Of a stretch of DNA of 64,000 nucleotides, positions 1 to 64,000 are shown one piece after another. Under the pieces are notes generated by a model. It made no database searches and was not told the origin of the DNA. It saw nothing but the letters and a program-made list of their open reading frames with translations. A program made the translations under genes and the position numbers. The DNA comes from Collinsella sp. An2. Lineage in GTDB: Bacteria > Actinomycetota > Coriobacteriia > Coriobacteriales > Coriobacteriaceae. Positions within the stretch are counted from its first letter, which is position 1; each line of letters opens with the position of its first letter. The stretch covers positions 1 to 64,000 of the forward strand of contig NZ_NFJW01000008.1 in the NCBI RefSeq assembly GCF_002160065.1, in the 5' to 3' direction.

Positions 1-44
1 TCTTCGCGGGCCGGCCGATCCGGCCCCCGTCCGGGAGGCTAGCG

Positions 45-100
45 CGAAACGCTTCCAGGACTCAGCGGGACATGTCCCGCTGAGTCCTGGAAGCGTTTCG
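45..100. repeat. Perfect 56-bp palindrome without a loop
   Basis: Positions 45-72 are exactly reverse-complementary to 73-100, with no spacer and no mismatch. The half-site begins CGAAACGCTTCCAGGACTCA. No T-run follows, so it is not an ordinary Rho-independent terminator. It sits about 95 bp upstream of the TPP riboswitch. It may be a REP-like element, the transcript end of a gene left of the window, or a protein site; the sequence does not decide. Confidence 0.85.
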
Positions 101-178
101 ATGAACTTGCAAATCAAACAAAGACGGTTGCCAACGCTCAGCCAAAGCGAAATGCGCGCCGCGTTGGGCCGACTTCGC

Positions 179-184
179 TATACT
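179..184 (+). promoter_or_regulatory. Possible -10 box of the thiamine transport operon
   Basis: TATACT lies just upstream of the riboswitch, at a suitable distance for a transcript starting near 191. No convincing -35 box is seen at 16-18 bp, so this rests on position and one hexamer only. Confidence 0.3.
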
Positions 185-195
185 AGTCATCGTAC

Positions 196-300
196 ACACG
201 GGGAGCTGGGGGAGCCCGGCTGAGAGGAAGATCGGACGGATATGACCGTCACCGCTTCGACCCGATAACCTGATCCGGGTAATGCCGGCGTAGGGACCGC
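196..300 (+). promoter_or_regulatory. TPP riboswitch (THI element)
   Basis: The conserved thi-box parts are present in order: a GGGG start, CGGCTGAGAGG near 217-227, then ACCCGATAACCTGATCCGGG near 260-279, and TAATGCCGGCGTAGGGA near 280-296. These are the pyrimidine- and pyrophosphate-sensor arms of the TPP aptamer. Downstream, 316-322 (GGCCCCT) can pair with 331-337 (AGGGGCC) around an 8-nt loop and probably belongs to the expression platform. That stem has no U-tract, so control may act on translation of the gene starting at 361 or by another route. High thiamine pyrophosphate is expected to switch the operon off. Confidence 0.95.
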
Positions 301-360
301 TCGATAGCCTTGATGGGCCCCTACGAAGAAAGGGGCCAGACGCTCCGGAAAGGAAGCACC

Positions 361-669
361 ATGGAGGCTAGCGTAGCAATTCAGGTTCTGCCGCAAAATG
401 TCGGCGGCAACGACGAGGTGTGCCGCATCGTCGATGAGGCGATTGCCTACATTCAGACCAAATTCCCGGATGCCTATGTGGGGCCGTTTGAAACGACGAT
501 TCAGGGTGATTATGACCTGTGCATGGAGGTGCTGGCGGGCGTAAGCCGCATCTGCACCGAGGCTGGTGCCGGTGAGGTCGCCACCTACGCCAAGATCTTC
601 TATGCGCCCGAGCAGGGCGTGCTCACGACCGAGCAGAAGATCGGCAAGTATCATGAGCATGAGGCATAA
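361..669 (+). CDS. Thiamine-binding (MTH1187/YkoF-like) small protein
   Basis: The 102-residue product resembles the Thiamine_BP/DUF77 family, small ferredoxin-like proteins that bind thiamine or its hydroxymethylpyrimidine part. The family pattern is seen in an N-terminal strand (IQVLPQNVGG), a helix with VDEAIAYIQ, and a TTIQGDYD turn. The ATG at 361 is chosen because GGAAAGGAAG lies just upstream and the leader then ends directly after the riboswitch platform. An upstream in-frame ATG at 310 would fall inside the platform stem. It is the first gene of a TPP-controlled ABC operon and overlaps the permease gene, which supports a role in cytoplasmic thiamine-precursor handling. The exact ligand is inferred. 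Confidence 0.85.
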   Translation: MEASVAIQVLPQNVGGNDEVCRIVDEAIAYIQTKFPDAYVGPFETTIQGDYDLCMEVLAGVSRICTEAGAGEVATYAKIFYAPEQGVLTTEQKIGKYHEHEA

Positions 670-1465
670 GACGAGCGCAGGCTCGCGCGCGCAGGGCGCG
701 ACAGGAGGCCTTCAAGCGCTTGCGGCTCCGGTCACGCTTATCGTGCTTATAGGCGTTTGGCAGCTGGTCTGCTCGGCGGGGTTGATTCCGGCCTTTCTGC
801 TGCCGAGCCCCGTAGCGGTGGTGAAGGCGCTCGTCTCCGACTGGCAGCTGCTTGCCGGTCATGCGGCGACGTCTCTTATCGAGTCGCTCGCCGGCCTGGC
901 GCTCGGCATCGTTCTTGGCTTTACGGCTTCGGTTCTGATGGACCGTTTCGAGACGCTTTACCGTGCGTTCTATCCGCTCGTGGTGCTCACCCAAACCATC
1001 CCTACGGTTGCGATCGCACCGCTGCTCGTGCTGTGGTTTGGCTATGGGATGCTGCCCAAGGTGGTGCTGATCGTTATTTCGACGTTCTTTCCCATCACCG
1101 TGGGTTTGCTCGACGGGTTTCGTTCGGTCGATCCGGACGCCATCGATTTGATGCGCTCGATGGGCGCGACGCGTCTGCAGATCATGCGCCATGCGAAGCT
1201 TCCGGCTGCGCTGCCGCACTTCTTCTCGGGCCTCAAGATTTCGGCCGCCTACGCCATCGTGGGCGCGGTGATCGCCGAGTGGCTGGGCGGATTCTCAGGC
1301 CTGGGCGTCTACATGACGCGCGTCCGTAAAGCGTATTCGTTTGACAAGATGTTCGCGGTGATTTTGCTTATCTCGGTCATGTCGCTGGTGCTGATGTGGC
1401 TGGTGGGCTTGGTTCGCCGCATTGCTATGCCGTGGGAGCGCGCCGAGCGCCGCGCCCGCCGATAG
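653..1465 (+). CDS. thiX: ABC transporter permease for thiamine precursor (ThiX-like)
   Basis: This is a BPD_transp_1-type permease of about 270 residues with several hydrophobic membrane segments. The EAA-type cytoplasmic loop (DLMRSMGATRLQIMRHAKLP) contacts the ATPase. It resembles the SsuC/TauC/ThiX branch that works with NMT1/THI5-like binding proteins. The start is ATG 653 or ATG 659; both overlap the end of the preceding gene, so translation is probably coupled. Sitting between the thiamine-binding gene and the binding-protein gene under one TPP riboswitch, it most likely imports a hydroxymethylpyrimidine-type precursor such as formylaminopyrimidine. Substrate choice between thiamine and its pyrimidine precursors cannot be read from the sequence. 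Confidence 0.88.
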   Translation: MSMRHKTSAGSRAQGATGGLQALAAPVTLIVLIGVWQLVCSAGLIPAFLLPSPVAVVKALVSDWQLLAGHAATSLIESLAGLALGIVLGFTASVLMDRFETLYRAFYPLVVLTQTIPTVAIAPLLVLWFGYGMLPKVVLIVISTFFPITVGLLDGFRSVDPDAIDLMRSMGATRLQIMRHAKLPAALPHFFSGLKISAAYAIVGAVIAEWLGGFSGLGVYMTRVRKAYSFDKMFAVILLISVMSLVLMWLVGLVRRIAMPWERAERRARR

Positions 1466-1477
1466 GGAGGATCTATC

Positions 1478-2557
1478 ATGCATCAACACGATCTGTTTGC
1501 CGCATGTGCAAAGCGACCCATCTCCCGCCGCAGCCTCGTGCGGGCGAGTATTGCTGGCCTTGGTATGATGGGTGCGACGGCGCTTGCCGGATGCTCAAAC
1601 GGTGCCGGCAGCACCGCATCTGGCAGCTCCGCAGGCTCAGCGGACGCGGGAAGCGGCCTCAGGAAAGTCACCTTCGTGCTCGACTGGACGCCCAATACCA
1701 ACCACACCGGCGTCTATGTGGCTTCCCAGAAGGGTTACTACAAGGATGCCGGCCTTGACGTGGAAATCGTCCAGGGTCCCGAGAACGGTGCGGACTCGCT
1801 CGTGGCCACCGGCGAGGCTCAGTTCGGCGTCTCATTCCAAGACACGATGGCTTCCTATGTCTCCGGCGACTCCGTGCTGCCGGTCACGGCGGTGGCCGCC
1901 ATCATCCAGCACAACACCTCGGGCATCATCAGCCGCAAGGACAAAGGCATCACGGGCCCTGCCAAGATGATGGACCATACCTATGCCACCTGGGAGATGC
2001 CCATCGAGCAAGGCGTGATCCAGCGCTGCGTCGAGGCAGACGGCGGCGATTTCTCGCGCGTTCAGATGGTTCCCTCCACGGTGACCGACGAGGTGACGGC
2101 GCTTCAGACCGACCAGGTGGATGCCATTTGGATTTACTGGGCGTGGGCGGGCGTGAAGTGCCAGCTCGCAGGAATCGACTACAACTACTTCGCGTTTGCC
2201 GATATCGACCCCGTCTTTGACTTCTACACGCCGGTCATCATCGCTAACAACGACCTCATCGACTCCGATCCGGATGTTGTCCAGGCGTTTGTAGACGCGA
2301 CGCGCAAGGGCTACGAAGACTGCATCTCCGACCCCGACGGCGCGGCCGAGGTGCTTCTTGCGGCGGCTCCCGAGCTGGACTCCGAGCTTGTCCATGCAAG
2401 CCAGGAGTATCTGGCCGACCAGTATCAGGCCGATGCGCCCAGCTGGGGCGAGATCGATCAGAGCCGTTGGGATGCCTTCTTCTCCTGGGTGTCCGAGCAG
2501 GGCTTCGCTCCCGAGATTGCTTCCGGCGCGGGCATGACGGATTCGTTTATTGCCTAG
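1478..2557 (+). CDS. thiY: NMT1/THI5-like substrate-binding lipoprotein (ThiY-like)
   Basis: A 359-residue extracytoplasmic binding protein. The N-terminus has twin arginines (R17-R18) before a hydrophobic stretch and a lipobox LAGC with the lipidated cysteine at 39, followed by a Ser/Gly/Ala linker, so it is probably a membrane-anchored lipoprotein, perhaps Tat-exported. The mature part begins VTFVLDWTPNTNHTGVYVA, the hallmark of the NMT1/THI5 family that binds pyrimidine precursors of thiamine. A GGGAGG ribosome site precedes the ATG, 12 bp after the permease stop. With the permease and ATPase it forms a ThiXYZ-type importer. Formylaminopyrimidine or hydroxymethylpyrimidine is the likely ligand, inferred from family and riboswitch. 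Confidence 0.92.
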   Translation: MHQHDLFAACAKRPISRRSLVRASIAGLGMMGATALAGCSNGAGSTASGSSAGSADAGSGLRKVTFVLDWTPNTNHTGVYVASQKGYYKDAGLDVEIVQGPENGADSLVATGEAQFGVSFQDTMASYVSGDSVLPVTAVAAIIQHNTSGIISRKDKGITGPAKMMDHTYATWEMPIEQGVIQRCVEADGGDFSRVQMVPSTVTDEVTALQTDQVDAIWIYWAWAGVKCQLAGIDYNYFAFADIDPVFDFYTPVIIANNDLIDSDPDVVQAFVDATRKGYEDCISDPDGAAEVLLAAAPELDSELVHASQEYLADQYQADAPSWGEIDQSRWDAFFSWVSEQGFAPEIASGAGMTDSFIA

Positions 2558-2587
2558 CGTCGCGGGCGGAAGAGGGGAGTAGCCAGT

Positions 2588-3346
2588 ATGGCTAGGCTCG
2601 AAGTAGAGAACGTATCGGTTGCATTCGATGGGCTCAAGGTGCTCGACGACGTGAGCCTTGTTGTAGATTCCGGCGCGGCTGCCTGCTTGCTCGGCCCGTC
2701 GGGATGCGGAAAGACCACGCTGTTCCATGTGGTCGCAGGGCTCTCGCTGCCGGACACGGGGCGGGTGATGCTTGACGATGCCGATATCACCGGACATCCC
2801 GGAAAGCTCGCCTACATGCTTCAGAAGGACCTGTTGTTGCCGGAGAAGACCATCGTCGACAACGTGTCTCTTCCCCTCATCCTTCGCGGGGTTCCGCGTC
2901 GTGAGGCTCGTGCGAAGGCGCTTGAGTACTTTGATACCTTTGGGCTCGCGGGTACAGCCGATCGCTGGCCTGCCGAGCTCTCGGGAGGCATGCGTCAGCG
3001 CGCCGCGCTTCTGCGCAGCTATCTCTTCTCGCAAAAGTTCATGCTCCTTGACGAGCCGTTCTCGGCGCTTGATGCCTTTACCAAGGCGGATATGCATACC
3101 TGGTTTCTCGACGTCGCCGAACGGTTTGGCACCACGGCGCTCATGGTCACGCACGACATCGACGAGGCCCTTGAGATAGCGGACGTGATCTACGTCATGA
3201 GGGGTGCTCCGCAGGCGGGCGAGCCGACGCGTATTGTGGGTGCAGAGCACATCGTGTGTCCGCGCGGCGAGCGGTCCGGCTACACCCTCACCGAGGAGTT
3301 TCTTGAGCATAAGCGTCGTGTTCTTGACCTGTTGGGCCGCGGATAG
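2588..3346 (+). CDS. thiZ: ABC transporter ATPase (ThiZ-like)
   Basis: A 252-residue ABC ATPase with all key motifs: Walker A GPSGCGKTT (36-44), signature LSGGMRQR (131-138), Walker B FMLLDEP (151-157) and switch His189. It resembles the SsuB/TauB/ThiZ group. It is the last gene of the TPP-controlled operon, 30 bp after the binding-protein gene, with a GGGGAG-type ribosome site. It should power uptake through the upstream permease. A stem-loop that may end the operon lies at 3359-3392. Confidence 0.92.
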   Translation: MARLEVENVSVAFDGLKVLDDVSLVVDSGAAACLLGPSGCGKTTLFHVVAGLSLPDTGRVMLDDADITGHPGKLAYMLQKDLLLPEKTIVDNVSLPLILRGVPRREARAKALEYFDTFGLAGTADRWPAELSGGMRQRAALLRSYLFSQKFMLLDEPFSALDAFTKADMHTWFLDVAERFGTTALMVTHDIDEALEIADVIYVMRGAPQAGEPTRIVGAEHIVCPRGERSGYTLTEEFLEHKRRVLDLLGRG

Positions 3347-3358
3347 CACGACGAAGAC

Positions 3359-3392
3359 GGGCGGCAGGGGATGAGCATGTGCACTGCCGCCC
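3359..3392 (+). terminator. Stem-loop after the thiamine transport operon
   Basis: GGGCGGCAG (3359-3367) pairs perfectly with CTGCCGCCC (3384-3392), followed by a T-rich but interrupted tract (GCCTGTTGTCTGTT). Its place 13 bp after the ATPase stop suggests a weak intrinsic terminator. Confidence 0.6.
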
Positions 3393-3555
3393 GCCTGTTG
3401 TCTGTTAGCTGACTGCTGGCGAGCGGGGATTCATCGTAGCGGGACTGCTGGCCGTAATGGCTGGGACCCATCGCCGCGGCGTCTGCCGGTTGTGGTGGTG
3501 TCGAAGGCCTGTTGGTTGTGGTGGCTGAGGGCCTGCTGCTGCGAGGCTCGCTGCT

Positions 3556-4017
3556 GGTCAAATTGCGCGCCCGCTGGGCAGGGATAAGCGATTGGGACAC
3601 CCACGTGGTCAATTTGTCCGCCTGCTGGGCATTGCGAGGGCGGAAGGGGAGGGCCTCTGGTCGATTTGGTCGACCCCTGGGCATGCATTTCGCGATCGGG
3701 TGACGCTCCAGGTCAATTTCCTCGCCTCCTGGGCAGACATGCTCCCTTCCGAAGGGCGTTTGCGGCTCCAGGGAGCACCGGGGATGCCCAGGCGGCGCCG
3801 GTTTTGACCATCCGCATCCCCACGCGGCATGGCCCATGCCCAGCCCTCGCCCGAATTGACCACACTTGCATCTCCGGTGTCTCTCGAGTACCCAGCGGGC
3901 CACAGTTTTGACCATCGACTCGCCCCGATTACGTCGAGCTTACCCAGCGGGCAGCATTCTTGACCATCAGCTCGTTCTACATGTGCCGAGCAGGCCCAGA
4001 GGGCGAGGAAAATGACC
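3556..4017. repeat. Array A: nine 25-bp bipartite elements at 52-bp period, two opposed arms
   Basis: Four forward units start at 3556, 3607, 3659 and 3711. Five inverted units start at 3785, 3837, 3889, 3941 and 3993. Each is 25 bp long: it opens GGTC (usually GGTCAA), has a variable middle, and closes with TGGG at positions 20-23 (usually CTGGGCA or CTGGGTA). Start-to-start spacing is 51-52 bp within an arm and 74 bp across the turn, close to 5 and 7 helical turns. The 27-bp spacers show no obvious similarity. The rest of the gene-free stretch 3350-4266 holds a 26-bp-spaced pair of GGTTGTGGTGG (3488 and 3514) and two stem-loops. No gene is supported here because the period is not a multiple of three and no ribosome site fits. 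A second array of the same design lies at 43195-43554. Confidence 0.9.
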
Positions 4018-4150
4018 AAGCGGGGTGCAGCACGTTGGCGAGAAGCGCCCTCAAGGAGCTGGCTTTGGAGGCCAGAGATCCCATCGCACGGGGATCCATC
4101 GCAGTGAACCTTATCTCGCTGCTGTGCAGGCAAGATCGGGCGCACGCGAA

Positions 4151-4181
4151 AAGGGGGCTCCGGACGAACCGGAGCCCCCTT
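4151..4181 (-). terminator. Terminator of pta
   Basis: A 13-bp perfect stem, AAGGGGGCTCCGG with CCGGAGCCCCCTT, around a 5-nt loop. Read on the minus strand it ends in CCCCCTTTTC, a short U-tract, and it lies about 85 bp beyond the pta stop. Confidence 0.8.
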
Positions 4182-4266
4182 CTGCACCATAGGGTATGAA
4201 AACCCGCGTGCCGTCTGGCAGCTGTCTTCTGGTAGCTGTCTGGTAGCCATGCAGCCCTGGCGCGCG

Positions 4267-5253
4267 TTACTCGGCCATCTGGGCCTGGACGGCGGTGATG
4301 GCGACGACGCCCACGATGTCGTCGGCAGAGCAGCCGCGGCTGAGGTCGTTCACCGGCTTGGCGATGCCCTGCAGGATGGGGCCGTACGCCTCGGCCTGGC
4401 CGAAACGCTGGACCAGCTTGTAGCCGATGTTGCCGGTCTCGAGGTTCGGGAACACGAGCACGTTGGCATGGCCGGCCACGGTGGACTCGGGAGCCTTCAG
4501 CTTAGCGACTTCGGGCACGATGGCGGCGTCAAGCTGAAGGTCGCCGTCGATGGCGAGCTCGGGAGCCTTGTCCTTGGCGAACGCGGTGGCCTCCTGGACC
4601 TTCTTGGCGGTGTCGCCGCCGGCCGAGCCCATGGTGGAGTAGGAGAGCATGGCGACCTTGGGCTCGACGTCGCCCATGAAGGTCTTGAAGGAGTTAGCAG
4701 AGGCGATGGCGATCTCGGAGAGCTCGTCGGAGGTCGGGTCGATGTTCAGGCCGCAGTCGGCGAACACGAGCGTGCCGTCGGCGCCGAACTCGGGCGTCTT
4801 GGTGCACATGACCATGAAGGCCGAGACGAGCTTGGTGCCCGGGGCGGTCTTCAGGATCTGCAGCGCCGGGCGCAGGGTGTTGGCGGTGGAGTGGCAGGCG
4901 CCGGAGACGAGGCCGTCGGCATCGCCCATCTTGACCATCATGGTGCCGTAGTAGGTGGCGTCCATCATCTGGGCGCGGGCCTGCTCGATGGTCACGCCCT
5001 TCTTGGCGCGCAGCTCGGCGAACTTCTGGGCATAGGCCTCATGCTTGGGAGCGGTCGGCGAGGTGGGGTCGATGACGGTGACACCCTCCACGTCGATCTT
5101 CGCCGGGTCGCCCAGGATCACGAGGTTCGCAAGGCCTTCGGCAACGATCTTCTTCGCCGCCTCGATGGTGCGCGGGTCCTCGCCCTCGGGCAGGACGATG
5201 GTCTTCATGTCCGCCTTTGCGGCAGCCTTCATACGGGATAGGAAATCGCTCAT
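4267..5253 (-). CDS. pta: Phosphate acetyltransferase
   Basis: The 328-residue protein is a single-domain Pta, interconverting acetyl-CoA and acetyl phosphate for acetate fermentation in the cytoplasm. Family features are MKTIVLPEGEDPRTIEAA near the start, GDADGLVSGACHSTANTLRP in the middle, and MLSYSTMGSAGGD with NIGYKLVQRFG towards the end. Length matches the usual 320-340 residues. The start MSDFLSRM is chosen for its GAGGAG ribosome site; longer in-frame starts lack one. Acetate kinase is not adjacent, so it must be encoded elsewhere. The gene is divergent from glf, with AT-rich hexamers between them (TATAAT on the plus strand at 5387-5392 and an opposed TATAAT-like box near 5367-5373). 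Confidence 0.96.
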   Translation of the reverse strand: MSDFLSRMKAAAKADMKTIVLPEGEDPRTIEAAKKIVAEGLANLVILGDPAKIDVEGVTVIDPTSPTAPKHEAYAQKFAELRAKKGVTIEQARAQMMDATYYGTMMVKMGDADGLVSGACHSTANTLRPALQILKTAPGTKLVSAFMVMCTKTPEFGADGTLVFADCGLNIDPTSDELSEIAIASANSFKTFMGDVEPKVAMLSYSTMGSAGGDTAKKVQEATAFAKDKAPELAIDGDLQLDAAIVPEVAKLKAPESTVAGHANVLVFPNLETGNIGYKLVQRFGQAEAYGPILQGIAKPVNDLSRGCSADDIVGVVAITAVQAQMAE

Positions 5254-5452
5254 GGATTCTCCTCGAAATCGGGCTCTCCTCACCGGGCGAAGCGCTTCCA
5301 TACCCTTTGAGCTGGGAGGAAGCTCTGTCGTTGGGGCAGGTTGAGCTTTCCTTGTGTGGCAGGGCATATTATACGTCCGACAGCGCTATAATCCCTCTAA
5401 CAATTGGCGCCATGCGTCCAAAGACGGTTAGTCGAGCCTGCGAGGAGCAGCG

Positions 5453-6655
5453 ATGCAGATTCATTCTGGTCTACCTGAGTCATTCAACCCCGACCTGTAC
5501 GACATGATCGTGGTGGGGGCTGGCTACGCCGGTTCCGTGTGCGCCCGGCGCCTTGCCGAGAGCGCGGGGTTCCGCGTAGCGGTGCTCGAGCGCCGCAACC
5601 ATATCGCGGGCAACGCTTACGACTATGAGAACGAGGACGGCATCCTCGTGCACCTGTATGGTCCGCACATCTATCACACCTACAACGAGCGCGTCCACAC
5701 CTTCCTGTCGCGCTTCACCAAGTGGACCGACTACCAGCACAAGGTGCTTGCCAACATCCATGGCACGCTCATGCCGGTGCCGTTCAACCACACGTCGCTC
5801 AAGCTTGCGTTTGGCGACGAGCGCGGCGAGCAGCTCTATCGCAAGCTCGTGGACACCTTTGGTGAGAACAAGAAGGTTCCCATCATGGAGCTGCGCAAGA
5901 AGAACGACCCCGACCTCCAGGAGGTCGCGGACTACGTGTACGAGAACGTCTTTTTGCACTACACCATGAAGCAGTGGGGTCAGACCCCCGACGAGATCGA
6001 CCCGTCGGTCACCGGCCGCGTCCCCGTCTTCATCGGCGACGACGACCGTTACTTCCCGCAGGCGCCGTACCAGGGCATGCCTGCTGCCGGTTACACGGCG
6101 CTGTTCGAGCACATGCTCGATCACGACCTCATCGACGTCTTCTGCGACGTCGACGCGCGTGACATCTTCGAGATCGGCGAGACCAACGTCAATGTGTGCG
6201 GCAAGTGCTACGGCGGCGAGATCGTCTACACCGGTCCGCTCGACGAGCTGTTCAACCTCGATTTGGGCGCGCTGCCGTACCGTACGCTCGACATGAAGTT
6301 CGAGACGCTGGATATGGATCAGTTCCAGCCCGTCGGCACCGTGAACTACACCACGAGCGAGGACTTCACCCGCATCACCGAGTTCAAGAACATGACCGGT
6401 CAGGTGGTTCCGGGCAAGACGACCATCATGAAGGAGTACAGCCACGCCTACGAGCCGGGCAGCGGCCAGACTCCCTACTATGCGATCATCGACCCCAAGA
6501 ACCAGGAGCTCTACGAGCGCTATCTGGACCGCGTCCAGAACCTCACCAACTTCCATCCGGTGGGTCGTCTGGCCGAGTATCGTTACTACGATATGGACGC
6601 CGTGACCGCCTCCGCGCTCGAGCTCTCGGATGAGATCATCGCCTGCCATGCGTAA
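5453..6655 (+). CDS. glf: UDP-galactopyranose mutase
   Basis: The 400-residue flavoenzyme converts UDP-galactopyranose to UDP-galactofuranose, the donor for galactofuranose in surface glycans. It has the FAD-binding GAGYAG motif at 22-27, then ERRNHIAGNAYD and GILVHLYGPHIYHT, and the C-terminal GRLAEYRYYDMD signature typical of bacterial Glf. Length is usual. The stop overlaps the next gene's start by 8 bp, so Glf and the following glycosyltransferase are probably coupled. This suggests the glycosyltransferase acts in the same surface polysaccharide pathway. Confidence 0.97.
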   Translation: MQIHSGLPESFNPDLYDMIVVGAGYAGSVCARRLAESAGFRVAVLERRNHIAGNAYDYENEDGILVHLYGPHIYHTYNERVHTFLSRFTKWTDYQHKVLANIHGTLMPVPFNHTSLKLAFGDERGEQLYRKLVDTFGENKKVPIMELRKKNDPDLQEVADYVYENVFLHYTMKQWGQTPDEIDPSVTGRVPVFIGDDDRYFPQAPYQGMPAAGYTALFEHMLDHDLIDVFCDVDARDIFEIGETNVNVCGKCYGGEIVYTGPLDELFNLDLGALPYRTLDMKFETLDMDQFQPVGTVNYTTSEDFTRITEFKNMTGQVVPGKTTIMKEYSHAYEPGSGQTPYYAIIDPKNQELYERYLDRVQNLTNFHPVGRLAEYRYYDMDAVTASALELSDEIIACHA

Positions 6656-7679
6656 AATCATCACGTTTGGCATTCCCTGCTATAACTCGGCGGGGGACAT
6701 GGATCGCTGCATTACCTCGATTCTCGAGGGCAGTAGCTATTCGGGTGACATCGAGATTATCATCGTCGACGACGGCAGCAAGGACGAGACCCCTGCCAAG
6801 GCCGACGAGTGGGAGGCACGCTATCCGGGCATCATCCGCGCGGTGCATCAGGAGAACGGAGGCCACGGCATAGCTGTGCTCTCTGGACTTCGTGAGGCCC
6901 AGGGCATCTACTACAAAGTGGTCGATTCCGACGACTGGCTGGATAGCGCGGCGCTCTCTACCATGCTGTCCATCCTGCGCGGATTCGTTCAACGCGGCAC
7001 GCGTGTCGACCTCTTTATCTCGAACTACGTGTACGAGAAGGTCTTTGAGCATAAGCACACCGCCATCAGCTATCGCTCGGCGTTGCCGCGCAAGAAGATC
7101 TTCACGTGGGATCAGATCGGCCGGTTCCGTCCCGACCAGAATCTGCTCATGCATAGTCTGTGCTATCGCACCGACGTGCTGCGCTCGGCCAACCTTCCGC
7201 TGCCGGCGCACACGTTCTACGTGGATAACATCTATGCCTATGTGCCGTTGCCGCTGTGCCACACGCTCTATTATGCCGATATCGACCTGTATCGGTACTT
7301 CATCGGCCGCGAGGGCCAGAGCGTCAACGAGTCGACCATGGTCAAGCGCCTGGATCAGCAGTTCCGCGTCACGCGCATCATGATGAGGTCTTATCATCTG
7401 TTTGACGACGTGAAGAGCTCGCGGCTGCGGTCCTACATGATGGGTTACTTCACCATGATGATGACCATCTGCTCGGTGTTCACGAAGCTTTCGGACGACC
7501 CTGCCATGCCGGACAACCTTAAGCAGCTGTGGGCCGATTTGCGAGCGTTCGACGAGCGCATGTATCGCCATGCCCGGTGGGGTCTTCTGGGAGTCGGCAC
7601 CAACCTGCCGACCAAGGTGGGAGACAAGGTCACCATCGGCATCTACCACCTGGCGGGTAAGATTTTTAAGTTCAACTAG
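6648..7679 (+). CDS. Family 2 glycosyltransferase
   Basis: The 343-residue protein is a GT-A fold family 2 glycosyltransferase. It opens with ITFGIPCYNSAGDMDRCI and carries the nucleotide-binding IIIVDDGSKDE (DDG at 41-43) and the metal-binding DSDDW (93-97). The start ATG lies inside the glf stop region (ATGCGTAA), indicating translational coupling. Given the Glf partner, transfer of galactofuranose or another hexose to a cell-surface glycan is a reasonable guess, but acceptor and sugar are unknown. No transmembrane segment is evident, so it probably acts at the inner face of the membrane. A strong terminator follows directly. Confidence 0.9.
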   Translation: MRKIITFGIPCYNSAGDMDRCITSILEGSSYSGDIEIIIVDDGSKDETPAKADEWEARYPGIIRAVHQENGGHGIAVLSGLREAQGIYYKVVDSDDWLDSAALSTMLSILRGFVQRGTRVDLFISNYVYEKVFEHKHTAISYRSALPRKKIFTWDQIGRFRPDQNLLMHSLCYRTDVLRSANLPLPAHTFYVDNIYAYVPLPLCHTLYYADIDLYRYFIGREGQSVNESTMVKRLDQQFRVTRIMMRSYHLFDDVKSSRLRSYMMGYFTMMMTICSVFTKLSDDPAMPDNLKQLWADLRAFDERMYRHARWGLLGVGTNLPTKVGDKVTIGIYHLAGKIFKFN

Positions 7680-7683
7680 AAAA

Positions 7684-7712
7684 AGCGCCACGTATGTCAC
7701 GTGGCGCTTTTT
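7684..7712 (+). terminator. Terminator after the glf operon
   Basis: AGCGCCACGT (7684-7693) pairs perfectly with ACGTGGCGCT (7699-7708), followed by TTTT and preceded by A4. The stem can therefore end transcripts from both sides, including the leftward peptidase gene. Confidence 0.92.
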
Positions 7713-7800
7713 GTATCTGCATATTTCGCGGGTCGCGAGAAGGGTGAGGCCGTAACGGCTGGGTTGAACCGTGTCGGTAGGGCCGTATTGCGGCAAGCCG

Positions 7801-8799
7801 CTAGGCAAGGTCGCGGGCGGCGGGAATCCCGTGGAGCGAGGTCGCCTCGGTGACGCCGGCAACGAGCGCGGACTCGAGGGCGCGCGTCGCCGCAAGTCCG
7901 ATGATATCGAGCGGCAGCTCCTCGTCGAGGGTCCCGGAGGCAAGCACATAGATGGTGTCGCCGTCGTTGGTGGTGTGCGTGGGACGAATGACGTGAGCAT
8001 AGGCATCTGCTGCCATCTGGGCGACCTTGGTCGCCTGTGCCTTGGTGAGACGGGCGTTGGTGACGATGCACGAGATGGTGGTGTTGGTGCGGTCGAGCGG
8101 CATGCGCGTCGCTGCGCCCTGCCCAAGCATCGCTTCCTCCATGCTTGCGATTTCATGGGAGTCCGGAGCGGTGCGCATTCCGGCGATAGGTGAGAGCGTC
8201 GCGGGGTCGACGACGTTTCCGCAGGCGTTCACGACGGCGACGGCACCTACCGTAAGGTCGCCCACGGCGATGGCCCGCGCCCCCAGACCGCCCTTCATGG
8301 CGCAGGCGGGACCGTTGAGCTTGCCGACAGTGGCACCGGTTCCAGCGCCCACGACGCCTTCGGCAATCGGCTCGCCTGCATGTGAGAAGGCCGCGCGCGT
8401 GGCCTCGATGCCCTCAGCGACGCCGGGACGTATGGTGGCATCGCCGAAGGCGAGATCAAAGATGCAGCTCGAGCAGACGATGGGGACGAGCGCCGCCCCG
8501 GTGTCCAGTCCGATGCCGCGTGCTTCAAGCTCGCGCGCTACGCCAGATGCGGCTTCGAGTCCAAAGGCCGATCCGCCCGATAGGCAGACGGCGTGGACCA
8601 CATTGACCGTGTTTTCGGGTTTCAGCAGATCGGTCTCGCGCGACGCCGGAGCGCCTCCGCGCACATCGACGCCCCCGGTGGCACCCTGAGGGGCGACGAT
8701 GACGGTGCAACCGGTTCCCGCCTCGCGGTTGGTGCTGTGTCCAATAAGAAAACCGTCGACTTCGTTGATGCCGATGGTGCGATATGCGGTGTCGGTCAT
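7801..8799 (-). CDS. P1 family (S58, DmpA-like) peptidase
   Basis: The 332-residue protein matches the P1/DmpA Ntn-type aminopeptidase family, which self-cleaves to expose a catalytic N-terminal Ser or Thr. Seen here: GFLIGHSTNREAGTGCTVIV, the glycine-rich VCLSGGSAFGLEAASGVARE, and TVGKLNGPACAMKGGLG, followed by NTTISCIVTNARLTKAQATK near the C-terminus. GGAAGGAAG precedes the ATG. Members hydrolyse N-terminal amino acids or beta-peptides, but the natural substrate of this one cannot be told. It is transcribed alone, with about 130 bp to the upstream maf gene and the bidirectional terminator beyond its end. Confidence 0.88.
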   Translation of the reverse strand: MTDTAYRTIGINEVDGFLIGHSTNREAGTGCTVIVAPQGATGGVDVRGGAPASRETDLLKPENTVNVVHAVCLSGGSAFGLEAASGVARELEARGIGLDTGAALVPIVCSSCIFDLAFGDATIRPGVAEGIEATRAAFSHAGEPIAEGVVGAGTGATVGKLNGPACAMKGGLGARAIAVGDLTVGAVAVVNACGNVVDPATLSPIAGMRTAPDSHEIASMEEAMLGQGAATRMPLDRTNTTISCIVTNARLTKAQATKVAQMAADAYAHVIRPTHTTNDGDTIYVLASGTLDEELPLDIIGLAATRALESALVAGVTEATSLHGIPAARDLA

Positions 8800-8930
8800 G
8801 GGCTTCCTTCCAATAACGGTTTGGGGCGGTTCGAGCTGTGAGATTCCTGCCCTGTTGTTGTGCTATCTGTGCCGGAGACGTCGCCGTCCAATGGCAGGCG
8901 ATCGGGCGGTGCTGTGCGTCAGGTGGGTCC

Positions 8931-9554
8931 CTACGCGTGGGTGCTCCCCGCCGTAAGCTGGTCGATGGCTCGAGCGACGCGGGCGATTGGAAGCCCGACG
9001 ACGTTGTAGAAGTCGCCGTCGATTTTGCGCACGAGCATGCGTCCGCCCGTGCCCTGAATGCCGTAGGAGCCTGCCTTGTCGAGCGGCTCGCCGCTGGCGA
9101 CGTACCGCTCGATCTCATCATCGGACAGGGGATAGAACGTGACGTCGGTGACTTCGACGAAGCCGATGGATGTCCCGTCGGCTTCGTCGCTTGAATCCGT
9201 TTCCTGTGCTGCATATTCCGGCTCGCAGCGCATCACGTATGCTCCCGTCATGACCTGGTGCGTCCTGCCGGAGAGGCGTCTCAGCATATGACATGCGTCG
9301 TTCGCGTCGAGCGGCTTGCCCAGGATCGCGCCGTCGATGGCGACCACGGTATCGGCGGCAACCACGAGCTCGCCCGGTTGGGCATGAGCGGACGCCACCG
9401 CATGCGCTTTCAGGCGCGAAAGGCGGCCGACCAGCTCTGCCGGCCCCTCGTCGGGAAGGGCCGTCTCATCGATGTCTGCCGGGATGGTCTGGAAGTCGTA
9501 GCCCGCCTCGCGCATGAGTTCGACGCGGCGGGGAGACTGCGAGGCAAGAATCAT
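8931..9554 (-). CDS. maf: Maf-family nucleoside triphosphate pyrophosphatase
   Basis: The 207-residue protein starts MILASQSPRRVELM, the N-terminal Maf signature, and has AADTVV (66-71) and QVMTGAYVM. Maf proteins cleave non-canonical or specific NTPs to NMP and pyrophosphate and are linked to septum control and nucleotide quality control. The start overlaps the stop of the upstream DJ-1 gene by ATGA, so the two are co-translated. A Glu/Asp-rich insert of about 15 residues (QETDSSDEADG) interrupts the usual core and slightly lengthens the protein. Confidence 0.93.
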   Translation of the reverse strand: MILASQSPRRVELMREAGYDFQTIPADIDETALPDEGPAELVGRLSRLKAHAVASAHAQPGELVVAADTVVAIDGAILGKPLDANDACHMLRRLSGRTHQVMTGAYVMRCEPEYAAQETDSSDEADGTSIGFVEVTDVTFYPLSDDEIERYVASGEPLDKAGSYGIQGTGGRMLVRKIDGDFYNVVGLPIARVARAIDQLTAGSTHA

Positions 9555-10096
9555 AGCTGGATGCTCTCACGAACCTTCTCGACGGCCTTCTCGCCGGCGA
9601 TGTCCTTCAGAATCGCAAGCGCGAAGGGCAAGGCCTGTCCCATGGCGGATGCCGTGATGATGTTGCCGTCGACGACGACCGTCTTGGGTCCGGCAAACGT
9701 GCCGGCGGGAAGCGAGCTCTCAAAGCCTGGGAAGCAGGTCGCCTTGCGGCCGATGAGCAGGCCGAGCTCGCCCAGAATGGACGGTGCGGCGCAGATGGCC
9801 GCCACGTGCTTGTTGGCGGCAAACTCGCTCACCAGCTCGCAAACGCGCTGGTCGCGGCGCAGGTTGCTGGCACCGGGCATGCCGCCGGGCAGCACGATGT
9901 AGTCGTATTCGGACATGTCGACCTCGTCGAGGGTGTAGTCGCACACGATGTTCACCTGCTGGGCGCTCACCGCCTCGCGGGTGGCCATGATCGAGATGAG
10001 CGAGGCGCGCACGCCGCCACGGCGCAGTACGTCGAGTGCGGTCAGACACTCGATGGTCTCGAATCCATCGGCAACCAAGATGGCAACAGCAGACAT
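9551..10096 (-). CDS. DJ-1/PfpI family protein
   Basis: The 181-residue protein belongs to the DJ-1/ThiJ/PfpI superfamily, closest by pattern to YajL/DJ-1. The nucleophile elbow is AAICAAPSILGELGL with Cys102, and the partner acidic residue is in GFETIECL (Glu13 or Glu16). Members act as glyoxalases, deglycases or redox-sensitive chaperones; the activity of this one is not determined by sequence. GAAAGGA precedes the ATG. It forms a two-gene unit with maf through an ATGA overlap and lies just downstream of rlmD on the same strand. Confidence 0.9.
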   Translation of the reverse strand: MSAVAILVADGFETIECLTALDVLRRGGVRASLISIMATREAVSAQQVNIVCDYTLDEVDMSEYDYIVLPGGMPGASNLRRDQRVCELVSEFAANKHVAAICAAPSILGELGLLIGRKATCFPGFESSLPAGTFAGPKTVVVDGNIITASAMGQALPFALAILKDIAGEKAVEKVRESIQL

Positions 10097-10177
10097 GGGA
10101 AATCCTTTCGACGCGGTACATCAACTGCGCTTATACCCAAATAGGCACGCCAATGCGGGCGCTGGGGGCAAGCGGCA

Positions 10178-11494
10178 TCACTTGTTACGTGTAAGGTGGA
10201 CGACCGTCTCGCAGTGGAAGGTCTGGGGGAAGAGGTCGACCGGCGTGACGGAGACGGGGCGGAACGTGCCGTCGCTGCGGAAGCGCGCAAGGTCGCGTGC
10301 GAGCGTTGCGGGATCGCAGGAGACATAGGCCACGTCGCGCGCCGAGGTGGACGCGATGAGCGAGACCGCCTCGGGCGCAAGGCCAGCGCGTGGCGGGTCG
10401 ACCACGAGCACGTCTGCGTCTTGGTCGGGAAACTCGCGCACGGCGTCGCCGCCGATGACGTCGACGTTGTCCAGGTGTGCGGCGTCGATGTTGTGACGCA
10501 GGTCGCGCACGGCAGGGCCGTATGCTTCGACCGCGGCAACGTAGTCCGCGCGACGGGCGAGCGGCAGGGTAAAGGTGCCCGCCCCGCAGTACAAGTCGAT
10601 GGCGAGGTCTTCGGGGCCGGGTTTGAGGGCGTCCATGACCAGGTCGATAAGGATCTCCGCTGCCGGGGTGTTTACCTGGAAGAACGAGGGCGCCGAGATG
10701 CGCATGCGCTCGCCCGCGATCTGCTCGGTCCAGGAACCGGTGCCGGCGAGGAGCTCGACCTTGCTCACGCGGCGCGCTCGCTGCTCACCCTTGGTCATGA
10801 CGCGCACGATGCCTGTCGGCGACAGGGCGTCTTCAAGCACGCGAGACACGTGGGCGCGGGGGAAGGAGCCGGTGGGCGTCCAGAGGGCGACTTCAAGAGC
10901 GCCGGTGCGGCGGCTTGCGCGCACGCCGACGCGTTCGAGCGAAAGGTCGCGTGAGTTGCCCAGGTAGCCCAGGGCTCCGGCAACCGCCTTGATGGCGCGG
11001 GGATATGCCTGCTCAAAGAGGGGGCAGGAGTCCACCGAGATGATCTGGTTGGGGTCGAGGCCGTGCATGCCCAGACGCATGCGGCCGTTCGAGAAGGACG
11101 GCGCGAGTTCAACCTTGTTACGGTATCCCCAGGCATCCTTCGTGTAGCGGATGGGCTGCACGAGCTCGGCAACCTCGTCGTGGTCAAACTTGCCGATGCG
11201 CTCGAGAGCCGAGCGAAGGTTGTCCTCCTTGGCGGCGAGCTGCGTGTCGCGCTTGAGGGCGCCCCAGGGGCATCCGCCGCACACCCCCACAAAGGGGCAG
11301 GGGGCTTTGGTGCGATGGGGCGAGGGTTCCAAGATCTCTTCGGCGGTGGCGCGGATGAGCGAGACGTCTTCCCGGTCCACGCGCGCCTCTACGACATCGC
11401 CCGCAACGGCCCCCGAGACGAAGGCAGCCTTGCCGTCCTCGGTGTGAGCGAGGCCGTCCGGTCCGTAGGCCATGCGTTCGATGGTGAGTCTCAT
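10178..11494 (-). CDS. rlmD: 23S rRNA (uracil-C5)-methyltransferase, RlmD/RumA family
   Basis: The 438-residue SAM-dependent enzyme has an N-terminal TRAM-like domain (about 1-55), an iron-sulfur cysteine set (C66, C72, C75 in APCPFVGVCGGCPWG, with another Cys near 159), and a C-terminal methyltransferase domain with DLYCGAGTFTLPLA, VVDPPRAGL and the catalytic SCDPATLARDL. It methylates a uracil in 23S rRNA, or possibly tRNA as in some TrmA-like paralogues. The start MRLTIERM is chosen for GAAAGGG upstream; longer reading frames continue into a Cys-rich, unlikely N-terminus. The enzyme and cluster are cytosolic. Confidence 0.92.
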   Translation of the reverse strand: MRLTIERMAYGPDGLAHTEDGKAAFVSGAVAGDVVEARVDREDVSLIRATAEEILEPSPHRTKAPCPFVGVCGGCPWGALKRDTQLAAKEDNLRSALERIGKFDHDEVAELVQPIRYTKDAWGYRNKVELAPSFSNGRMRLGMHGLDPNQIISVDSCPLFEQAYPRAIKAVAGALGYLGNSRDLSLERVGVRASRRTGALEVALWTPTGSFPRAHVSRVLEDALSPTGIVRVMTKGEQRARRVSKVELLAGTGSWTEQIAGERMRISAPSFFQVNTPAAEILIDLVMDALKPGPEDLAIDLYCGAGTFTLPLARRADYVAAVEAYGPAVRDLRHNIDAAHLDNVDVIGGDAVREFPDQDADVLVVDPPRAGLAPEAVSLIASTSARDVAYVSCDPATLARDLARFRSDGTFRPVSVTPVDLFPQTFHCETVVHLTRNK

Positions 11495-11649
11495 GGATAT
11501 CCCTTTCTGCGAAATCGTCGTCTGGACAAGTGTAGCGTGTTCGTCGTGGTCGCAGGCGCATGGCCTCTGAGCGCAAAAGAAAACCGCCGTGGCGGCGCGG
11601 GCGGCGAACTGAGAGGGTGCTTTTCGTACGTTGCCAGGACGTCCACGAA

Positions 11650-11681
11650 AAGCGCCCGATGCTGTTACGCACCGGGCGCTT
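11650..11681 (-). terminator. Terminator of the polyphosphate kinase gene
   Basis: AAGCGCCCG (near 11650-11658) pairs with CGGGCGCTT (11673-11681) around a 14-nt loop. On the minus strand it is followed by TTTTC. It lies 70 bp beyond the ppk1 stop. Confidence 0.75.
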
Positions 11682-11751
11682 GGCAAGCGCGATCGTTGGT
11701 AAGGCTACGCAGCGCGGGGGTGAGCGATGGTGGGACCGCCCGTGTGCGCCT

Positions 11752-14529
11752 TTACTGTCGACCCGACGAGTCGGCGTTGCCGCGAATGAGCGTCTTGATG
11801 CCCAGGCCGATGAGGGCAAGGCCCGTGCGCAGCCGTCCGGGCTGGCGCTTGGCCAAGGTCGTGCGCGTGGCGGCGGCGCTTGAAGCCGGCGTCTTGGGCG
11901 CGTCGGTTGCCGGCTGAGAGCCGGTGGGCTGCTCGGGCTCGATGAGCGTTGCCTGGACGGGAATCTCACTCGTGGGCTGTGGTGAGGCCGGCGCCGGGGA
12001 AGAGGTGTGCTCGGGGCGCGCGGAGGACGTGGCCTCGTCAGCCATCGGCTTCGAAGGAGTCACTTCGGGCGCTGGGGAGGCGGACTCGGCGGCAGAGGTG
12101 GCCTCGGCGGCAGGCGCGGCGGTCGAGGCCACCTCGGTGTCAGCGGCCGGCTGAGCCGGCGCATCCGCATCCGTCGATGCTGCCTTCGGAGTCGTGTCAG
12201 CGTCCTCAGCTGCAGCGGTCGGCTTCAAGCACTCGACCTCGCCCTCTGAGGCGACGTGCTTAGCCTCGGCGGCATGCTCGCGGGTCTCCTCCTCGGCGGC
12301 ACGCAGCGTCTCGGCCGCGGCCTCGCGCTCCTGCTCACCCACGGCCACCTTGGCATGGTGCGCCTTGCGTGCCTCTTCGGCGGCCGCGGCGCGGGCATAT
12401 GCCTGAGCCAGCAGGAATTCCTGCGAGTTGAAGGGCTTCTCGCCTTCGGCGAGCTTGATCTTCTCCCATTCGCCCGTGCTGGAGAGCTCACGCGCCTTCA
12501 CGTTGTCGTCAAGCTGGGCTTGGACATAGCCACGTACCAGCTCGCGGCAGGCAGGGTCCAGCACCGGATAGGCAATCTCTACGCGGTGCTCGGTGTTGCG
12601 GGTCATCATGTCGGCGGAGGACAGGTAGATGATGTCCGCATCGACGCCGAAGGAGTACACGCGTGCGTGTTCCAGGAAACGGCCCACGATGGAGCGGATG
12701 TGTACGTTCTCGGTCTTGCCGGGAATGCCGGGCAGCAGACACGAGATGCCGCGGATGATCATCTCCACCTGCACGCCTGCCTGCGAGGCCTCGACGATCT
12801 TGTCGATGATCTCGCGGTCGGTGAGGGAGTTCATCTTGAAGAACACGCGGGCGGGTTCGCCGGCAAGCGCGCGCTCGATCTCGCGGTTGAGGCCGTTCAT
12901 GACCATGGGCTTGAGGCCCGCGGGAGCGACTCCCAGATAGCGGTAGTGCCCGCGCAGGTTGCCAAGCGCCAGGTTGCGGAAGAACGAGTTGGCGTCCTCT
13001 CCGATGCCGGGATGCGCGGTCATGAGCATGAAGTCGGAGTACAGGCGCGCCGTCTTCTCGTTGAAGTTGCCCGTGCCCAGCAGCGTGATGCGGGTGAGCG
13101 CCATGCCGTGGCGATAGGTGAGCTGGCAGATCTTGGAGTGGCATTTGAAGCCCTCGGAGCCGTAGATGACGGTGCAGCCGGCCTCCTCCAGGCGCTCGGC
13201 CCACTCGATGTTGTTCTGCTCGTCGAAGCGCGCGCGAAGCTCCATGAGCACCGTGACCTCTTTGCCGTTTTCCGCGGCGTCGATGAGCGCCTCGCAGAGT
13301 CGCGACTGCTTGGCCACGCGGTACAGCGTGATGCGCATGGAGATGCAGGCCTCGTCAAAGGCGGCCTCGTGCATGAGGTCAAGCAATGTGTTCATGGATT
13401 CGTACGGGTAGAACAGCAGCTTGTCGCCTTCGATCACCTGGTCACAGATGCGCCGGCCGGGCTGGAACATGGGGCTCGGCTGCGGACGGAACGGGGTGAA
13501 CAGGAGCTCGGAGCGCGAGGTCTCGGGCAGATGGCTCTCGAGGCTGTAGACGTAGCCCAGGTCCAGCGGGATGTCACGCACCATGACGGCGCGGCTCGTG
13601 AGGTCGAGGGACTTGCGGATGGTCTTGAGCGTGGAAGGCTCGAGCGAGCCGCTCACGTTGAGGCATACCGGCTGCAGGCGTAGGCGCTTCTTCAGGATGC
13701 GCTTCATGTGCAGGCGGTAGTCCTCCTCTTCCTCGACGCCCTCTCCGTCCGGATCGATATCGGCGTTGCGAATCACGCGGATCACGGCGCGGTCGAGCGG
13801 GGTGTAGGAACCAAAGCAGCTGTTCAGGCACGTGAGGATGATGTCTTCGAGCAGGATGTAGCGATACTCGCCAGGGGCGCTTGGAATCTCGACGACACGG
13901 TTCATCGACGAGGGGATCTCGATGAGTCCCAGCAGGCGTCCCTCGTCCACGCTGTCCAGCCCGCAAGCCAGGTACAGCGCGCCGTTGCGCAGGTTGGGGA
14001 AGGGGTGGCGCGGGTCGATGACCAGCGGCGAGATGATGGGGGAGACGTAGGACTGGAAGTAGCGCTCCACGAAGGTCCGCTCGTCGCCAGCCAGGTTGTC
14101 GGGCGTGACGCGATGGACGCCCCACGATGCCAGGCTCGACTCGATGGAGTGGAAGACGCCCGTGGCGCGCTCCATGAGCGGCGGCAGCGTTTCGAAGACG
14201 CGGTCGATCTGCTCGGACGGCGTCATGTTGCTCTTGTTGTCCACGGGCTGGCGCTTCAGGGTGGCAAGGTCCGAAAGCCCGCCGATGCGGATCATGAAGA
14301 ACTCGTCCAGGTTGGACTCGAAGATGGCGACGAACTTGATGCGCTCGAAGAGCGGTACCGTGGTGTCGAACGCCTCGTCCAGCACGCGGTTGTCAAACCG
14401 CAGCCAGCTGAGCTCGCGGTTTTGGGTGTAGGAGAAGTCATAGCGTTCGGACCGCGGAATCTCGGTCACGCCGCCCTTGTGCTTCTTGTCGCCTTTGTCC
14501 TTCGCTTTCTTGTCGGCCTTCGCTGCCAT
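11752..14529 (-). CDS. ppk1: Polyphosphate kinase 1 with long Ala/Glu/Pro-rich C-terminal tail
   Basis: PPK1 reversibly makes inorganic polyphosphate from ATP. The core (about 1-700) has the family landmarks NRELSWLRFDNRVLDEA near the N-terminus, ESNLDEFFMIRIGGL, the HKD-like GFKCHSKICQLTYRHG with the catalytic histidine, and LGTGNFNEKTARLYSDF. Known PPK1 proteins usually end near 690-740 residues; this one has 925. The last 220 or so residues are low-complexity Ala, Glu, Thr, Pro and Ser and end in a basic patch (TLAKRQPGRLRTGLALIG). The tail looks disordered and may tether the enzyme or bind partners. The N-terminus also has a Lys-rich leader. GAGGAG precedes the ATG. Confidence 0.96.
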   Translation of the reverse strand: MAAKADKKAKDKGDKKHKGGVTEIPRSERYDFSYTQNRELSWLRFDNRVLDEAFDTTVPLFERIKFVAIFESNLDEFFMIRIGGLSDLATLKRQPVDNKSNMTPSEQIDRVFETLPPLMERATGVFHSIESSLASWGVHRVTPDNLAGDERTFVERYFQSYVSPIISPLVIDPRHPFPNLRNGALYLACGLDSVDEGRLLGLIEIPSSMNRVVEIPSAPGEYRYILLEDIILTCLNSCFGSYTPLDRAVIRVIRNADIDPDGEGVEEEEDYRLHMKRILKKRLRLQPVCLNVSGSLEPSTLKTIRKSLDLTSRAVMVRDIPLDLGYVYSLESHLPETSRSELLFTPFRPQPSPMFQPGRRICDQVIEGDKLLFYPYESMNTLLDLMHEAAFDEACISMRITLYRVAKQSRLCEALIDAAENGKEVTVLMELRARFDEQNNIEWAERLEEAGCTVIYGSEGFKCHSKICQLTYRHGMALTRITLLGTGNFNEKTARLYSDFMLMTAHPGIGEDANSFFRNLALGNLRGHYRYLGVAPAGLKPMVMNGLNREIERALAGEPARVFFKMNSLTDREIIDKIVEASQAGVQVEMIIRGISCLLPGIPGKTENVHIRSIVGRFLEHARVYSFGVDADIIYLSSADMMTRNTEHRVEIAYPVLDPACRELVRGYVQAQLDDNVKARELSSTGEWEKIKLAEGEKPFNSQEFLLAQAYARAAAAEEARKAHHAKVAVGEQEREAAAETLRAAEEETREHAAEAKHVASEGEVECLKPTAAAEDADTTPKAASTDADAPAQPAADTEVASTAAPAAEATSAAESASPAPEVTPSKPMADEATSSARPEHTSSPAPASPQPTSEIPVQATLIEPEQPTGSQPATDAPKTPASSAAATRTTLAKRQPGRLRTGLALIGLGIKTLIRGNADSSGRQ

Positions 14530-15213
14530 GGTCTCCTCGTCTCACGCGGCGCCACGCCGCGACGTCGTGAACATTTGACTGCCGTTGCGCCTCAGGGGCA
14601 CAACGGGGTTACATGAAAGTATAGTCCTCCCTTTATACGGCGTTCGAAGGCAGGCGGGCTCGTCGGACACAAAGCTTTATGAAAGCCTTACGTGGGCAGG
14701 GGGCGTGTCTGCATGTGTTTCGTCCTCACGTGTGAGCGGGGCTTTCGGACGGGTATGCTCATGCCTCGGCGGCGGTCGCGCCGTCGGGGCCAATGCGGCT
14801 TGGAGGGCAAGCGGTCCAAATGGGCCCGCAAACGGTTGCAGAGAGGGGATTATTGAATATTATTCCTAAAAACCTGAATTGCTATAAACGGGAATAAGGG
14901 TCGGCCGTTTCTGCCCACAAACTCATAAAGGAGGAAACATTATTCAGAAATCAGATTAAAATATACAAAAGAAATCACCACGGAATCTTTACAAAAAAGA
15001 ATTCAAGCACGTAAATGCGCTTTATTGTACAAGAGTGTCTTATGGGCATTTGTTACATAATATACCGTTCCCGTTCGCTTTTATACCGTTCAGGGGCAAG
15101 TGCGACAACAGAGGCGATTCTGGATATATCTATGGATGTCGGTACACACCGCCCTCACGGATAGGGCGAGACCAACGGTCCCCTCGGGGTCCTGACAGAA
15201 AGGTAGGAGGACG
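14530..15213 (+). other. Gene-free AT-rich control region upstream of arcA
   Basis: No coding frame is supported over 684 bp. The part 14840-15090 is strikingly AT-rich for this genome. It holds TATTGAATATTATTCCTA at 14851-14868 and CATTATTCAG near 14939-14948, both resembling half or whole ARG boxes bound by ArgR/AhrC regulators (inference). It also holds TTGTTACATAATATAC near 15051-15066 as a promoter-like stretch. A strong Shine-Dalgarno string AAAGGAGG at 14928-14935 is followed only by ATT codons and a stop after six codons. The region is probably the regulated promoter and leader of the arginine deiminase genes. Confidence 0.55.
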
Positions 15214-16455
15214 ATGACCAAAGGCTTGCATGTGACAAGTGAGATTGGCGCCCTGAAAAAGGTGTGCCTACATCGCCCGGGCGACGAGCTTCTCAACCTT
15301 CCGCCCGACGAGCTTGAACGGCTGCTCTTCGATGACGTCCCGTTTCTGGAGGTAGCCCAGCAGGAGCACGATACCTTCGCTCAGATCCTGCGCGACCAGG
15401 GAGTTCAGGTTCTCTATCTCGAGCAGCTCATGGCAGAGGCGCTCGACGCCGTGCCCGAAGCGCGCGAGGAGTTTCTCAATCAGTGGCTTGCCGAGGCGGG
15501 CATAAAGGGCAAAATCGCTCCCGCCGCCGTGCGCGAGCTGCTTGAGTCCATCACGGACAACCTCGAGTTCGTCAAGAAGACCATGGCCGGTATCACCAAG
15601 GCCGAGGTCGAGCTTCCGCTTACGAGCTCTGTCACTCTCGACTCTCTGGTAAACGTCGAGACCGAAAGTGACCTGCTTGTCGACCCGATGCCCAACCTGT
15701 ACTTCACGCGTGACCCGTTCGCCGTGGTGGGCAACGGAGTCAACCTCAACCGCATGTACTCCGTGACCCGCAACCGCGAGACCATCTACGGCAAGTACAT
15801 CTTCAAGTATCACCCCGACTATAAGAACACGTCGCTCTACTTCCGTCGCGACTCCTCGTTCCACACCGAGGGCGGCGACGTGCTCAACATCAACGAGCAT
15901 ACCATCGCGGTGGGCATCTCGCAGCGCACCCAGGCGGCGGCGATCGACGTCATGGCACAGAACATGTTCTGGAACTCCGACTCCAAGATCGACACGATCC
16001 TGGCGTTCAACATCCCGGTGTCCCGCGCCTTCATGCACCTCGACACGGTGTTCACGCAGATCGACGTGGACAAGTTCACCATTCATCCTGCCATCATGGG
16101 CACCCTGCAGGTGTTCAAGCTCACCCCGGGCAAGAATCCCGGCGAGGTCGAGATCAAGGAGACCACCGACACGCTCGAGCACATCCTGGCCCGCGCCCTG
16201 GGCATCGACGCGGTGAAGCTCATTCCCTGCGGTGGCGGCGACCCCATCGCGGCGGCGCGCGAGCAGTGGAACGACGGTTCCAACACCCTCGCGGTGGCGC
16301 CCGGCAAGATCTGCGTGTATCAGCGCAACACCGTCACCAACGACGTCCTCTACAAGGAGGGGATGGAGCTGCTCGTGGTGCCCTCGGCAGAGCTCTCCCG
16401 CGGCCGTGGCGGCCCGCGGTGCATGAGTATGCCGTTCTGGCGCGAAGACCTGTAA
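15214..16455 (+). CDS. arcA: Arginine deiminase
   Basis: The 413-residue enzyme hydrolyses arginine to citrulline and ammonia, first step of the ADI pathway giving ATP and acid resistance. Landmarks: EIGALKKVCLHRPGDE at the start, MPNLYFTRDPFAVVGNGV, HTEGGDVLNI, and the catalytic cysteine at 403 in RGGPRCMSMPFWREDL. GGTAGGAGG precedes the ATG. It is followed after 290 bp by ornithine carbamoyltransferase and then by a YfcC-type transporter. The 16456-16745 gap holds no gene. Its upstream region is unusually AT-rich and may bind an ArgR-type regulator. Confidence 0.98.
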   Translation: MTKGLHVTSEIGALKKVCLHRPGDELLNLPPDELERLLFDDVPFLEVAQQEHDTFAQILRDQGVQVLYLEQLMAEALDAVPEAREEFLNQWLAEAGIKGKIAPAAVRELLESITDNLEFVKKTMAGITKAEVELPLTSSVTLDSLVNVETESDLLVDPMPNLYFTRDPFAVVGNGVNLNRMYSVTRNRETIYGKYIFKYHPDYKNTSLYFRRDSSFHTEGGDVLNINEHTIAVGISQRTQAAAIDVMAQNMFWNSDSKIDTILAFNIPVSRAFMHLDTVFTQIDVDKFTIHPAIMGTLQVFKLTPGKNPGEVEIKETTDTLEHILARALGIDAVKLIPCGGGDPIAAAREQWNDGSNTLAVAPGKICVYQRNTVTNDVLYKEGMELLVVPSAELSRGRGGPRCMSMPFWREDL

Positions 16456-16745
16456 TGACGGCCTCCCCAGGTACCGCACCTTGCCGCTCAATCGTCGGTC
16501 GGCGCCCTTAGGCGTCCTCCCTCCTCTTTCACGGCAATCTGCGGCACCTGGGAAGCCCTGTGGGTGTCCGGGGCTGACTGTAGTGGCCCCGGAAGGCCCT
16601 GGTGGTGTTGGGGCCGAATCGATGGGTCCCAAAACCCCGTTGTTTCCATTGCAGATTGGATCTCGTAAGAGTGCGACTGCGGTTATTCTGATTCTTTGGG
16701 CGAATTCGCCCTCAATGCACGGACCCTGATACGAAAGGAACGAAC

Positions 16746-17741
16746 ATGGGTGTGAACCTCTCCGGTCGCAGCTTCCTGCGCCTCCTCGATTTCACGACTG
16801 AAGAGATCGAGTACCTGCTCAAGCTCTCTCGCAACTTCAAGGACCTCAAGCGCACGGGCACCCCGCATCGCTACCTCGAGGGTAAAAACATCGTCCTGCT
16901 GTTCCAGAAGACCTCTACGCGCACCCGTTGCGCCTTCGAGGTCGGCGCCATGGACCTCGGCATGGGCGTGACCTACCTCGATCCGGGCAGCTCGCAGATG
17001 GGCAAGAAGGAGTCCATCGAGGACACCGCCCGCGTGCTTGGCCGCATGTATGACGGCATCGAGTTCCGCGGCTTTGCCCAGGAGGACGTCGAGGAGCTCG
17101 CCGCCAAGTCCGGCGTGCCGGTGTGGAACGGCCTCACCGACCTGTGGCATCCCACCCAGATGCTCGCCGACGTCCTGACCATTCAGGAGAACTTCAACTA
17201 CGACATCAAGGGTAAGACCCTCGTCTTCATGGGCGATGCCAAGAACAACGTGGCGCGTTCGCTCATGGTCGTCTGCGCGAAGCTCGGCATGAACTTCGTT
17301 GCCTGCGGTCCGGCTGAGTGCATGCCCGCCGACGACGTGGTCGAGGCCTGCAAGCCCATCGCTGCCGCCAACGGCTGCACCATCACCCTCACCGAGGACC
17401 CCAAGGCCGCCTGCACCGGCGCACACGTGATCTACACCGACGTATGGGTCTCCATGGGCGAGCCCGACGAGGTCTGGACCGAGCGCATCAGCCAGCTCGA
17501 GCCCTATCGCGTCACCCAGGAGCTCATGGATCTCTCCGATCCTTCTTCGATCTTCCTGCACTGCCTGCCGAGCTTCCACGACACCAATACCACCACCGGT
17601 GCTGAGATTGCCAAGAAGTTCGGCGTCACCGAGATGGAGGTCACCGACGAGGTCTTCGAGGGGCCGAAGTCCAAGGTCTTCGATGAGGCCGAGAACCGCA
17701 TGCACACCATCAAGGCTGTCATGTACGCGACGCTGAAGTAG
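16746..17741 (+). CDS. arcB: Ornithine carbamoyltransferase (catabolic)
   Basis: The 331-residue protein carries the carbamoyl-phosphate site STRTR (57-61), LWHPTQMLAD, and the ornithine site LHCLPSFHD, defining an ornithine carbamoyltransferase. Its place between arcA and an amino-acid antiporter points to the catabolic direction, citrulline plus phosphate to ornithine and carbamoyl phosphate. GAAAGGAAC precedes the ATG. Anabolic ArgF is very similar in sequence, so the catabolic label rests on context. Carbamate kinase, which would turn the product into ATP, is not in this cluster. Confidence 0.95.
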   Translation: MGVNLSGRSFLRLLDFTTEEIEYLLKLSRNFKDLKRTGTPHRYLEGKNIVLLFQKTSTRTRCAFEVGAMDLGMGVTYLDPGSSQMGKKESIEDTARVLGRMYDGIEFRGFAQEDVEELAAKSGVPVWNGLTDLWHPTQMLADVLTIQENFNYDIKGKTLVFMGDAKNNVARSLMVVCAKLGMNFVACGPAECMPADDVVEACKPIAAANGCTITLTEDPKAACTGAHVIYTDVWVSMGEPDEVWTERISQLEPYRVTQELMDLSDPSSIFLHCLPSFHDTNTTTGAEIAKKFGVTEMEVTDEVFEGPKSKVFDEAENRMHTIKAVMYATLK

Positions 17742-17756
17742 CGCGTCCGGAAGCTC

Positions 17757-17793
17757 CGGGTCCGTCGACTTCCTGACGGGTTCGACGGACCCG
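17757..17793 (+). other. Intercistronic stem-loop between arcB and the antiporter
   Basis: CGGGTCCGTCGA (17757-17768) pairs perfectly with TCGACGGACCCG (17782-17793), 12 bp around a 13-nt loop. No U-tract follows. It may act as a partial terminator, processing site or RNA stabiliser that sets the ratio of arcB to transporter. Confidence 0.6.
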
Positions 17794-17880
17794 TTGCGCG
17801 CTGCTCTCTGAATGGATTTGCACGGCACGGCTGAGGGCGAGCGCGCTTGAAACAATGTGAACAGAAAGGAGGATGAGAAT

Positions 17881-19455
17881 ATGGCCGCTGCTCAGAAGAA
17901 AAAGCGTGGTATGCTATCTTCTTTTACCATTCTTCTTATCCTGCTTGGCATCGTTGCCATCATTACCGCCATCGTCGCCGGATTCTCTCCCGACGTTACG
18001 GCAGCAAAGTTCAGCGACTTCTTTACCGCGCCGGTGAAAGGCTTTGCCGACGCCTTGCCAGTATGTCTGTTCGTTATGATCCTCGGTGGCTTTTTGGGCA
18101 TGATGACCGAGACGGGTGCCCTCGATAACGGCATCGCTGTTTTGGTCAAGAAGCTCAAGGGCAACGAGCTCATGATCATTCCCGTCCTTATGATCATCTT
18201 CTCGCTGGGCGGTACCACCTATGGCATGTGCGAGGAGACGGTCCCGTTCTATGCGCTGCTCGCCGCAACCATGATGGCCGCCGGCTTTGACCCGCTCGTG
18301 GGCGCCGCAACGGTGCTTTTGGGCGCGGGCTGCGGCTGCCTGGGCTCCACGGTGAACCCGTTTGCCGTGGGTGCCGCGGTGGACTCCCTGCGTGGCGTGG
18401 GCATCGTGGCCGACCAGACCATCATCATCGGTCTGGGCGCCATTCTGTGGGTCGTCACCACCGCCATCTCGATCTTCTTCGTGATGCGCTACGCCAAGAA
18501 GGTCAAGGCCGACAAGGGCTCGACGCTTCTCTCCATGCAGGAGCTCCATGACGCCGAGGAGGCGCACGGTGCGGCTGCTGCCGAGGTCAACAAGGACGTG
18601 AAACTCACCGGCCGTCAGAAGGGCTGCCTCATTATCTTCGCCTTCACGTTCGTAGTCATGATTTTGGGTTTCATCCCCATCGGCGACCTTAACCAGGGCG
18701 TAGCCGATTTCTTTAATGCCGGCGCGAATTACGAGGAAGTTGTTGACCCCATTACGAGCGACGACCTAGCTGCGGCGTATGACGAGGACAACGGCACCGT
18801 GACTACCATGGACGGTGTTGTTGAGGGCACCTCGGCGGCCGAGGTCGAGACCTCGCAAGGTTGGTCCGCCTTCATCACCGGCCTGCCCATCGGCCAGTGG
18901 TACTTCGACGAGGCTTCCACGTGGTTCTTCGTCATGGCAATCGTCATCGGTATCGTGGGTGGGCTTTCCGAGAAGCAGATCGTGAACACCTTCATCACCG
19001 GCGCCGCCGACATGATGAGCGTCGTTTTGATCATCGCTCTCTCGCGCGGCATCTCGGTGCTCATGGCCACGACCGGCCTTGACCGCTTCGTGCTCGATGC
19101 GGCCGCCAACGCGCTCGCCGGCGTCTCGGGCGTGCTCTTTGCCCCGCTGGCATGGCTGCTGTACTTCGGGCTTTCGTTCCTCATTCCGTCGACGTCCGGT
19201 ATGGCGACCGTTTCCATGCCCATCATGGGCCCGCTTGCGGCGCAGCTGGGCTTCTCGCCCGAGGTCATGGTCATGATTTTCAGCTCCGCGATCGGCGTGG
19301 TGAACCTCTTTACCCCGACGTCCGGCGCCATCATGGGTGGCCTTGCCTTGGCGCGCATTGAGTGGACCACGTGGCTTAAGTTCGCCGTGAAGGTCGTCGT
19401 GGTGCTCTCGGTGGTATCTGCGGTGATCTGCACCGTGGCGCTTATGGTCATCTAA
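17881..19455 (+). CDS. YfcC-family transporter, probable arginine/ornithine antiporter
   Basis: The 524-residue integral membrane protein belongs to the YfcC/DcuC-like family (PF03606), with about a dozen hydrophobic segments, the GCGCLGSTVNPFAVG motif, and FLIPSTSGMATVSMPIMGPL. An extracytoplasmic or loop insert rich in Asp, Glu and Thr lies near 285-330. ATG 17881 is chosen because AAAGGAGG lies 8 nt upstream; GTG 17857 would sit before it. As the third gene of an arcA-arcB unit it most likely exchanges arginine for ornithine, but it is not homologous to the classical ArcD of the APC superfamily, and YfcC members can carry other amino acids or peptides. Confidence 0.88.
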   Translation: MAAAQKKKRGMLSSFTILLILLGIVAIITAIVAGFSPDVTAAKFSDFFTAPVKGFADALPVCLFVMILGGFLGMMTETGALDNGIAVLVKKLKGNELMIIPVLMIIFSLGGTTYGMCEETVPFYALLAATMMAAGFDPLVGAATVLLGAGCGCLGSTVNPFAVGAAVDSLRGVGIVADQTIIIGLGAILWVVTTAISIFFVMRYAKKVKADKGSTLLSMQELHDAEEAHGAAAAEVNKDVKLTGRQKGCLIIFAFTFVVMILGFIPIGDLNQGVADFFNAGANYEEVVDPITSDDLAAAYDEDNGTVTTMDGVVEGTSAAEVETSQGWSAFITGLPIGQWYFDEASTWFFVMAIVIGIVGGLSEKQIVNTFITGAADMMSVVLIIALSRGISVLMATTGLDRFVLDAAANALAGVSGVLFAPLAWLLYFGLSFLIPSTSGMATVSMPIMGPLAAQLGFSPEVMVMIFSSAIGVVNLFTPTSGAIMGGLALARIEWTTWLKFAVKVVVVLSVVSAVICTVALMVI

Positions 19456-19594
19456 GACCAGGCGCTTCGGACCGTGGGACGCGGCTTTCCGCGGTGCCCG
19501 CCTCCCGTATCGTCTAGCCGGGCGCGGATGAACGCGTTCCGAGCCCGGTGAGACCCTACCTTTCTGCCCCCTCCCGTTCCGTGCGCGGGAGGGG

Positions 19595-19664
19595 GCGAAC
19601 GCGTTAGAGCAGCTTGACGAGGGTAGGGCGCGAACGCGTTTGAGCAGCTTGGCGAGGGTAGAGT
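19595..19664. repeat. Two tandem 35-bp repeats
   Basis: Two adjacent 35-bp units, each starting GCGAACGCGTT and containing GAGCAGCTTG and CGAGGGTAG, differ at only a few positions. A perfect 11-bp stem, GCCCCCTCCCG with CGGGAGGGGGC (19566-19576 and 19586-19596), overlaps the first unit. The gap 19456-19877 otherwise holds a terminator and a promoter-like box and no gene. Confidence 0.8.
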
Positions 19665-19711
19665 CCGCTGCCGCTCTCCGGCACATGCATGTCGCGGGCC
19701 CCTACGGGGAT

Positions 19712-19750
19712 GGGTTCCGGGCGGGAGAGTACCCGGAACCCGCACTTTTT
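19712..19750 (+). terminator. Rho-independent terminator after the arginine deiminase cluster
   Basis: GGGTTCCGGG (19712-19721) pairs perfectly with CCCGGAACCC (19732-19741), followed by GCACTTTTT. It is the only clear intrinsic terminator after the YfcC-family gene and lies about 255 bp beyond its stop. Confidence 0.92.
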
Positions 19751-19804
19751 GTAGTGGACGGACGCCTCCTCCTGCGTGGGTCATGAACAAACACCTCCCT
19801 TAGG

Positions 19805-19810
19805 TATAAT
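19805..19810 (+). promoter_or_regulatory. Possible -10 box of the DUF1846 gene
   Basis: A consensus TATAAT preceded by TTAGG lies 68 bp upstream of the GTG start and just after the terminator. No clear -35 hexamer is seen at the right distance. Confidence 0.5.
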
Positions 19811-19877
19811 CGCGGCGGTGGGTTCGTTCGTGTGGGTTACGGACCCCATAAGACCATCCGTCGAGAGGAGATGCGCC

Positions 19878-21359
19878 GTGCGCCAGGGATTCAGTAACGA
19901 GAAGTACATCGAGCTGCAGGCTGCGCGCATCAAGGAGCGTATCGAGCAGTTCGGCGGCAAGCTGTATCTGGAGTTCGGCGGTAAGCTCTTCGACGACTAC
20001 CACGCGAGCCGCGTCCTTCCCGGCTTCGAGCCCGACAGCAAGTTCCGCATGCTCAAGAGCCTCGCGTCCGACATCGAGGTCATCATCGCCATCAACGCAA
20101 ACGATATCGAGAAGAACAAGGCGCGCGGCGACCTTGGCATCACCTACGACGAGGACGTGCTGCGCCTTGCGGACATCTACCGCACGAACGGCCTGGCCGT
20201 CGCGGCCGTGGTGCTCACCCAGTATTCGGGTCAGCCTGCCGCCGACGTGTTCCGCCGGCGTCTTACCGACCTCGGCATCACCTGCAAACTGCACTATCCC
20301 ATCGAGGGCTATCCGCACGACATCGACCTCATCGTCTCCGAAGACGGCTACGGCAGAAACGAGTTTGTCGAGACGTCGCGCCCCCTGGTGGTGGTGACCG
20401 CCCCGGGCCCCGGCTCGGGCAAGCTCGCCACCTGCCTGTCGCAGCTCTATCACGAACACAAGCGCGGCGTGGCCGCGGGCTACGCGAAGTTCGAGACTTT
20501 CCCGGTGTGGAATCTGCCGCTCAAGCATCCGGTGAACATCGCCTACGAGGCCGCGACGGTCGATCTGGATGACTCCAACATCATCGACCCATTTCACCTG
20601 GAGGCCTACGGCAAGACCACTGTCAACTACAACCGCGACGTCGAGGCGTTTCCCGTCGTGCGCGCGCTCATGGAAAAGATTGCGGGGGAGAGCCCCTACC
20701 AGAGCCCGACGGACATGGGCGTGAACATGGTCGGTTTCGCGATCACCGACGACGAGGCGTGCTGCGACGCGGCGCGTATGGAGATCGTGCGCCGGTATTT
20801 CACCTCGGCGGTGAACGTCAAGCGCACGGGCATGGGCCAGGACCACGTGGACAAGCTCAAGCTCATCATGAAGAAGGCGGGCGTCTCGAAGGATTTCTCG
20901 CCCGCCCGGTCTGCGGCGCTTCTGAAGGAGGAGACCACGGGAGCGCCGGTCGGGGCCATGGTGCTGCCGGACGGCACGGTGGTGACGGGCAAGACCTCGA
21001 CGCGCCTGGGTGCGGCGAGCTCGCTGCTTATGAACGCGCTCAAGTCTGTCACGGGTGTGGATATCGAGCTCGAGGTGATTAGCGACGATGCCATCGAGCC
21101 CATCAGCCGACTCAAGACCTCGCAGCTGGGCAGCCGCAATCCGCGTCTGCATCCCGACGAGACGCTCATCGCGCTGTCCATCACCTCGGCCACCAGCGAG
21201 GTTGCCGAGCGCGTGCTCGAGGGGCTGCCGAAGCTCCGCGGCTGCGACGCCTTCTTCTCGGTGATAATCTCCGCCACGGACGAGGCGCTGCTCAAGAAGC
21301 TCGGCATCAACGTGTGCTGCGAGCCCAAGTTCGAGCGCAGTGGGTATTACCACAAATAG
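19878..21359 (+). CDS. DUF1846 domain protein
   Basis: The 493-residue protein matches the DUF1846 family (PF08903), widespread in Firmicutes and gut Actinobacteria and of unknown function. Typical strings are GFSNEKYIELQAARIKERIE, KLYLEFGGKLFDDYHASRVL and VTAPGPGSGKLATCLSQLYH, the last resembling a phosphate-binding loop. GTG 19878 is chosen because AGAGGAG lies at proper distance and known members start near this point. The gene stands alone between a terminator and a stem-loop. No function is assigned; the GPGSGK loop suggests nucleotide or phosphate binding. Confidence 0.9.
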   Translation: MRQGFSNEKYIELQAARIKERIEQFGGKLYLEFGGKLFDDYHASRVLPGFEPDSKFRMLKSLASDIEVIIAINANDIEKNKARGDLGITYDEDVLRLADIYRTNGLAVAAVVLTQYSGQPAADVFRRRLTDLGITCKLHYPIEGYPHDIDLIVSEDGYGRNEFVETSRPLVVVTAPGPGSGKLATCLSQLYHEHKRGVAAGYAKFETFPVWNLPLKHPVNIAYEAATVDLDDSNIIDPFHLEAYGKTTVNYNRDVEAFPVVRALMEKIAGESPYQSPTDMGVNMVGFAITDDEACCDAARMEIVRRYFTSAVNVKRTGMGQDHVDKLKLIMKKAGVSKDFSPARSAALLKEETTGAPVGAMVLPDGTVVTGKTSTRLGAASSLLMNALKSVTGVDIELEVISDDAIEPISRLKTSQLGSRNPRLHPDETLIALSITSATSEVAERVLEGLPKLRGCDAFFSVIISATDEALLKKLGINVCCEPKFERSGYYHK

Positions 21360-21448
21360 GGGATTACGGGGTCGGCTCGTCGCCGGCCCTTGCTGTAGGG
21401 GCCCGGGGTGTCAGAGTCGAGGGATTGATTGCGGGCTGAGCTGTCGCG

Positions 21449-21499
21449 GCGAAACTGAGCGTCGGCGAGCGCCGTTTTCGCCAACGCTCAGTTTCGCCC
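21449..21499. repeat. Long hairpin, 15-bp perfect outer arms
   Basis: GGCGAAACTGAGCGT (21449-21463) is exactly complementary to 21485-21499. Past one mismatch five more pairs form inside, giving a nearly continuous hairpin with a small loop. No U-tract follows. The 12-mer GCCAACGCTCAG in its right arm also occurs near position 130 beside the 56-bp palindrome, hinting at a REP-like family. It may end the DUF1846 transcript. Confidence 0.75.
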
Positions 21500-21607
21500 C
21501 AGAATCGTGGCTCATTCTGGAGTATTGTTGAGCGTTGACGATTACCGGGTGCCGGCAGGAAAGCGTCGAGGTCCAAACATTTCAACCAGGCTCGTAAGGA
21601 GACAGAT

Positions 21608-22408
21608 ATGGATATGGAGCGGCGTGACGGCGAGGACACACAGGAGGTTGGCGAGGAGGGGTCGTACACCGACCTCAACGCGCGGATCGTCGACCAGTGG
21701 GTCGAGGACGGTTGGGAGTGGGGAACGCCCATCTCGCACGAGCGCTACCTGGCGGCGCTTTCGGGCGACTGGTCCATGCTGCTCACTCCCACGCGCGAGG
21801 TTCCGCACAGCTGGCTGCCCGACGACATGCGCGGCGTGCGCGTGCTGGGGCTCGCATCGGGCGGTGGCCAGCAGATGCCGCAGTTTGCGGCCATGGGCGC
21901 CGAGTGCACGGTGCTCGACTATTCCGAGCGGCAGATCGCGTCGGAGCGCATGGTGGCCGAGCGCGAGGGCTACGAGATCCGCTGCGTGCGGGCTGACATG
22001 ACCCGCCCGCTGCCGTTTGACGACGGGGAGTTCGACCTCATCTTCCATCCGGTCTCAAACTGCTACATCGAGAAGGTCCTGCCGGTGTGGCGCGAGTGCT
22101 TCCGCGTGCTGTCGCCGGGTGGCCGCCTGCTTGCGGGGCTCGACAACGGCTTCAACTATGTGGTGGACGACGACGAGGAGCGCATCATCCGCGGACTGCC
22201 GTTCAACCCGCTGCGCGACCCCTCGCTCATTCCGGCGGAGTCTCTTCCCGAGTGGGGGATGCAGTTCTCGCATACGCTCGACGAGCAGATTCGCGGCCAG
22301 ATTCAGGCGGGGTTCCACCTGGTAGACCTCTATGAGGACACGAATGGTGAGGGCCGTCTGCACGAGCTGGGAATCCCTACGTTCTGGGCGACCTACGCGC
22401 AGAAGTGA
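21608..22408 (+). CDS. Class I SAM-dependent methyltransferase
   Basis: The 266-residue protein has a Rossmann-like methyltransferase core: motif I VLGLASGGGQQMPQFAAMGA, then CTVLDYSERQI for the adenosyl ribose, and LPFDDGEFDLIFHP. The N-terminus contains DLNARIVDQWVEDGWEWG, seen in a group of small-molecule methyltransferases of gut bacteria. The substrate is unknown. AAGGAG precedes ATG 21608; the next in-frame ATG at 21614 is also possible. It is a single-gene unit; 22409-22569 holds only a weak stem-loop. Confidence 0.85.
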   Translation: MDMERRDGEDTQEVGEEGSYTDLNARIVDQWVEDGWEWGTPISHERYLAALSGDWSMLLTPTREVPHSWLPDDMRGVRVLGLASGGGQQMPQFAAMGAECTVLDYSERQIASERMVAEREGYEIRCVRADMTRPLPFDDGEFDLIFHPVSNCYIEKVLPVWRECFRVLSPGGRLLAGLDNGFNYVVDDDEERIIRGLPFNPLRDPSLIPAESLPEWGMQFSHTLDEQIRGQIQAGFHLVDLYEDTNGEGRLHELGIPTFWATYAQK

Positions 22409-22569
22409 TGTCCCGTGCCGTGCGGGGGCTCCGGGTGGGCTGCGGGTGAAAAGAGGCGCCGCGGGCGTTGGCGAACCCCAATCTCTCCGACCTTAACAAC
22501 GACGGCCGCGCGAGTCCGTTTGAAGGGCCAACGCGGCCGAAGTGATATGGGACGCTTGTGGCGCGGCGT

Positions 22570-23718
22570 CTACAGCGCCTGCTTGTAGAGTGCTACCAAG
22601 TCTTTCTGCGTCGTCATGCGCGGGTTGGCGATGACGTTGACCGTGTTCATGGCGTCTGCAGCCATTTGTTCGAAGTGCTCATCCGTGACACCCACATCGG
22701 AGAGATGCTCCGGGATGTTGAGGTCGGCGTTGAGCTTCTTAAGCTCGTCGACAAGCATCTGAGGACGGAACGATGTGACCGGGCCGTGCCCCTCGCGCAC
22801 GAAGTTGTAGATCTTCTCGTAGCGTCCAGTATCCGCAAGGGCGTTGAACGCAACGACATAGGGCATGAGAATGGCGTTGGCGACGCCGTGAGCCACGCCA
22901 AAGTAAGCGCTGACCGGATGGCTCAAAGCGTGGATGTTGCCAAGGCGAGCCCAGGCGAAGGCGATGCCTGCGAGGTTGCTACCCACCATCATGGCGCTGG
23001 CGGCCTCGGGGTTTGAGCGGTCTGCGACAAACTTGCGAATGTTGCCGCCGATGAGCTCCATGGCCTTCTCGGCCATGGCGTCGGTGAACGGGGAGGCCTG
23101 GCGCGAGACGTAAGCCTCCATAGCGTGAATGAACGCATCGATACCGCAGGAGGCAGCAACGCCTGCCGGGGCGGTCATGATGAGCTCCGGGTCCAAAATG
23201 GCGTGAGTGGGAAGGATGTTGTAGCTGATTACCGAGAACTTGCAATTCCGCTTGGTGTCGGTGACCACGGCAGATGCCGTAGCCTCAGATCCAGTGCCCG
23301 CTGTTGTGGGGATAGCGAGCAGGGGGAGAATGCGTCCCGGAACCTTATCGGCACCCTCATAGTCGGTGATGCTGCCGCCAAACGTCGCGAGCACGCCGAC
23401 CGCCTTCGCCACATCCATGGGGCTTCCGCCGCCGAGCGCGACAAGGCTTGTTGCCCCGCTTTCCGCAAAGAGGCGAGCCGCGCTCTCGACCACTTCAACC
23501 GTGGGGTTGGGGATTACGTCAAGGAACCGGGTGCACGTGATGCCGGCGTCCTCGATGATGCCGACGACTCTGTCCACAACGCCGATTCCCTCGAGTCCAT
23601 GGTCGGAAACAAGAAAAACGTGGTCAGAGCCCTCGCCCTTCAAAATATCCGGAATTCGGCTGAGGCTTCCCAGCCCAAATTCGACCGTTTGGGGGATCTT
23701 GAAGCTGAACGTGTTCAT
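22570..23718 (-). CDS. Iron-containing alcohol dehydrogenase, candidate sulfoacetaldehyde reductase
   Basis: A 382-residue group III (Fe-ADH) NAD(P)-dependent dehydrogenase. The nucleotide site is ALGGGSPMDVAKA, then IPTTAGTGSEAT; metal ligands are expected in AILDPELI, CGIDAFIHAMEAY and ALSHPVSAYFGVAHG. The start MNTFSFKIPQ is chosen for its GAAAGG ribosome site. It is the third gene of a leftward unit after the glycyl radical enzyme and its activase. In anaerobic sulfonate users such an Fe-ADH interconverts sulfoacetaldehyde and isethionate, and that role fits this cluster. Ethanol, butanol or 4-hydroxybutyrate dehydrogenase roles remain possible from sequence alone. Confidence 0.85.
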   Translation of the reverse strand: MNTFSFKIPQTVEFGLGSLSRIPDILKGEGSDHVFLVSDHGLEGIGVVDRVVGIIEDAGITCTRFLDVIPNPTVEVVESAARLFAESGATSLVALGGGSPMDVAKAVGVLATFGGSITDYEGADKVPGRILPLLAIPTTAGTGSEATASAVVTDTKRNCKFSVISYNILPTHAILDPELIMTAPAGVAASCGIDAFIHAMEAYVSRQASPFTDAMAEKAMELIGGNIRKFVADRSNPEAASAMMVGSNLAGIAFAWARLGNIHALSHPVSAYFGVAHGVANAILMPYVVAFNALADTGRYEKIYNFVREGHGPVTSFRPQMLVDELKKLNADLNIPEHLSDVGVTDEHFEQMAADAMNTVNVIANPRMTTQKDLVALYKQAL

Positions 23719-23749
23719 GAGCAACCTTTCGTACGGTGTGTATCCATGG

Positions 23750-23782
23750 GCAGTGCCCACCGGGGAGGACGATGGGCACTGC
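23750..23782 (-). other. Stem-loop between the glycyl radical enzyme and alcohol dehydrogenase genes
   Basis: GCAGTGCCCA (23750-23759) pairs perfectly with TGGGCACTGC (23773-23782) in the 91-bp gap. No U-tract is present. It could lower expression of the dehydrogenase relative to the radical enzyme, or mark an RNA processing site. Confidence 0.6.
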
Positions 23783-23809
23783 TTGGGGCCTTATAGGCGT
23801 GGATAGAAC

Positions 23810-26326
23810 TTAGAAGTGCAGCTCCGTGCGCTGGATGAGGTCCTTCTGCAAAGGCTTGCCGAGCTCGACGAAGTAGGCGGAATAGCCTGCCACGCGAACG
23901 AGCATGTCCTTGTAGTCCTCGGGGTGCTTCTGGGCTGCGCGCATCTTGGCGGCACTCATAATGTTGAACTGAACATGCATGGGCTGCCTGCGAATGTAGG
24001 CTTCAATGAAGCTGACGAGGTTGTCGCGGCCCTGGGTGCCCGAGACGGCATCTTCGGGGAAGCGCATGTTCATGAGCGTTCCGTTGGAAGCAAGGCTGTG
24101 ATCGACCTTCGCGAGGGAGTTCACCAGGGCGGTCGGGCCCTCGGTGTCGTGCGAGCCGGCGTCGGTGTGAACAGGGGCCATGTTGTCGGAGATGGGCTCG
24201 CCTGCCTTGCGGCCGTCAAGCGTGGCAAAGGTGTTGAGGCCCATGGCCACGTTGGCGTTTACCGAGTAGACACCGGGGTTGAACTGACCACCGCGGCGCG
24301 TAGGACGGCCGGCGATGTGGCGGCAGTAGCACTCGAACATCCACTTGAAGAGGTCGTCGGCGTAGTCGTCGTCGTTGCCGTAGTGGTGGACCTTAGAGCT
24401 GTTCACGAGCGCGAGAAGCTTCTCGTGGCCCTCCCAGTTGTCCTTCACGCACTGCAAAAGCTCGGCGCCGGTGACCTTCTTCTCGTCGAACATGAGCTGC
24501 TTGATGGTGCACAGCGAGTCGGCGCAGGTTCCCATGCCAGCTGCCTGGGGCCCAATGCCGTTGTACTTGGCGCCGCCTTCAACGAGGTCATGGCCGGAGG
24601 CCATGCAGTCCTCATAGAAGCCGGAGACGTAGGGGAGCGGCTTGCGGTCGTGGTGGGCGGCGTCGATGATGTTCAGGCTGCTGCAAATCTGGTCGGTCCA
24701 GTAAGCAAACTGCTCATCGACGGAAGCCAGAACCTCTTCGAAGGTCTCATAGGTATCAAGGCTGCCGGTGTTGGGTCCAAGCTGCTCGCCAGACTTCAGG
24801 CTCTTGCCGCCGTTCAGGACCATCTCCATCATCTTGGGCGTGTTGATGTAGGCGGCGTCATGCCAGCCGTATTCCTTGCCCGGAAGGTCGATTTCAACGC
24901 AGCCGACGACGCAGTAGTCGCGCGCCTCTTCGATCGTCATGCCCTTGCGCATCATTCCCTTGATGGCGGGGCCATCGTTGAAGATCTTGGGGTGGCCATA
25001 GCCGGCGCGCACGCACTCGACCGTCTTTACAACCAGCTCGTAGGGGGTGTCCTCATGCATGCGGACGGCAACCCACGGGTTCATCATGCGGGTATGGGCG
25101 GAAGCCTCGAGCATGAGGAAGGTGAGGTCGTTGGTGGCGTCGTTGCCGTCGCGGTCCACGCCGCCGATGGTGAGGGATTCGCCGCCAAAGCCGCGGCCGT
25201 TGCGAACGGCCATGGAGCCAAAGTCCTTGAGCTTGGTCGGGTTGTTCATCTTGACGTACTCGACCTCGATCAGCTCGAGCGCGAACTCCTTGGTGATGGC
25301 GCCGCTTTCGATGTCTGCCTTGTAGAAGGGGTAGAGCCACTGGTCCATGCGTCCATAGGAGATGGAGTGGCCGTTGCCCTCGACCTGAATGAGCGCCGTT
25401 GCGATCTGGAAGAGCTGAAGGGCCTGCCAGAAGCTCTTGGGCGCGGGGCCGGCGATGGCGTGGCAGTTGGCGGCCATGGCCACAAGCTCCTCGCGACGGG
25501 TGTCGTCGGCCTCTTCAGAGGCCTTCTCCTCGCAGAGCTTGGCATAGCGCTCGATATAGGCCTTGGTCGCCTCGTACATGATGATCATGGCCTGATACTC
25601 GTCGCGCTTGTCGCCGAACTCAGGGTCGCTGTAGTCGAGCGCGGCCAGGTACTTCTTAGCCTCGTCGATAAGGCCGTCGAAGCCGAGCCTCATGAGACGG
25701 GGATAGTCGATGGCGAGGTGGCCGGTGCCCGCGTAGTGGTAGAGGTTGGTCTGGAAGATCTTCTCGCCGACCTCGGAGCCCTTGAGCTGGTCGTGGTCAA
25801 GGCGGCAATTGATGATGTCCTCAACCGTCTTGCCCTTCCACCAGGCGCACAGCTCAATAGCCTCCTGGCGCTCCTCCTCGTTGCGGTAATAGAACTGGTC
25901 GTGCTCGCGCTCCCAGAAGACCGGCACGTCCTTGGCGAGCTCCTTCTGAGACTCCTTGATGATCCAGTCGACAGAGAACTCGGGGTAGATCGGGGAAGCC
26001 TTGGCGGGCGCGGCGATCTCGCCAAGAATCAGGTCCTCGTCGTAGACGAACAGGCTGCAGTTGCGCAGCACGTTGTCAAACGCCCAGGCGCACTGGAGCT
26101 TGCGCGGGGCGATCTCGTGCTGCTGGTACGCCTCGGTCACGAGACGAAGACGCTCGACGTCGATGTAGTACTCGCGGTCGAGGAACGTCTGGCGCAGGTG
26201 GTTGACACGGGGGAACGGAGACCAATCCTCATGATGGACCTGATAGCCAAGGCTGTAGGTCTTGTCATAAGGCTCGGTTCCGCACGCATCCGTGTGCTGC
26301 TGCTTTGCCATGTCAACGGTTTGCAT
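23810..26326 (-). CDS. Glycyl radical enzyme, candidate isethionate sulfite-lyase type
   Basis: The 838-residue protein is a PFL-like glycyl radical enzyme. It has the thiyl cysteine in VVGCVEID (C476) with the general base Glu478, and the radical glycine in RVAGYSAYF (G814). It lacks the double cysteine of pyruvate formate-lyase and instead follows the eliminase pattern shared by glycerol and diol dehydratases, choline lyase and isethionate lyase. RRGGQF (677-682) places Arg and Phe four residues apart, as I recall for sulfonate binding in isethionate lyase. Neighbours (activase, Fe-ADH, SauS/SucD-like dehydrogenase, ADP-forming CoA ligase, anion transporters) favour isethionate to acetaldehyde plus sulfite. 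The substrate is an inference; a diol dehydratase remains possible. AAAGGAGGG precedes the ATG. Confidence 0.85.
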   Translation of the reverse strand: MQTVDMAKQQHTDACGTEPYDKTYSLGYQVHHEDWSPFPRVNHLRQTFLDREYYIDVERLRLVTEAYQQHEIAPRKLQCAWAFDNVLRNCSLFVYDEDLILGEIAAPAKASPIYPEFSVDWIIKESQKELAKDVPVFWEREHDQFYYRNEEERQEAIELCAWWKGKTVEDIINCRLDHDQLKGSEVGEKIFQTNLYHYAGTGHLAIDYPRLMRLGFDGLIDEAKKYLAALDYSDPEFGDKRDEYQAMIIMYEATKAYIERYAKLCEEKASEEADDTRREELVAMAANCHAIAGPAPKSFWQALQLFQIATALIQVEGNGHSISYGRMDQWLYPFYKADIESGAITKEFALELIEVEYVKMNNPTKLKDFGSMAVRNGRGFGGESLTIGGVDRDGNDATNDLTFLMLEASAHTRMMNPWVAVRMHEDTPYELVVKTVECVRAGYGHPKIFNDGPAIKGMMRKGMTIEEARDYCVVGCVEIDLPGKEYGWHDAAYINTPKMMEMVLNGGKSLKSGEQLGPNTGSLDTYETFEEVLASVDEQFAYWTDQICSSLNIIDAAHHDRKPLPYVSGFYEDCMASGHDLVEGGAKYNGIGPQAAGMGTCADSLCTIKQLMFDEKKVTGAELLQCVKDNWEGHEKLLALVNSSKVHHYGNDDDYADDLFKWMFECYCRHIAGRPTRRGGQFNPGVYSVNANVAMGLNTFATLDGRKAGEPISDNMAPVHTDAGSHDTEGPTALVNSLAKVDHSLASNGTLMNMRFPEDAVSGTQGRDNLVSFIEAYIRRQPMHVQFNIMSAAKMRAAQKHPEDYKDMLVRVAGYSAYFVELGKPLQKDLIQRTELHF

Positions 26327-26371
26327 ACAAACCCTCCTTTATGGTCCGGCGGGTTTCCCGCCATGGATACC

Positions 26372-27322
26372 CTATTTCTCGTCGTTGCTTCCCACGCGGC
26401 AGCGGATGCCGCGGCTGGCGAAGTACTCTGCAATGTCCTCAACGTGCTTCTGGAACGCTTTGCGCTCGACCTTGATGCCGCGCATGCCGTAGGGCATGCC
26501 CAGGGACTGGTATTTCTCAACACCCAGGCGCATAAAGCTCAGCAGCTGGAGTATCTGAATGCGATTGCCCAGCTCGTTTAGGATGAAGTCGGCCGTGGCG
26601 GAGATGTTCTTTTCGTCATCGTTGACGCCGGGGATGACAGGGATGCGCACGATGAGATCTGCGCCGGCGTCCACGACGCGCTTTATGTGGTCGAGGATCA
26701 CCTCGTTGCCCGCGCCGATGTACTCCTTGTGCACCTCGGTGTCCATGGTCTTGATATCGGTAATGAAGATATCGGTCACAGGCAGCACGCGCTCGATGGC
26801 GTCCCAGCCCACGTGGAAGGTGGTCTCGCAGCAGGTCTGGACGCCCTCCTTGTGGCAGGCCTCGAACAGCTTTGCCACAAATTCGCTTTGCAGCAGAGGC
26901 TCACCGCCCGAGACCGTCACGCCGCCGCCCGATTGCTCGTAATAGTCCTTGTCGGCCATGACGGTCTTCATGCACTCATCCACCGTCATCTCGCGGCCCC
27001 ACTGCTTGAGGCAGTCCGACGGGCATTCGTCGTAGAGCGGCTTGCAATCGGGGACAAGGCTGTAGTCAATGCGATCGAGCTTGTCCTTTTTGAAGATGAG
27101 GCCTTCGGGATGCTCGCAGACATCTATGCAGGCGCCGCATTTGTCGCGACCGATGCACTTGCTGCGGTAAACGCCGTATTGGATGTTGGGATTCCAGCTT
27201 TCGGGATTAGAACACCAGCGGCAGTGGAGCGGGCAGCCCTTGAGAAAGAACTCGGTGCGCAGTCCCGGGCCGTCGTGGATGGTGTAGCGCTGGACGTTGA
27301 ACACGATACCGCTGCACGTCAT
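26372..27322 (-). CDS. Glycyl-radical enzyme activating enzyme (radical SAM)
   Basis: The 316-residue radical SAM protein installs the glycyl radical on the enzyme encoded 45 bp downstream. It has the SAM-cluster motif CPLHCRWC (C30, C34, C37), SGGGVTVSGGEPLLQ, and a cysteine-rich insert (CIGRDKCGACIDVCEHPEG, then further cysteines to about residue 104) that should hold two ferredoxin-like 4Fe-4S clusters, as in eliminase-type activases. PFL activase lacks this insert, so the pair is of the dehydratase/lyase class. GGAGGG precedes the ATG. It is first in the leftward operon. Confidence 0.93.
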   Translation of the reverse strand: MTCSGIVFNVQRYTIHDGPGLRTEFFLKGCPLHCRWCSNPESWNPNIQYGVYRSKCIGRDKCGACIDVCEHPEGLIFKKDKLDRIDYSLVPDCKPLYDECPSDCLKQWGREMTVDECMKTVMADKDYYEQSGGGVTVSGGEPLLQSEFVAKLFEACHKEGVQTCCETTFHVGWDAIERVLPVTDIFITDIKTMDTEVHKEYIGAGNEVILDHIKRVVDAGADLIVRIPVIPGVNDDEKNISATADFILNELGNRIQILQLLSFMRLGVEKYQSLGMPYGMRGIKVERKAFQKHVEDIAEYFASRGIRCRVGSNDEK

Positions 27323-27753
27323 GGTAGTTTCCCTCCTGCTGCTGTAGCTGGGTCAAACCCGTTCGATAAAAAACAAGGTACGCACGCATTGCTTGGAGGG
27401 TAAGTGGCCGAGTTGCCCATTTTTGGAACCGGATGGGCCAATTGGCGCGCCGCGGCGACGTCTGGTACCCGAATTACCCATATTTGGGGACGGGTGGCCC
27501 ATCTCGGTTTCTGGGGGCGCATGAAGTCGTGGCTCATCCATATACTTTTGCACGCAACGGCTCTTGAAAAACTACAGGTCACCCGAGATATCCGGTCGTT
27601 TGCACCGTGTCTGTTCTCGCTGCGTGACATCGTGTGATCGCGATTCGGGCGCAGGCCCGATGGCGATAGCTTGACCTGCGTGTAATGGCGCCCGAGCGCG
27701 CGGGGTGAGGCTCATTTGTTCGGTCTGTTCAATGTGAAAGGAGAGGCTGCGGC
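27323..27753. other. Divergent control region between the two putative sulfonate operons
   Basis: This 431-bp gap separates the leftward activase operon from the rightward transporter operon, so both promoters and any operator should lie here. It contains the pair of repeats described separately at 27408-27507 and a palindromic stretch GGGCGCAGGCCCG near 27648-27660. I see no convincing -35/-10 pair. No gene is supported. Confidence 0.5.
27408..27507 (+). repeat. Two imperfect ~38-bp repeats, 61 bp apart
   Basis: Units begin at 27408 and 27469. Both open CCGARTTRCCCATWTTTGG (R is A/G, W is A/T) and continue with a GG-rich part containing TGGGCCA or TGGCCCA. They lie in the divergent region upstream of both operons, so they may be operator sites, or another dispersed repeat family. 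Confidence 0.6.
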
Positions 27754-29166
27754 ATGGACTTTACGAAACGAGTCATCTACCTCATTATCGGTCCTGCGCT
27801 GTTCGCAGCATGCGCGTTGGGGCTGTCCGACGTGTTTGGCGGACCCGGCGCCCAGGCAGTGGGCACGTTGCTTTGGATGGTGTTCTGGTGGGTTTCCCGC
27901 CCCGTTGACCTTACGGTCACGGCGTTGCTCCCCATTCCGGTGAACGCCCTGTTCTCCATCGTCCCCATGGCGAACGTCATCTCTCAGTACTTCTCCGAGA
28001 GCATCGTACTTGTTTTCGGATCCTGTCTTCTCACGGTGCCGTGGAAGGCTACCGGCTTTGACCGCCGCGTGGCATACAAGATTCTTGCTATTGTCGGCCC
28101 GTCGCTCACCTCGCAGCTCATCGTGTGGTTTATCGCGAGCATGCTGTTCTCGGCGGTTCTTCCCAACATTGCCGTGGTGTCGCTGTTCTGCCCGCTTGCA
28201 CTCGCCATGTTCCGGGCGGCAGGCTACGAGGGCCTCAAGGACTGCCCCTCGGGTCCGCCCATCTTCTTGGCCATCTGCTGGGGTACGGTGCTCGGCGGCA
28301 TCATCACCCCGCTCGGTGGCGCAATGAATGTTACGGCGATTTCGCTTCTGCAGGAACAACTTGGCATCGAAGTGATGTATTTCGACTGGATTATTCGCTT
28401 CCTGCCCTACACCATTGTGGCTATGCTCGCCTTCTTCGGCATCATGATGTTCATGTTCCGCAACGTCGAGCCGCTCAAGGGTTCCAAGGAGTTCTTCCGC
28501 GAGGGCTACGCGGCCATGGGCAAGATGAAGCCCAACGAGGCCATGGTCGGCATCTTCTTCGCCATCGCATTTTTGGGAGCGCTCTGCCGCCCGCTGTTCG
28601 CAGGCATTCTTCCCGACCTGGTTCCTGCCTACATCTTTGTCGCCATGGGCATGCTGTCGTTTATCTTCACCTACAAGAAGCAGCCGCTTATGGGCTGGGA
28701 TGACGCTCAAAAGGGTGTCATGTGGGGCATGATGTACCTCTTCGCCGGCGGTCTTGCCATCGGTACGCTGATCAACGGCTCCGGCGCGACGAATGTGATC
28801 GCCACCATTCTTCAGGGCTTCTCGCTTGACGGAGGGCTTACCACCATCATTGTCTTCGTCGTGCTGGCCTGCCTTATCGCCGAGCTCACGAGCTCTACGG
28901 TTTCTTCAGCTGTTGCCGTTCCTCTGGTCATCGCGCTTACCACGCAGCTGGGTCTCAACCCCATTCCGTATTGGTGCATCGTTGTTATGGCCTTCGACGC
29001 AGAGTTCCTGCTGCCCGTCTCAATCCGCGCCGTGCCGGCTGGTTACGGTTTGGAGGCTGGCCAGATGCTCAAGTATGGCCTGCCCATGATGCTTGCCCGC
29101 ATGGTCATCGTCATTGTGCTCGGGTATGCGCTCATGCAGTTCTGGCCTGCGTTCTCGGTTCTGTAA
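27754..29166 (+). CDS. DASS (SLC13) family anion transporter
   Basis: The 470-residue membrane protein has 10-12 hydrophobic segments and the duplicated re-entrant loop layout of the divalent anion:sodium symporter family. Helices are seen from LIIGPALFAACALGL onwards, a first half ending with TPLGGAMNVTAISLLQ and a second with AELTSSTVSSAVAVPL. Members carry dicarboxylates, sulfate or sulfonates. A GAAAGGAGAGG ribosome site precedes the ATG. It heads the rightward operon with a CoA-acylating aldehyde dehydrogenase and an acyl-CoA ligase, so an anionic substrate such as sulfoacetate, isethionate or succinate is expected. Confidence 0.87.
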   Translation: MDFTKRVIYLIIGPALFAACALGLSDVFGGPGAQAVGTLLWMVFWWVSRPVDLTVTALLPIPVNALFSIVPMANVISQYFSESIVLVFGSCLLTVPWKATGFDRRVAYKILAIVGPSLTSQLIVWFIASMLFSAVLPNIAVVSLFCPLALAMFRAAGYEGLKDCPSGPPIFLAICWGTVLGGIITPLGGAMNVTAISLLQEQLGIEVMYFDWIIRFLPYTIVAMLAFFGIMMFMFRNVEPLKGSKEFFREGYAAMGKMKPNEAMVGIFFAIAFLGALCRPLFAGILPDLVPAYIFVAMGMLSFIFTYKKQPLMGWDDAQKGVMWGMMYLFAGGLAIGTLINGSGATNVIATILQGFSLDGGLTTIIVFVVLACLIAELTSSTVSSAVAVPLVIALTTQLGLNPIPYWCIVVMAFDAEFLLPVSIRAVPAGYGLEAGQMLKYGLPMMLARMVIVIVLGYALMQFWPAFSVL

Positions 29167-29283
29167 CGGGTCATCAGATCCTCACATCCAATAGCTCTCG
29201 CTTTTCGATGCGCGCGATTGCGCGCATAGGTCTCCACGTTCGCGGATGGCACGTCCATTCGCTTCCAGAAAGGAAACATCGCC

Positions 29284-30657
29284 ATGTCTGACGTTCAGAA
29301 TGCTTCATCTGTAGAAGAACTCGTCGCTCGCTCTCGGGCAGCCCAAAAAGAGATCGAGTTCATGACTCAGGAGCAGGCCGACGCTGCGGCGCGTGCCATC
29401 CTGAAGGTCGTCTACGATAACGCCGAGGAGCTTGGCCCCCAGGCCGCCGTCGAGTCCCGCATGGGCAACAAGACCGACAAGATCGCCAAGTGCCGCAACA
29501 AGGCTTCGCTGCTCTGGCAGTTCTTGAAGGACAAGAAGAGCGTCGGTGTCATCTCCCGCGACGACGAGCATCACATGTATGAGGTCGCTAAGCCCATGGG
29601 CGTCGTTGCCGCCATCATCCCCTCGACCAACCCGGTCGTGACCCCCATGTGCAACGCCGCCTATGCGCTCAAGACCCGCAACTCCGTCATCTTCTCGCCG
29701 CACCCTCGCTGCGTCGAGATCACCAAGAAGTGCGTCCAGCTGTTCCAGGACGAGCTTGAGAAGCTCGGTCTGCCGCGCGACCTTGTGCTCGGTCTTGAGC
29801 AGGTGACCCTGGAGAACTCCGCAGCGCTTATGGCGGCTGCCGACATCGTGGTCGCCACCGGTGGCCCCGCCATGGTGAAGGCCGCCTATTCCTCCGGCAA
29901 GCCGTCCCTGGGCGTGGGTCAGGGCAACGTCCAGTGCATCATCGACGAGGACGTCGACATGTCCGATGCCGTCGAGAAGGTCATCGTGGGCCGCAGCTTC
30001 GATAACGGCCTCATCTGCCTGGGCGAGCAGACCGTGTTCGTCCCGACCTCCACGTACGACGAGTTCGTCGAAGAGGTCGGCAAGCACGGCGCCTGCTACA
30101 TCGACGATCCCGAGTGCGTTGCTAAGATTCGCGAGGGCCTCTTCCCGGGCAATGGCCCGCTGTCCCGCGAGGTCGTGGGCCTCTCCGCGCACGAGGTGGG
30201 CGAGAAGCTGGGCGTCGAGGTTCCCGAGGACACGCGCGTCATCTTCGTGAAGGCCGACGCCGTGGGCTCCGCCGAGCAGCTTTGCCGCGAGAAGCTCTGC
30301 CCGGTTTGCGCCGTGTATCCCTACGATAGTTGGGAACAGGGAGTTTCCTACATGGTCGAGAACCTCGAGTTCGAGGGGAAGGGCCACAGCATCTGCGTGC
30401 ACTCCAACACCCCCGAGCACGTCGAGTATGCCGCCATCCAGTGCTCCGTGTCGCGTTGCGTGGTCAACCAGCCTGCCGGCACCACGGGCGGCGGCAGCCC
30501 CACCAACTGGTTTGGTCCCACCACCACCCTCGGCTGCGGTTCTTGGGGCAACAACAGCTTCAGCGGCAACTTCAGCTACACCCACCTCATGAACATCACG
30601 CGTGTGGGATACCCGCTGGAGGAGTCCTACATGCCCGACCCCTCCAAGGTCTGGTAA
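29284..30657 (+). CDS. CoA-acylating aldehyde dehydrogenase, SauS/SucD type
   Basis: The 457-residue protein lacks the alcohol dehydrogenase half of AdhE and resembles the clostridial succinate-semialdehyde dehydrogenase SucD and the sulfoacetaldehyde dehydrogenase SauS. The catalytic cysteine is C245 in FDNGLICLGEQ; other landmarks are KPMGVVAAIIPSTNPVVTPM and TTTLGCGSWGNNS near the end. It interconverts an acyl-CoA and an aldehyde with NAD(P)H. This subfamily prefers anionic aldehydes, which fits sulfoacetaldehyde or succinate semialdehyde. It precedes the two ligase subunit genes; GAAAGGAAAC lies upstream of the ATG. Direction in the cell is not certain. Confidence 0.88.
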   Translation: MSDVQNASSVEELVARSRAAQKEIEFMTQEQADAAARAILKVVYDNAEELGPQAAVESRMGNKTDKIAKCRNKASLLWQFLKDKKSVGVISRDDEHHMYEVAKPMGVVAAIIPSTNPVVTPMCNAAYALKTRNSVIFSPHPRCVEITKKCVQLFQDELEKLGLPRDLVLGLEQVTLENSAALMAAADIVVATGGPAMVKAAYSSGKPSLGVGQGNVQCIIDEDVDMSDAVEKVIVGRSFDNGLICLGEQTVFVPTSTYDEFVEEVGKHGACYIDDPECVAKIREGLFPGNGPLSREVVGLSAHEVGEKLGVEVPEDTRVIFVKADAVGSAEQLCREKLCPVCAVYPYDSWEQGVSYMVENLEFEGKGHSICVHSNTPEHVEYAAIQCSVSRCVVNQPAGTTGGGSPTNWFGPTTTLGCGSWGNNSFSGNFSYTHLMNITRVGYPLEESYMPDPSKVW

Positions 30658-30707
30658 GAGGACGTAGCGATTCCGGGCGCGTGGCGACCGGGTCCAGATT
30701 CAATGCG

Positions 30708-30737
30708 TGCGGGGAGCCGCGGTGTCGGTTCCCCGCA
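30708..30737 (+). other. Intercistronic stem-loop before the ligase genes
   Basis: TGCGGGGA (30708-30715) pairs perfectly with TCCCCGCA (30730-30737) around a 14-nt loop, no U-tract. It lies 15 bp before the ligase beta-subunit start and may tune operon expression. Confidence 0.55.
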
Positions 30738-30752
30738 TGAAAGGGGATATGA

Positions 30753-31889
30753 ATGGATTATCTAGAGATAGAGGGCAAGCGCCAGCTTGAGCGCTTCGGT
30801 ATTCCGGTGAATCCCACGCCGCTTGTCGAGGGGGACGAGTTGCCTGCGGGATTGGAGTTCCCCTGCGTTCTTAAGGGCCAGATCATGGCTGGTCATCGCG
30901 GCCAGCACGGTGCGGTCAAGGTCGTGAAGAACCAAGAGGAGTTTCTCAAGGCCAAGAAGGAGATCGAGCAGATCGAGATCAACGGCCATGTCATGGAGGG
31001 CATTGCCGTCACCGGTTTCTTGCCCATCGCCGAAGAGTATTACCTCGGCATCACGCTTGACGCCAAGAGCCGCGCGCTCGTCATGCTCTTCACGCCCTTC
31101 GGCGGCATGGAGATCGAAGACCTCGCTGCCAACGAGCCCGAGAAGCTCATGCGGTTCGATGTGACCCACGGGTTTGACGCCGGCGCGTTCTGCGCGAAGG
31201 CATCGGAGCAGTTTGAGCTCACCGAGCAGCGCATCTCGGATGTGGCGGGCTTCGCCGAGAAGCTCACGCACGCCTGTTTCGAGCTTGACGCCACCACCCT
31301 CGAGATCAACCCGCTCGTGGTGCTGGAGGACGGCAGCCTCCTTGCCATCGATTGCAAGCTCGTCATCGACGACAATTCGCTCGTGCGCCAGGGCGACTAC
31401 ATCATCTTGCCGCGCCGGGAGCGCAAGCTCTCTCCGCAGGAGCAGGACGCCCGCGACCACGACCTCACCTACGTCGAGCTCGATCCCGAGGGTGACATCG
31501 GCACCATGGCCGGCGGTGCGGGTATCGGCATGGCCACGACCGACACCATCCGCCACTATGGCGGACGCGTCAACAACTTCCTCGACCTGGGCGGCGGCGT
31601 CACGGCCGAGAAGACCTATCAGGCCATGCGCATCCTGCTTCAAAACGAGAACACCCACTACATTCTCGTGAACGTCTTCGGCGGTATCAACAACTGCGCC
31701 GATATGGCAGAAGGTATTGCGCGCGCCTACAAGGAGTTCGGTGACGGCAAAAAGGTTGTCGTCAAATCCCGCGGCTTCAATCAAGAGCAGGGCTGGGCGA
31801 TCTACGAGGAGCTCGGCTTTGCCCAGACGAAGTTCGGCACCACCGACGAGGCGGTAAAGCAGCTCATGGCTATCAAGGAGGCGATGTAG
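30753..31889 (+). CDS. ADP-forming acyl-CoA ligase, beta subunit (SucC-like)
   Basis: The 378-residue ATP-grasp protein matches the succinyl-CoA synthetase beta-subunit fold: an N-terminal ATP-grasp domain (VLKGQIMAGHRGQHGAVKVV) with ATLEINPLVV near 190, and a C-terminal ligase-CoA domain with NNFLDLGGGVTAEK and NVFGGINNCADMAEG. With the alpha subunit it links ATP, CoA and a carboxylic acid. It is directly followed by the alpha gene with no intergenic base. Genuine TCA succinyl-CoA synthetase is possible, but the neighbours suggest a specialised ligase, for example for sulfoacetate. AAAGGGG precedes the ATG. Confidence 0.88.
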   Translation: MDYLEIEGKRQLERFGIPVNPTPLVEGDELPAGLEFPCVLKGQIMAGHRGQHGAVKVVKNQEEFLKAKKEIEQIEINGHVMEGIAVTGFLPIAEEYYLGITLDAKSRALVMLFTPFGGMEIEDLAANEPEKLMRFDVTHGFDAGAFCAKASEQFELTEQRISDVAGFAEKLTHACFELDATTLEINPLVVLEDGSLLAIDCKLVIDDNSLVRQGDYIILPRRERKLSPQEQDARDHDLTYVELDPEGDIGTMAGGAGIGMATTDTIRHYGGRVNNFLDLGGGVTAEKTYQAMRILLQNENTHYILVNVFGGINNCADMAEGIARAYKEFGDGKKVVVKSRGFNQEQGWAIYEELGFAQTKFGTTDEAVKQLMAIKEAM

Positions 31890-32807
31890 GTGAGCGTCCT
31901 TATCGATGAGACCACGCCCGTCATGATCATTGGCATCACGGGCAAGCAGGGCCGCATCCATACCAAGCGCACCCTTGAAAGCGGCACCAAGCTGTTGTGC
32001 GGCGTGGCGCCCGGCAAGGGCGGGCAGGAGGTCGAAGGCGTCCCCGTGTTCGAGACCGTGGCCGAGGCCCGCGAGCAGTTCCCCGAGGTTGAGTCCGCCA
32101 TGCTGCTCGTTCCGCCCAAGGGTGTGAAGCAGGCCGCTCTCGACGCCTTGGCGGGCGGTATCAAGCTGCTTGTCATCGTCACCGAGTTCGTGCCGGTGCT
32201 TGATGCACTTGCCATCGTCACCGATGCTCGCGAGCGCGGCGCCCGCGTGATCGGCCCCAACACCATCGGCATCATCTCGCCCGGCAAGTCCAAGATCGGC
32301 ATCATGCCCGACTACATTTATGGCAAGGGCCACATCGGCATCATCTCCCGCAGCGGCACGCTCACCCATGAGACGGCTTCGAACCTCACCTTTAAGGGCT
32401 ACGGCCTCTCCACGTGCATCGGCATCGGAGGCGACCAGGTCATTGGTACCAACCACGCCGAGGCAATCGAGCTTTTTGCCGACGACCCCGACACCGACGC
32501 CATTGTGCTGATCGGTGAGATCGGAGGCGCTTCCGAGGAGCTCTGCGCTCAGAAGATCAAAGAGATCGGCCTTACAAAGCCGGTCTTTGCCTACATTGCG
32601 GGCATGTACGCTCCCGAGGGCAAGCGCATGGGTCACGCCGGCGCCATCGTCTCCGGCGGCATGGGCACCGTGAAATCCAAGGTCGCCGCACTCAAGGATG
32701 CGGGCGTCACCGTTTGCCCCACGCTGGGCATCATCGTTGACGAGATCGCCGCCTTGAACGAACGCACCGGCGGTCGCCTTCTTTCGCTTGAGCCGCAGGT
32801 AGACTAG
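31890..32807 (+). CDS. ADP-forming acyl-CoA ligase, alpha subunit (SucD-ligase type)
   Basis: The 305-residue protein has the CoA-binding Rossmann domain with [15 protein letters not shown] near the N-terminus and the phosphohistidine loop [14 protein letters not shown], matching the succinyl-CoA synthetase alpha subunit. The GTG start follows the beta stop at once, with AAGGAGG 8 nt upstream, so the subunits are made together. It carries the phosphoryl group between ATP and the acyl-phosphate. The pair can run either way: activating an acid at the cost of ATP, or making ATP from an acyl-CoA. The cluster suggests sulfoacetate or another short anionic acid as substrate. Confidence 0.9.
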
Positions 32808-32903
32808 CGACTCATATATTGTGGGCGAGGTGCTGCTGTGTCTCTCTGGCACCTCGCTCCCTCTTTGGCCCATTCTGTCGCCCTTACTGGAAACGGTTGT
32901 CCT

Positions 32904-34244
32904 ATGGACCCAGTCATACTTAGTTTATTCGGGATTTTGGTCGCTTTTATCGTTCTCGTCATCGGTGCGATGAAAGGCTTTCCCATCCTTGTCGTGGCAC
33001 CTGTAGCGGGTGCCATCGTCATTGCTACATCTGGTTTACCGCTGTTCGAGACTCTTGATGGCGCATTCGCGCAGGGGCTCGGCAGCTTCATCATTTCTAA
33101 CTTCATGCTGTTTTTGCCGGCGTGTATCATGGGCGCGCTTCTGGCCGATTGCGGTGCCGCGCGTGATATTGCCGTCTATTTTGGCAACTTGGCAGAGCGC
33201 TTTGGCGGCAAGCACGTTAAGTTCTTGGTGATTATGGGGCTCTCTATCGTGACCGCCCTGCTGTCGCTGGGCGGTGTGAGCGGAGCTGTGGTGGTGTTCA
33301 CCATTGCGCCTATTTGTCGTCAGATTTTCAAGCGGTTGGACATTCCCTGGCATTTTGTCATACCGATCATTGTGTATGGCGGTTGCATGTGGACGGCAAC
33401 CTTGCCCGGGTCGCCCTGCATAGAAAACCTCATCCCCATTGAATACTTGGGCACGACCCCCATGGCCGCCCCGGTGTTGGGGTTTATCGCTACGGGCAAC
33501 TGCATCATTTTTGGAGCGTGCTATATATGGTATGCCGTGCGCAAGTGCGAGCGCCGCGGCGAGGGCTATATGCTCACGGGTGCCGAGATGGAACGGCACG
33601 TCGACACCCTGGATGAGGATGTGCTTACGGCAAGCTGCAGCAACTTGCAGCTGCTGAAGGCGCTTACCCCTTCCATCGTGCTGCTTTTTGCTATGAACGT
33701 TCTCTCGTTTGAGCCCTATGTGGCGCTTATTCTCGGGTGTGTGGTATGCCTTGTGCTCTACCACAACAAGTTCGAGAACTTCAGCAGCACCCTGCAATCT
33801 GGCTGCAAGTCCACCATCGGCTCGCTTATGAACGTGGCGGTGGTTGTGGGGTTCGGCGCGGTAGTGGAGCTCACGCCGGGCTTCAAGTTTTTGGTTGATA
33901 ACCTAGCCAATCTGCCGGGGCCGCCGCTCTTCCAGCTCTGGTTCTCGTGCAACCTTGTTGCCGGTATCACGGGTTCTGCCGCGGGCGGAGAGGGCATCGC
34001 TCTCGGCGCCCTGGGCGACCGCTTTCTTGCCATGGGAGTATCGCCCGAGGTCATCCATCGCATAGTGAACGTCTCGTGCTACGGGCTCGACACCATGCCG
34101 TTTAACGGCAACGCCATCAACCGTCTCAACTACTGCCACCTGACGTATCGGAACGCCTATTACCACGAGTTCATCCTGGGCGCTATCTTCCCGGTCATCA
34201 ACTCGTTTATCATCACCCTGATAGCGTCGATGGGTTTGATGTAG
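32904..34244 (+). CDS. GntP-family permease
   Basis: The 446-residue membrane protein has the length and helix pattern of GntP-type gluconate:H+ symporters, with hydrophobic segments from ILSLFGILVAFIVLVIGA, a conserved LSLGGVSGAVVVFTIAPI, and ITGSAAGGEGIALGALGD. ATG 32904 gives the normal family length; an in-frame ATG at 32838 would add 22 residues without a clear ribosome site. It follows the ligase alpha gene by about 97 bp on the same strand and may export a product or import a sugar acid or related anion. The substrate is not known. Confidence 0.8.
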   Translation: MDPVILSLFGILVAFIVLVIGAMKGFPILVVAPVAGAIVIATSGLPLFETLDGAFAQGLGSFIISNFMLFLPACIMGALLADCGAARDIAVYFGNLAERFGGKHVKFLVIMGLSIVTALLSLGGVSGAVVVFTIAPICRQIFKRLDIPWHFVIPIIVYGGCMWTATLPGSPCIENLIPIEYLGTTPMAAPVLGFIATGNCIIFGACYIWYAVRKCERRGEGYMLTGAEMERHVDTLDEDVLTASCSNLQLLKALTPSIVLLFAMNVLSFEPYVALILGCVVCLVLYHNKFENFSSTLQSGCKSTIGSLMNVAVVVGFGAVVELTPGFKFLVDNLANLPGPPLFQLWFSCNLVAGITGSAAGGEGIALGALGDRFLAMGVSPEVIHRIVNVSCYGLDTMPFNGNAINRLNYCHLTYRNAYYHEFILGAIFPVINSFIITLIASMGLM

Positions 34245-34296
34245 CGTGATGAGCGTTTCACGCCTCGACCGTTCGGGGCACACAGCCCAAGGAGAC

Positions 34297-35418
34297 CTAT
34301 GCCTTTCGCGCTTTTTTGAGCCAACAGGAGAACTGGGCTCGGTTTTTGACGCCGCACTTCTTATAGATGCTCTGCACGTGTTTTTTGACCGTGTGGAACG
34401 AGATGACGAGCTCGTCGGCGATCTCCTGATAGGTGAGGCCTTGGTCGAGCAGCGATGCCACGTGCTGTTCGGAGCGGGTGAATAGCGACAGGGGAGAACT
34501 CTTTTCGTGACTCTGTTGCTCGCCCTTGCGCAAGATGGTGACCCAGTAGTATCGGTCTACGATGCCGTTGGAATACGTCCGGTCGTAGACGCGCACCCGA
34601 AACGTGAAGTCCTTGATGGTGTGCTCGTGGATCGATCCAGCGGGCTCGTTTTCATGAGCGTCAATAAGAAAAGGTAGCCACGGGCAGGTATCCTCAGGGT
34701 TCATGGTGTCGAGCGCTTGAGGGCCCAGCAGCTCATCCAGGCAGTTCTCGGCCATTTCATTGCAGCTCAGCATGTGCGAGAAGTCATCGCAGACAAAGAA
34801 CGCGCGCTCGCCGCTATCGATGACTTTCGACATGATGTCAGCGATGATATTCGACTGCTCGTACTTCTTGAATGTCCTGTACGCGCTGGCAAGATAGATG
34901 TAAAGCTGCTCGAGCCAGTTCATTTCCTCTTGGGTAAAGTCGCCGTGCTCCTTTGTTTTGTAGAGGACGACCTGGATATAGGCAAACATGCCAAAGGCAA
35001 GCGTGACGCTGTAATGGCAGCCGAAGTGCTCTTCGATGTATGCCGTATAGGATGACTCGTCGTAATGGTCGCCGCTGATGACGTCGGTCGACTTGTAGAG
35101 GCGCGGCGTGGTGTTGAAATAGGTCAGGTGATCGTGTACGGCATCTCGATGCGCCGTATGACGCACCACGTCGAGACCGGCATAGCTGGCATACGGGCTG
35201 TCGGCCTTGAGGGTAAGACCGTCCTGCGTGAGGACGGAGAGGAATTGGCCGTGGGTGTTAAAGTAATAGAAGGCGATATTGTCGGGGGAGCTCATCTGGT
35301 TTATCGAGTTCAGGAGCTCCTTGTTGAAAAACTCTCGGGCATACAGCTGATGTTCGGTGAGCTTGGAGAGAAACGCAGCCGCATTGGTCGAAGGATGTTG
35401 CGTTTGAAGTTCATACAT
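34297..35418 (-). CDS. LuxR-type transcriptional regulator with large N-terminal region
   Basis: The 373-residue protein ends in a LuxR/GerE helix-turn-helix (SEQHVASLLDQGLTYQEIAD, then HTVKKHVQSIYKKCGVKNRA, about residues 305-362). The N-terminal 300 residues are not assigned and may sense a ligand; they include GAF- or PAS-like stretches around 195-290 (inference). The start at 35418 is chosen because AAGGGG lies upstream; an ATG at 35433 contains that ribosome site. It is convergent with the GntP gene. Regulation of the sulfonate-like cluster is likely but unproven. Similar Coriobacteriia genomes hold many such LuxR genes beside transporters. Confidence 0.85.
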   Translation of the reverse strand: MYELQTQHPSTNAAAFLSKLTEHQLYAREFFNKELLNSINQMSSPDNIAFYYFNTHGQFLSVLTQDGLTLKADSPYASYAGLDVVRHTAHRDAVHDHLTYFNTTPRLYKSTDVISGDHYDESSYTAYIEEHFGCHYSVTLAFGMFAYIQVVLYKTKEHGDFTQEEMNWLEQLYIYLASAYRTFKKYEQSNIIADIMSKVIDSGERAFFVCDDFSHMLSCNEMAENCLDELLGPQALDTMNPEDTCPWLPFLIDAHENEPAGSIHEHTIKDFTFRVRVYDRTYSNGIVDRYYWVTILRKGEQQSHEKSSPLSLFTRSEQHVASLLDQGLTYQEIADELVISFHTVKKHVQSIYKKCGVKNRAQFSCWLKKARKA

Positions 35419-35633
35419 GAATGACCCCTTCATTCTGTGCGGTAACGTTCTCCGTTAGGACACCCTATTGTAATTTACTCCCGTTCTCAAATGTCAATTG
35501 CGAACAGGGTGCGCCGGCGGTGGTATGTCAGCCCGCGTCTCACTGCGGCGGCACGCTCGTCCGTGCAAAATGTTGCGAGAAAAAAGAAAGCGTCTGTGAC
35601 GCCCGTTTGCCGTGCTGCTAAGTGCTACGATAA

Positions 35634-37346
<1,713 letters not shown>

Positions 37347-37377
37347 GGCATTCGTGGCCAGGCCGTTCAACAACGAT

Positions 37378-38376
37378 ATGGTGGGCAAGCCCCCGTCTCC
37401 GGTGTCTGCCGGGGCGGGGGCTTCCGCTCCCGTGCCGTCGGGTGGGACGGACGGGGGAGCATCGCTTGGCGGCACGCCGCTGGGCGATGCCGTGGGGCTC
37501 TATCTGGACCATCTCTCCGTCGAGCGGGGCTTGTCGCCCAACACCGTCGCTGCATATCGGCGTGACCTCACGACGTACTGCGCTTTTCTGGCCGAGCGGG
37601 GCATACGCGAGCCCGACCAGGTGACCCGTGCGGACGTCGAGGCGTTTGTTGCCGACCGTCGCGCCGGAGGCTACGCCGATTCCTCTGTTGAGCGTGCGCT
37701 CAGCGCGGCGAAGGGCTTTCACCGCTTCATGGTGCGTGAAGGCATTGCGACCACCCATCCCACCTCGACGATTCACCTACCAAAGAAAAGTGACCGGTTG
37801 CCAGATTACATCTCGATCGAGGCGGCTCGCGCGCTGCTGGAGCAGCCCTTTCCCGCTACCGCTGCCGGTGCTCGGGATCGCGCGATGCTCGAGGTGCTTT
37901 ATGGCTGCGGCCTGCGTGTGAGCGAGCTGGTGGGGCTCGACCTTCGCGACATATATCTCGACGATGAATATCTGCGCGTCTTCGGCAAGGGATCGAAAGA
38001 GCGCCTCGTGCCCATCATGGGGTCGGCCGCATCGGCGCTGCAGGCGTATCTCGCGGGTCCTCGGGACGAGCTTGCGGCCCATGCGCGTCGCGCCGCAGCG
38101 GGGTCGGCGGTGTTTCTCAACAAAAACGGTGGCAGACTTTCTCGACAGACGGTATATGCGGTGTGTGAGCGCTATGGATCGGTCGTCGGTATCGAGGGGT
38201 TGCATCCCCATACGCTGCGTCACTCGTTTGCCACGCACATGCTTGCGGGTGGAGCGGACCTTCGCGTCCTTCAGGAGATCTTGGGCCACTCGGACATCTC
38301 GACCACGCAGATCTACACGCATGTCGATCGCACACAGCTGCGCGAGGTCTATCTGGCCGCGCACCCGCGAGCGTGA
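37378..38376 (+). CDS. xerD: Tyrosine recombinase XerD-like
   Basis: The protein of about 332 residues is a phage-integrase-family recombinase with an N-terminal SAM-like core-binding domain ([20 protein letters not shown]) and the catalytic domain with Arg in [25 protein letters not shown] (His and Arg), then [15 protein letters not shown] (His and the nucleophile Tyr). It resembles XerD, which resolves chromosome dimers at dif with XerC. The start is uncertain: ATG 37378 lacks a ribosome site, whereas GTG 37354 has AGGG at 6 nt. A Gly/Ser/Pro-rich leader precedes the core domain. It directly follows pyrG, as in many Actinobacteria and Firmicutes. Confidence 0.93.
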
Positions 38377-38566
38377 TGGGGCATTGCTGAGGTGGCGCAT
38401 CTTTGACCGCTTTTGACCATTCGAACGTGTTGACAACCGTTCGGACGGACGTGCTTGCGCAGGGGCAGCATTTTCGCTACGTTGATGCCAGATAGTGTGT
38501 TTGTGCTGTTCGCCTGCGTGTCGGACAGCTGAGGAAAGGCCGGTGCCGCCATGCTCCGTTCTGTGA

Positions 38567-41500
38567 TTGAATTCCCGTTCTGGGGGGGGGGACGCTCATT
38601 CTGAGCATTTGACGGGGGAGCGGGGACGCTGCCGCGCTCACGCAATGTCCGTTCTCGCGTTGGTGCTTGCGGCGCTTTTGGCGTGGTGTGTGGTCCCGGG
38701 TGCGCTGGGCGAATCTGTGGCCCAGGCGGCGACGCTTTCCGAGGTGCTAGGTGCTACTGTTCGAATGGGGGCGCCCGCTGACGGCGATACCGTGCAGGCG
38801 TTGATTGACGCGCTGCCCACGGCGGAGGCCTTGGCGTCGATGTCCCAGGACGAACAATCGGCGGTTTACGACCAGGTGCAGACGACCTACGAGGCCTACA
38901 ACGCCCTTACCGACGAGCAGAAAGAGCAGATCACCGGGACGGAGGTTATCAACGACCTCTTTGCCGTGTTCAATGGCATGACGACGCTGGCGGCAGAAGA
39001 AACTGGCTTTACCTATACCACGGAGGCAAATCAAACTAAAACGACTACTGATGCCATCCTAAGTCTCATTGGTCAGTCTGAACAAAGCGACAAGTTCACA
39101 GTGACACAGGGCAATGGAACAAGTATTACATCAGATCGGGATTTAACGCTTGCTGGTAATATTACAGTAACGGGAGATATATCGACTTCAGGTAGTAAGT
39201 TGACCATTTCAAGTGGAAATTTTGTTGCAGGCGGAAAAATCAGCAGTCAAGTTCAACTTGCTATCTCTGGCGGACATGTGACGGTATCTAGCATTGCCAT
39301 AACTGGAACTTTGAATGGCGGTACTGGATGTACTCTCAATATTACTGGGGGCGTCGTTGACGTAAACTCAATCACACTCCAAAATAGCGGCACTGGTCCC
39401 GCAACTTTTACCGTCAACGGAAACAGCGCAGTGGTATTTGCCAACGAGGTGTCGGTAACTGCAGGCGGAACCGCCTCGAAAAACTATCAAAACGGCGTGG
39501 TATTTGAAGGCACAAGCGGCACCGTCTACGGCAGCGTCACCCTCCCCGACGATGTGACCATCCCGGAGGGTTACACCCTCACCATCCCCAGCGGCGCCAG
39601 CCTGACCGTGCCCAGCGGCACAACGCTGACCAACGAAGGCACCGTTACCGTAGAGGACGGCGGCACCTTCACCAACAGCGGCACCATTGAGGACTATGGG
39701 ACGATCACCGGCACGGTAGGCGGCATTACACCGCAACGCCCGGCCACAGTTTCCGTGACTGTAACCCCCGCCACCGCCACCTACGGCTCCACCGTTACTC
39801 CAATGGCCACGGTCGCAGGCGGCTCCGGGGTGGTCAATGACGGCACCGTGACCTTCTATCAGGGAACGGATACAACCGGCGCCCCGCTGAACAGCACGCC
39901 CGCAAATGTATCCAACGGCACCGCAACGTATGAGCTGGAGTTGACCGGCGCCAACTGGAAACCCGGCACCTACACCATCGCCGCCGTCTACAGCGGCGGC
40001 GCCGGCCTGCTGGGGAACACCGGCACCGCCCCCCTCACCGTGTCCAAGGCGACGACCGACGCAACGCCAGTTGGGCCCATTTCGTCATCCAGTCGATCTG
40101 AAACCGGCATAACGCTGAATACAGTTTCTGATGGCAACATCGGCACCTATGGCGAGATTCAATACGGCTATGTGACAGGTACGGAGACTGAGCCAGGCCA
40201 CTGGCAGGACGGCGCCGCATTTACCAACCTGAACCCCGGCACAGACTACACCTTCTACACCCGATACGCCGGAAATGACTACTATAACCCATCCGATCCC
40301 AGCACTACCGGCCTGACCGTCACCACCCTGCCACAAATTATGACCACCAGCCTGGACGACGGAACGGTGGGCGTGTACTATTCCCAAGCCCTGAAAGCCA
40401 ATGTGGAGACCGGCAAGACCGTGACCTGGGAGCTTGCTACCGGCTCCACGTTGCCCGCCGGATTGACACTGAGCAACGACGGCACCATCACGGGCACGCC
40501 AGAGGGGACGGCTGCCAACCACAATTTCACCGTCCAGGCAACCATACAAGGCGGCGCGCCCGGCAGTGAAAACCCACATGACCTTGCGAGCCTGTCCATC
40601 ACCATCAACGCCGGTACGCCGGACATCACGGCCACTACATACAAGGGCGAGGACCAGACCAGCACATTCACCTACGGCGACACCATCACGGTCACCGGCA
40701 CGATTGCCGCCTCCAGCATGCCGCCAGCGGCCAGCAACGGTATCAACGCCATCACCGAACCGGCGCAGGATCAAGTGGGGCTGTATGTGTCGGGAAATGA
40801 TAGCCTGATTGCCACGGCGAATGTCACCGACGGCAGCTTTACCCTGAAATACAATACCGCTGACAAGGCTATCCCGACAGGCCAGCCGCAGACCCTCACG
40901 GTAAAATACGGCGGCAGCAGCACTCTAAACAGCGGCTCTACCACGGTGCAGATCACCCTGAACAAGAAGGCGGTAACGGCGCAGGTGCAGGGCGCCATTA
41001 CCAAGGTCTACAACGGCAACACCGACGCGGCGGTTTCTCTGGCCGTGGCTGCGGACGATCTTGTAAAGAGCACAGATAACATCATCGTGACTGGCACCGG
41101 TACCTACCAAAGCGCCGGGGTGGGGACAAATATCCCCGTCACCGTTAGCATTACGGGAACCAGCGGCAACGACACGGACTGGTACACGGTCACCGCCCCC
41201 ACCGGCGTTACCGGTTCCATCATGCAGAGCAGTACCGAACTAAAGGTCGAGCCGTCTAGCGCGAGCCTCACCTACGGCGACACCCTCACGCTTACCGTAG
41301 CACCGTGTGCCACAGGGGAGGCACCAGCGCAGAATACACTGCTCGCGGGATTGCACAGGCTCGTTGACCTACTGACGGACGCGAATGGCGACACCGTTGA
41401 GCTCTACAACGGCGATAAGCTCCTTGCCGGTACGAGCAAAAAGAACGCGGACGGCTCCTACACCCTGACGTACAACACGGCGGACAAGGGCCTGTCCGTC

Positions 41501-42961
41501 GGGAACAACACGCTGACCGTCAAGTTCAACGGCGACACCAACATGGTCGCCAGCGAGGCAAGCGTTACCGTGACGTTGAAGCGGAAGGAGGCTACCGCCT
41601 CCGTCTCCGGTACGCCGAGCAAGACGTACGACAGCGCGACGGACGTCACGGTTAGCTTGGCGTTTGATAACGGTGTGCTGGTGGATGGCGATAGCTTTAC
41701 GGGTACCGTTGCCGGCAGCTTCAGCGATGCGAACGCGGGGGAGGGTAAGTCCATCACTCTGGGCACCACCCCCACATGGTCGAATGACACCATTGCCGGG
41801 TTCTATGACATCGCCCTGCCGGGCAACGTCACTGGAAATATCCTCAAGGCGCGTCCCGGGCTGTCGCTCGCCGCAGATCACGGCCAGCTGCTGGGCGGCG
41901 GGCGCGTGGTCCTTACGATCGAGGGGCTTCCCGAGGGCGCGGCGGCAGAAGTCTCGTGCTCCGACTCGTCTATCACGGTGACGGGGGAGGGCTCCTCGTG
42001 GGAGGCCTACCTGCCCAACCGGTCGACGGAATACACCTTCATGGCCACCTCGTCCGAGACCGTCAACTACAGCGCGGGGCAGGCATCCTGTTCCGTGGAT
42101 GTCTCCTACTCGGCCCCGCCGGTGCCGACCTACCCGCCGACGGTCGACGCGGGGGCGGGCGGCACCGTCGAGGTCTCGCCCGCGCGCCCGCATAAGGACC
42201 AGACGGTCACCGTCGAGCCGGTCCCCGACGAGGGGCAGGAGGTCCGCGAGGTCGTGGTGACCGACAAGGACGGGAAGCCCGTCGAGGTCGTCGACAACGG
42301 CGACGGCACGTGGTCGTTCGTCCAGCCCGCGGGCAAGGTGATCATCGAGGTCTCCTTCGGCTGCGACGGCGGGGAGCTCTGCGCGACGCACGGCTTCGTC
42401 GACGTCGACCAGGGCGCGTGGTACCACGACGCAATCGACTGGGCCGTGGATGCCGGCGTTCTCCACGGCTACGACGGCACCGGCCTCATGGGCCCCGACG
42501 ACGTGCTCACCCGCGCCCAGCTGGCCACGATCATCTCCAACGTCGAGGGCGCCGCCCCCGGCAACCCCTCGGCGCTCGACGGCTTCACGGACGCTGACCC
42601 CGACGCCTGGTACGCTGGGACCCTCTCCTGGGCCGTCTCCGAGGGACTCTTCTCCGGCTACGACGGCACCTCCCTCATGGACCCCGACGGCGCCCTCACG
42701 CGCGAGCAAGCCGCAGCGGTGCTCATGCGCTGGGCCGCCCTGCGCGGGGAGGACACGTCGCAGCGCGCTGACCTCTCGGACTACCCGGATGCGACGGACG
42801 TCTCCCCCTGGGCCCGCGAGTGCATGAGCTGGGCGGTGGCGACGGGCGTCGTCTCCGGCGTCGAGCGCGCGGACGGCTCGCCCGCCATCCTCGACCCGGT
42901 GGGCACCGCTACCCGCGCTCAGGCCGCGGCTCTCATGATGCGACTGCTGGCGGGGGAGTAG
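38567..42961 (+). CDS. Large SLH-anchored surface protein with Ig-like repeats
   Basis: The frame runs 1464 residues. A signal-like stretch (SVLALVLAALLAWCVV, ending near VAQA) is followed by a helical segment, a Thr/Gly-rich beta-repeat region, several Ig-like modules (LPAGLTLSNDGTITGTP is typical of a putative-Ig fold), and three SLH repeats at the C-terminus (HGFVDVDQGAWYHDAIDWAV, and copies near 1340 and 1400) that bind cell-wall polymers. It should be a surface adhesin or S-layer-associated protein. No good start lies in frame: 38567 is TTG and ATG 38645 lacks a ribosome site. ATG 38551, with GAGGAAAGG upstream, is one base out of frame across G10. Base composition changes along the gene: AT-rich near 39000-39450, GC-rich after 42100. 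Confidence 0.85.
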   Translation: MNSRSGGGDAHSEHLTGERGRCRAHAMSVLALVLAALLAWCVVPGALGESVAQAATLSEVLGATVRMGAPADGDTVQALIDALPTAEALASMSQDEQSAVYDQVQTTYEAYNALTDEQKEQITGTEVINDLFAVFNGMTTLAAEETGFTYTTEANQTKTTTDAILSLIGQSEQSDKFTVTQGNGTSITSDRDLTLAGNITVTGDISTSGSKLTISSGNFVAGGKISSQVQLAISGGHVTVSSIAITGTLNGGTGCTLNITGGVVDVNSITLQNSGTGPATFTVNGNSAVVFANEVSVTAGGTASKNYQNGVVFEGTSGTVYGSVTLPDDVTIPEGYTLTIPSGASLTVPSGTTLTNEGTVTVEDGGTFTNSGTIEDYGTITGTVGGITPQRPATVSVTVTPATATYGSTVTPMATVAGGSGVVNDGTVTFYQGTDTTGAPLNSTPANVSNGTATYELELTGANWKPGTYTIAAVYSGGAGLLGNTGTAPLTVSKATTDATPVGPISSSSRSETGITLNTVSDGNIGTYGEIQYGYVTGTETEPGHWQDGAAFTNLNPGTDYTFYTRYAGNDYYNPSDPSTTGLTVTTLPQIMTTSLDDGTVGVYYSQALKANVETGKTVTWELATGSTLPAGLTLSNDGTITGTPEGTAANHNFTVQATIQGGAPGSENPHDLASLSITINAGTPDITATTYKGEDQTSTFTYGDTITVTGTIAASSMPPAASNGINAITEPAQDQVGLYVSGNDSLIATANVTDGSFTLKYNTADKAIPTGQPQTLTVKYGGSSTLNSGSTTVQITLNKKAVTAQVQGAITKVYNGNTDAAVSLAVAADDLVKSTDNIIVTGTGTYQSAGVGTNIPVTVSITGTSGNDTDWYTVTAPTGVTGSIMQSSTELKVEPSSASLTYGDTLTLTVAPCATGEAPAQNTLLAGLHRLVDLLTDANGDTVELYNGDKLLAGTSKKNADGSYTLTYNTADKGLSVGNNTLTVKFNGDTNMVASEASVTVTLKRKEATASVSGTPSKTYDSATDVTVSLAFDNGVLVDGDSFTGTVAGSFSDANAGEGKSITLGTTPTWSNDTIAGFYDIALPGNVTGNILKARPGLSLAADHGQLLGGGRVVLTIEGLPEGAAAEVSCSDSSITVTGEGSSWEAYLPNRSTEYTFMATSSETVNYSAGQASCSVDVSYSAPPVPTYPPTVDAGAGGTVEVSPARPHKDQTVTVEPVPDEGQEVREVVVTDKDGKPVEVVDNGDGTWSFVQPAGKVIIEVSFGCDGGELCATHGFVDVDQGAWYHDAIDWAVDAGVLHGYDGTGLMGPDDVLTRAQLATIISNVEGAAPGNPSALDGFTDADPDAWYAGTLSWAVSEGLFSGYDGTSLMDPDGALTREQAAAVLMRWAALRGEDTSQRADLSDYPDATDVSPWARECMSWAVATGVVSGVERADGSPAILDPVGTATRAQAAALMMRLLAGE
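38582..38591 (+). repeat. G10 homopolymer at the 5' end of the surface-protein gene
   Basis: Ten consecutive G follow TTCT. The frame from ATG 38551 (with GAGGAAAGG upstream) reads into a TGA at 38602 with ten G; with nine G it would join the long surface-protein frame and supply a start just before the signal-like stretch. This is the usual design of a slippage-driven phase switch. Sequencing error in a homopolymer is the main alternative. Confidence 0.9.
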
Positions 42962-43028
42962 GGGCTGGTCGTCTCTCGAGGCGGGTGCGGTCCCTCGCCC
43001 GTTTTCTCCGCCGCGAGTCGGGGCTGCT

Positions 43029-43180
43029 GTCGGAAGTTCGGTGCCCTCGTAGAAAGTTGGGTGCGTCTTCCGTCCAAATAATCCCCGAAAGCGCCTCTCG
43101 TTTGGACGATTCGACTACCAAACTTCCACGGGGCGCCCCCAACTTCCACGGGGCGCCCCCAACTTCCACGGGGCGCCCCG
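43029..43180. repeat. 20-bp repeats in two opposed arms
   Basis: Three identical or near-identical 20-bp units in a row (43121, 43141, 43161) read AACTTCCACGGGGCGCCCC. Two diverged units in the opposite orientation start near 43029 and 43049 (GTCGGAAGTTCGGTGCC and GTAGAAAGTTGGGTGCG). The 20-bp period is close to two helical turns, and the arms face each other like those of array B directly downstream. Confidence 0.75.
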
Positions 43181-43194
43181 CCTCCTTTCTGCAT

Positions 43195-43554
43195 GGTCAA
43201 TACATGCTACCGCTGGGCAGGAACCCTGCGGTGGAGGAGGGGTGGTGGTCAATGTGTGTCTCTCCTGGGCAGTCCAGGAGCTTGTCAAAGGGTCTCGCAG
43301 CATTAAAGTCGATCATTTTTACCCAGGCGATGCGCAATTTGACCAGGAGTGACGCCTCGGGGGGATGTCGTCTGCCCAGAGGTCCCTTCTTTCGACCATC
43401 ATCTCTCCCCGAACGCTTCGCCCGTACCCAAACGGCGAATCTTTTGACCATCGCTGCATCCCTGGGCGCCTTACTTGTGCCCAGGCGGCAGGCCCTTTGA
43501 CCGCGAGCCATCCCCGTGTAGCTCGCCTGTACCCAGGCGGCACCAGTACTGACC
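43195..43554. repeat. Array B: seven 25-bp bipartite elements at 52-bp period, two opposed arms
   Basis: Two forward units start at 43195 and 43247; five inverted units start at 43320, 43373, 43425, 43478 and 43530. Each is 25 bp, with GGTC at one end (mostly GGTCAA) and TGGG at the other (mostly CTGGGCA or CTGGGTA), as in array A. Spacing is 52-53 bp within arms and 73 bp across the turn, nearly the same as array A (74 bp). Inner bases and spacers are not conserved. All 16 units of the two arrays share GGTC at positions 1-4 and TGGG at 20-23. Confidence 0.9.
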
Positions 43555-43618
43555 ATTGACTACCGCAGCGTGTCGGCAACTTGTCTGTATTCCGCGACAC
43601 ACAACCTGCGGTTGCAGC

Positions 43619-43766
43619 GCGGTGGGAGCCGGTGGGGCATCGCATGGCGCCAAATGGGCAGGGTTGACCACCATATATAGGTCCACGCGCAAGCCGGCAT
43701 CGCCCGTGCGCCGACAAGACGTGCGGCGTTTCCCCTGGTCATGCACCTCCCACCAGCTCCCACCGC
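43619..43766. repeat. Interrupted 19-bp inverted repeat
   Basis: GCGGTGGGAGCCGGTGGGG at 43619-43637 is complementary to 43748-43766 at 17 of 19 positions, enclosing about 110 bp. It could fold as a structured RNA or mark a repeat unit; no coding frame is supported between the arms. Confidence 0.6.
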
Positions 43767-43966
43767 TCTGACCTGCGGATTCTTTGTTTCGACACAACTT
43801 CTCGGGGGACACGTAAAATTCGGTTCAACCTCAACTCGAAGGTTTAGCTTTGCTGAGCATGCCCGATATCTGGCAAGAATAACCCATTCCAAACACAACA
43901 TATAGTGTTGCTTCAAAACAGCCGAACGAATGTGCCATCTCACTTCGAGGGGTCAAAGGGGACCGT

Positions 43967-43982
43967 TGGGGGAGAAGGTGGG
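43967..43982 (+). promoter_or_regulatory. Possible MraZ box
   Basis: Two TGGG repeats 12 bp apart lie about 112 bp before mraZ. MraZ proteins are known to bind closely spaced TGGG-type or GTGGG repeats upstream of their own operon. The spacing here differs from the 10-bp repeats of E. coli, so this is tentative. Confidence 0.35.
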
Positions 43983-44093
43983 AAAAAATGTTGCAACGGG
44001 GGAGTCGAGACCATAAGATAAAAACCGTCGACAGTCGGAGTGGTTCTCCGCGTACATACCCGCCGAGTAACCGAGAGGAGGGGTGCGGCAGTG

Positions 44094-44522
44094 ATGCTGA
44101 CCGGCACATACGAGCGCAATCTCGATGCCAAAGGTCGCCTTTCCCTGCCTGCAGCCGTCCGCAACGAGCTCGGTGAGCATGTTCGCGTGTTGCCCGCCCC
44201 GGATGTCGAGGCCCTGTACGTGTTCTCTGAGAGCGAGTATGGGAACTGGGTCGACAGCCTTTTCGAGAAGCGTGGGGGATTTAACCCGCGCAGCCCGGAA
44301 GACCAGGATCTCAGACGTATGCTCAACGCGATGGCGGCGCCGATGGATATCGACTCCGCCTCGCGTATAGGCCTCTCGGACACGCTTCGTGCGAGCAAAC
44401 ACCTCTCGCGCGAGGTCACGGTGGTTGGCAACGCCGACCATCTGGAGGTCTGGGACCGTGCGACGTGGAACAAGCGCCTTGCAGAGTCGCAGGACAAGCT
44501 CATGGCGCTCTTCTTCTCGTAA
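44094..44522 (+). CDS. mraZ: Transcriptional regulator MraZ
   Basis: The 142-residue protein has the duplicated AbrB-like fold: TGTYERNLDAKGRLSLPAAV in the first half and RIGLSDTLRASKHLSREVTV in the second. It is a DNA-binding regulator of the division and cell-wall cluster it heads. GAGGAGGGG precedes the start; GTG 44091 directly before ATG 44094 is an alternative. rsmH follows after 21 bp. Confidence 0.95.
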   Translation: MLTGTYERNLDAKGRLSLPAAVRNELGEHVRVLPAPDVEALYVFSESEYGNWVDSLFEKRGGFNPRSPEDQDLRRMLNAMAAPMDIDSASRIGLSDTLRASKHLSREVTVVGNADHLEVWDRATWNKRLAESQDKLMALFFS

Positions 44523-44543
44523 GGTTCGAAAGGGGGACCGGAC

Positions 44544-45509
44544 ATGGCCGAGGGAACGTTGACACAAGCATATCGGCATGAACCCGTCATGCTTCAGGAA
44601 GTGCTCGAAGCATTGCAGCTCAAACCAGGTGCCGTGGTGTGCGACTGCACGCTCGGCGGGGCCGGCCACTCGGTGCATATGGCACGCGAGGTTGGCTCGG
44701 ATGGGCTGCTCCTTGGTATCGACCAGGATGACATGGCGCTCGCTGCGGCGTCCGACCGGCTTGACCGGGAGGCGCCGGACACCCCACACCGACTCCTGAA
44801 GGGCAACTTCGGAGACCTCGACGAGCTGCTTTGCTCTGCAGAGGTACCGGGTGTCGATGGCATCCTGTTCGACCTAGGCGTTTCGAGCCCGCAGCTCGAT
44901 ATCCCTGGACGGGGCTTCTCGTATCACGAGGACGCCCCCCTTGATATGCGGATGGATCCGGGTAACAACCCCTTAAACGCAGCAGAGGTCATCAACACTT
45001 ATACCGAAGCCGACCTCGCCCGGATTCTTCGCGTCTACGGCGAAGAGAAGTTCGCGAGCCAGATCGCCCGCGAGATCTGTCGCCGCAGGCAGAAGGAGCC
45101 CATCCGCACCACCGGGGAGCTCGTCGACGCGATCAAGGCAGCCATTCCGGCTGCAGCGCGCCGGCACGGGCATCATCCCGCCCGCAAGAGCTTCCAGGCG
45201 ATTCGCATCGAGGTCAACCACGAGCTCGATGTGCTCGAGCGGGGGCTTGAGGCGGCGGTCCGCTGGCTCAATCCGGGAGGGCGCATCTGCGTCATCTCGT
45301 ATCACTCGCTCGAGGACCGCATCGTCAAGCACCTCTTCCAAGAGCAGAGTCGGGGCTGCACGTGCCCGCCGGACATTCCGGTATGCGTGTGCGGCAACGT
45401 GCCGGTACTTGACGTCATCACCCGCAAACCGCTGGTTGCCAAAGCCGAAGAGGTGGAGCGCAACCCGCGTGCGAGATCGGCCAAGATACGCGTCGCCGAA
45501 CGGATTTGA
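44544..45509 (+). CDS. rsmH: 16S rRNA (cytosine1402-N4)-methyltransferase
   Basis: The 321-residue enzyme methylates N4 of C1402 in 16S rRNA. Motifs: HEPVMLQEVLEAL at the start, CTLGGAGHS for SAM binding, DGILFDLGVSSPQLD, RGFSYHEDAPLDMRMD, and KSFQAIRIEVNHELD. It is the normal second gene of the dcw cluster. GAAAGGGGG precedes the ATG. Confidence 0.98.
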   Translation: MAEGTLTQAYRHEPVMLQEVLEALQLKPGAVVCDCTLGGAGHSVHMAREVGSDGLLLGIDQDDMALAAASDRLDREAPDTPHRLLKGNFGDLDELLCSAEVPGVDGILFDLGVSSPQLDIPGRGFSYHEDAPLDMRMDPGNNPLNAAEVINTYTEADLARILRVYGEEKFASQIAREICRRRQKEPIRTTGELVDAIKAAIPAAARRHGHHPARKSFQAIRIEVNHELDVLERGLEAAVRWLNPGGRICVISYHSLEDRIVKHLFQEQSRGCTCPPDIPVCVCGNVPVLDVITRKPLVAKAEEVERNPRARSAKIRVAERI

Positions 45510-45605
45510 CCCTCCGGGCGACACGCTTCATGGCCCCATCCCGCCACACCATAAACGCAGCTTAAACGCACGACACACATCCTAGGGATGGGGAGGCCGC
45601 ATATC

Positions 45606-46118
45606 ATGGGTATCAACACCTCAAACGCAGCATTCGCCTATGATATGCAGGCCGCGCCGGCGCCCTTGTCCCCGCTCGGCTCGCCGCGTGCGCCCCGGGC
45701 GGGGGAGCGTCCCCGCTTCGACGTCTACACCGGAGCGGCCCGCGAGGCAAACCAGACGGTAAGCCCGGCATTCACCCACGTTGTAAAGATCTTCTGCGTC
45801 CTCATGGCGCTGTTCTGCATCATCGGCGTTGCCCGCGTTACCATTGCGAGCGCCACTGCCGCAGCGCTCAACGCAAGCGCCCAGACCACCAACGAGCTCG
45901 AGGCCGCTCAGGATACCTCTTCGAGCCTTGAGGTCATGCGCTCCGTCTACGGCGCCGACACCCGCGTCCGCGATCTTGCGACGAGCACGCTGGGCATGGT
46001 TGAGCCCGAGGAGACCGTGACGATCGACGTGAGCGACGCGGCGGCCAGCGGCGTCGACGCGAACGTCGATGGTGGCGGCGCACCTGTGACCACGGACGCC
46101 GCTTCGCAGGCCCAGTAA
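45606..46118 (+). CDS. ftsL: FtsL-like division protein
   Basis: The 170-residue protein has a cytosolic Pro/Ala-rich N-terminus of about 55 residues, one transmembrane helix (VKIFCVLMALFCIIGVARV), and an outer part with an Ala/Thr/Glu-rich coiled-coil-like stretch. Size, topology and position between rsmH and ftsI identify it as FtsL, which with FtsB/DivIC and FtsQ activates septal wall synthesis. Sequence identity is weak, as usual for FtsL. GGGGAGG precedes ATG 45606. The C-terminal 40 residues are Val/Asp/Ala-rich and look disordered. Confidence 0.82.
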   Translation: MGINTSNAAFAYDMQAAPAPLSPLGSPRAPRAGERPRFDVYTGAAREANQTVSPAFTHVVKIFCVLMALFCIIGVARVTIASATAAALNASAQTTNELEAAQDTSSSLEVMRSVYGADTRVRDLATSTLGMVEPEETVTIDVSDAAASGVDANVDGGGAPVTTDAASQAQ

Positions 46119-46134
46119 CAACGGAGGCCCTGAC

Positions 46135-48006
46135 ATGGCTCGTGACGGATACCGCGGGTCCGGTGACGGACGTCGCGGAGATGACCGCGGCAGTCGGTAT
46201 AGCAACCGATACGACAATCGATACAGCACCGGAAACCGCCGCTCCCCAGGGGGCGGCGGCTCGGGTAGGGGCGGTTCTGGCGGCTCGCGAGGCCAGCGCA
46301 GCCAGCGCGGAAGCCGGCCGCGAACCGACTTGCTCCATAGCGACCTTGCCCACGAGAGGGTTTCGCGCCGCACGGTGGTGGCGGGCGCGCTGGGCTTCGC
46401 GCTCGCGTGCGGCGTGGTGCGTCTTGTCGACTATCAGGTGGTCAACGGCGAAACCTACCGCAAGCGCGCCGACGAGCGACGCGTCTCAAGCCAGACGCTC
46501 TACGCCAAGCGCGGCACGATCTATGACCGCAACGGCAACGTGCTCGCATCGAGCGTGGAATGCCAGAACGTCTATGTGAACCCCAAGCTTATCGAGGATA
46601 CCGACGAGGCTGTGAAGGCGCTCGTCGAAGTGCTCGGCGCCGACGAGGAAGACATCCGCGAGAAGGTGGAGCGCGACACCACCTTTGTCTATATTCAGCG
46701 CCAGGTCGACCAGGAGATTGCCGACGAGCTCGCGGACCGCGACATCGCGGGCATCGAGTTCGAGCAGGCCATCAAGCGCGTCTATCCCTATGGCAACCTC
46801 GCCTCGCAGGTGCTCGGCGTCGTGAACATGGACAACGAGGGCGTGTCGGGCCTGGAGGCCCAGTACAACGACATTCTGACGGGTGAGAACGGCTCCATCG
46901 TGCGCGAGCGCGCACGCGACGGCTCCTACATTGCCGGCGGAGCCTACGAGAAGGTCGCGGCAAAAGACGGCATCGATATCGTCCTCACCCTCGACGTGAA
47001 CATTCAACGCGTGGCTGAGGATGCCCTGGCGCAGTCCGTGCAGGAGACGAATACGCAGTACGGCTCTGCCATCGTCACAGATCCCACGACGGGCGAGATC
47101 CTCGCGTGCTGCTCGTATCCGACCTACGACCAGACGGATCTGTCGAACACCAACGCGGCGGACATGAACCTGCGCGTGGTGACGGACGCCTACGAGCCGG
47201 GCTCGGTCTTCAAGACGCTCGTTTCGGGCATGGCTATCGAGCTTGGCCTGGTGACCCCCGACACCACGTTCGAGGTGCCGGCGACCATCAAGGTGGGCGA
47301 CGACTGGGTTGCCGACGCCGACAAGCGCCCCTACGGCATGACCATGACCCTGCGCGAGATCATGCGCCGCTCATCCAACACGGGCATGGTGCTTGTGGGA
47401 GAAAAGATCGGCGCCGACCGCTTTGCCGAATATCTGGACACCTATGGAATCGGCCACAACTCCGGCATCGACTTTCCGGGCGAGTCTGCGGGCATCGTGC
47501 GCAAGCGCGAGGATTACGACGGCTCGAGCCTGGGCTCGATGTCCTTTGGCCAGGGTATCGCCATCGCGCCCATCGAGACCATGCGCGCGGTGTGCGCCAT
47601 GGCCAACAAGGGCGTCTGCTGCACCCCGCACTTCCTGAAGTCGAGCGAGGGTGAAGAGGTCGATTGGTCGGACGGCAAGACCCAGGTGGTGAGCGAGGAC
47701 ACGGCAAGCCAGGTCACCTCCATGATGGTGACCGTCGTCGACGAGGGCACCGGTGTCTATGGACAGGTCCCGGGATACGACGTGGCGGGCAAGACGGGCA
47801 CGGCGGAGCGCGCGAGCGAGACCGGTGGCTACGAGGCCAACATGTACATGGCGTCCTTCTTGGGCTTCGCGCCGGCGAGCAACCCGGCGGTGGCGGTGTA
47901 CATCACCCTCGACGGCACCCCGAGCGGCTCGAACGCGGCGGCGATTCCCTTTAGGACCATCATGTCGAGCGCTCTCAACACGCTCGGAATCAAGCCGACG
48001 CGATGA
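46135..48006 (+). CDS. ftsI: Septal penicillin-binding protein, FtsI/PBP2 type
   Basis: The 623-residue class B penicillin-binding protein cross-links septal peptidoglycan. A cytosolic tail of about 75 residues is extremely rich in Arg, Gly, Ser and Tyr, then a transmembrane helix (about 80-98), a dimerisation domain with KRGTIYDRNGNVLA, and the transpeptidase domain with the active serine in SVFK (357-360), SSN (413-415) and KTG (553-555). No PASTA domains are seen. It starts 16 bp after ftsL with GGAGG upstream. murE, expected next in many dcw clusters, is missing. Confidence 0.96.
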   Translation: MARDGYRGSGDGRRGDDRGSRYSNRYDNRYSTGNRRSPGGGGSGRGGSGGSRGQRSQRGSRPRTDLLHSDLAHERVSRRTVVAGALGFALACGVVRLVDYQVVNGETYRKRADERRVSSQTLYAKRGTIYDRNGNVLASSVECQNVYVNPKLIEDTDEAVKALVEVLGADEEDIREKVERDTTFVYIQRQVDQEIADELADRDIAGIEFEQAIKRVYPYGNLASQVLGVVNMDNEGVSGLEAQYNDILTGENGSIVRERARDGSYIAGGAYEKVAAKDGIDIVLTLDVNIQRVAEDALAQSVQETNTQYGSAIVTDPTTGEILACCSYPTYDQTDLSNTNAADMNLRVVTDAYEPGSVFKTLVSGMAIELGLVTPDTTFEVPATIKVGDDWVADADKRPYGMTMTLREIMRRSSNTGMVLVGEKIGADRFAEYLDTYGIGHNSGIDFPGESAGIVRKREDYDGSSLGSMSFGQGIAIAPIETMRAVCAMANKGVCCTPHFLKSSEGEEVDWSDGKTQVVSEDTASQVTSMMVTVVDEGTGVYGQVPGYDVAGKTGTAERASETGGYEANMYMASFLGFAPASNPAVAVYITLDGTPSGSNAAAIPFRTIMSSALNTLGIKPTR

Positions 48007-48112
48007 TGGGGGATTACGCGAAGCTGTCGGCGGCTCCATAAGGCGTGCACGATGGAGGCATCCCGCTTAGGTACAATAATCTGCTGCAGTAAAGGCTAAT
48101 AAGGAGTGCTGC

Positions 48113-49561
48113 ATGGTAGAGATAGCCGTTAAATACATCGAGCGGGTTACGGGGGCCCGGCCGTATACCGGCAACGCCGACCGCGTGTGCCGTGGCTGCG
48201 TGATCGACTCGCGTGAGGTCACCGAAGACTGCATCTTCGTCGCGTTTCCGGGGGAGCGCGTGGATGGCAACGACTTCGCGTCCCAGGCCATCGAGGCCGG
48301 GGCAGGTGCTGTTGTTCTTACCAAGGAGCCGACGCGCGAGCTCATCCGGCTTGCGGACAACCACGAGTGCGCGGTCTTTTATGTAGAGGACGCCGAGGAG
48401 TTCCTGCTCAGGCTTGCTCAGGGCTATCGCGCCCGCATGAAGTGCACGGTCGTCGCCGTGACGGGTTCGGTGGGTAAGACCACGACGAAGGACATCCTGA
48501 GCGCGCTGTTGGCGACCCGCTATCGCGTGCATGCCACGCAGGGCAACTTCAACAACCTCATCGGCATGCCGCTCACCATTCTCTCGGCTCCTAAGGATAC
48601 GCAGGTCATGGTGCTCGAGATGGGCATGAACTCGTTCGGCGAGATCGAGCGTCTGTCGCGCTGCGCCCAGCCTACCTACGCCATCATCACCAAGATCGGC
48701 ACCTCGCACATCGGCATGCTCGGCAGCCGGGAGAACATCGCCCGCGCCAAGGCAGAGGTCCTCGCAGGCATGCCGCCTTCGTCGGAGAACTTCGAGGGGC
48801 ATCATTCGCTGCTCGTTCTGGGCGGCGAGGACGACTTCACGCCGTTTATCATCGAGCAGTTCGCCCGCCCGGCCGGCGTCGACGTGCTGCTTGCCGGCAT
48901 GAGCGAAGACGACGATGTGTGGGCGCGCGATATCCAGGTGGGCGCCGACGGCTGCCCCGAGTTCGACATCATGCTCGAGAACGGGTCCCAGTATCACACG
49001 GGGCTCTCGATCACGGGTGCGCAGGCGGTGCCGAACGCGCTCTACGCTGCGGCTGTAGCCCATAGGCTCGGCATCGCGCAGTACGAGATCGACCAGGTAT
49101 TCCATTCGTTGAAGCTCACCGGGCATCGCCAGGAGCTGCGCCATGCAACTTCGGGCGCGACGGTGATCGACGACTCCTATAACGCAAGCCCCGAGTCCAT
49201 GGCGGCAGGCCTGGATCTGCTCTGCGGGCTTGATGGGGCGGGCCGACGCGTTGCCGTGCTCGGAGAGATGGGCGAGCTTGGCGACGAGGCCCCGCGCCTT
49301 CACGAGCTCGTGGGCGCCTACGCCGCCGCCAAGAAGCTCGACCAGCTTGTATGCGTCGGCGGCAAGGACGCGGAGCACATGGCTTCCGCGGCACGCCTCA
49401 TGGGGCTTCCCGAGGACCGCGTCTCCCACATGCCCGACGTCGATGCTGCGCTTACACGATGGGGGTCCACGTTCTCGGCGACCGACACCGTTCTGGTGAA
49501 GGGCTCGCATGCCGTGGGGCTCGACCGCTTTGTTGAGGGGGTGTGCGCCGATGTTCGGTAA
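48113..49561 (+). CDS. murF: UDP-MurNAc-tripeptide:D-Ala-D-Ala ligase
   Basis: The 482-residue Mur ligase adds D-Ala-D-Ala to the UDP-MurNAc-tripeptide. It has the ATP-binding VTGSVGKTTTKD near 120, HATQGNFNNLIGMPLTIL and VIDDSYNASPESM, typical of MurF. A 106-bp gap separates it from ftsI; a TACAAT box at 48072-48077 hints at an internal promoter. TAAGGAG precedes the ATG. The stop overlaps the mraY start. Confidence 0.96.
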   Translation: MVEIAVKYIERVTGARPYTGNADRVCRGCVIDSREVTEDCIFVAFPGERVDGNDFASQAIEAGAGAVVLTKEPTRELIRLADNHECAVFYVEDAEEFLLRLAQGYRARMKCTVVAVTGSVGKTTTKDILSALLATRYRVHATQGNFNNLIGMPLTILSAPKDTQVMVLEMGMNSFGEIERLSRCAQPTYAIITKIGTSHIGMLGSRENIARAKAEVLAGMPPSSENFEGHHSLLVLGGEDDFTPFIIEQFARPAGVDVLLAGMSEDDDVWARDIQVGADGCPEFDIMLENGSQYHTGLSITGAQAVPNALYAAAVAHRLGIAQYEIDQVFHSLKLTGHRQELRHATSGATVIDDSYNASPESMAAGLDLLCGLDGAGRRVAVLGEMGELGDEAPRLHELVGAYAAAKKLDQLVCVGGKDAEHMASAARLMGLPEDRVSHMPDVDAALTRWGSTFSATDTVLVKGSHAVGLDRFVEGVCADVR

Positions 49562-50582
49562 CCCGATGTATCCCACGTTCCAGGCCTTCTTGGCGCTCGG
49601 CGTGTCCGCGATCATCGCCGCGGTGCTCATGCCGTTCTGGATTCGTCTGCTCAAGGTCGAGGGCATCGGCCAGCAGGTGCGCGCAGACGGACCCCAGCGC
49701 CACCTCATCAAGCAGGGCACGCCCACCATGGGCGGCGTGATCATCCTGCTGGCGGTGACCGTCACCTGCATTCTGCTGGGCCGCCTTACGACCGAGCTCG
49801 TGCTTGTGCTCGTCGCAACCCTTGCCTGCGGCCTGCTCGGCCTCATCGACGACGGCACGTCCGTGTCGCATGGGCGCTCGTTGGGCCTTACCCCGCACGC
49901 CAAGATGATCGGCCTCACGCTCATTTGCGTCGTCTTCTGCCTGCTTGCCGTCAACTGGTGCGGCGTCGCCCCCGAGGTTCGCTTCCCGGGCGGCTTTACC
50001 ATCGACCTCGGCGTGCTCACCACCTCGTTTGAGCTCGGCGGAGAGCCGTTCCAGATTCCGTGGCTCTACGTCATGTTCACCTGGCTGCTCATCGCGGGCC
50101 TGTCCAACGCGGTGAACCTCACCGACGGCCTGGACGGGCTTGCGGGCGGCACCTCCATGATTGCGATGCTCATCATGGCTGCCATCTCGTTTTTGCACGG
50201 CGATCCCAACCTGTCGGTCTTCTGCACCGCGTGTGCAGGCGCCTGCTTGGGATTCCTGTGGTTCAACTGCTATCCGGCGAGCATCTTCATGGGCGATACC
50301 GGATCGCTTGCGCTGGGATGCGCCTTTGCGTGCGTGGCCATCATGACCAACACCGAGGTCGTCTCGCTCATCGTGGGCGCACTTTTCATCATCGAGGCCC
50401 TTTCCGTCATGATTCAGGTCCTAAGCTTCAAGGCCACCGGAAAGCGTGTGTTCCTCATGGCGCCCATCCATCATCATTTCGAGAAACTGGGCTGGGCCGA
50501 GACCAAGGTGGTCATCCGGTTCTGGATTGTGGCCGCCGCCTTCGGTGCGCTGGGCCTGGCGCTGTTCTTCCAGTTGGGATAG
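49551..50582 (+). CDS. mraY: Phospho-N-acetylmuramoyl-pentapeptide transferase
   Basis: The 343-residue membrane enzyme makes lipid I from UDP-MurNAc-pentapeptide and undecaprenyl phosphate. About ten hydrophobic segments are seen. Landmarks: QGTPTMGGVIILL, LSNAVNLTDGLDGLAGG with the catalytic aspartates, FMGDTGSLALG, and MAPIHHHFEKLGWAE. ATG 49551 lies inside the murF stop region, showing coupling. Confidence 0.97.
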   Translation: MFGNPMYPTFQAFLALGVSAIIAAVLMPFWIRLLKVEGIGQQVRADGPQRHLIKQGTPTMGGVIILLAVTVTCILLGRLTTELVLVLVATLACGLLGLIDDGTSVSHGRSLGLTPHAKMIGLTLICVVFCLLAVNWCGVAPEVRFPGGFTIDLGVLTTSFELGGEPFQIPWLYVMFTWLLIAGLSNAVNLTDGLDGLAGGTSMIAMLIMAAISFLHGDPNLSVFCTACAGACLGFLWFNCYPASIFMGDTGSLALGCAFACVAIMTNTEVVSLIVGALFIIEALSVMIQVLSFKATGKRVFLMAPIHHHFEKLGWAETKVVIRFWIVAAAFGALGLALFFQLG

Positions 50583-50591
50583 TGAGTTCGC

Positions 50592-52001
50592 ATGTCTCTT
50601 CCTGATCGATTCAGCCTGCTCGTGCTCGGCCAGGGCACCACGGGCCTCGACATCGTCCGCTGGGCGCTTGCCCACGGATCCGACCGCGTGACCGGCGTGA
50701 CCGTCTACGGCGGCGCGACGTCCACCCCCACGGACGCCACGCGCGCCCTCGAAGCGGCGGGCGCCACGTTCGTCTACGGCACCGAGGATATCGAGGGGTC
50801 CTTTGACGTTTGTGTCACGAGCCCCGGCATCTCGGAGTTCTCTGACTTCTTCGCAAGCGCCCGCGCACACGCGGCGCAGGTCATGGGCGAGCCGGAGTTC
50901 GCCTACCGGCTGACGCCGGAGCGCTGGATCGGCATCACGGGGACCAACGGCAAGACCACCACGACCGCGCTGACCAATCACCTGCTGCATGCTGCCGGTA
51001 TGGTCTCGTCGGCTGTGGGCAACATCGGCGACACCGCGATTTCGCGCGTGGGTGAGCGTGGGGCGGACGAGTGGTTCGTCGCAGAGCTCTCAAGCTATCA
51101 GCTGGCCACGACCGAGGAGCTTCATCCCCGGGTCGCCATTTTGCTCAACATCACGCCCGACCACCTGTCGTGGCACCGCAGCCACGAGAACTACGCCCGT
51201 GCCAAGTGCCGGCTCTTCCAGAACCTGGGGGAGCAGGACCTGGCAGTCGTCGATGTGGAGGACGAGGGCGTCTGCGAGCACCTGGGTCTCATCGAGGCTC
51301 CGGGCAGGCGTGTGCTGTCGCTTTCCGTAACCGATCCGGGCACGCCTGATGCTGCCTTTGTTCGGGACGGAGTTCTTACGGTGCGTCTGGGTGGGGAAGA
51401 GACCCCGCTCGTCTCGGCTGACGAGCTCAAGATTGCCGGCCACCATAACGTCGTGAACGCGCTGGCCGCTGCGACCGCCGCGCTCTTCGTGGGTGCTGCG
51501 CCCGAGGGTGTTCGCGAGGGGCTGCGCTCCTTCGAGCCGCTTGAGCATCGTATCGAGCCCTGCGGCTCGATCGACGGCGTCCGGTTCGTCAACGATTCCA
51601 AGGCCACCAACACCGATGCGGTCGTAAAGGCGCTCACGGCGTTTCCGCACGATCGCGTGGTGCTGCTGGTGGGCGGCCATGACAAGGGCACCCCGCTTGA
51701 GGAGTTCGCCCGCGCCGTGGTGCGGTCCACCGTGGCGTCCGTCGTGTGCTTCGGCGAGGCCCGCTCGCGGTTCCTGCAGGCCTTCCTCGATGCCGACGAT
51801 ACGCACGAGCTCGAGGTGGCCGAGGCCGAAAACCTGCGCGACGCCGTCGACGTCGCGCGCAACCTTGCTGAGCGCGGCGACGTCGTGCTGCTGTCGCCTG
51901 CCTGCTCGAGCTTCGACGAGTTCTCTGGATTCGAAGAGCGTGGCCGCGCCTTCAAGGCTTATCTCGACGAGATTCGCGCCGCCGCGTCCGACGAACGCTA
52001 G
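50592..52001 (+). CDS. murD: UDP-MurNAc-L-Ala:D-Glu ligase
   Basis: The 469-residue Mur ligase adds D-glutamate to UDP-MurNAc-L-Ala. Motifs: GITGTNGKTTTTALTNHLL, ELSSYQLATTEELHPRVAIL, NITPDHLSWH, and FVNDSKATNTDAVVKAL. The N-terminal Rossmann domain has VLGQGTTGLDIVRWA. It starts 9 bp after mraY; ftsW follows within 8 bp. Confidence 0.97.
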   Translation: MSLPDRFSLLVLGQGTTGLDIVRWALAHGSDRVTGVTVYGGATSTPTDATRALEAAGATFVYGTEDIEGSFDVCVTSPGISEFSDFFASARAHAAQVMGEPEFAYRLTPERWIGITGTNGKTTTTALTNHLLHAAGMVSSAVGNIGDTAISRVGERGADEWFVAELSSYQLATTEELHPRVAILLNITPDHLSWHRSHENYARAKCRLFQNLGEQDLAVVDVEDEGVCEHLGLIEAPGRRVLSLSVTDPGTPDAAFVRDGVLTVRLGGEETPLVSADELKIAGHHNVVNALAAATAALFVGAAPEGVREGLRSFEPLEHRIEPCGSIDGVRFVNDSKATNTDAVVKALTAFPHDRVVLLVGGHDKGTPLEEFARAVVRSTVASVVCFGEARSRFLQAFLDADDTHELEVAEAENLRDAVDVARNLAERGDVVLLSPACSSFDEFSGFEERGRAFKAYLDEIRAAASDER

Positions 52002-52008
52002 GTAGCCC

Positions 52009-53625
52009 ATGAATAGCACGGATGCGCCGACGGGCGCTGTCGAACAATCGAGGGGGCGTGCCGCGTCCGGCCGTCCTCGCACGCGTCGTCGCGACGGCGA
52101 GCACTCCGCCCTGGGCGAGCGTCTCATCGCCGGCGTGCCCGCGCGCATCATGCGCCCGCGCATCGTCTTTCTCGCCTGCCTTGCCGCCATTTTGGGGTTC
52201 GGCTTGCTCATGGTGTATTCGGCCTCGTCGGTCGAGGCGCTCAAGGAGACCGGAAGCTCGGTGTACTACCTGCAGCGCCAGGCGATCTTCATCGCGGTGG
52301 GACTCATCTGCATGATCGCGGTGAGCCGCGTTCCCCTTGCCGCCATGCGCACGGATGTCGTGTGGTGGGTCTGGCTCGGCATGTTGTTCCTGCTGTTCTT
52401 GGTGCTTGCCATCGGCCGTGACGCGGGCGGTGCACGCCGCTGGATCGTCATTGCGGGACAGCAGTTCCAGCCGTCCGAGTTTGCCAAGTCGATCATCGTG
52501 GTCACCGCTGCGAAGATCTTCTACGAATACTACGAGATCGAGTCCATCAACACACAGACCTTCCTGATCATGCTCGGCGCCTGTGTGTTCGCGCCGCTGC
52601 TTGCCATCATCCTGGAGCCCGACATGGGCACCTGCCTCATCATCGGGGCCACGGTCTTCTGCATGGCGTATTTCGCAGGCTTTTCCTACAAGCTCATCGG
52701 ATGCATCGTGGCAGTCGGTGTCGTCGCGGTCCTTGTGCTCATCCTGTCATCGAGCTATCGCGCAGACCGCCTGTTCTTGGGCGACCCGTGGGAGGACCCG
52801 TACGACACGGGCTACCAAGCCACGCTTGCCATCATGGCGTTCGCCTCGGGCGGGCTGTTCGGGCGCGGTGTCGGCAACTCCACGATGAAGTACAACTACC
52901 TGCCAGAAGCCCATAACGACTACATCTTGGCCATCATCGGCGAGGAGCTGGGACTGGTGGGCACGCTGGCGTTTTTCGCCGTGTTCGCCGTCATGGTGTA
53001 TGCCGCCTTCAAGATCGCCTGGCAGTCGCCGAGCATCCAGGGGCGCCTCATCGCGTCGGGCTCGATCGTGCTCATCTCGATGCAGTTTCTCATCAACGTG
53101 CTCGGCATCCTGGGCGTGACGCCCATGACCGGCAAGACGCTCCCGTTCATCTCGTACGGCGGCTCGTCCATGATCGCCTCGCTCATCCTTATGGGGCTTA
53201 TTCTCCGGGTGTCCATTGAGAGCAATCCCAAGACCGTCTACGATGTGCGCCGCGACGACTTCGCCGTGGTGGACGAGAGTACCGCCGGCGAGGCGCATCC
53301 GCGCTCTTCCCGGTCGGGCGGCTTCACGGTGTTGGACGGGGCGTCCGGTCGTCCCGATGCGCGCACTCGTCGCGATGCAGACGCTGATGGCGGGCGCCGC
53401 GAGGGACGTCGCCCCTCGTCGGGCCGCAACACGCCGCTTGCCTCCATGCGTTCGGATGCGCGCGGTGCAGCGAGCTCATCGGCGCGCTCGCGCATAGATT
53501 TGGGAAACGACCCCGCGGACCGGCTGCGTTCGAGCGGCCCGCGCGTGGGATACGACAGGGGAGGATACGCGCCCGGCGGCAGCCGGACGACCAGGTCGCC
53601 AAGGGGGAGACGCTATGACCGATAA
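52009..53625 (+). CDS. ftsW: FtsW septal glycosyltransferase with long basic tail
   Basis: The 538-residue SEDS protein polymerises lipid II at the septum with FtsI. About ten membrane segments are seen from IVFLACLAAILGFGLLMVY; SEDS motifs include FQPSEFAKSIIVV, EPDMGTCLII, and LPFISYGGSSMIASL. An unusual tail of about 120 residues after the last helix (from near 415) is rich in Arg, Ser, Gly and Asp and looks disordered. Typical FtsW lengths are 380-420 residues. The stop overlaps the murG start by 11 bp. Confidence 0.96.
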   Translation: MNSTDAPTGAVEQSRGRAASGRPRTRRRDGEHSALGERLIAGVPARIMRPRIVFLACLAAILGFGLLMVYSASSVEALKETGSSVYYLQRQAIFIAVGLICMIAVSRVPLAAMRTDVVWWVWLGMLFLLFLVLAIGRDAGGARRWIVIAGQQFQPSEFAKSIIVVTAAKIFYEYYEIESINTQTFLIMLGACVFAPLLAIILEPDMGTCLIIGATVFCMAYFAGFSYKLIGCIVAVGVVAVLVLILSSSYRADRLFLGDPWEDPYDTGYQATLAIMAFASGGLFGRGVGNSTMKYNYLPEAHNDYILAIIGEELGLVGTLAFFAVFAVMVYAAFKIAWQSPSIQGRLIASGSIVLISMQFLINVLGILGVTPMTGKTLPFISYGGSSMIASLILMGLILRVSIESNPKTVYDVRRDDFAVVDESTAGEAHPRSSRSGGFTVLDGASGRPDARTRRDADADGGRREGRRPSSGRNTPLASMRSDARGAASSSARSRIDLGNDPADRLRSSGPRVGYDRGGYAPGGSRTTRSPRGRRYDR

Positions 53626-54736
53626 GAGAAGGATCGCCATTGCGGCGGGAGGTACCGCAGGGCACGTGAACCCGGCCCTCGCGCTTGCAGAGGAGCTCCG
53701 TTCACGCGGGCACGAGGTGCGTTTCTTTGGCGAGACCCGTCGTCTTGAAGGCAAGCTGGTTCCTCAGGCGGGGTTTGCCTTCTATCCCGTCAACGTGACC
53801 GGCTTCGACCGTCAGAAGCCCTGGACGCTTGTGACCGCGCTCGTGCATCTGGCGCATGAAGAGCGCAGGCTCGTTCGCGCCTTCAAGGAAGATCCTTCGC
53901 TTCGTCCCGATGTGGTCATCGGCTTTGGTGCCTATGTCGAGCTCCCGCTTGTCCGCGCGGCGGCGCGCCTGGGCATTCCCTATGCGCTTCACGAGCAGAA
54001 CTCGGTTCCGGGCCTTGCCAACAAGCAGTCCGCAAAGGGGGCCTCGCTTATCGGTATCGCCCAGCCAAGCGTGGCCGAGGTCTTCGAGAAGCACGGAGCC
54101 AATCCCGACGTGGTGAAGATGGTCGGAAATCCCGTGCGCGGCTCGGTCCTTGCCGGTGACCGCACCCGAGGTCGGGCATCGCTGGGCGTTCCCGCCGACG
54201 CCACGCTGCTGCTGGTTTTTGGCGGCTCGCTCGGGGCCCATCATATCAACACGCGCATGGTTGCCCTGAAGGACCGCCTGCTGGGGTTGGAGGGCGTGCA
54301 CGTGCTGCACTCCACCGGCGCCGACGACTACGATGCCACCGTGGCCGCCCTTGCGCTTACGCCCGAGGAGCGCGAACGCTATCACGTCGTGTCCTATATC
54401 GATGGCATGGGCGACGTCCTTGCCGCCTCGGATTTGGTGCTCTCGCGCTCGGGGGCTTCGTCGGTCGCCGAGATCGCTGCCCTTGCGGTACCTTCGGTTT
54501 TGGTGCCGTATCCGTTTGCGACGGCCGACCATCAGACCACCAATGCCCGATATCTCGTGGACGCGGGCGCAGCGGTCATGTTCCCTGACGCCCAGATCGA
54601 TTCTCAGGAGTTCGAGGAGCGCCTCGTGGGCCTGCTGTCCGACCCGGACGCCCGCGCTGCGATGCGCGAGGCCGCCCGCGGCCTTGGGCAGGACCGGGCG
54701 GCGGCCCGCCTCGCCGACGCGCTCGAGGAGCTTTAA
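53615..54736 (+). CDS. murG: UDP-GlcNAc transferase MurG
   Basis: The 373-residue GT28 enzyme adds GlcNAc to lipid I, giving lipid II. Landmarks: IAIAAGGTAGHVNPALALAEEL, RPDVVIGFGAYVELP, LHEQNSVPGLANK and VLSRSGASSVAEIAAL. It overlaps ftsW and is followed by murC after about 100 bp. Confidence 0.97.
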   Translation: MTDKRRIAIAAGGTAGHVNPALALAEELRSRGHEVRFFGETRRLEGKLVPQAGFAFYPVNVTGFDRQKPWTLVTALVHLAHEERRLVRAFKEDPSLRPDVVIGFGAYVELPLVRAAARLGIPYALHEQNSVPGLANKQSAKGASLIGIAQPSVAEVFEKHGANPDVVKMVGNPVRGSVLAGDRTRGRASLGVPADATLLLVFGGSLGAHHINTRMVALKDRLLGLEGVHVLHSTGADDYDATVAALALTPEERERYHVVSYIDGMGDVLAASDLVLSRSGASSVAEIAALAVPSVLVPYPFATADHQTTNARYLVDAGAAVMFPDAQIDSQEFEERLVGLLSDPDARAAMREAARGLGQDRAAARLADALEEL

Positions 54737-54835
54737 GCCACAAGTGCCGAAGACCCTGCTCGTCGCACGTCGCGTCAAGTTGCGGTAAAGTGTCAAGGAT
54801 ATGCATCGACCATATTCGAAGGGGAGTATATCCGC

Positions 54836-56260
54836 ATGGCAGATACTTCGAGCGCGCCCACGGCATCGACCTTTAAGCGTGCGCATTTCATCGGCATCGG
54901 CGGCGCCGGCATGAGCGGCATTGCCCTCGTCTTGCACGAGCGCGGCTACGCCGTGAGCGGATCCGACCTCAAGACCTCGCGCTATATCCGCCAGCTCACC
55001 CGCGCTGGCGTCGACGTTCGCGTGGGACATCACGCCGAGACCATCGACGAGCTTTCCCCGGACGTCGTGGTGGTCTCCACGGCCATTCCCGAGACCAACC
55101 CCGAGCTGGTACGCGCTCGCGAGCTGGGCATTCCCGTCTGGCCGCGCGCGAAGATGCTCTCTGCGCTGGGGCATGGGCATACTACCATCGCCATCGCGGG
55201 CACGCATGGCAAGACCACGACGTCTTCCATGTGCGCCACCATGCTCGACCGCATGGGCGAGGACCCGAGCTTCCTCATCGGCGGCATCGTCGAGGGATAC
55301 GACACCAACGGGCGCAACGGCTCGGGCGATTTCTTCGTGTGCGAGGCCGACGAGTCGGACAGCTCGTTTCTCTACCTCGATCCCAACGTCGTGGTAGTCA
55401 CCAACGTCGAGGCCGACCATCTTGACCACTATGACTCGCTCGAGGACATCGAGCGGACCTTCGTTGAGTTCATGCGCCTGGTGGGCGAGGACGGCACCGT
55501 TATCGTATGCGGCGACACGCCGCATCTGGCGGAGCTTGCCCACTCGAGCGGTCGCCGTGTGGTGACCTACGGCACCGACTCCTCAAACGACGTCGTGTGC
55601 ACGCCGCACGTCGTCCAGCATGAGCTTTCCGCCTCGTGCACCGTTCGCTTCCCGGACGGCTCTGAGCACCAGGTGTCCATCCAGGCGAACCCGGGCGTGC
55701 ACAACCTGCTCAACGCCACCGCCGCGCTTACGGTAGCGCAGGCGCTCGGCCTCGATGTGGCCCGCGCTGCCGAGGCGCTCTCGGGCTTCAAGGGCGTTCG
55801 TCGTCGCTTCACGCACGTGGGGGACGTCGACGGCGTCACCGTGGTGGACGACTACGGCCATCATCCCACCGAGATCAAGGCGACGCTTGCGGCCGCGCGC
55901 TCGCTTGGCTTCAAGCACGTCGACGTCGTGTTCCAGCCGCATCGCTATTCGCGTCTGCAGGCGTTTGCCGACGACTTCGCCGACGCGTTTGCCGATGCCG
56001 ACCGCCTTGTGCTCATCGACGTGTTCTCGGCCGGGGAGATGCCGATTCCCGGCGTCACGAGCCGCATGCTTGCCGACAAGGTGCGCACGCGCCATCCCGG
56101 CAAGGAGGTCATCTACGTGGGCGACCGGATGCTTGTGTCCAAGCGCCTTGCTGAGGTTGTCGAGCCGGGAGACCTGCTCATCACCATGGGCGCCGGCGAC
56201 GTGACCACCGTCGGACCTGAGTTCATCGACTATAAGACCTCGTCCGCCAAGGCGGAGTAG
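54836..56260 (+). CDS. murC: UDP-MurNAc:L-alanine ligase
   Basis: The 474-residue Mur ligase starts peptide stem assembly. Motifs: HFIGIGGAGMSGIALVLHE, IAGTHGKTTTSSMCATML, FVCEADESDSSFLYLDPN and DDYGHHPTEIKATLAAAR. GAAGGGGAG precedes the ATG. murB follows after 6 bp, so the two are coupled. Confidence 0.97.
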   Translation: MADTSSAPTASTFKRAHFIGIGGAGMSGIALVLHERGYAVSGSDLKTSRYIRQLTRAGVDVRVGHHAETIDELSPDVVVVSTAIPETNPELVRARELGIPVWPRAKMLSALGHGHTTIAIAGTHGKTTTSSMCATMLDRMGEDPSFLIGGIVEGYDTNGRNGSGDFFVCEADESDSSFLYLDPNVVVVTNVEADHLDHYDSLEDIERTFVEFMRLVGEDGTVIVCGDTPHLAELAHSSGRRVVTYGTDSSNDVVCTPHVVQHELSASCTVRFPDGSEHQVSIQANPGVHNLLNATAALTVAQALGLDVARAAEALSGFKGVRRRFTHVGDVDGVTVVDDYGHHPTEIKATLAAARSLGFKHVDVVFQPHRYSRLQAFADDFADAFADADRLVLIDVFSAGEMPIPGVTSRMLADKVRTRHPGKEVIYVGDRMLVSKRLAEVVEPGDLLITMGAGDVTTVGPEFIDYKTSSAKAE

Positions 56261-56266
56261 CCGGCC

Positions 56267-57178
56267 ATGGGATTGTTCAACGCCGTCATGTCGCTTTCCG
56301 GTGCCATCGACACCGATGTCATAGAGCAGGAGCGCCTTGCGCGCCACACCAGCTACCGCATCGGCGGCAAGGCGGCGCTGTTCATCACCTGCCACAGCTA
56401 CCATGCACTGCGCCGCGCCATCGAGACGCTCAACCGTGAGAGCGTGCCCTGGGTCATCATTGGGCGTGGGTCCAACCTGCTCGTTGCCGACGAGGGCTAC
56501 GAGGGAGCGGTGGTCACCCTCGGGCGTGAGTTTATGCGCACGGTGCTTGCCGAGGACGGGCGTACCGTCACGGCGGGTGCGGGCGTGATTCTGGCGCGTC
56601 TGGTGAACGAGGTGTACTCCAAGGGGCTGTCCGGCCTCGAGTTTGCCATGGGCATACCGGGCACCATGGGCGGCGCGGTATCCATGAACGCGGGAACACG
56701 TACCGAGTGGATCGGCTCGGTCATCGAGGACGTCATGACTTACCAGCCTGGTCGCGGTATGCGTCACTACGCGCATGACGAGATTGCCTGGGGCTACCGT
56801 GAGTGCGGCTTGCCGCGCGACGAGATCGTGCTCGAGGCTACGCTGCGCCTACATCCTGCCGACAAGGGTGAGATTCGCGAGAAGATGGAGCGTTTCTTGG
56901 CGCGGCGTCGGCGTACGCAGCCGATTGGGAGCGCCACGTGCGGTTCGGTCTTCAAGAACCCACCTGAGGGAAGTGTGGGAAAGATGGTAGAGGACTGTGG
57001 ATTGAAGGGTTTTTCCGTAGGCGGGGCAGAGGTGTCTCAGGTTCACGGTAACTTTATCATCAACACGGGCACCGCGACGGCCTCCGACGTTGCGGCGGTC
57101 ATTCGACACGTCTATGGAAAGGTGCGGGAGGCGTATGGCGTCGAGCTTCAACCGGAAGTTAAATTCCTCGGGTTCTAG
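56267..57178 (+). CDS. murB: UDP-N-acetylenolpyruvoylglucosamine reductase
   Basis: The 303-residue FAD enzyme makes UDP-MurNAc. It has HTSYRIGGKAALFI, VIIGRGSNLLVADEGY, GIPGTMGGAVSMNAG, YREC and the catalytic serine region ATCGSVFKNP. Its end overlaps the start of the FtsQ-like gene by 44 bp. Confidence 0.96.
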   Translation: MGLFNAVMSLSGAIDTDVIEQERLARHTSYRIGGKAALFITCHSYHALRRAIETLNRESVPWVIIGRGSNLLVADEGYEGAVVTLGREFMRTVLAEDGRTVTAGAGVILARLVNEVYSKGLSGLEFAMGIPGTMGGAVSMNAGTRTEWIGSVIEDVMTYQPGRGMRHYAHDEIAWGYRECGLPRDEIVLEATLRLHPADKGEIREKMERFLARRRRTQPIGSATCGSVFKNPPEGSVGKMVEDCGLKGFSVGGAEVSQVHGNFIINTGTATASDVAAVIRHVYGKVREAYGVELQPEVKFLGF

Positions 57179-58832
57179 CGCCTCGAAGCCCACCTTCCGC
57201 AAAGCCACGGGTTTGCGCCGACAGTCGGCGAACCTGCGTAGCAGCAAGAGCCGCCCGGCGAGCACGCCTGCTCCCGCGCCGGCTCGAAAACCCATCGGTT
57301 CCTATACCGCGACGCCCAAGCGCAAGCCTGCGCTCTCCACTAAGCAGGGGACAGCCTCGACCTCTCGCCGCGTCTCCGCGCCGAAGGGTTCCTCGGCGGT
57401 GCGCACTCCTGCGTCAAAGGCTGTCCAGCGTCCCGCCGCAAGACCCGCGACAAAGCCCGCTGCGAAGCCTGCGGCTATCTCTGTCGTGAAGGCTACGGCG
57501 AAGCCCGCCGTGAAGCCCACCAAGCGGGGTTCGGCGAAGGCCGCGGCCCTCCGCCCGCAAGCGTCGAGCGGGCACGTTGCGCCATCGTCCAAGGTCATCG
57601 GCTCGAAGATGCCGGCCGCGACCGCGCGCAAGCGCACCGCGCCGCGCATGACGCCCGGGCGTTCGCTTACCTCCGTTCCCACCTCGGGGCATAAGGTCGC
57701 GTCGAAGCCCACCTCTGCGGGCCGCAGCCCGTTGTCTGCCCTTGCTGCGCCCTTTGCGTTTTTGGGCAATGTCATCTCCCGCATCCCTCGTCCGCACCTT
57801 CCGGGCAAGGTGGTCGCCGCAGCGGCCGGCGCCCTCGTGCTGGTTGCCGTGGTTGCAATCGTCGTGGTCAACTCCGCCCTCTTCACGGCGACCAACGTCA
57901 TCGTGAACGGCAGCGAGCACATTCCCCAGCAGACAGCCCAACAGCTCATCAAGGTGCCCGCCGGCACCACGCTGCTCAACGTCAACGAGTCGGCGATCGC
58001 CTCGTCGCTGGAGTCGAATCCTTGGGTGAGCGGGGTGACCATCGAGCGCGAGTTTCCCGACACGCTCGTGATCACGCCGACCGAATGGGACGTCTCGGCC
58101 ATCGCCTATATCACGGCAAGCGACGTCGCGTGGGCCATTAGCAGCGATAACAAATGGATCTCGCCCGTCTCGCTCACCGTGACCGTCGACGCCGACGGCA
58201 ACATCGTCTCCGATTCCGGCAGCGCCGCAGGAAGCACGCTTGGCAGTGACGCCGCATCGGGCGACGCCGCGGACGGAACCGACGCGGCAAGCGGTGACGA
58301 CGCGACGTCGGAAGATCAAGCTTCCGGCACCGAGACCTCTGGGGACGACGCCGCTGCGACCGATGGAGACGCCTCCGGCGACACGTCGGACGGGACGGGC
58401 GACCAGGGCGCCGACACGACGGATGAGGGGGAGGTCACAAACAATCCCGACGGAACCCAGACGCTCACCGGTCTTGCTGCGGCGCAGGCCCTTGCGCGGC
58501 GTGACGGTGCGGTCCTGTTTACCGATATCGCCTCCGACGTGGAGCCTGTCTCGGGCCAGGAGGTCACCTCCGAGGTGATTCTTGCGGGTCTCGAGTATGC
58601 ACGCGGCTTCTCGAGCGACTTCATCGCGCAGATCAAAGAGATCTCGCTCACCTCGGAAGAGGCGATCTCGGCAGATCTGGACTCGGGTGTCGAGGTGTCG
58701 CTCGGCGAGCCCACCGACATCGCTCTCAAGGAGCGCGTGGTGACTCGTCTGCTCGAACAGGAGCAGGGTGTGACCTATATCAACGTCCGTACGCCCGACA
58801 ACTATTCGTTCCGCAGTGCACCCGACAGTTGA
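57135..58832 (+). CDS. ftsQ: FtsQ/DivIB-like division protein with acidic insert
   Basis: The 565-residue protein has a basic cytosolic N-terminus of about 215 residues rich in Lys, Ala, Pro and Ser, one transmembrane helix (VVAAAAGALVLVAVVAIVVV), and a POTRA domain (FTATNVIVNGSEHIPQQT to DTLVITPTE). A beta-type domain follows. It is split by an acidic Asp/Ala/Gly/Thr-rich insert of about 80 residues (about 360-440), not seen in usual FtsQ or DivIB. It scaffolds the divisome. ATG 57135 with GGGAGG upstream is preferred. Confidence 0.88.
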   Translation: MASSFNRKLNSSGSSASKPTFRKATGLRRQSANLRSSKSRPASTPAPAPARKPIGSYTATPKRKPALSTKQGTASTSRRVSAPKGSSAVRTPASKAVQRPAARPATKPAAKPAAISVVKATAKPAVKPTKRGSAKAAALRPQASSGHVAPSSKVIGSKMPAATARKRTAPRMTPGRSLTSVPTSGHKVASKPTSAGRSPLSALAAPFAFLGNVISRIPRPHLPGKVVAAAAGALVLVAVVAIVVVNSALFTATNVIVNGSEHIPQQTAQQLIKVPAGTTLLNVNESAIASSLESNPWVSGVTIEREFPDTLVITPTEWDVSAIAYITASDVAWAISSDNKWISPVSLTVTVDADGNIVSDSGSAAGSTLGSDAASGDAADGTDAASGDDATSEDQASGTETSGDDAAATDGDASGDTSDGTGDQGADTTDEGEVTNNPDGTQTLTGLAAAQALARRDGAVLFTDIASDVEPVSGQEVTSEVILAGLEYARGFSSDFIAQIKEISLTSEEAISADLDSGVEVSLGEPTDIALKERVVTRLLEQEQGVTYINVRTPDNYSFRSAPDS

Positions 58833-59026
58833 TGACCGCATCTTTTCGGCGAACGGTTGCCGCCGCCACCTGCGCATTGTTCGCCAATTCCACAATCCAG
58901 GAGACCGGATTTGACCGCTACCTGCATTTTGTGCAAATATAAGGCGGTCTACCTCGACGTTTCATGTAAACTTGAACCTTAGAGTTTGACATAGTTTCCC
59001 GCAGTACCGTTTATCGGAGGACCGAC

Positions 59027-60169
59027 ATGCACGAGAACGAGATCAACAATTATCTTGCCGTCATCAAAGTGGTCGGCGTCGGCGGCGGCGGTACCAACGC
59101 GGTCAACCGCATGATCGAAGAGGGCATCCGCGGCGTCGAGTTCGTTGCCATTAACACCGACGCGCAGGCGCTTGCGATCTCGGATGCGGACATCAAGGTT
59201 CACATCGGAACCGACCTAACCCGTGGCCTTGGCGCTGGCGCGAACCCCGAGGTGGGTCGCAAGGCTGCCGACGAGTCCCGTGACGACATCGCCGAGGCCC
59301 TTGCAGGTGCCGACATGGTCTTCATCACCGCCGGCGAGGGCGGCGGCACCGGTACCGGCGCTGCTCCCATCGTCGCCGACATCGCTATGAACGACGTCGG
59401 CGCGCTGACCGTTGCCGTTGTCACCAAGCCCTTCACCTTCGAAGGCCGCAAGCGCAAGCAGGCCGCCGAGGAGGGCATCCGCACGCTGTCCCAGAGCGTC
59501 GACACCCTCATCGTCATCCCGAACGACCGCCTGCTCGCCACGGCCGAGAAGAAGACCACCATGCTCGAGGCCTTCTCCAACGCCGACGGCGTCCTGTCCC
59601 AGGGCACCCAGGGCATCACGGACCTCATCACCGTGCCGGGCGTCATCAACCTGGACTTCGCTGACGTCAAGACCATCATGAAGCAGGCCGGTACGGCCAT
59701 GATGGGCATCGGTACCGCCTCTGGCGACAACCGCTCCGTGGACGCTGCCCAGCAGGCCATCTCCAGCCCGCTGCTCGAGAGCTCCATCGATGGCGCCACG
59801 CGCGTGCTGCTCTCCATCGCCGGCTCCAAGGACCTGGGTATCCAGGAGATCAACGACGCCGCCGACCTCGTTGCGAACGCCGTCGATCCCGAGGCCAACA
59901 TCATCTTCGGTACCGTCGTCGACGAGTCTCTGGGCGATCAGGTGCGCATCACCGTCATCGCGACTGGCTTCTCCGACTCCAACGTCAACCGTCAGGACGA
60001 CCTCTTCACCTCGAGCTCGTCGAAGTCGTCCGAGCGCGATTCGCTTGGCTCGCATGCGGCTCCCGCTCAGAAGGCTGCTCCGACGCGCAACATCGGTGGC
60101 ACCGAGGTTCCCAACTTCGGTAACGACCAGTTTGAGCTGCCCGACTTCCTGAAGCGTGGCTCGTTCTAA
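59027..60169 (+). CDS. ftsZ: Cell division GTPase FtsZ
   Basis: The 380-residue tubulin homologue forms the division ring. It has [19 protein letters not shown], the GTP signature GGGTGTG (105-111), the T7 loop [13 protein letters not shown], and a C-terminal linker followed by the conserved tail peptide PDFLKRGSF that binds SepF and other partners. ATCGGAGG precedes the ATG. A strong terminator lies after it. Confidence 0.99.
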
Positions 60170-60192
60170 GAGCATTTACACGTCCGTTCCGG

Positions 60193-60226
60193 AGCCCCTG
60201 TCGTCATGCTGACGGCAGGGGCTTTT
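60193..60226 (+). terminator. Terminator after ftsZ
   Basis: AGCCCCTG (60193-60200) pairs with CAGGGGCT (60216-60223), with further pairs inside, followed by TTT and G. It lies 24 bp after the ftsZ stop and ends the main dcw transcript. Confidence 0.88.
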
Positions 60227-60360
60227 GTGTGAGGGGCAGGCGTGTTGGAATCGTGAGCTGTGGCGTGGATGCGCCACTCTGGGTACATGTGCTGTGTACG
60301 TATGCGGTGGCGCACCTTGCCGAGGAGCGTCGGCGACACGATGGATAAGGAGGAGGAGTC

Positions 60361-61167
60361 ATGAAGAGTGACGGACGGGATATCTTGCAGCGGGTGACGC
60401 GGGGCGGTGTGACGCTTGTGGGCAACCTGGAGGGGCCGGTTCCCTTTGGGTTTACCGAGCGCACTGGCGGCGTCTCGTCTGCGCCGTATACGTCGCTCAA
60501 CCTGGGCACCCATGTCGAGGATGATCCAGTTGCCGTGGCCGAGAACCGTCGGCGCGTGCTTGCCGCCCTTGGTGCCGAGCCGTTCGCAGATCGTCTGATC
60601 GTTCCCAACCAGGTGCACGGCTCCCATATCGTGACGATTGCCGACAACGCGCCTGCCGCCGTTGAGGTTGCGCGCGCCGAGGCGACCGCAGGGGCAGACG
60701 CCGTCGTATGCACCGCTTCCGACGTACCTGTGCTTTTGTGTTTCGCCGACTGCGTGCCCGTGGTCCTCGTCGCTCCGTGCGCGTTTGCCGTTGTCCATTC
60801 GGGATGGAAAGGCACCGTCGCGGGTATTGCGGGGTTGGCTGCGCGCGAGCTTGTCCGCGCGTCGGGATGCCGCCCTGAAGATATCCGGGCATATATCGGC
60901 CCCCATATCCTGGGTGACGAATACGAGGTCTCCGAGGAGCTTATGGAGCGTTTCCGCAATAGCTTCCCGAATACCCGGGTGGGGGAGGGCCGCCTGCTTG
61001 ACCTCTCGGCATGCATTCGGGCGTCGCTGAGGGATGCCGGCGTGGCCGACGAGGACATCTGGGACACCGGCCTTTCCACCATGAAGGACAACGACCGCTT
61101 CTTCTCGTATCGGGCCGAGAACGGCAGGTGCGGGCGCCACGGCGCCATCGCCATGCTGCGCGGCTAG
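60361..61167 (+). CDS. pgeF: Laccase-domain protein, peptidoglycan editing factor PgeF (YfiH)
   Basis: The 268-residue protein has the YfiH signature: PFGFTERTGGVS, VPNQVHGSHIV, LLCFADCVPVVLV with the metal-binding Cys and the partner HSGWKGTVAGI. YfiH/PgeF removes wrong amino acids from muropeptide precursors; some members act on purine nucleosides. Its place after ftsZ fits a cell-wall role. GGATAAGGAGGAGG precedes the ATG. Confidence 0.93.
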   Translation: MKSDGRDILQRVTRGGVTLVGNLEGPVPFGFTERTGGVSSAPYTSLNLGTHVEDDPVAVAENRRRVLAALGAEPFADRLIVPNQVHGSHIVTIADNAPAAVEVARAEATAGADAVVCTASDVPVLLCFADCVPVVLVAPCAFAVVHSGWKGTVAGIAGLAARELVRASGCRPEDIRAYIGPHILGDEYEVSEELMERFRNSFPNTRVGEGRLLDLSACIRASLRDAGVADEDIWDTGLSTMKDNDRFFSYRAENGRCGRHGAIAMLRG

Positions 61168-61198
61168 GACCTTCACCAATCAGTCTCTATGCGACAAG

Positions 61199-61232
61199 AA
61201 CAAGGTGCTCTGCTAGGGCGGGACACCTTGTT
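61199..61232 (+). other. Stem-loop after pgeF
   Basis: AACAAGGTG (61199-61207) pairs perfectly with CACCTTGTT (61224-61232), with no U-tract. It may end the pgeF transcript weakly. It lies in the 296-bp gap before the PhoU-like gene, which also holds the candidate Pho box. Confidence 0.5.
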
Positions 61233-61293
61233 GCGTGTATGGGAGACACCCTGCGATGGCGAGCTCATTGCAGACCGTTCGCTAGCCGTTTCC

Positions 61294-61329
61294 TTACAAA
61301 TCCTTAATGGTGAGTTTCTACACTTAACC
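61294..61329 (+). promoter_or_regulatory. Possible Pho box before the PhoU-like gene
   Basis: Four TTAAYA-like hexamers (TTACAA, TTAATG, TTTCTA, TTAACC) start at 61294, 61304, 61315 and 61324, about one helical turn apart. PhoP-type regulators bind such repeats with 9-11-bp spacing. They lie about 135 bp upstream of the gene. This is pattern-based only. Confidence 0.4.
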
Positions 61330-61463
61330 AGGGTATGACAGCAGGCTCCCGCGTCTCGCGCGGCGACGTCCCGCGGGCCGTACCATCCGGTCGCTTTTAG
61401 GCGCCGGTTGCCGCCCCACGGGCGGAAGGCGCGTTTTGTGCACACACTGATTGGAGTTTTGAC

Positions 61464-62339
61464 ATGCGTAAACTGTATTCTCGCCAGCTCATCGAGGCTC
61501 GTCACGAGATGCTTTCCATCTACGAGGCGATCGACCTCACGCTGCATGACGCCGTGCGCGCATTCGTTGAGGGCGACAAGAAGCTCGCCTCCAAGACCAA
61601 GAAGAAGACCCTCAAGATCGACGCCCGCTGCGCCAACCTCGAGGCCGTCTGCTACAACCTCATCGCTACGCAGGCGCCCGTGGCTTCCGACTTCCGCCTG
61701 CTTCAGACCCTCATTTATACCGACTTCTGCCTGCAGCGCATGTGCGACAAGGTGCAGCGTGTCGCTCGCGCCGCAAAGCTCAAGGTGAAGACCGACATCG
61801 AGCTTCCTGCCGAGCTCATCGATCTTGTGAACCAGGAGGCGGCGAGCGTCTACAAGGTCATGGGCACCGCGGCTTCCGTGCTGGTGACCAACGACCTGAC
61901 CCTGCTGCGCACCCTGAGCGGCCAGGAGGAGTCGGCGCACAGCATCTACGAGGAGTTCTTCCGCGCCTTCAACCGCATGTCCTCGGTCGAGCTGGCCGAC
62001 GACCGCTCCTATGACGACTTCCGCCGCGTCATCATGGTTTCCCGCTACCTCGACCGCTGCGCGCAGTACAGCATCGACGCCGCGAGCCGCATCATGTTCC
62101 TGCTTACGGGGCAGCGCTGGAACAGCGTCGACATCGCGGGCTTCGACGAGGATGAGCTCGAGGCGCTGCGCGTGCCGTCCGGCGAGGGCGTCATCCTGCG
62201 CCCCGAGATCGATGCCGCCTATGTGGCCGACATTCCCGTCGACGAGGTCACCCCTGAGCTCAAGGCGCTCATCGAGAACCCGGTCGACGAGGACGACGAC
62301 GATGACGACGAGTCCGACGACGAGGATTTCGACGCCTAG
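61464..62339 (+). CDS. PhoU-like protein with acidic tail
   Basis: The 291-residue protein is helical and has the two-fold PhoU pattern: RKLYSRQLIEARHEMLSIYE, then KIDARCANLEAVCYNLIATQ and VASDFRLLQTLIY, which match the conserved PhoU core and metal-site region. PhoU modulates the phosphate transporter and PhoR. The C-terminal 18 residues are almost pure Asp and Glu. No pst genes are next to it, so its partner is unknown. TTGGAG precedes the ATG. Confidence 0.88.
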   Translation: MRKLYSRQLIEARHEMLSIYEAIDLTLHDAVRAFVEGDKKLASKTKKKTLKIDARCANLEAVCYNLIATQAPVASDFRLLQTLIYTDFCLQRMCDKVQRVARAAKLKVKTDIELPAELIDLVNQEAASVYKVMGTAASVLVTNDLTLLRTLSGQEESAHSIYEEFFRAFNRMSSVELADDRSYDDFRRVIMVSRYLDRCAQYSIDAASRIMFLLTGQRWNSVDIAGFDEDELEALRVPSGEGVILRPEIDAAYVADIPVDEVTPELKALIENPVDEDDDDDDESDDEDFDA

Positions 62340-62454
62340 GCCATCGCCTCTGTGCGCTTATAAACCTTGCGTGTCCAGGGCGCGGCTCCGTTTCACGGGG
62401 TCGCGCCCTGCGTTAGTATGAAGGCGTACCAACGTGATAAAGAGGGTGTGTTCC

Positions 62455-63192
62455 ATGACTGAATATCTCGACCTGATTCGCCGCCGTCGCGAGGAGATCA
62501 TCTCTCGGGCTGATGCCGCGCTGACGCGGGCGGGGCGCTCATGGTCCGATGTGAAGGTCATGGCGGTGTCGAAGACCGTCGGTGTCGAGCAGGTTCTCGA
62601 TGCGATTCGAGCGGGGTATCGGTTCTTTGGCGAGAACCGGCCCCAGGAGCTCGTGCGCAAGCTTGAGGGACTCGAGGCCGCCGGCGTAAGCGAGGACGTT
62701 CGCTTCGACATGATCGGCAACCTGCAGACCAACAAGATCAACGCCGTCCTCGGCAGGGCCGCCTGCATCCACTCCATCAGCTCGCTGCATCTTGCCGAGG
62801 CCGTCTCGTCCCGTGCCGAGCGGCGCATGGGGGAGGGGCTTCTTGCGGCTCCGCAGCCCGTGCTGTTGGAGGTGAATGTCTCGGGCGAGGCCTCCAAGTC
62901 CGGCTTTGCCCCCGACGACCTGCGCGCTTCCATGGACGCGCTGCGCGAACTTCGTGGAATTCACATCGAGGGACTTATGACGATGGCCCCCCGTGGGGAT
63001 AAAGGACGTGCCCGCGAGACGTTCGCGGGACTCAGGACGCTTCGCGACGAGCTTGAGGCAACCTACGCCGACATGAGCCTGCCCGAGCTGTCCTGTGGGA
63101 TGAGCGAGGACTTCGAGATTGCGCTCGAGGAGGGCTCTACGCTCGTTCGCCTGGGCAGGGTGGTGTTTGACCCGGCGTTTGAGCTAGAATAG
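62455..63192 (+). CDS. yggS: YggS-family PLP-binding homeostasis protein
   Basis: The 245-residue protein is a fold type III PLP-binding protein. It has VKVMAVSKTVGVEQV with the PLP lysine, YRFFGENRPQELVRK, FDMIGNLQTNKIN, and LEVNVSGEASKSGFAP. Members keep vitamin B6 and amino-acid pools balanced and often sit beside sepF. AGAGGG precedes ATG 62455; a GTG at 62434 is an alternative. Confidence 0.95.
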   Translation: MTEYLDLIRRRREEIISRADAALTRAGRSWSDVKVMAVSKTVGVEQVLDAIRAGYRFFGENRPQELVRKLEGLEAAGVSEDVRFDMIGNLQTNKINAVLGRAACIHSISSLHLAEAVSSRAERRMGEGLLAAPQPVLLEVNVSGEASKSGFAPDDLRASMDALRELRGIHIEGLMTMAPRGDKGRARETFAGLRTLRDELEATYADMSLPELSCGMSEDFEIALEEGSTLVRLGRVVFDPAFELE

Positions 63193-63254
63193 ACGAACTA
63201 GCGTTGTCCTTACCGCACCGCTCATCCATCGTGCACGCAGAGAGGTTGAGAGAC

Positions 63255-63995
63255 GTGAGCTTCTTAGACGATATCAAGAGTAGGCTTCCGTTCGGTCAGA
63301 ACCAGGGCTCGTATGGGCAGGACGGCTATGGCCAGGACGACGGCTATGGTGACGACTACTACGACGGCGCCGGTTACTCCGACGGCTATCAGCAGGATAG
63401 CTACGGGACATCCGCCGATGGCTACAGCGGCGGCGGATACAGCGGCTCCGAGCCTTCCACGAACGGCATCCTGGGCCAGACGCGCCGCGGCGAGGCTGAG
63501 TCCGTGGCGGTGTATACCCGCTCCGGTCAGCTCGTGGGCGACGCCGACCGTCATGCCACCACGTATAACCCGCCTTCGCGTCAGGACGGTTATCGTCCGG
63601 GTGCCTACGACACGCCTTCGAGCTATGCGGCGACCGTGCGCAGCCAGGCTTCGACGCCGGCTCCCACCCCGTCTGCGGTCGAGACGGCTCAGCACGCGAG
63701 CGCGATCTTGAACGCGACGCCGCAGCTGCCCGCCTACATCCTGCGTCCCGAGAGCTATGACGACGTCGAGACGGTCGTTCGCCGCGTGCGCACCAAGCAG
63801 CCCGTGGCCCTCGTCTTTGTTGGCGTGCGCACCGAGGTCGCCAAGCGCGTCCTGGACTTTAGCTACGGTTTCGCCTGCGGCCTGGGCGCTTCGGTCCAGG
63901 AGGTCGGCGACCGCATCTTCATGGTTCTGCCTGCCGGCTGCGAGGTCAAAAACTCCGACCTGCAGAAGCTGCGCGACGACGGCTACCTGAAATAA
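63255..63995 (+). CDS. sepF: SepF division protein with long Gly/Tyr/Asp-rich segment
   Basis: The 246-residue protein has the SepF membrane-anchoring start (VSFLDDIKSRL) and the C-terminal SepF core (YILRPESYDDVETVVRRVRT to VGDRIFMVLP). Between them lies an unusually long linker of about 130 residues, first Tyr-Gly-Asp-Gln rich with repeated GYG and DGY, then Ser/Ala/Pro rich. SepF tethers FtsZ to the membrane. GTG 63255 gives the usual start, with AGAGAGG upstream. The stop lies 5 bp before the window end. Confidence 0.95.
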   Translation: MSFLDDIKSRLPFGQNQGSYGQDGYGQDDGYGDDYYDGAGYSDGYQQDSYGTSADGYSGGGYSGSEPSTNGILGQTRRGEAESVAVYTRSGQLVGDADRHATTYNPPSRQDGYRPGAYDTPSSYAATVRSQASTPAPTPSAVETAQHASAILNATPQLPAYILRPESYDDVETVVRRVRTKQPVALVFVGVRTEVAKRVLDFSYGFACGLGASVQEVGDRIFMVLPAGCEVKNSDLQKLRDDGYLK

Positions 63996-64000
63996 CAGGG

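Follow-up and report, generated by a model that had tools for sequence, protein, structure and literature searches.

Which agent reads the short inverted repeats that lie between two convergent genes of this contig, and why are they set at such regular distances? The repeats, hereafter array A, fill the convergent gap between an ABC-transporter ATPase gene and the phosphate acetyltransferase (pta) gene; the products of both genes were read from sequence, and both lie outside the system described here. A second array (B) resides in the window, i.e. the whole stretch of DNA analysed, which comprises the first 64,000 positions of the contig in the genome studied, labelled G000. The features, in window positions, are:

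2588..3346, plus strand: gene for the ATPase of an ABC transporter, closing a thiamine-precursor-type operon, to the left of array A
3555..3735, plus strand: array A, left half, four forward 26-bp units (3555-3580, 3606-3631, 3658-3683, 3710-3735; steps of 51, 52 and 52 bp)
3736..3784, no strand: array A, turn, 75 bp start to start, with 49 bp separating the two innermost units
3785..4018, minus strand: array A, right half, five inverted units (3785-3810, 3837-3862, 3889-3914, 3941-3966, 3993-4018; steps of 52 bp)
4267..5256, minus strand: pta gene, to the right of array A and convergent with the ATPase gene
43194..43271, plus strand: array B, left half, two forward units (43194-43219, 43246-43271)
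43272..43319, no strand: array B, turn, 48 bp, 74 bp start to start
43320..43555, minus strand: array B, right half, five inverted units (43320-43345, 43373-43398, 43425-43450, 43478-43503, 43530-43555)

The repeat unit is 26 bp long, TGGTC[A/G]A[T/A][T/A]...CTGGG[C/T]A, with a 23-bp core, GGTC-N15-TGGG. A sequence-only reading of the locus had described nine units with GGTC and TGGG at the two ends, 51-52 bp apart, four facing one way and five inverted, and the positions and steps of array A agree with this; the width then given, 25 bp, falls short by one, and the turn, given as 74 bp, is 75 bp start to start in array A, and 74 or 75 bp across the 15 arrays of the genome. Ends and spacing are indeed kept, as that reading had it, but interiors and spacers are not wholly free to vary. 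Most of the information of the unit resides in the two ends, yet positions 15 (G) and 20 (C) are constrained as well, and the spacers carry a third, weaker box at positions ~34-38 of the 52-bp period, which is strong (GCGTAGCA) in relatives. The pattern of two consecutive units was matched 12 times in the window and never in 100 dinucleotide shuffles. In the whole genome (2.54 Mb, 46 contigs) it was found 27 times in forward and 27 times in reverse orientation, as against 0 matches for the reversed-pattern control, and chance, which the first reading had named as a possible refutation, is therefore excluded. Array A is bordered on both sides by GC-rich hairpins (3355-3396 and 4151-4181); scans for sigma-70 promoters and intrinsic terminators over positions 3300-4300 found none.

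The two-unit matches group into 14 arrays, and the pattern of the turn added a short one on contig C43, which brings the total to 15; no further array emerged when three mismatches were allowed in the pattern search. GGTC points outward, and the turn measures 74 or 75 bp, in 15 of 15 arrays. Steps range from 51 to 53 bp, with the exception of one of 63, and of one of 106 where a unit is skipped in the short array on C43. All arrays are intergenic, and lie beside housekeeping genes such as rplL, ilvC, ruvX, mraZ and yebC (products read from sequence), several of them, array A included, between convergent genes. No shared function was seen among the genes adjoining solo arrays. Three perfect 20-bp tandem copies (AACTTCCACGGGGCGCCCCC) directly precede array B (window 43121-43179). 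Beside three of the 15 arrays lie three large, related surface-protein genes (window 38567-42961; L032:187-4050; L035:4695-8501); the arrays of L032 and L035 are copies of one another, with the surface-protein genes on opposite sides.

The first reading had pointed to the Coriobacteriia as the place to look for further arrays, and they were found there. Across the class, in 396 genomes, this motif is multi-copy in G000, in G024, of the same genus, and in G064 and G279, of another genus of the same family, only; single matches in G221, G250 and G277 were taken as chance. The consensus of G064 and G279 differs (TGGTCACGA...GACCTATGGG) and the 52-bp step is retained, the turn being variable (74, 84, 116, 137/138, 178/179 and 189). 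The metagenome-assembled genome (MAG) G341 has a third motif, a fixed turn of 75 bp, and steps of 63, 73/74, 83/84, 95 and 103. By the Rayleigh statistic, the best period is 10.45 bp for the turns of G064/G279 (scan p = 0.0025) and 10.40 bp for the steps of G341 (scan p below 1 in 2000), and the outer lengths of inverted pairs in other clades fall on the same 10.4-10.5-bp lattice. In orthologous arrays of G000 and G024 the sites keep register, while the spacers are at background identity (in the clearest case 66% vs 40%). As variable steps and turns all obey the lattice, assembly should take place on double-stranded DNA, not on RNA. These spacings, and the register kept in spite of diverged spacers, give strong support to the idea that protein binds on one side of the DNA.

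Two matches outside this set were set aside. The turn pattern was met at five loci of the planctomycete Botrimarina colliarenosi (L059, L062, L064, L066 and L072), a coincidence; these loci are one dispersed MITE-like repeat with long inverted ends, copied several times. A phage origin of the arrays was rejected, the sole match in a viral contig being a chance duplication within a coding region.

The comparison of array neighbourhoods across genomes revealed one recurring unannotated gene, called X hereafter. In G000 it is located as follows:

G000:C34 ~28330-29316 (locus L116:1534-2520): X gene, 329 amino acids, between two other arrays

A gene X lies beside arrays in every array genome (G000, G024, G064, G279 and G341), the motifs being genus- or clade-specific; within the genus, G239 has neither arrays nor a match to the X clade. 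The closest relatives of X (52-60% identity) are found in G024, G064 and G279 only, relatives at 34-43% identity elsewhere in the family, and X-clade proteins also in two genomes each of two other families. More distant relatives abound across the order, in multiple copies; near one of them (L220 of G184, ~3190-3340) a degenerate array was seen whose period, counted by eye, is close to 41-42 bp, or some four turns of the helix. A search of phage records gave no match to X, one of plasmid records a single remote match.

Each clade of X genes has its own motif in the adjoining inverted sites. By one counting rule, an inverted pair lies near 28 of 34 X-clade genes (the other 6 have none at the threshold used), and 12 of 16 more distant relatives of DUF559 type; of 80 random positions, 6 have one. 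Motif similarity decreases from 0.92 to 0.65 to ~0.43 as X identity drops (Mantel p=0.0065, or 0.024 below 80% identity; two of the 23 arm sequences compared, L116 and L175, were entered as consensus, absent letter for letter from their locus). The private pairing of X with its sites and the co-divergence of the two are shown at the level of sequence, as are the phasing, the register kept between species and the copying of blocks. The sites are upstream of X in 20 of the 22 printed cases. G000 has a second X gene, beside htpG (L173:2244-3182; G000:C8), with its own, different pair upstream (TGGTCAATTTACCCACTGAGGTAGTTTTT). Among the ten neighbours scanned of X genes and relatives, no nucleotidyltransferase/AbiEii toxin was found; these neighbours include an ABC transporter, TrmO, HIRAN, CpsB, EamA, PTS and DAHP synthase.

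An AlphaFold2 model of X (20 sequences) consists of two domains (pLDDT 85.7, pTM 0.87). The N-terminal domain, modelled alone (pLDDT 87.4), resembles AbiEi (6y8q; rmsd 3.4 over 123 residues at a Z of 8.3, the second-ranked row having 3.2), the alignment spanning AbiEi residues 64-195 only, with the N-terminal winged helix of AbiEi outside the match. The C-terminal domain resembles the catalytic domain of the homing endonuclease I-Bth0305I (3r3p, Z 9.8) and Vsr (Z 7.6); these fold assignments rest on VIA-align, in which a Z of 8-10 is moderate, and Foldseek alone gave no match for X at E <= 0.001. Residues E193, D230, E241, H248 and D256 are invariant in 20 X sequences, their correspondence to catalytic residues being one of motif and not of superposed side chains. 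Sequence profiles detect MTES_1575, a restriction endonuclease family of Vsr fold (PMC3710099), in 19 of 20 members, and DUF559 in 10. Judged from the models, X is a predicted fusion of an AbiEi C-terminal-like domain to an EDxHD/Vsr-type nuclease domain with conserved active-site residues. Members of the family are annotated as DUF559 at best, and full-text searches of an open-access library turned up no account of this domain combination or of the Coriobacterial repeats.

AbiEi, of type IV toxin-antitoxin systems, and Rv2827c recognise inverted repeats of 23 bp in the promoters of their own genes, the cooperativity being positive or negative, and the gaps between the arms, 3 and 13 bp, differ by 10 bp (PMC7319586), which by analogy would be compatible with the lattice logic of the arrays. 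X shares with them the fold of the C-terminal domain and inverted sites of about 23 bp by its own gene; it differs because matched without the winged helix, fused to a nuclease domain, and found with no nucleotidyltransferase toxin as partner, and because its sites are 50-200 bp apart, many of them elsewhere in the genome. I-Bth0305I dimerises, and has a target of nearly 60 bp (PMC3943268). EDxHD/Vsr-like homing endonucleases of this type share with X the catalytic-domain fold, the E/D/H/D residues, a long target and a multi-domain architecture. In contrast to theirs, the candidate sites of X are complete and not interrupted by the gene, which has them at one or both sides, with others elsewhere in the genome; no intron or intein was seen at X, which is chromosomal and has no match in phage records.

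Solo pairs are scattered over each genome examined. About 5-7 were found in each of G062, G398 and G172 (outer lengths 204-206 or 215-217), about five in each of G195 and G348 (184-218), and eight in G159 (237-239 or 249). Several are at matching places in different species: 3' of a DUF1015 gene, the pairs of G062 and G172 share one motif, and that of G273 resembles the motif beside the X of G273 itself. An inner motif, AATCCTGCGGTTTT, is found in Collinsella pairs (L136-L152), with 22 matches in 17 pairs vs 1 in the flanks; similar strings were seen by eye in pairs of G333 and G159, which have different outer motifs. In G398, a one-contig genome with dnaA at 2.03 Mb and the GC-skew switch at ~0.7 Mb, all seven site pairs map to a single replication arm between these two points (0.985-1.562 Mb), and terminus-macrodomain (matS-like) sites are therefore excluded in this genome.

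The repeats are probably landing pads, set whole helical turns apart, for undescribed nuclease-like DNA-binding proteins of gut Coriobacteriia. We favour, with a probability of roughly 0.6, the reading of the array as a multi-site assembly platform for X, which would act as a sequence-specific DNA-binding protein, regulate its own gene and form complexes elsewhere. Binding by X, looping, autoregulation and any nuclease role are what we infer from the sequences. Each 26-bp asymmetric unit would be bound by X cooperatively, and the copies of X would line up on one face of the helix, given the spacing of the units by whole helical turns. As the halves face inward, both sides could meet across the turn, so that the DNA would be bent or looped; the cooperative sites of AbiEi and Rv2827c, and the I-Bth0305I dimer on its long target, suggest that X may be cooperative and meet itself in this way. 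Sites directly upstream of the X gene, the prevailing arrangement, fit an autoregulation like that of AbiEi. At the arrays dispersed over the genome X would form additional assemblies, of a regulatory, insulating or structural nature; selection would hold these arrays in place, with occasional copying to new intergenic spots, and their conservation argues for a role. Several observations count against X as a regulator. A promoter role makes no sense for arrays between convergent genes, array A included, and an intact nuclease active site is odd in a pure regulator. The missing common function next to solo arrays, the 6 of 34 X-clade genes devoid of a pair, and the winged helix left outside the AbiEi match also speak against the platform.

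The layout of the system is that of REPIN-RAYT, in which REP doublets go with a REP-associated tyrosine transposase (PMC3116915): a nuclease-type gene has inverted-repeat pairs of its own beside it (so for 28 of 34 X-clade genes, compared with 6 of 80 random positions), the pairs are dispersed outside genes, and each protein has its own repeat class, with which it co-diverges. The arrays might accordingly be mobile DNA, miniature elements copied by X or its nuclease activity, with no role but their own persistence, and the phasing might reflect the cutting complex. Two G000 arrays share a block (77% identity, 70% in the spacers) which ends at the outermost shared units, the flanks being 25-40% identical, and the arrays around X are direct duplicates in G000 (83%) and G159 (77%). 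Sharp-edged block copies and duplicated arrays around X show, as far as sequences tell, that arrays also move or get copied; moreover, phased arrays of 6-9 units arising de novo at new sites are hard to imagine. Yet each genome has few copies (about 5-15), sites that share their position between species are in register with spacers at background, and one locus keeps its place while its motif resembles that of another X. No clean empty site, target duplication or copying intermediate was found in the comparisons made; the region 3' of pta differs in synteny in relatives, and the DUF1015 locus has diverged in the array-less G398 and G154. X is absent from phage records, with one remote match among plasmid records. 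We regard mobile DNA with no other role as unlikely, if the strongest of the alternatives. The first reading had also considered decayed copies of a known mobile element, an idea not borne out, as no such element was matched in the literature, block copying of some arrays notwithstanding. We know of none of which the units would be decayed copies.

The system departs from REPIN-RAYT in its parts. X is an AbiEi-like/EDxHD fusion and not a Y1/HUH tyrosine transposase (IS200-like), copies number about 5-15, and tandem arrays occur in some genomes. The arms are whole helical turns apart, with non-complementary spacers, and recognition of duplex DNA is thus likely rather than of hairpins. BIME/REP and MITE repeats are likewise intergenic, inverted and several per genome, but in the arrays the internal sequence is unconserved between most copies, sites and helical phase alone being kept. 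Unlike those of CRISPR arrays, the units are internally diverse and about half of them inverted, and the neighbours are housekeeping genes. A protein with its own dispersed inverted sites is a known kind; the architecture of X and the helical-lattice array fit no named family, since a defining feature tested for each of REPIN-RAYT, AbiE and homing endonucleases is lacking here.

Another protein, for instance a nucleoid-associated one, might read the arrays, X being a frequent neighbour which exploits it or is regulated by it. Solo arrays are far more numerous than X genes, and the second motif AATCCTGCGGTTTT inside Collinsella pairs could serve such a protein, but the motif follows X identity and differs between X paralogues of one genome, e.g. 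the two of G000; private motifs speak against a single housekeeping binder, and we regard this reading as improbable. A structured RNA across the array, the folded RNA of the first reading, is hardly credible, although the inverted halves could in principle pair in a long hairpin of mirrored units, because mirrored interiors are no more complementary than shuffled partners (p=0.21), which makes an RNA stem unlikely, and in addition the Rfam search had no match and the variable steps follow a 10.5-bp lattice not needed by RNA.

A wider proposition is that each AbiEi-EDxHD protein maintains, and copies genome-wide, its own helically phased inverted arrays, the class harbouring private nuclease/site partnerships, a counterpart of REPIN-RAYT that works on duplex DNA and has wholly unrelated parts, which in the genus of G000 would take the form of multi-unit nucleoprotein arrays; we put this forward tentatively, as conceivable rather than likely. 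Experiments on single operators are the usual way to show helical phasing; here, spacings that vary across genomes by whole turns return the 10.4-10.5-bp repeat. Within Coriobacteriia, which are a major gut group, the X family occurs widely and in multiple copies; it displays a predicted nuclease domain fused to an antitoxin-type domain. Each member has a putative recognition sequence of its own at its side, which makes specificity testable over dozens of protein-site pairs, and the whole may be a case in which an arrangement like that of REPIN-RAYT arose independently.

Follow-up and report, generated by a model that had tools for sequence, protein, structure and literature searches.

Introduction

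The closest described systems are the pilus loci bbr_0113 and bbr_1889 of Bifidobacterium breve UCC2003, in which the length of a G tract joins or severs a short upstream open reading frame (ORF), which carries the real ribosome site, and the frame of a very large surface protein (PMC9187656). These loci are OFF in the deposited genome of a gut actinobacterium, joining the two frames at the tract gave piliated strains, and the tract lengths shifted in mice (PMC9187656). The parts of other reports available to us describe poly-G tracts in the reading frames of the Neisseria surface proteins hmbR and hpuAB, which are turned ON and OFF by slippage (PMC3786947), and homopolymer-linked or phase-variable traits in the actinobacteria Propionibacterium acnes and Gardnerella (PMC4746626, PMC11287997). 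Homopolymer switching was not found in the titles and abstract beginnings of the open-access literature on phase variation or slippage in Collinsella and Coriobacteriia.

Here we analyze a G10 tract in a 64-kb window (the whole stretch of DNA studied, 64,000 nucleotides of Collinsella sp. An2). The arrangement points strongly to a contingency locus, and slipped-strand translational phase variation of a large surface protein is in our judgment highly likely. The locus resembles those of B. breve in respects given above: the frames joined or severed by the tract, the ribosome site on the short ORF, the kind of organism and the OFF state of the deposited genome. It differs in that the B. breve proteins are sortase-dependent pilins for which slippage was measured, whereas the window gene encodes a protein predicted from its sequence to be anchored by S-layer-homology (SLH) repeats; in addition, three paralogues here have one promoter and leader cassette, with a small inverted repeat 3' of the tract. 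Going by the same parts of those reports, the Neisseria proteins and lineage are unrelated and have no common leader, and P. acnes and Gardnerella belong to other lineages.

Results and Discussion

Anatomy of the window locus

The features of the locus are as follows.

38417–38446, + strand: two direct sites, CCATTCGAAC (38417–38426) and CCGTTCGGAC (38437–38446), 20 nt apart, from the alignment of three leaders
38455–38483, + strand: promoter-like TTGCGC-N17-TACGTT, predicted, read from the sequence
38531–38539, + strand: ribosome-binding-like GAGGAAAGG, 11 nt 5' of the ATG; GAAAGGCYGGTRCCGCCATG is common to the three leaders
38551–38604, + strand: short ORF from ATG 38551, 17 codons, closed by TGA 38602–38604; the OFF state at G10
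38567–42961, + strand: surface-protein frame, 1464 codons as listed, with YDG, Big_3_5 (Ig-like) and C-terminal SLH repeats (42395–42715)
38582–38591, + strand: G10 tract and putative switch; G9 and G12 are the ON lengths (from sequence and in silico frames)
38592–38608, + strand: inverted repeat ACGCTC-ATTCT-GAGCAT, which carries TGA 38602 and contains CTC 38595–38597
38645–38731, + strand: signal-peptide-like stretch of the surface protein, MSVLALVLAALLAWCVVPGALGESVAQAA, read by eye from the translation

The coding sequence of the window gene thus contains a simple repeat close to its 5' end, and the length of this repeat sets the frame. According to the preliminary description, ATG 38551 is out of frame by one base across G10 and stops at 38602, and all of these coordinates hold. 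Its prediction that G9 would fuse this ATG to the surface protein was borne out when the run length was changed in silico: among G8–G12, only G9 (1469 aa) and G12 (1470 aa) place ATG 38551 in the surface-protein frame. At G8 and G11 the frame is closed after 19–20 codons, and the products of the OFF lengths (G8, G10, G11) measure 17–20 aa versus 1469–1470 aa when ON. The ribosome site at ATG 38551, described as good, is indeed present; its strength is moderate, so the wording was slightly overstated, and we count this against a switch. The listed start of the 1464-codon ORF, TTG 38567, lies inside the short ORF in a different frame.

The hydrophobic stretch of the surface protein, with an AQA-A, is, as judged by eye, a candidate secretion signal. 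The C-terminal SLH repeats were matched in two stretches by PF00395 with an E value of 1.3e-20. An Rfam search over 38300–38800 returned nothing up to E = 1.

In the window, approximately 5.4 kb including the surface gene lie between a xerD-like gene and a conserved block that is mraZ- and rsmH-like by sequence. The same interval measures approximately 0.36 kb in the sister genome G001, so the surface gene is accessory and sits at a conserved place. Inversion by the adjoining recombinase was also considered and is unlikely, because the recombinase is XerD-type by sequence and is also present in the sister genome without the surface gene.

Two paralogues with the same leader cassette

When the DNA of 38340–38760 was used as a query, two more loci (C23 and C1, unlinked) were identified in the same genome. 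The leaders of the window gene (C45), C23 and C1 can be aligned over approximately 200 bases and have the same order: two CCRTTCGRAC sites 20 nt apart, a TTG-type −35 box, a 17-nt spacer and TACGTT (both retained in all three), GAAAGGCYGGTRCCGCCATG, around ten variable codons, the G tract and an inverted repeat AYGCTC-RTTCT-GAGCRT. GAAAGG and its distance to the ATG are conserved in the two paralogues. The tandem TTCGGAC-type sites are probably the binding site of a common regulator, as their placement in the leaders suggests. Genome-wide, the exact double TTCGGAC is confined to C23, C1 and a copy of the C1 promoter, and the window copy has one mismatch. A segment of around 408 bases from the C1 promoter region is present twice (96%; L182:1186-1592 and L006:997-1403), with one copy on each side of an ATPase-like gene just 5' of the C1 surface gene.

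The arms of the inverted repeat in the paralogues are ACGCTC/GAGCGT and ATGCTC/GAGCAT, with one pair altered on both sides. In each of the three leaders, one wrong-frame stop lies within the repeat (TTC TGA) and the other immediately 3' of it (TGA or TAG; in the window TGA 38610–38612, just past the repeat). Both wrong frames are therefore closed at once. Read in the right frame, all three leaders encode GGDA[HR]SE[HR]L across the tract end and the repeat.

As assembled, the three copies are in different states. C23 (G10) is ON, being in frame from its leader ATG with 1413 aa. C1 (G9) is OFF and requires G10, and the window gene (G10) is OFF and requires G9. A domain search found SLH and YDG domains in all three proteins, and Ig-like domains above the cut-off in two of them (Big_3_5 in the window protein, He_PIG in C23).

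C23 lacks an in-frame ATG, GTG or TTG from the tract to the hydrophobic signal stretch; if its product is exported, translation must therefore begin at the leader ATG. Given the homology with C23, the upstream ATG 38551 is probably the real start of the window gene. This bears on the idea that translation starts downstream of the tract, at ATG 38645 or TTG 38567, and that the G tract is a 5' feature that is inert or has no more than a tuning effect; the preliminary description had named a start at 38645 as one that would refute a switch. ATG 38645 is in frame and immediately precedes the hydrophobic stretch. However, neither 38645 nor 38567 has a ribosome site nearby, C23 offers no such start, and the ribosome site, the ATG and the double wrong-frame closure are conserved across the three leaders. 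A downstream start is thus disfavored, and we regard it as improbable.

Long G runs are generally slippery for polymerases. The tract could have a fixed length, and slippage of RNA polymerase or the ribosome on G10, perhaps aided by the inverted repeat directly 3' of it, would yield a small, constant fraction of full-length product with no genetic switching. Against this, the offsets required as assembled differ between the paralogues (none for C23, +1 for C1 and −1 for C45), and a programmed constant frameshift is disfavored because a different one would be required for each of the three. Moreover, orthologous tracts differ in length among relatives (see below), and genomic tract length mattered in B. 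breve (PMC9187656). Together these points leave the fixed-length explanation very improbable.

Poly-G tracts in the rest of the genome

The G10 run by itself is unremarkable, since 0.24 such runs are expected in the window and 13 of 100 shuffles contain at least one. In the 2.54-Mb genome there are 13 runs of G9 or longer, where a first-order Markov model predicts approximately 24. Five of these 13 are located 28–32 nt 3' of an ATG, at the N-terminus of genes of approximately 1200–2740 codons: the window tract (C45), C1:242972, C23:181524, C12:75542 and C12:66294. These giant surface genes contain every G10 run of the genome, three in all. By our estimate, which assumes a few tens of genes of that size rather than a count of them, a given run would fall in the first 50 bases of a giant gene on the right strand with a chance of about 1e-4 to 1e-3; on this estimate the N-terminal placement of five runs is far beyond chance.

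The two tracts on C12 lie 28 or 32 nt 3' of their ATG. The G10 tract at C12:75542 is followed by approximately 2740 codons ending in LPGTGD and a membrane anchor, and the G9 tract at C12:66294 by approximately 1720 codons ending in LPSTGD and an anchor. Both genes are OFF as assembled and are close analogues of the B. breve UCC2003 pilus loci. A G9 run ahead of an SLH gene (C34:36791) was initially counted and then dropped, as the downstream start has its own signal-like sequence. Close to the two LPXTG giants, a further G9 run (C12:60372-60380; L079) lies within a 150-aa ORF, 29 nt 3' of its ATG; the ORF is regulator-like in look and in frame as assembled. This run is a possible sixth switch.

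Of the five N-terminal tracts, four are OFF as assembled, which is about what random phase would give. This proportion speaks against the window gene being a dead pseudogene, and against a permanently intact G9 having been misassembled as G10. The frame is certainly broken in the assembly, and homopolymers are error-prone; that their assembled length can be erroneous is counted against a switch as well. Yet the other 1464 codons are open with their domains intact, the promoter-like sequence and the ribosome site are retained, and the sole break falls at the slippery tract. Decay or misassembly is therefore extremely unlikely as the explanation.

Neither the MutS domain I model nor the NucS model had a match in this genome, which is 99.87% complete. 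As controls, the MutS_I model matched 11 of 14 genomes and the NucS model 7 of 14. Missing mismatch repair is expected to lower the stability of such tracts.

Tract-length differences among relatives

The leader pattern G7-N0-4-RYGCTCRTTCTGAGCR is absent from every other of the 65 family genomes, which we again count against a switch, and a scan of named genomes with the N-terminal domain gave matches only in distant MAGs. The sister genome G002 (L139) has a tract of its own that is OFF at G9 and ON at G10, with a signal-like stretch 3' of it.

Many Flp-type pilin genes (GQSIIEYVLI) with ATGCATGCAGCGG are found in g3, a genus of the same family. A run of G9–11 lies between the ATG and the GQSIIEYVLI signature, and both ON and OFF states are present (loci L083, L085, L087-L091, L097 and L101). 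At one pilin locus, the run is G9 (ON) in G012 and G10 (OFF) in G017, and the 120 flanking bases match throughout. At another locus, it is G10 in G007 versus G9 in G008 and G013, again with no flanking mismatches. These pairs are the best direct sign of poly-G length change within the family, at a locus other than that of the window.

The preliminary reading of the tract as a phase-variation switch is strengthened by the paralogous cassettes, found both ON and OFF, and by the two further giants with N-terminal G tracts. The undetected MutS and NucS and the tract-length differences at identical loci of relatives point the same way.

Other G runs were noted in the relatives. An ORF of approximately 210–240 codons in several g3 genomes has G9 or G10 near its start and nearly identical flanks (L084, L098, L099, L100, L153, L170, L171). 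In G001, G10 lies in the spacer of a promoter-like TTGACA-N18-TATGCT (L120:1486-1516), and in G002, G9 lies in that of TTGACG-N18-TAACTT (L136:1496-1525); judging by this position, both are possible transcriptional switches. One contig (L095; G018:C50) breaks off exactly where the G run of a pilin leader lies, and draft assemblies may accordingly have lost or broken some switches.

A recurring G-run/CTC flank

The window tract is followed by CTC at a short distance (38592–38597), and further examples are seen at L027, L084, L119, L131 and L136. Counts over the 65 family genomes gave 121 occurrences of G9 with a non-G base, one or two further bases and CTC directly 3' of it, versus 15 of the mirror pattern; these raw counts are inflated by homologous genes, and the pattern was spotted in the same data later used for counting. 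Per genome, 44 exceed their own mirror control and one falls below it. In a set of 57 non-redundant tracts retrieved independently of the motif, 17 have CTC at +3 or +4, against approximately 2 expected. In the phylum sample, no excess was found outside the class (36 vs. 35); within the order, one family showed 19 vs. 19 and another 9 vs. 0. The flank occurs at unrelated genes, in coding leaders and elsewhere, in two families of the order.

Tentatively, and with more doubt than confidence, we suggest that G9-11-N2-3-CTC may be a defined DNA element, either a cis signal for the rate or direction of slippage or the site of a dedicated factor. If so, the variability of the tracts would be programmed, beyond what the polymerase alone does. 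One idea is that CTC folds back onto the G run and promotes slippage; this is weakened by the enrichment of CTC rather than CCC, which would be the better pairing partner. A more general hairpin 3' of G tracts was considered and dropped, as it is only weakly enriched outside the leader family (a stem of at least 5 after the tract in 12 of 57, against 4–8 in control windows). The shared flank makes a tuning effect of sequence context on tract slippage accessible to testing.

Conclusion

Under phase variation, replication slippage would add Gs to the window tract or remove them. In the OFF state (G8, G10, G11), a ribosome from ATG 38551 would halt after approximately 17–20 codons. In the ON state (G9, G12), it would read through to the 1469-residue protein with Ig-like domains, which we infer to be expressed and anchored at the surface by its SLH repeats. 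The sequenced state would be OFF. The genome would have at least five N-terminal poly-G switches, three in paralogous SLH genes with the common promoter and leader cassette and two in LPXTG genes. Should the five switch independently, as we infer, up to 32 surface combinations would result, and in principle many different surfaces could arise from one cell line. The deposited genome would then represent one of many surface states, with a bearing on strain comparison, immune recognition and phage sensitivity. If this is true, gut bacteria of this group randomly mix surface variants through a mechanism that many pathogens and bifidobacteria also use.

Follow-up and report, generated by a model that had tools for sequence, protein, structure and literature searches.

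What kind of element is formed by the short repeated units that lie between the gene for a large surface protein and mraZ, running first in one direction and then in the other, and why does the same layout stand a second time in the window (the whole stretch of 64,000 nucleotides that was analysed)? The first-pass annotation had read the two loci, here called array A and array B, as members of a real and undescribed element family, perhaps a chromosome-organising site or a structured RNA locus. The coordinates of both arrays and of the genes next to them are collected in Table 1.

Table 1. Repeat arrays of the window and their neighbouring genes (window positions).
Feature	Position	Strand	Remarks
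ABC transporter ATPase gene, 5' of array A	2588..3346	+	
Array A	3555-4018		4 forward and 5 reverse units
Array A forward units (n=4)	3555..3735	+	starts 3555, 3606, 3658, 3710
Array A turn	3736..3784		49-bp gap between units; 75 bp from start to start
Array A reverse units (n=5)	3785..4018	-	starts 3785, 3837, 3889, 3941, 3993
Putative phosphate acetyltransferase gene (pta), convergent, 3' of array A	4267..5253	-	name by reading of the sequence, no profile search
Large surface protein gene, 5' of array B	38567..42961	+	SLH, YDG and Big_3_5 domains
Array B	43194-43555		2 forward and 5 reverse units
Array B forward unit 1	43194..43219	+	TGGTCAATACATGCTACCGCTGGGCA
Array B forward unit 2	43246..43271	+	
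Array B turn	43272..43319		48-bp gap from last forward unit to first reverse unit; 74 bp (7 helical turns) from start to start
Array B reverse unit 1	43320..43345	-	
Array B reverse unit 2	43373..43398	-	TGGTCGAAAGAAGGGACCTCTGGGCA, 1 mismatch
Array B reverse unit 3	43425..43450	-	
Array B reverse unit 4	43478..43503	-	CGGTCAAAGGGCCTGCCGCCTGGGCA, 1 mismatch
Array B reverse unit 5	43530..43555	-	
mraZ, first gene of the dcw cluster, 3' of array B	44094..44522	+	

The seven units described for array B in the first-pass annotation were all confirmed, and the steps between them measure 52-53 bp as had been stated. The unit itself is 26 bp long and not 25 bp, and the turn is present but had been given as 73 bp, one base pair less than its size from start to start. 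Each site follows the pattern TGGTCA-N14-TGGGYA, in which the half-sites TGGTCA and TGGGYA stand in direct orientation, 20 bp or two helical turns apart; in the Enorma unit the interior is partially conserved and the linker weakly. The window holds 12 exact matches to TGGTCAN{11,14}TGGGYA compared to 0.01 expected from shuffles, and one of the 12, at 39609, is solitary and chance-like. Array B begins 233 bp past the end of the surface protein gene, and directly 5' of the array (window 43118-43179) there are three 20-bp copies of CAACTTCCACGGGGCGCCCC arranged head-to-tail. Paralogous large surface proteins adjoin three of 15 arrays (window:38567-42961, L033:187-4050, L037:4995-8999); they share 38-63% identity, and SLH and Big domains are found in the window copy. 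A plain duplication of array A into array B was rejected, in line with the earlier reading, as the flanks of the two arrays do not align beyond short matches.

The window comes from one of two Enorma species (G000, the other being G002), and arrays of the same kind were also detected in two genomes of a second genus (g4; G009 and G021). A count over the genome, which the first-pass annotation had called for, gave about 15 arrays in G000: the site pattern has 74 matches genome-wide, compared to 1 with a reversed-pattern control, and nearly all of them fall into these arrays. The density is about 15 arrays per 2.5 Mb, mostly at gene ends, and a third array on the contig of the window lies beyond it, at contig positions 101836-102248. 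The arrays of G000 consist of 2-5 forward units, a turn and then 2-5 reverse units, so that 'exactly five inverted units' is true for arrays A and B but not for the others; array L042 is degenerate. In the second genus the unit reads TGGTCAcgag..TATGGGYR (G009), and the linker retains CGTAGCA.

Across the four genomes, 176 out of 180 same-strand steps are 51-53 bp long, and the distances from forward to reverse units are 53, 64, 74/75, 84, 116, 127 and 137/138 bp. These distances are whole helical turns (Rayleigh R 0.96, peak at a period of 10.5 bp), and for five distinct distance classes a random draw reaches the same phasing with p 0.0006. The sites repeat every five turns, the whole array has an approximate two-fold symmetry, and a reverse-then-forward order was never found within an array of the four genomes. 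As the forward and reverse sets are opposed at whole helical turns, every site is on the same face of the double helix, as is typical of sites for proteins that line up along one side of the DNA.

Six orthologous arrays of G009 and G021 were aligned, and their half-sites are 95.6% identical, followed by unit interiors with 80.6%, the linker motif with 79%, turns with 75%, flanks with 69% and other linkers with 66%. Judged from this alignment, the half-sites are held by purifying selection while the surrounding DNA drifts. Several arrays of G000 and G002 likewise stand at orthologous places with changed interiors. Two G009 arrays are absent from G021 at otherwise collinear places, and the junctions are ragged and without target duplication. 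The conserved orthologous arrays together with these two absences indicate that arrays are gained or lost whole and that standing ones are maintained. An insertion sequence or MITE was rejected, since no common tip or target-site duplication was seen by inspection and the two empty sites have ragged edges. The array at valS was not found in other species of that array's genus, and an array in front of mraZ also proved not to be general in the family: the other family genomes read have none at mraZ, with one unit retained in G002.

Units of the same array are slightly more alike than units of different arrays (0.455 vs 0.39), which suggests local copying. At L039:4377-6907 in G000, the two arrays next to the nuclease-fold gene described below share 83% identity over 248 bp, a stretch that takes in the linkers, and after the second array the last part of the preceding gene is repeated over 68 bp. 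By its sequence, this similarity is a recent duplication or conversion.

Pairing of forward with reverse units could also produce a structured RNA or a cruciform, and the folding z-scores of -4.8 for array A and -2.9 for array B seem to favour such a structure. However, the low folding energy of both arrays results from the inverted layout by itself, and complementarity between symmetric partners barely exceeds that between non-partners, with identities of 0.44 vs 0.42 in Enorma (p 0.11) and 0.48 vs 0.43 in G009 (p 0.016). The spacing tracks the helical repeat of DNA, and at gathering scores no Rfam family matches the window. We therefore depart from the first-pass annotation on this point and hold an RNA or cruciform to be very improbable. 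The whole-turn phasing and the half-site conservation point to protein sites on DNA, and not to structured RNA or duplication; as far as can be read from sequence, selection maintains the arrays as DNA sites for a protein that contacts the helix from one face. The view that they form a real, undescribed element family and are not the product of decay is borne out by the roughly 15 arrays, the 74 matches against 1 in the control, the half-site conservation and further array families in two other genomes (G066 and G056, described below). Nothing on such repeats in Coriobacteriia was found in the open papers.

The genes flanking the arrays are diverse and include pta, mraZ, rplL, ilvC, ruvX, ftsE, valS, tyrS and others, named partly by profile searches and partly by reading of translations. 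With a crude gene finder, on which the depletion rests, 3 out of 51 arrays lie between divergent genes (5 of 53 in the automatic count, before two spurious small ORFs were discounted), compared to 41 out of 183 long gaps in the relative G056. This speaks against the arrays as promoters. Hairpins occur in or near the turn in 12 of 40 arrays and mostly in the flank, thus a terminator is no constant part of the array.

A candidate for the protein that reads the sites is a 329-aa uncharacterised protein encoded between two arrays in G000. Its family is the only one that adjoins arrays in both genera, besides a TyrS-like gene across the same array. Among 397 genomes of the order, orthologs with at least 50% identity were found in G000, G002, G009 and G021 only, and arrays of the TGGTCA-N14-TGGGYA type in exactly the same four; a single match with 2 mismatches in G189 was taken as chance. 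The protein gene adjoins an array in all four array-bearing genomes, its gene neighbourhoods differ between the two genera, and the four proteins form one clade with a support of 100/99. As the four positive genomes make up two clades only, the phyletic match counts as two events and not as four. The neighbours of the gene were read as DUF6020, YebC and TyrS, some of them by profile search, and no AbiEii-type toxin was recognised among them. No array of the Enorma kind was found within 1.5 kb of paralogs of the protein. Near a paralog in G006 there is a plain 53-bp tandem repeat.

This distribution also bears on the idea that the arrays serve another chromosome organiser (ParB-, SMC-loader- or NAP-like) as sites, with the nuclease gene as a mere neighbour. 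About 15 sites in 2.5 Mb, phased and symmetric and for the most part located where genes end, would suit such an organiser, but the exact co-occurrence with the candidate protein and the conserved adjacency in two genera argue against it. The motifs are moreover private to each lineage, unlike those of a universal factor such as ParB, and we give this idea little weight.

The AlphaFold2 model of the candidate protein is confident (pLDDT 85.8, pTM 0.87). In VIA-align, its residues 1-185 resemble the AbiEi antitoxin (6y8q) with Z 8.0, in an alignment that takes in residues 64-195 only of 6y8q and leaves the AbiEi winged helix unmatched. Residues 190-296 resemble the catalytic domain of I-Bth0305I (3r3p; Z 8.6, 93 residues, rmsd 2.7) and also Vsr (Z 6.5). 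Foldseek alone gave no significant match for the model, no Pfam or NCBIfam family was reached at cut-off (there were weak MTES_1575/DUF559 matches only), and no helix-turn-helix was recognised in the predicted protein. Four residues, E193, D230, H248 and D256, are invariant in 20 sequences and were assigned to the EDxHD motif by reading, not by superposed active sites. I-Bth0305I is reported to form a dimer on a target nearly 60 bp long (PMC3943268), a length that by analogy would fit the 52-bp period of the arrays. Taking gene content and predicted folds together, the AbiEi-EDxHD protein is most likely the cooperative binder of the arrays. A phage or plasmid origin was rejected, as the protein is absent from the phage collection and the lone pattern match on a viral contig is a coding tandem duplication; the plasmid collection yielded one distant match of 26% to the protein, in a large Collinsella 'plasmid' record.

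Besides the four genomes with orthologs, two genomes with more distant relatives of the protein have array families of their own. G066, which encodes the sister protein of the four-protein clade, contains opposed arrays of the unrelated unit CCCCCAATNNAGGGGAGGTTTG, with 51 matches (27 and 24 by strand) and 0 in the control. Their period of 41-42 bp corresponds to four turns, and the turn is mostly 124-125 bp long, in other cases 134 or 166-167 bp. The unit is absent from 64 of the 66 other family genomes, with one stray match each in G000 and G024. Unlike the Enorma unit, the G066 units (L306:60-290, L293 = G066:C8:20946-21176) can form a AAACCTCCCC/GGGGAGGTTT hairpin, and this family may share features with REP-like repeats. 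In G056, where two relatives are encoded, TGGACAAATCTGCCAGATAATGACGAT, again an unrelated site and at least 27 bp long, forms about 11 opposed pairs on two contigs, at distances of 156/157, 166/168 or 177 bp; TGGACAAATCTGCCAGATAATGACGAT was not found in any other family genome. Neither in G056 nor in G066 are the arrays located beside the genes for the relatives of the protein. G004, a genome without a relative, showed no similar arrays in 400 kb, only coding-gene copies and low-level matches.

The scan for unknown motifs covered parts of G056, G066 and G004. The G066 arrays were missed by the lag scan, and together with the G056 pairs they were found by a gapped-hexamer clustering scan, which requires three places and therefore leaves the window with its two arrays unflagged. 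As G056 and G066 were chosen by their protein and one negative genome was read, it is suggestive that the array geometry is common to the lineages and the site sequence private to each.

Other dispersed repeats were observed in these genomes. G056 has a second family (L225-L261, G056:C1, positions 646833, 664230, 668797 and 732339, within 90 kb) of 2-5 tandem units with a period of 61-62 and the pattern GGGGAAG..CCCAT..TCCCCA, near-palindromic inside. Near mraZ or valS of other Coriobacteriaceae (L132:2443-2542; L150; L130:971-1124) there are dispersed palindrome-ended repeats of 26-33 bp, which read TGACA..TAGGACGGGTCC..TGTCA in G003 and TGAGACAG..CTGTCTCA in G006.

On balance, we favour the reading that arrays A and B belong to a set of about 15 chromosomal arrays of sites for one sequence-specific protein, with the AbiEi-like protein with an EDxHD (Vsr-fold) domain as the best candidate, in a domesticated architectural role. 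Several molecules of the protein would occupy neighbouring units on either flank and come together at the turn, and the resulting nucleoprotein complex, about 350-450 bp in extent, would bend or bridge the DNA. The weakest step is the purpose, most likely that of a domesticated, vertically inherited system by which transcription units are marked or insulated at their ends, as a part of chromosome architecture. We prefer such a role because selection acts on the half-sites and the arrays keep away from promoter regions. As a counterpoint, a protein with a purely architectural role would hardly be expected to have an invariant nuclease site. As a tentative generalisation, held with somewhat less than even confidence, Coriobacteriaceae may possess a system of an AbiEi-EDxHD protein and 10-20 dispersed, convergent, helically phased arrays, with a sequence private to each protein lineage, a fast-diversifying pair in an architectural or self-marking role. 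Since many genomes of the family encode paralogs, one would expect most of them to contain arrays, which counts against the pairing of protein and arrays.

The main alternative is that the same pair is selfish, in a REPtron-like or homing-type manner: the nuclease would recognise the arrays and aid their spread or persistence, as RAYT supposedly does for REPINs, with no function for the host. In line with this, the nuclease-fold gene is single-copy and adjoins the very elements that are also scattered between other genes, its predicted product has an EDxHD fold as in a homing endonuclease, whole arrays are present in one species and missing in the next at the two compared sites, and the 83% identical arrays beside the gene in G000 have a duplicated flank. 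However, there is no terminal repeat beyond the units and no target-site duplication, the empty sites are ragged, and array copies have little in common but the half-sites. These half-sites are under purifying selection in old orthologous arrays, and array copies are missing from the phage, plasmid and viral collections. We regard a selfish pair as less likely than the architectural reading.

In REPIN-RAYT systems (REPtrons), lineage-specific repeats are dispersed between genes and a single-copy nuclease gene lies beside its own repeats (PMC3116915, PMC8266576). The arrays are likewise dispersed between genes and also found beside a nuclease-fold gene, and each lineage has its own repeat. In contrast to REPINs, the unit has direct and not inverted half-sites, forms no palindromic hairpin (REP), and is helically phased over hundreds of bp. 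RAYT is an HUH/Y1 enzyme that acts on single-stranded hairpins, whereas the candidate protein combines an AbiEi-like domain with a Vsr-type/EDxHD fold. Inverted repeats of 23 bp are the targets of AbiEi proteins, with or without cooperativity (PMC7319586). The predicted fold of the N-terminal 185 residues of the candidate is like that of AbiEi-family antitoxins (AbiEi, Rv2827c), but the candidate has an added nuclease-fold domain, and its putative sites are dispersed over the genome where those of AbiEi lie at one promoter. In the alignment of the model with 6y8q no winged-helix domain was matched, and among the neighbours that were read no AbiEii-type (DUF1814) toxin was recognised. The C-terminal fold and the invariant E, D, H and D are shared with the EDxHD homing endonuclease I-Bth0305I, from which the candidate differs as a stand-alone chromosomal gene with no intron or intein noticed and with many chromosomal arrays as putative sites instead of one target. 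CRISPR arrays consist of near-identical direct repeats in one orientation, unlike the arrays described here, which are conserved in the half-sites only and have opposed orientations.

BIMEs, Ter-Tus and the Sal boxes of TTF-I are repeated sites at the ends of transcription units or opposed polar sites. Their placement or polarity is similar to that of the arrays, their number, period and phasing differ, and no shared sequence or protein was seen. The candidate protein belongs to a large uncharacterised family, and if the pair is confirmed, it would offer a function for many paralogs and a clean case of co-evolution between a protein and its sites in gut bacteria. Known sites on bacterial chromosomes are mostly single and short with one conserved sequence, such as parS and dif, or are mobile repeats. 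The design of the sites described here combines a strict geometry, with one helix face, opposed polarity and whole-turn distances, with a sequence that is free to differ between relatives.
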